A stretch of 9,715 nt of DNA from Candidatus Sumerlaeota bacterium (GTDB taxonomy: Bacteria; CG03; SLGR01), in NCBI GenBank assembly GCA_007136585.1, contig SLGR01000210.1, positions 1-9,715 on the forward strand, given 5' to 3'. This document shows, one piece after another, positions 1-9,715 of this stretch. A program made the position numbers and the translations under genes. Numbering within the stretch: the first letter of the stretch is position 1; every line of letters starts with the position of its first letter. The notes beneath the pieces were generated by a model. The model was given only the letters and a program-made list of their open reading frames with translations. It was not told the origin of the DNA and ran no database searches.

Positions 1-306
1 GGGGATATAGGAGAACTTTCTCCCTGGGTTCTCAGCAGGGGAGAACGCAAGAGGTTGGCTTTAACCGCCAATTTAAATTATAATGATAGTGAAAGAGGCA
101 GGGTCTTTCTTATGGATGACCCTTTTACAGACCTTGACCCGGAAGGTTCGGAAACGGTCTGCGGGATAATAGAGAGCGGGGTTTTCAGGGTGATTATTGC
201 AACCAACAGGAAAACCGACCTTGATCTTTTTCGCAGGAAAAATATCCGGTTCCGTCTCTTCCGTCTGGAGAGGGGGAAACTCAGCGGAGAAGTATGCGAA
301 GAATAA
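1..306 (+). CDS. recF: RecF-like DNA repair ATPase, C-terminal part (5' end outside window)
   Basis: The frame is open from base 1 and ends at TAA 304-306, giving about 101 residues of a larger protein. Seen: an ABC/SMC-type signature motif LSRGERKRLAL (window codons 11-21), then a Walker B strand and D-loop, VFLMDDPFTDLDP (codons 35-47), then a beta-strand/helix tail (RVIIATNRKTDLDLF) and a short basic C-terminus. This order and spacing fit the C-terminal end of RecF, which loads RecA at gapped DNA with RecO and RecR; RecF proteins are usually about 350-370 residues, so roughly 70% lies upstream. Walker A is not in the window, so another SMC-like ATPase of the RecF/RecN group cannot be excluded. 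Its last 13 nt overlap the next gene, which suggests translational coupling to the histidine kinase. Confidence 0.72.
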   Translation, partial: GDIGELSPWVLSRGERKRLALTANLNYNDSERGRVFLMDDPFTDLDPEGSETVCGIIESGVFRVIIATNRKTDLDLFRRKNIRFRLFRLERGKLSGEVCEE

Positions 307-2456
307 AGATTTTTCACAAGTTTCTTGCCGTAATGCTCGCCATCTCGGCGCTGCCGCTTGCCATAGTAGGTCAGAGATTGGTGGATATAAACCGCCAGGG
401 CCTTGAGGACCTTATAATGGAGCTTCATACCCGGGAGGTTACGGCTGTATCAGATTCCATAGAGGAGTATATGGCCAACCTTTCGGATAAGGTCAGGTTC
501 GTAGTTTCGGCTCACGGAGAGGGGGTCATAAACTGGACTCTTACCCAGAGAATACTCCAGTCCCTTATAGCTTCAAGTGCTGATTTCCTTACCGTAAGCG
601 GAGTTGCCCGGGACGGACGGGAGCTTACGAAGGTCTTTCATCCGGACCTTGAAGGAAAGGTGGAGCTTGAGGACCGTTCGGAGGATACAACCTTCCTGGA
701 GGCTCGGGATAAGGGTGAGGTTGCGGTAAGCGGGATCTACTACGAAGACGACCAGCCCCGCCTCAGTCTTGTTTACCCCTATACCGGGGACATTTTTCTC
801 TATATTGAGGCCAGCCTTGAGAGGTTGCTGAATAAGGTAAAGGAGACCTCCATAGGGCGTACCGGGTTTCTTTACATAGTAGACAGTGAGGGGCGGATAG
901 TTATGCACCCGGATGTTGAGCGCGCCGCGGCCCGTGAAGATGTCCTCGACAGGCCTGTAGTAAAAGAGGTCCTCAGCCGCCGGCTTGTAGGGAGCAAGGA
1001 GTTTCAGGCAGAAGACGGGCGCGAGGTCATAGGAGCCTATGCCCCCGTATCTGCCCTTAACCTCGGTGTTATAATCCAGCAGGATAAAGAGGAGGCGTAT
1101 TTTTCTGTCTACGAGATGCGCCGCAACGCCCTCGGGCTTCTTATAGGAGCGGTTCTCTTTGCTATCATAGCAGGTTACCTGCTTGCCCAGAACCTTACCC
1201 GTCCTGTCCTGAAGCTGACCGGCGCCGCCCGGAGTATAACCTCCGGGGCTTTTGACGTATCATCTGTTTCGGAGTGGCTTGGCAAAACCAGGGTAAGAGA
1301 CGAGATGTCGGAGCTCGCCGACACTTTTATTGTCATGACCCGGCAGTTGAAACGTTATACCGAGATGCAGGCGGATAAACTTAACGCGGTGCTTTTTTCA
1401 ATAAATGACGGCATAATAATGACCGATTACTCAGGGAACGTCATACTATCCAACAGGTGTGTCGCGCCGCTCCTGGGACTTGATTCTTCCGAGAACATGG
1501 CTGGGAAGAATATAAGGCATATAATACGCAGAAAAGAGGTTGAGGAGAGCCTGAAAGAGGTCCGGGAAACCGAGGATACAGTGGTAAGGGAGATAGACTT
1601 ATCCGCAGAAAAATCTCCCAAGCATATAAGGATGGATACCTCAATGGTCAGGCACTCCGATTCCGGGGAGCTCCTGGGGACAGTAACCGTAATAAGGGAT
1701 ATAACCCTGGAAAAACAGCTTGAGCAGCTCAAGGAAGATTTCATACATTCAATAACTCACGACCTCAGAAGTCCGATGACATCTATCAGGGGGTTCCTGG
1801 AGTTTCTTCTTGACGGCAGTTCAGGGGAGCTTAATGAGCAGCAGAAAGAGTTTCTCCAGATAATAGACGAGTCTTCCAAGAGGCTCCTTGGAATGATAAA
1901 CAACATACTGGATGTGGCAAAGATGGAATCCGGGACGATGCCGATGGATAAAGAGGAGTTCAGCCTTCTCAGTGAGGCTGGGGATGTCGTTAAGACCTTT
2001 GAGGCCCAGGCTCTCCGTGACAGGATAGATCTCAAAGCCGAAGAGGTTAACGGACCCGGGATTGTCTATGCCGACCGGACCCTTATGCACAGGGTCATTA
2101 CAAACCTTGTGGGAAACGCCCTTAAGTTCACTCCCGAGGAGGGCTCTGTTACGGTCCGGGTAGAGGAGGCCGGGGATGAGGCGGAGGTATCGGTTATTGA
2201 TACCGGCCAGGGGATGCCCCCTGAATACGTAAAGAAGATTTTCAAAAAGTTTGAGCAGGTGAAGGGTAGCAGGGGAAGAAGGAAAGGTACCGGGCTCGGA
2301 CTTACGATAACTAAGTACATAGTGGAATCGCACGGGGGAAGGATCTGGGCCGAATCCGAGGAAGGGAAGGGGTCAAAATTCACTTTCCGTATACCCGTGA
2401 AACGGGAAAATGATCAGGTAGACGGCCTGGAAGAGGTGTCCGATGGGAAGGGTTAA
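294..2456 (+). CDS. Membrane sensor histidine kinase (Cache-HAMP-PAS-HisKA-HATPase)
   Basis: A 720-residue inner-membrane kinase that should sense a periplasmic ligand and phosphorylate a receiver domain. Layout: TM1 about 7-26; periplasmic region about 30-275 with a Cache-like look, including the strand GFLYIVDSEGRIVMHP at 191-206; TM2 about 278-298; HAMP about 299-352; PAS about 360-475; HisKA with phospho-acceptor H489 in SITHDLRSP; HATPase_c with N box N604/N608, G1 box DTGQG (636-640), F box around 650-653 and G2 box GTGLGL (665-670). All catalytic motifs are intact. The ATG at 294 is preceded by GGAG (286-289) and gives a basic n-region followed by TM1. It overlaps the RecF-like gene by 13 nt and the LysM/FecR gene by 14 nt. 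The likely partner is the tandem-receiver protein two genes downstream. The ligand cannot be read from sequence. Confidence 0.93.
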   Translation: MRRIKIFHKFLAVMLAISALPLAIVGQRLVDINRQGLEDLIMELHTREVTAVSDSIEEYMANLSDKVRFVVSAHGEGVINWTLTQRILQSLIASSADFLTVSGVARDGRELTKVFHPDLEGKVELEDRSEDTTFLEARDKGEVAVSGIYYEDDQPRLSLVYPYTGDIFLYIEASLERLLNKVKETSIGRTGFLYIVDSEGRIVMHPDVERAAAREDVLDRPVVKEVLSRRLVGSKEFQAEDGREVIGAYAPVSALNLGVIIQQDKEEAYFSVYEMRRNALGLLIGAVLFAIIAGYLLAQNLTRPVLKLTGAARSITSGAFDVSSVSEWLGKTRVRDEMSELADTFIVMTRQLKRYTEMQADKLNAVLFSINDGIIMTDYSGNVILSNRCVAPLLGLDSSENMAGKNIRHIIRRKEVEESLKEVRETEDTVVREIDLSAEKSPKHIRMDTSMVRHSDSGELLGTVTVIRDITLEKQLEQLKEDFIHSITHDLRSPMTSIRGFLEFLLDGSSGELNEQQKEFLQIIDESSKRLLGMINNILDVAKMESGTMPMDKEEFSLLSEAGDVVKTFEAQALRDRIDLKAEEVNGPGIVYADRTLMHRVITNLVGNALKFTPEEGSVTVRVEEAGDEAEVSVIDTGQGMPPEYVKKIFKKFEQVKGSRGRRKGTGLGLTITKYIVESHGGRIWAESEEGKGSKFTFRIPVKRENDQVDGLEEVSDGKG

Positions 2457-3858
2457 AAACCTTCTAAGCCTCTTAACTGCATCCGCCGTAATCCTTGCGC
2501 AGGTCCCGGCGGGATCCCTGGCGGAAGAGTCCGAACGTTCATACAGGCTGCTGGAGATAGAGATACACAGGGGAGACACGCTTTCCAGGTTTGCCCGGAG
2601 GTATCTTGACGACCCTTCCCGGTGGCCGGAACTTCTGGAGTATAACGAGCTCCCTTCGGGTGACCCCAACCTGATACTTCCGGGGCATACACTCCTTGTC
2701 CCCGTTGAGCTAGTAAGGGACGAGATAGCCGATATCATATATATTCAAAACAGTGTAAGGGTAAGAAGGAAGGACGCTCCCTCCTGGACCGGAGCCGGGC
2801 TTTATGAACGACTTTTCCCCGACGACGGGATACGCACGGGTTCAGGGTCTTTCGCGCAGCTCGAGTACCTTACCGGAGGCGGGGTCAATATAAACGAGAA
2901 CTCGCTGGTATTCCTGAGACCGGAACCGGACAGGGAGGAGGTTGTGAACCTTGAAGCAGGACAGCTCCGCGCTCAGGATGTCAAAGTCCTTACTGCCTCC
3001 GCGATAATAGATCCCGAGGCCGGATCCGAATACGTGGCTACCGTGGATGAGGACCAGACAACGACTCTGAGCGTTTACAGGGGTCAGGTTGACTTTATAT
3101 CAAGCGGAGAACTGGTTGCCGTATCGGAAGGTTTTATGTCGCGCGCTGAGTTTGACAGCCCCCCCTCCAGGCCGGTAAAGCTTCCCGACCCCCCGGAGTT
3201 TGAAGGGCTTGAGGGGAGGCTTGACAGATACGATTCCGAAGGCAGTTTCAGCATTTCCGGGATACTGGAGAGCGTGAATTTTGAAGAGGCCGAGAGAACC
3301 GAGCGGGAGTCTCTCACCGGTGTTCATGTGCAGCTGGCCCGGGACAGGGAATTCACCCGGATGGTCTATGATAAGGTTGTGGAGAGGGACCGGCACGAGG
3401 AATGGAGGGAAAGCCTGGAGGACGGGACCTACTGGTGGCGCGCGGCCCTTGTTACGGATACGGGAGCCCGGGGGAATTTCTCGGAACCGGTTATGTATGA
3501 AGTTGATACCCGGTACCCTTTTATAAACATAGAATCCCCGCAGGAGGGAAGCCTTGTTAAGAGAAGGATCGTCTCTGTTTCAGGCCGGACGCGTCCGGGG
3601 GTGAGTGTAACTGTAAACGGGCGCTCTACCAGGGTTGACGGAGAGGGCAGGTTCGTTGCGGCTGTAAATGTCAGGTTCGGGGAGAACGTGGTGCAGGTTG
3701 AGGCAACGGACCGGCGCGGCCGGGTAACTGAGAGAGAGATAACCTTTGAAGGGTACCCTGTAGAAGAAGAAGAGAGGGAGTCAAGGGGGATGCTGGCCGC
3801 GGCCGGGGTGGCAGCTTCGGTAGCAAGCGTGGTTCTGATAATACTTCTGGCTCTGTAG
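2443..3858 (+). CDS. Secreted LysM-FecR-domain protein with Ig-like domain and C-terminal membrane segment
   Basis: A 471-residue exported protein. Residues 1-27 look like a Sec signal peptide (basic MGRVK, hydrophobic core, ending near SLA). A LysM domain follows at about 38-88 (IHRGDTLSRFARRYL... LILPGHTLLVP), expected to bind peptidoglycan. A FecR-type domain covers about 120-230 (DDGIRTGSGSFAQLEYL, later VYRGQVDFIS). A beta-rich, fibronectin-III-like stretch spans about 270-355 (DGTYWWRAALV), then an Ig-like module about 359-436 (INIESPQEGS... GENVVQVEATDRRGR). The end is an acidic linker and a hydrophobic segment (450-470) with only one residue after it. The LysM-FecR pairing is known from bacterial envelope proteins, but its function is poorly defined. 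The ATG at 2443 has GAGGT just upstream and overlaps the kinase by 14 nt, so an envelope-sensing or scaffold role with the kinase is inferred, not shown. Confidence 0.88.
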   Translation: MGRVKNLLSLLTASAVILAQVPAGSLAEESERSYRLLEIEIHRGDTLSRFARRYLDDPSRWPELLEYNELPSGDPNLILPGHTLLVPVELVRDEIADIIYIQNSVRVRRKDAPSWTGAGLYERLFPDDGIRTGSGSFAQLEYLTGGGVNINENSLVFLRPEPDREEVVNLEAGQLRAQDVKVLTASAIIDPEAGSEYVATVDEDQTTTLSVYRGQVDFISSGELVAVSEGFMSRAEFDSPPSRPVKLPDPPEFEGLEGRLDRYDSEGSFSISGILESVNFEEAERTERESLTGVHVQLARDREFTRMVYDKVVERDRHEEWRESLEDGTYWWRAALVTDTGARGNFSEPVMYEVDTRYPFINIESPQEGSLVKRRIVSVSGRTRPGVSVTVNGRSTRVDGEGRFVAAVNVRFGENVVQVEATDRRGRVTEREITFEGYPVEEEERESRGMLAAAGVAASVASVVLIILLAL

Positions 3859-4661
3859 TGAGACCTCCCCTTTCAATAATTGCGGCGGATACAGATAAGG
3901 ATACAAGGTTTCTTATAAGAGTATACCTCAGGGGTTACAGGGTAAATGTTATTGAGGCCTCCGGATCCCCGGAATTCGCTGAAATTATAAAAAAAGAGAA
4001 CCCCTCCGCCGCGGTGGTTAATTTCGTACTTGATGATACGACAGGGTACCGCCTGGCGGAAGAGTTCTCTAAGAACCTGCCTTTCATAATTATGATCCCT
4101 GAAGGGTTTGACCTCTTTGAAGACCGGCCCGGGATCTCGGAGTACCTTGTAAAACCTTTCGGTCGCCGGGAGTTCCTTGAAGCACTTGATAAGGCCCTGG
4201 GCCCGGGAACCCTTAAATACTACCTGAAAGGAGAACCTGAGGATGAGAAACCGCCGGAATCCCGCACTCCGGCCGTAGAAGCTCTGTGCGGGTATGAAAA
4301 ACTTAAGGTCCTGGCGGCGGATGACGAGAAACCGGTGCTTCACCTTCTCAGGGCAATGCTGGGAGACAAGGTAAACTGCTTTGATACCGCCTCAACGGGG
4401 GAGGAACTGGTTGAGAAAGCCCTCTCCGGGGAGTATGACCTTATAATATCTGATGTCATAATGCCGCGCCTCAGCGGATGGAAAGCGGTTGCAGAGATCC
4501 GCGGAAAAGGCATCTCCACTCCGGTAATATTCAGTTCCGGCCTTATAAAGGACAAGGAGCTTTACGAAACCCTCCGCCCGGAGGGGAGATCCAGGTTCCT
4601 TCTAAAACCTTTTAAAAAAGAAGAGCTTTTTGCCGCCCTACGGGAGATACTGGAGTTCTGA
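3858..4661 (+). CDS. Tandem receiver-domain response regulator, first domain degenerate
   Basis: A 267-residue cytoplasmic protein made of two CheY-like receiver domains and no visible output domain. The second domain (about 148-267) has the full set of residues: acidic pair D155/D156, phospho-acceptor D199 in DLIISDVIMPRLSG, the Ser pair S226/S227 at the switch position, and K250 in LLKPF. The first domain (about 4-115) keeps D11 and K99 (YLVKPF), but the phospho-acceptor site is N55 (VVNFVLDDTTG) and the switch Thr/Ser is replaced by I80-P81, so it is probably a pseudo-receiver. A linker rich in Glu and Pro (about 125-140) separates them. The start is GTG at 3858, sharing one base with the TAG of the LysM/FecR gene. 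It probably takes phosphate from the kinase encoded upstream and acts by protein contact. It ends 18 nt before the convergent protease gene. Confidence 0.9.
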   Translation: MRPPLSIIAADTDKDTRFLIRVYLRGYRVNVIEASGSPEFAEIIKKENPSAAVVNFVLDDTTGYRLAEEFSKNLPFIIMIPEGFDLFEDRPGISEYLVKPFGRREFLEALDKALGPGTLKYYLKGEPEDEKPPESRTPAVEALCGYEKLKVLAADDEKPVLHLLRAMLGDKVNCFDTASTGEELVEKALSGEYDLIISDVIMPRLSGWKAVAEIRGKGISTPVIFSSGLIKDKELYETLRPEGRSRFLLKPFKKEELFAALREILEF

Positions 4662-4679
4662 CCCTGTCTTCTTACCGGA

Positions 4680-6611
4680 TTAAGGTTCCCTGATTTTCCC
4701 CGGAAAGAGAGGGGGGAAGGGGACTCCGAGGGTATCCCCGATTATCCGTATGAGTTCGTACTGTTCGGGAGAAACCCAGCCGTCTGCGGCCACGCATACG
4801 GCAAAGGATCTGATAAGGGCGCGCTTCATCTCAGGCGAGGAGTTATTCATATCTTCCAGCGCCTCGTACATTTCCGGGAGCCCGCACTCTTTTTCGGAAA
4901 GGAACCTGTACTTAGTTTCCGGATCGAGAGCCCCGGCGGATTTTCTGAAAGCCGTCTCTTTCCTGTCTTCTTCAGATCCGTGGCGCGCAAGGGTTGAGAG
5001 GACCATCTCGCACTGCGGTCTGAGGTTCTTTAAACTGTGATATTTTACCTGAAGCGGGTCCGGTTTCTCAAACGAGGGCCTGAGGTGATACTGTATCGCT
5101 TTCCTGATCCCAAACTCAAATAACGAGACTCTGGAATCAGCCTCTATAAGGTCTTCTACGTTGGCGGTTATCCTGCGGTAGGATCTCTTATCAAGTCTTT
5201 TAAGCGTCACAAGAGAGATATCAAGGAGGGGAAGGGTATGTTCAACCTTCAGTCTCAGCGTCTCTTCGCGGATCCGGAGGCTTTCAGTAAGGAGTTCATC
5301 TCCGGCATAGGTTCTTATCCTCCGCTCCTGTCTACGCCTGGGGTGAGGATCGTCTCCAAGGAGCAGGGCGTATAAAAGAGCCTCGCTTCCTTTCAGGGTG
5401 TGGGCGGCCGTAAAGAGTTCAACGGGGATATTCCTGATAATTTCGGAGGCGTAAGCGATACTTTCGGGGCGTATAGTCCCGGCTGATGCGGCTATGGCCT
5501 CTCCCGTGACCGGTATCCGTCCCGGTTCCTCTCCAGGGCGGATCTCCCCCCCGGTTTCAGGCGGCGGAGATATCCGTCTTATTCTCTCTTCTATAGGGGG
5601 ATGAGTGGAGAATACCCTCAGGATTATATCATCGCTCCGGGAGTCGGCTATGAAAATATGGGCGGCTTCCTTAGCGTGGAGAGACCTGATAAAAGATCCT
5701 CCGGCCGGGGCGGCGATCTTCCTGAGAGCGCTTGCGATACCGGCCGGGTTTCTCGTGAACTGTACCGCTGCGGCATCCGCCAGATGTTCCCGCTGCCTTG
5801 AGACCGCGCACCTTATTATTTTAGCGAGGATTATCCCTATATAATTAAAGGCGACCATTATAAAACCGTAGATTATTATAACCGCCCTGATCAGACTCCC
5901 CCTTCCACCGCTTCTGTATTTAAGCGGCCTGTAGGCTGAGCGGCAGATCCTGTACCCGGCCATTGCAATAAAAAGCAGTCCGTGCAGAACGCCTATTATC
6001 CTGCTGTTGAGGCGCATATCGCTGTTTAGTATATGGCTGAACTCGTGTGCGATAACCCCCTGAAGCTCATCACGGGTGAGCGATTCCAGGCACCCTTCTG
6101 TTACTCCTATGACGGCATCATCGGGCGAGTTCCCCGCCGCAAAGGCGTTTATCCCTTTCTCCTGAGACAGTAAAAAGACTTCCGGGCGCGGAAGTCCTGA
6201 TGCGATGGATATCTCTTCCACGACATTGAGGAGGGTCCGTTCAAGGGGGTCTTTTGTATCATAGGGGACGGGTCTTCCTCCGAGAAGTTCGGCCAGCACG
6301 TACCCCCCCCTGGAAAGCTGGCGGAGCTTGTAAAGGCTTGAGGCGAGTATGGTCAGAACGGTCAGTAATGATATGGCAAGTATTACCCCGGGGTTCCAGA
6401 AGGCGCTTATATCAATAACAATACTCCTGTAAAGATAAGCCGCCCCCAGAAGGTACACGGAAAAGGATATAAGTATTATAAGGATTACGTTGTACGCAGT
6501 CGTCAGAAGAACGGCTATAGAGTAATAAAATATAAGGCGTCTGCTGCTCCGGATGGCTTCGCTCTGCTGTTCAAAAAAATCCGGTATTAATGAATTTATT
6601 TTTTTAATCAA
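4680..6611 (-). CDS. M48-family integral-membrane zinc metalloprotease with TerB-like C-terminus
   Basis: A 643-residue protease of the HtpX/Ste24 clan. Seen: two N-terminal hydrophobic segments (about 27-60 and 74-94); the motif GINAFAAGNSPDDAVIGVT (153-171); the zinc-binding HEFSH (H189, E190, H193); two more hydrophobic stretches (about 205-223 and 241-264); and the third zinc ligand E275 in SRQREHLADAAAVQFTRNP. The region 370-643 is not protease-like; its end (about 595-637, RSFAVCVAADGWVSPEQYE) resembles a TerB-like helical segment. This architecture recurs in a bacterial M48 subgroup of similar size. Membrane protein quality control is the usual role of the clan, though this subgroup is poorly characterised. 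The start is TTG at 6611: the only in-frame start codon after the stop at 6630-6632, with GGAG close upstream, and DFFEQQ matches the family's usual N-terminus. It is transcribed alone, divergent from the tRNA/tadA run. Confidence 0.9.
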   Translation of the reverse strand: MIKKINSLIPDFFEQQSEAIRSSRRLIFYYSIAVLLTTAYNVILIILISFSVYLLGAAYLYRSIVIDISAFWNPGVILAISLLTVLTILASSLYKLRQLSRGGYVLAELLGGRPVPYDTKDPLERTLLNVVEEISIASGLPRPEVFLLSQEKGINAFAAGNSPDDAVIGVTEGCLESLTRDELQGVIAHEFSHILNSDMRLNSRIIGVLHGLLFIAMAGYRICRSAYRPLKYRSGGRGSLIRAVIIIYGFIMVAFNYIGIILAKIIRCAVSRQREHLADAAAVQFTRNPAGIASALRKIAAPAGGSFIRSLHAKEAAHIFIADSRSDDIILRVFSTHPPIEERIRRISPPPETGGEIRPGEEPGRIPVTGEAIAASAGTIRPESIAYASEIIRNIPVELFTAAHTLKGSEALLYALLLGDDPHPRRRQERRIRTYAGDELLTESLRIREETLRLKVEHTLPLLDISLVTLKRLDKRSYRRITANVEDLIEADSRVSLFEFGIRKAIQYHLRPSFEKPDPLQVKYHSLKNLRPQCEMVLSTLARHGSEEDRKETAFRKSAGALDPETKYRFLSEKECGLPEMYEALEDMNNSSPEMKRALIRSFAVCVAADGWVSPEQYELIRIIGDTLGVPFPPLFPGKIREP

Positions 6612-6661
6612 AACTCCGGCCCTGTAGTTTCAGTTCCAGTATCCCGCTCAAGCATTATACC

Positions 6662-6690
6662 AGTATAGTTCCCAAAAACCTATACGTCAA
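6662..6690 (-). promoter_or_regulatory. Sigma70-type promoter for the M48 protease gene
   Basis: On the minus strand, a -35 box TTGACG (6690-6685) and a -10 box TATACT (6667-6662) are separated by 17 nt. The predicted transcript would begin near 6655 and carry an untranslated leader of roughly 44 nt before the TTG start at 6611. Five of six bases match consensus in each box. A second TATAAT on the same strand (6659-6654) lacks a good -35. Confidence 0.65.
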
Positions 6691-6706
6691 TATGGCTGAT
6701 CTGAAG

Positions 6707-6735
6707 TTGATTTTGAGTATAATATATTGTATATT
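6707..6735 (+). promoter_or_regulatory. Sigma70-type promoter for tRNA-Arg and possibly tadA
   Basis: A -35 box TTGATT (6707-6712) and a -10 box TATATT (6730-6735) have a 17-nt spacer. The predicted start is near 6742, about 34 nt before the tRNA. It points away from the protease promoter, so the two form a divergent pair within about 75 bp. The surrounding sequence is AT-rich, so chance boxes are possible. Confidence 0.5.
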
Positions 6736-6757
6736 TTCGTGGGCATTTATTATTGAT

Positions 6758-6766
6758 TGTTATAAA
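6758..6766 (+). promoter_or_regulatory. Alternative extended -10 element next to tRNA-Arg
   Basis: TG-T-TATAAA (6758-6766) is an extended -10 motif that would start transcription near 6773, three bases before the mature tRNA 5' end, a spacing common for tRNA genes. No convincing -35 lies at the right distance. It may be used instead of, or together with, the 6707-6735 promoter. Confidence 0.35.
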
Positions 6767-6775
6767 ATTACTGTT

Positions 6776-6852
6776 GCGCCCGTAGCTCAACTGGACAGAG
6801 CGGCTGACTACGGATCAGCAGGTTAGGGGTTCGACTCCTCTCGGGCGTACCA
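6776..6852 (+). tRNA. tRNA-Arg (anticodon ACG)
   Basis: A full cloverleaf can be drawn. The acceptor stem is GCGCCCG (6776-6782) with CGGGCGT (6842-6848); the first pair is G-U. The D stem is GCTC/GAGC. The anticodon stem is GCTGA/TCAGC with loop CTACGGA, so the anticodon ACG is at 6810-6812. The T stem is AGGGG/CCTCT with loop TTCGACT. The discriminator is A (6849) and CCA is encoded (6850-6852). The ACG anticodon reads CGU directly and needs A34-to-inosine editing to read CGC and CGA. The editing enzyme's probable gene starts 49 nt downstream. A run of five T follows the CCA, but there is no separate terminator hairpin. Confidence 0.97.
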
Positions 6853-6871
6853 TTTTTCAAAGGATAAGCCC

Positions 6872-6892
6872 ATGCCGGCGGGTTCCCGGTAA
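6872..6892 (+). other. Possible six-codon leader ORF upstream of tadA
   Basis: ATG at 6872 is preceded by AAAGGA (6859-6864) with a 7-nt gap, the best ribosome-binding site in this interval. It reads MPAGSR and stops at TAA 6890-6892, nine nt before the tadA ATG and in the same frame. The tadA ATG itself has no visible Shine-Dalgarno sequence. This could be a leader giving reinitiation at tadA, or chance; the ORF is too short to judge by coding content. Confidence 0.25.
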
Positions 6893-6901
6893 AAACGGCC
6901 T

Positions 6902-7312
6902 ATGCAGAATCTGGATAAATTTATGAAAGAGGCTCTTTTTATAGCGGAATCCGCCCGGGATGCCGGAGAGATTCCCGTAGGTTCGGTAGTTGTAAAAGAC
7001 GGACAGATAATAGGACGCGGCGCCAACAGACAGCTGAGAGACAGCGACCCCGCCGCGCACGCGGAGATCATTGCCCTGCGTGAAGCCGGAAGAAAACTCG
7101 GGAATTGGCGTCTGGACGGGGCGCTGATGTATTCAACTGTTAACCCGTGCGCCATGTGCCGTGAAGCCATAAGGAGGGCCCGCATTGAACATGTATACTA
7201 TGCCACACCCAAGGCGCGGGAATCCACGCACAGTACGGAGTATACAGCCCTGGAAGGGTATGCCGGCGAGGCTTCGGAACTGATCAGGGGGTGTTTTCAG
7301 AAAAGAAGATGA
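6902..7312 (+). CDS. tadA: tRNA-specific adenosine deaminase (TadA-like)
   Basis: A 136-residue cytoplasmic zinc deaminase of the cytidine-deaminase fold. Known TadA enzymes convert wobble A34 to inosine in tRNA-Arg(ACG). Seen: GEIPVGSVVVKDGQIIGRGAN (22-42 region), the zinc and proton-shuttle motif HAE (H53, E55), and the second zinc motif PCAMC (C83, C86). The C-terminal basic end (FQKRR) is also typical. Odd points: the usual EPC is NPC here (N81), the stretch after the second zinc motif (VYYATPKARESTH) is unlike the common GARD/GAxD version, and the protein is about 30 residues shorter than E. coli TadA (167). A related COG0590 base deaminase is the main alternative, but the neighbouring tRNA-Arg(ACG) favours TadA. 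ATG 6902 gives the usual N-terminal helix. The stop overlaps the next gene's start (ATGA at 7309-7312). Confidence 0.85.
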   Translation: MQNLDKFMKEALFIAESARDAGEIPVGSVVVKDGQIIGRGANRQLRDSDPAAHAEIIALREAGRKLGNWRLDGALMYSTVNPCAMCREAIRRARIEHVYYATPKARESTHSTEYTALEGYAGEASELIRGCFQKRR

Positions 7313-7764
7313 TAATCAGAAAAATTCTTATGATACTCTTTCTTGTTTTAGGGCTGACATCCTTTGCGGCAGGTGTTATATGGAAAGGCGGAAACCCCGG
7401 TCTGTGGTTAATAGTCTCAAATGCGCCCCTGATGATTCTGGTAGCGTTTTTCCTGTACCTGAAGAGCGGTTTTTTTCTTACGGTACTTACCCCGTCTCTT
7501 ATTTTTTTCGGTTTCGGGCCGTTCTTTGTCCACGAGTTCGCGGCAGCTCATATTTTTATGTTTTTTTCCTCCGTGCTGATGCTGGGGGCCGCATCTTATG
7601 TTATTACGGCGCAGATTCTAAGGTTCCGTATTTTAAAGTTATTTATAAGAATGCTGGCAGGTACAGTCCTGCTGGCCGGATTTCTTTTTTTCCGCGCCAG
7701 GTATACTGATACTGAGGATGCCAGGGAGATAGCGAGGGTCGAGAGACGGCTGTTTTTTGAGTAA
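7309..7764 (+). CDS. Small integral membrane protein of unknown function
   Basis: A 151-residue hydrophobic protein that I do not recognise. From ATG 7309 it reads MIIRKILMILFLVLG and shows about four or five likely membrane segments (roughly residues 6-25, 32-50, 53-72, 78-100 and 110-128), then a charged cytoplasmic tail rich in Arg, Glu and Asp ending in RRLFFE. No catalytic motif or known domain is visible. The ATG overlaps the tadA TGA (ATGA), a classic coupled junction. A GTG at 7291 is in frame, but would bury the start inside tadA and put a charged stretch before the first membrane segment, so 7309 is preferred. The Shine-Dalgarno is weak (AAGAAG), in line with coupling. The stop is only 6 nt before tRNA-Ser(UGA). 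Confidence 0.78.
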   Translation: MIIRKILMILFLVLGLTSFAAGVIWKGGNPGLWLIVSNAPLMILVAFFLYLKSGFFLTVLTPSLIFFGFGPFFVHEFAAAHIFMFFSSVLMLGAASYVITAQILRFRILKLFIRMLAGTVLLAGFLFFRARYTDTEDAREIARVERRLFFE

Positions 7765-7770
7765 TCCAGC

Positions 7771-7859
7771 GGAGGGGTGGCTGAGTGGTTTAAAGCGGCG
7801 GTCTTGAAAACCGTTGTGTCCTTTGGGCACCGTGGGTTCGAATCCTACCCCCTCCGCCA
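7771..7859 (+). tRNA. tRNA-Ser (anticodon UGA)
   Basis: A type II tRNA with a long variable arm. The acceptor is GGAGGGG (7771-7777) with CCCCTCC (7849-7855). The anticodon stem is GCGGT/ACCGT with loop CTTGAAA, so the anticodon TGA is at 7805-7807. The variable arm lies at about 7815-7833, and the T arm is GTGGG-TTCGAAT-CCTAC. The discriminator is G and CCA is encoded at 7857-7859. No promoter is visible in the 6 nt between it and the preceding stop codon, so it is probably cut from the tadA-operon transcript or from a promoter inside the upstream gene. Confidence 0.97.
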
Positions 7860-7868
7860 TACTGTTCT

Positions 7869-9344
7869 ATGAATAAAAAAATCAAGAAAATAAGTTTAAT
7901 AATAATATCAGCGGTGGTTTTATTTCTCCTTGCGGGCGCAGCGGGTCTGCATATACTCTTTTCTCCTGAAAGGATAAGAGTAGCCCTTGAAACTGCCGGT
8001 TCGAATCTGCTGCAGGGAGAGGTGTCGATACAGGATGCCTCTCTCAGGCCGGGGAGCCTTCTCCTTACAGAGGTAGAGGCCGACCTGGAAGACGGCCGGA
8101 GTATACGGGCTGACCGGGTGGTTATGGGGTTTGAGCTCCTTCCGCTCCTCAGGAGGCGTATGATATTTAACAGTATACTCATAGATAGGCCCGAAGCCGA
8201 AGTTGGAGCTGATTTTGCGGCAGGCGCAATTGGTTTTCTTCCAGAAGGACAGTCCGGTTCTCTTCCGGGTATTGAAGGTCACGGTTTCAGGATAGGTACT
8301 TACAGGATAACAGAAGGCAGCGTCACTTTGGTCCCTGAAGAGGAGGATCCGGATTATGCCCTAAGGCGGATAAACCTCACGGCGGAGGGGGAGACCCTGT
8401 TCGAACCGATGAGAGTGGACCTTGATTTTGAGCTAACAGCCCGGGGGATACCCTGCTCTGTAATTATGGGCGGCCGCCTGGACTTTTTAAGGGACAGGTT
8501 TACGGTAGATGATATGCGGATTTCGGGTGGCGGGGGGCTACTCACCCTTTCCGGAAGGATAAACAGCGTATTTGAGGAGATGGATTTTGATATAAATTAC
8601 AGGCTGGAGGAGCCGCCTCTTGAGATGCTTCCGGAAGAGCTTCAGGTCTCCGGATCGCCTGTGCTGAGGGGAGAAGTCCGAAACACCCTCCCGAAGCTGT
8701 ATGTAAGCTGGCTTCTTGATCTGACCGGATCCCGCTTCGCCTACCCTCCTTATATTGATAAATCCCAGGAAGAAAGCTTGAAATTCAGGGGTGGTGTAAC
8801 CAGGGCTGAGGGCGGCCTCTCCCTTAACTGGTATGTTATAGAGTTTAACGGTTCCTCGTTTTCCGGGACAGGCAGGTTATCTTCCGAGGGAGAATTGGAG
8901 GCCGATGTAATAGGGGATTCCGTGGAACTTAAGAAATTTGTTTCCCCCATACCACCCTGGAAGAGATACATAGATTCCGGCACAGCCGATATAAGAGCCC
9001 GGGTTGCAGGAGATAAGAGGGCTCCTGTTTTGGAAGGAGTGGTAACCGCCGAAGACCTTGCGCTGAGCGGGTTTAAGGGTCTGGAGAATTTCATCGAGAG
9101 GCTGACCGGTTCGGCCGCAAGCCCTGTCCATATGGGCAATGTAAAGGCCGACCTGCGCCTCAGCGGAGAATCCCTGCGGATCAGCTGGCTTGAAGCCGAG
9201 GGGGGGGATATGGAGGGCACCCTTTCGGGGCGTTACGGGTTTGACGGAAAACTTGATTTCACCATACGCCCGGAGCTTTACGACAGGAGCATTACCCTGG
9301 CTGTTTACGGCAGCACTGAAAACGTAAGGATGAGATTGCAATAA
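7869..9344 (+). CDS. AsmA-like (DUF748/TamB-type) envelope protein
   Basis: A 491-residue protein anchored by one N-terminal membrane segment (about 8-30) behind a lysine-rich start, MNKKIKK, with the rest in the periplasm. The body is almost entirely short amphipathic beta strands. The early block (about 32-110) fits the AsmA-family N-terminus: LLQGEVSIQDASLRPGSLLL, ...IRADRVVMGFELLPLLRRRMIFNSILIDRPEAEV. Later there are repeated strands such as DMEGTLSGRYGFDGKLDFTI near the C-terminus. AsmA-like proteins form groove-shaped structures linked to lipid traffic between the membranes and to outer-membrane homeostasis. Which branch this belongs to cannot be told by eye; a TamB-type C-terminus is not obvious. 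ATG 7869 lies 9 nt after the CCA of tRNA-Ser(UGA) with no Shine-Dalgarno sequence visible, which is unusual. It is followed by tRNA-Ser(GGA). Confidence 0.8.
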   Translation: MNKKIKKISLIIISAVVLFLLAGAAGLHILFSPERIRVALETAGSNLLQGEVSIQDASLRPGSLLLTEVEADLEDGRSIRADRVVMGFELLPLLRRRMIFNSILIDRPEAEVGADFAAGAIGFLPEGQSGSLPGIEGHGFRIGTYRITEGSVTLVPEEEDPDYALRRINLTAEGETLFEPMRVDLDFELTARGIPCSVIMGGRLDFLRDRFTVDDMRISGGGGLLTLSGRINSVFEEMDFDINYRLEEPPLEMLPEELQVSGSPVLRGEVRNTLPKLYVSWLLDLTGSRFAYPPYIDKSQEESLKFRGGVTRAEGGLSLNWYVIEFNGSSFSGTGRLSSEGELEADVIGDSVELKKFVSPIPPWKRYIDSGTADIRARVAGDKRAPVLEGVVTAEDLALSGFKGLENFIERLTGSAASPVHMGNVKADLRLSGESLRISWLEAEGGDMEGTLSGRYGFDGKLDFTIRPELYDRSITLAVYGSTENVRMRLQ

Positions 9345-9363
9345 TCATCCTTTAAAGTATAAT
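9336..9363 (+). promoter_or_regulatory. Promoter for tRNA-Ser(GGA)
   Basis: A -35 box TTGCAA (9336-9341) and a perfect -10 TATAAT (9358-9363) have a 16-nt spacer. The expected start is near 9370, seven nt before the tRNA. The -35 box lies in the last codons of the AsmA-like gene. This would let the last tRNA be made independently of the upstream run. Confidence 0.6.
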
Positions 9364-9376
9364 AACCCCTGCTGAA

Positions 9377-9466
9377 GGAGAGGTGCGAGAGTGGTTTAAT
9401 CGGCACGCTTGGAAAGCGTGTGACTCCTCACGGGGTCCGTGGGTTCGAATCCCACCCTCTCCGCCA
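9377..9466 (+). tRNA. tRNA-Ser (anticodon GGA)
   Basis: A type II tRNA. The acceptor is GGAGAGG (9377-9383) with CCTCTCC (9456-9462). The anticodon stem is CACGC/GCGTG with loop TTGGAAA, so the anticodon GGA is at 9411-9413. The long variable arm lies at about 9421-9440, and the T arm is GTGGG-TTCGAAT-CCCAC. The discriminator is G and CCA is encoded at 9464-9466. It reads UCC and UCU, complementing the UGA isoacceptor 1.5 kb upstream. No clear terminator hairpin follows. Confidence 0.97.
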
Positions 9467-9584
9467 CTCCGGTATATTCCGAATACATCCTTTATAATAT
9501 TATTCTAAAACCCGCCTTGTTTTTACCTGTAACTATATATTTTCAGAGGATCAAATGAAATATTAAAGAGAGCAGCTCGTCAAA

Positions 9585-9593
9585 TGGTATAAT
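9585..9593 (+). promoter_or_regulatory. Extended -10 promoter candidate for the gene at 9681
   Basis: TG-G-TATAAT (9585-9593) is a consensus extended -10 element. The -35 position (about 9565-9570) does not resemble TTGACA, as is common for extended -10 promoters. Transcription would begin near 9600 and give a leader of about 80 nt containing the 18-bp palindrome. A second, weaker candidate is TTTACC (9605-9610) with TAATAT (9628-9633) at 17 nt, whose -10 would overlap the palindrome. Confidence 0.45.
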
Positions 9594-9627
9594 AATTTAG
9601 GGCATTTACCGTTTCAGGGACCAGCAA

Positions 9628-9645
9628 TAATATGATATCATATTA
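9628..9645. repeat. Perfect 18-bp palindrome, possible operator
   Basis: TAATATGATATCATATTA equals its own reverse complement over all 18 bases. It is nested inside a second inverted pair, CCAGC (9621-9625) and GCTGG (9654-9658). It sits 35 nt before the ATG at 9681 and downstream of the extended -10 candidate. With no central loop it suits a homodimeric DNA-binding protein better than an RNA hairpin. I cannot assign a regulator family. The remainder of the gap (9467-9584) is AT-rich with no ORF or RNA that I can support. Confidence 0.5.
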
Positions 9646-9680
9646 CTTGAAGAGCTGGTTTATTGAGGAGAGTAGATGCC

Positions 9681-9715
9681 ATGAAAAGGATATTTACAGC
9701 CAAGGAAAGCTGCAC
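9681..9715 (+). CDS. Start of an unknown gene, cut by the window end
   Basis: ATG 9681 is preceded by a good Shine-Dalgarno, GAGGAG (9665-9670), with a 10-nt gap, and opens a frame to the window end reading MKRIFTAKESC. Eleven residues are too few to identify a protein. The pattern M-K-R-I...E-x-C is how many small 4Fe-4S ferredoxin-like electron-transfer subunits begin, with a CxxC cluster motif expected just beyond the edge, but this is only a guess. A competing ATG at 9675 gives a two-codon ORF and is dismissed. The upstream palindrome suggests that the gene is regulated. Confidence 0.6.
   Translation, partial: MKRIFTAKESC

Follow-up and report, generated by a model that had tools for sequence, protein, structure and literature searches.

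Why does a gene for tRNA-Arg(ACG) lie directly upstream of tadA, whose product is predicted to edit that same tRNA, and is the arrangement more than an accident of one genome? The two genes are adjacent in the window, by which we mean the whole stretch of DNA that was analysed (9,715 nucleotides), and which is one entire contig of a 1.88 Mb draft genome comprising 257 contigs and estimated to be 88% complete. The features that matter for the question are these.

6776..6852, + strand: tRNA-Arg(ACG), detected by ARAGORN and Rfam (61.5 bits), with an encoded CCA that ends at 6852
6853..6901, + strand: gap between tRNA-Arg and tadA, 49 nucleotides, with no terminator or promoter-like site
6859..6864, + strand: Shine-Dalgarno-like sequence AAAGGA, 7 nucleotides before the ATG at 6872
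6872..6892, + strand: six-codon frame, MPAGSR and stop (TAA at 6890-6892), in frame with tadA
6902..7312, + strand: tadA, encoding a short, divergent TadA of 136 amino acids in which HAE and PCxxC are kept and LEPC is changed to VNPC
7309..7764, + strand: ORF for a hydrophobic protein of 151 amino acids, with an ATGA overlap with the tadA stop codon
7771..7859, + strand: tRNA-Ser(UGA), in the slot occupied by tRNA-Ser(CGA) in relatives
9377..9466, + strand: tRNA-Ser(GGA), the next tRNA downstream

A sequence-only reading of this DNA had placed a tRNA-Arg(ACG) gene 49 nucleotides before a TadA-like gene, in the same direction and with no terminator between them, and ARAGORN, Rfam, NCBIfam and our scan agree on this description. 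The anticodon loop of the tRNA is CUACGGA, which fits an A34 cloverleaf with a CUACG(G/A)A loop, and the gene is the single Arg(ACG) gene among the 29 typed tRNAs found in the genome. Scans of the gap found neither a + strand terminator nor a sigma-70-like promoter, and the predicted folding of this RNA is equal to that of shuffled sequences (z 0.07). A hidden terminator was rejected on the basis of the empty scan and the z value, and a promoter inside the gap because the scan found none. Two weak promoter matches upstream of tRNA-Arg, each with 9 of 12 positions, are at the level expected by chance.

The shared strand, short gap and lack of a terminator amount to the layout of a mixed tRNA-mRNA operon. 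A classic mixed operon, thrU-tyrU-glyT-thrT-tufB of E. coli, likewise places tRNA genes directly before a gene for a protein that acts on tRNA. Operons of this type give one transcript that is cut by tRNA processing, whereas joint transcription of tRNA-Arg(ACG) and tadA is something we infer. The pair also differs from the E. coli operon in that its protein would edit the very tRNA that precedes it, and in that the gaps are often very short.

The protein encoded at 6902-7312 matches the dCMP_cyt_deam_1 family (3e-29), and TadA is its top-scoring named NCBIfam family (4e-30), with a score of 104.7 bits that falls under the 150-bit cut-off of this model, as do the scores of many other TadA-like proteins in our survey. 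Its top sequence matches in the PDB are TadA proteins, and the 25 top fold matches of its AlphaFold model (pLDDT 90) are TadA or TadA-derived, with TM values of 0.80-0.92 on the query. The protein is therefore closest to TadA, and not to other deaminases, in both sequence and fold, and a guanine, cytidine or RibD-type deaminase was rejected for this reason. The zinc-deaminase core is present (H53-A-E55, P82-C83-x-x-C86 and the conserved N42). Several residues that are nearly invariant in TadA are missing, namely the Glu of (T/L)EPC, the Asp of DPK and the NH motif.

These losses are shared across the order to which the window's genome belongs (6902-7312 and L003-L007): LEPC is changed to VKPC or VNPC, and the DPK aspartate and NH motif are absent. 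The Glu of (T/L)EPC is replaced by K or N in 6/6 members of the order, and is E in 147/149 other proteins. The DPK aspartate appears to correspond to Asp104 of S. aureus TadA, which is reported to form a hydrogen bond with the ribose of U33 (PMC3711424). Counted from the first aligned position, proteins of the order have 134-135 residues, compared with a median of 151, and are thus ~16 residues shorter. Because the missing residues are marks of typical members and do not define the family, we class the protein as a divergent TadA. No other TadA-like protein was found in this genome, which is 88% complete and also has Arg(ACG), and so we predict that the protein deaminates A34 of tRNA-Arg(ACG). 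The other deaminase match in the genome is a single weak one, within a 386-aa frame consistent with RibD.

The translation start of this tadA is unusual. The sole good Shine-Dalgarno sequence nearby (6859-6864) serves the ATG at 6872 and not the start at 6902. The TadA of a relative (L003) begins MPAGKENKKFM... and its gene is without the stop codon seen in the window. MPAGSR resembles this N-terminus, suggesting that 6872 is probably an older tadA start, with a stop codon now lying within the N-terminal extension; an assembly error is a possible source of that stop. Translation of TadA probably begins at 6902, perhaps through reinitiation after the six-codon frame. The idea that this frame attenuates tadA was dropped, since CGG, the single Arg codon in it, is not read by I34, and since the relative lacks the stop.

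To what extent is the gene pair conserved? We searched 251 genomes outside the order, mostly one per family, and collected their tadA regions. These genomes were drawn for their best TadA scores, and are not an unbiased sample of bacteria. Counts are based on the 148 genomes (125 families) with at least 250 nucleotides upstream of tadA. Within 250 nucleotides upstream and on the same strand, tRNA-Arg(ACG) was found in 33 of these genomes, whereas it was downstream or antisense within this distance in none of the 148. The sequence-only reading had named a lack of enrichment among relatives as the outcome that would count against it; instead, the pair is conserved in the order and also occurs in 28 of the 125 other families, being missing from 97. 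In the order it is present in all six readable genomes (G000, the window's own, and G001, G003, G004, G006 and G007). In five of them, 17-56 nucleotides separate the tRNA from the first aligned TadA residue; in G003 the distance is 535 nucleotides. Two genomes of the order are outside this count, one whose contig begins inside tadA (G002) and one without a tadA match (G005).

That the genes are chance neighbours, in the window's genome alone, has only the mobility of tRNA genes in its favour. The chance that one specific tRNA would lie within 250 nucleotides upstream on the correct strand is ~250/(2 x 1.88 Mb), or 7e-5, and for one Arg(ACG) gene in 2.5 Mb it is ~5e-5 per genome. Fewer than 0.01 genomes with the pair would thus be expected, and the expectation stays below 0.1 even if several Arg(ACG) copies are allowed (all by simple arithmetic). 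Despite kinship among the genomes, the order-wide pair and its presence in 28 other families, set against <0.1 genomes expected, exclude a chance arrangement, and this survey leaves accident with practically no probability.

The slot upstream of tadA is also specific in its contents. The nearest upstream tRNA lies within 250 nucleotides in 39 cases; it is tRNA-Arg in 38 of them (33 ACG, 2 CCU, 2 CCG and 1 antisense CCG) and tRNA-Cys in one. Slots without Arg(ACG) can thus carry another tRNA-Arg, with anticodon CCU or CCG (L018, L120, L137, L200 and L174); that of L174 is the antisense CCG tRNA.

The distribution among families is patchy. For one family in the phylum of G025, all 9 genomes read, from 6 genera, carry the pair, whereas 0/21 genomes of two sister families do; the pair is therefore stable inside families, and is gained or lost between them. 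A tree of TadA implies 27 changes and was discarded as an arbiter, because it is too weak to separate an old gene order followed by many losses from repeated gains. Patchiness, the 27 changes and the all-or-none pattern in this phylum might reflect co-transfer, in which the pair survives and spreads as a unit because an A34 tRNA-Arg has little value when TadA is missing. However, the stability of the pair inside families, and its setting among tRNA-Ser genes and dnaX, resemble those of an inherited neighbourhood, and we noticed no mobile-element genes in the window. Such transfer seems to us decidedly unlikely.

This neighbourhood extends well beyond the pair. Among the 68 nearest downstream tRNAs within 250 nucleotides of tadA, 66 are same-strand tRNA-Ser (53 CGA, 12 GGA and 1 GCU). 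Further members recur, these being Ser(GCU) and Ser(UGA) upstream, and Ser(GGA) and Ala(CGC) downstream. A downstream cluster of proteins, the tested member of which proved to be dnaX, was detected at 25 loci. Clusters 1 and 3 of the protein neighbours were ignored, since they probably consist of antisense and TadA-like reading frames. A locus in an Elusimicrobia MAG (L099, PMCA01000011.1) has the order Arg(ACG)-tadA-Ser(CGA)-Ser(GGA), and named loci in Acidobacteria, Omnitrophota and Planctomycetota have kept Ser and do not have Arg(ACG). The Proteobacteria examined have no Arg(ACG) inside the tadA flanks that were fetched.

At tadA, 26 genomes have both Arg(ACG) and Ser, 40 have only Ser, 6 have only Arg and 74 have neither. 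The two tRNAs occur together more often than expected (Fisher p 5e-6, with kinship ignored), and the excess of genomes with Ser only over those with Arg only is the reverse of what a rule based on the substrate would predict (sign test p 3e-7). tRNA-Ser is thus beside tadA in about twice as many genomes as Arg(ACG), and tRNA-Ser (CGA or GGA) is not among the known substrates of TadA. An enzyme-substrate relationship therefore fails to explain the whole cluster. The sequence-only reading had proposed matched dosage or feedback as the reason for the linkage. The linkage itself holds up, in the order and in the other families, but this reason for it is not favoured by the more frequent retention of Ser.

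One rival reading is that selection maintains a shared transcript because it keeps the supply of TadA in step with that of Arg(ACG); with gaps of 2-20 nucleotides, folding or processing of the tRNA could compete with the ribosome at the tadA start, leading to feedback. The upstream slot almost always holds Arg(ACG), which without exception precedes tadA on the same strand, and tadA starts 2-20 nucleotides past the tRNA in many genomes. Moreover, 2 of the 9 genomes with the pair in the phylum of G025, both of one genus (g234), have kept Arg at tadA with no Ser in the 1.5 kb downstream, and the six survey genomes with Arg only have no Ser inside 250 nucleotides. However, a tRNA that is not a known substrate is retained twice as often, the linkage is absent from most families and from all Proteobacteria examined, and the second A34 tRNA of the order, Leu(AAG), is unlinked. 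Also, S. pyogenes edits both of its A34 tRNAs completely in every growth phase (PMC11472039), and TadA is therefore not limiting in that species. We regard selected coupling as possible but doubtful.

How, then, is tadA transcribed? Of the 38 genomes with the pair, five of which come from the window's order, 16 (14/31 families) have the first aligned TadA residue no more than 35 nucleotides past the tRNA, and start codons 2-20 nucleotides after tRNA-Arg are common. A gap of this length cannot accommodate a promoter, which implies that in those genomes tadA is read from upstream, on the tRNA transcript. A joint transcript is likely in the window as well, and would be close to unavoidable at gaps of 2-30 nucleotides. 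Terminator-like hairpins occur in the gap in 7/38 genomes, compared with 0.56 in shuffled sequences, and are convincing in four families (f79, f100, f133 and f172). In f79 and f133, tadA starts within a few bases after the T run, and so read-through would be needed there. The gap terminators suggest that the two genes are uncoupled, or tadA attenuated, in some lineages. At three loci (L128, L129 and L177), a terminator-like hairpin and T run between Arg(ACG) and tadA, with the tadA ATG only a few bases beyond the T run, have a layout like that of a read-through attenuator.

The explanation that we favour, and consider reasonably probable, is that the pair belongs to an old and widely kept tRNA-tadA cluster in which tadA is expressed by read-through from the tRNA. 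It builds on the observed gene order, strand, conservation and short gaps, and on the terminator-free gap of the window. The layout of this cluster is [Ser-Ser-]Arg(ACG)-tadA-Ser(CGA)[-Ser(GGA)-Ala(CGC)], in many cases with dnaX next in line. Here and in many other genomes, transcription would most likely proceed from the tRNA-Arg promoter into tadA, and processing of the tRNA ends, with RNase P acting at the 5' end and a 3' nuclease downstream of the CCA, would free the tadA message. Proximity of enzyme and substrate may be helpful, though not demonstrably the cause of the linkage, and the data fit equally well with an old gene order that has simply persisted.

At several loci (L010, L022, L134, L175, L188, L194, L217, L227 and others), the tadA frame runs ~10-53 nucleotides into the downstream tRNA-Ser, and therefore tRNA processing would remove the tadA stop codon. 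Since tadA in several lineages starts 2-20 nucleotides after tRNA-Arg and stops inside the next tRNA-Ser, tRNA maturation and TadA synthesis could even be mutually exclusive for each shared transcript, which would amount to an inherent balance between the A34 tRNA and its editor in lineages across bacteria; we think this unlikely.

We found no description of linkage between tRNA-Arg(ACG) and tadA in the literature searched, which covered few subscription journals and is thus weak evidence of novelty. Within that literature, the linkage is an undescribed further example of a mixed tRNA-protein operon or conserved neighbourhood. TadA is essential in E. coli. If the linkage is functional, many bacteria would make TadA from the transcript of its own substrate, which bears on how wobble inosine comes to be complete; even as plain gene order, the Arg(ACG)-tadA-Ser unit, retained by so many families, is a useful marker of how genes were arranged in early bacterial lineages. 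In B. subtilis, the region yaaJ (tadA)-scr-dnaX-yaaK-recR also has tadA near dnaX, as in the 25 survey loci, but the four tRNA-Arg(ACG) genes of this species are elsewhere (trnB, trnE, trnI and trnJ) and are unlinked to tadA (PMC10454642).

tRNA-Leu(AAG) is present in 7/8 genomes of the order (L271-L278), including that of the window (contig C252:1775-1860), and one genome (G001) has Leu(GAG) in its place. TadA of the order thus probably has two tRNA substrates, and since Leu(AAG) is unlinked to tadA, the linkage would match just one of them. Published work assigns nearly all tRNA-Leu(AAG) genes of bacteria to Bacilli, with Mycoplasma and Prochlorococcus also noted (PMC13249217, 2026). We infer that the order belongs to none of these groups, because its phylum seems small (16 genomes in the collection searched). 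The tRNA-Leu(AAG), or (IAG), of Lactobacillales is similarly a second A34 tRNA for TadA (PMC13249217, PMC11472039). The order differs from Lactobacillales in its phylum, which is a small one, and in a TadA that is reduced in length and without residues that are nearly invariant elsewhere. Leu(AAG) together with a reduced TadA thus offers a separate, non-Bacilli lineage in which to study the gain of a second tRNA.

Downstream of tadA, the hydrophobic ORF (7309-7764) had no match in Pfam and NCBIfam searches. It is kept 3' of tadA at 6 loci in 4 families, and its position between tadA and tRNA-Ser is conserved in the window's order. The Ser slot that follows (7771-7859) seems to have had its anticodon or its occupant swapped; a similar Ser(CGA) is present elsewhere in the window's genome.
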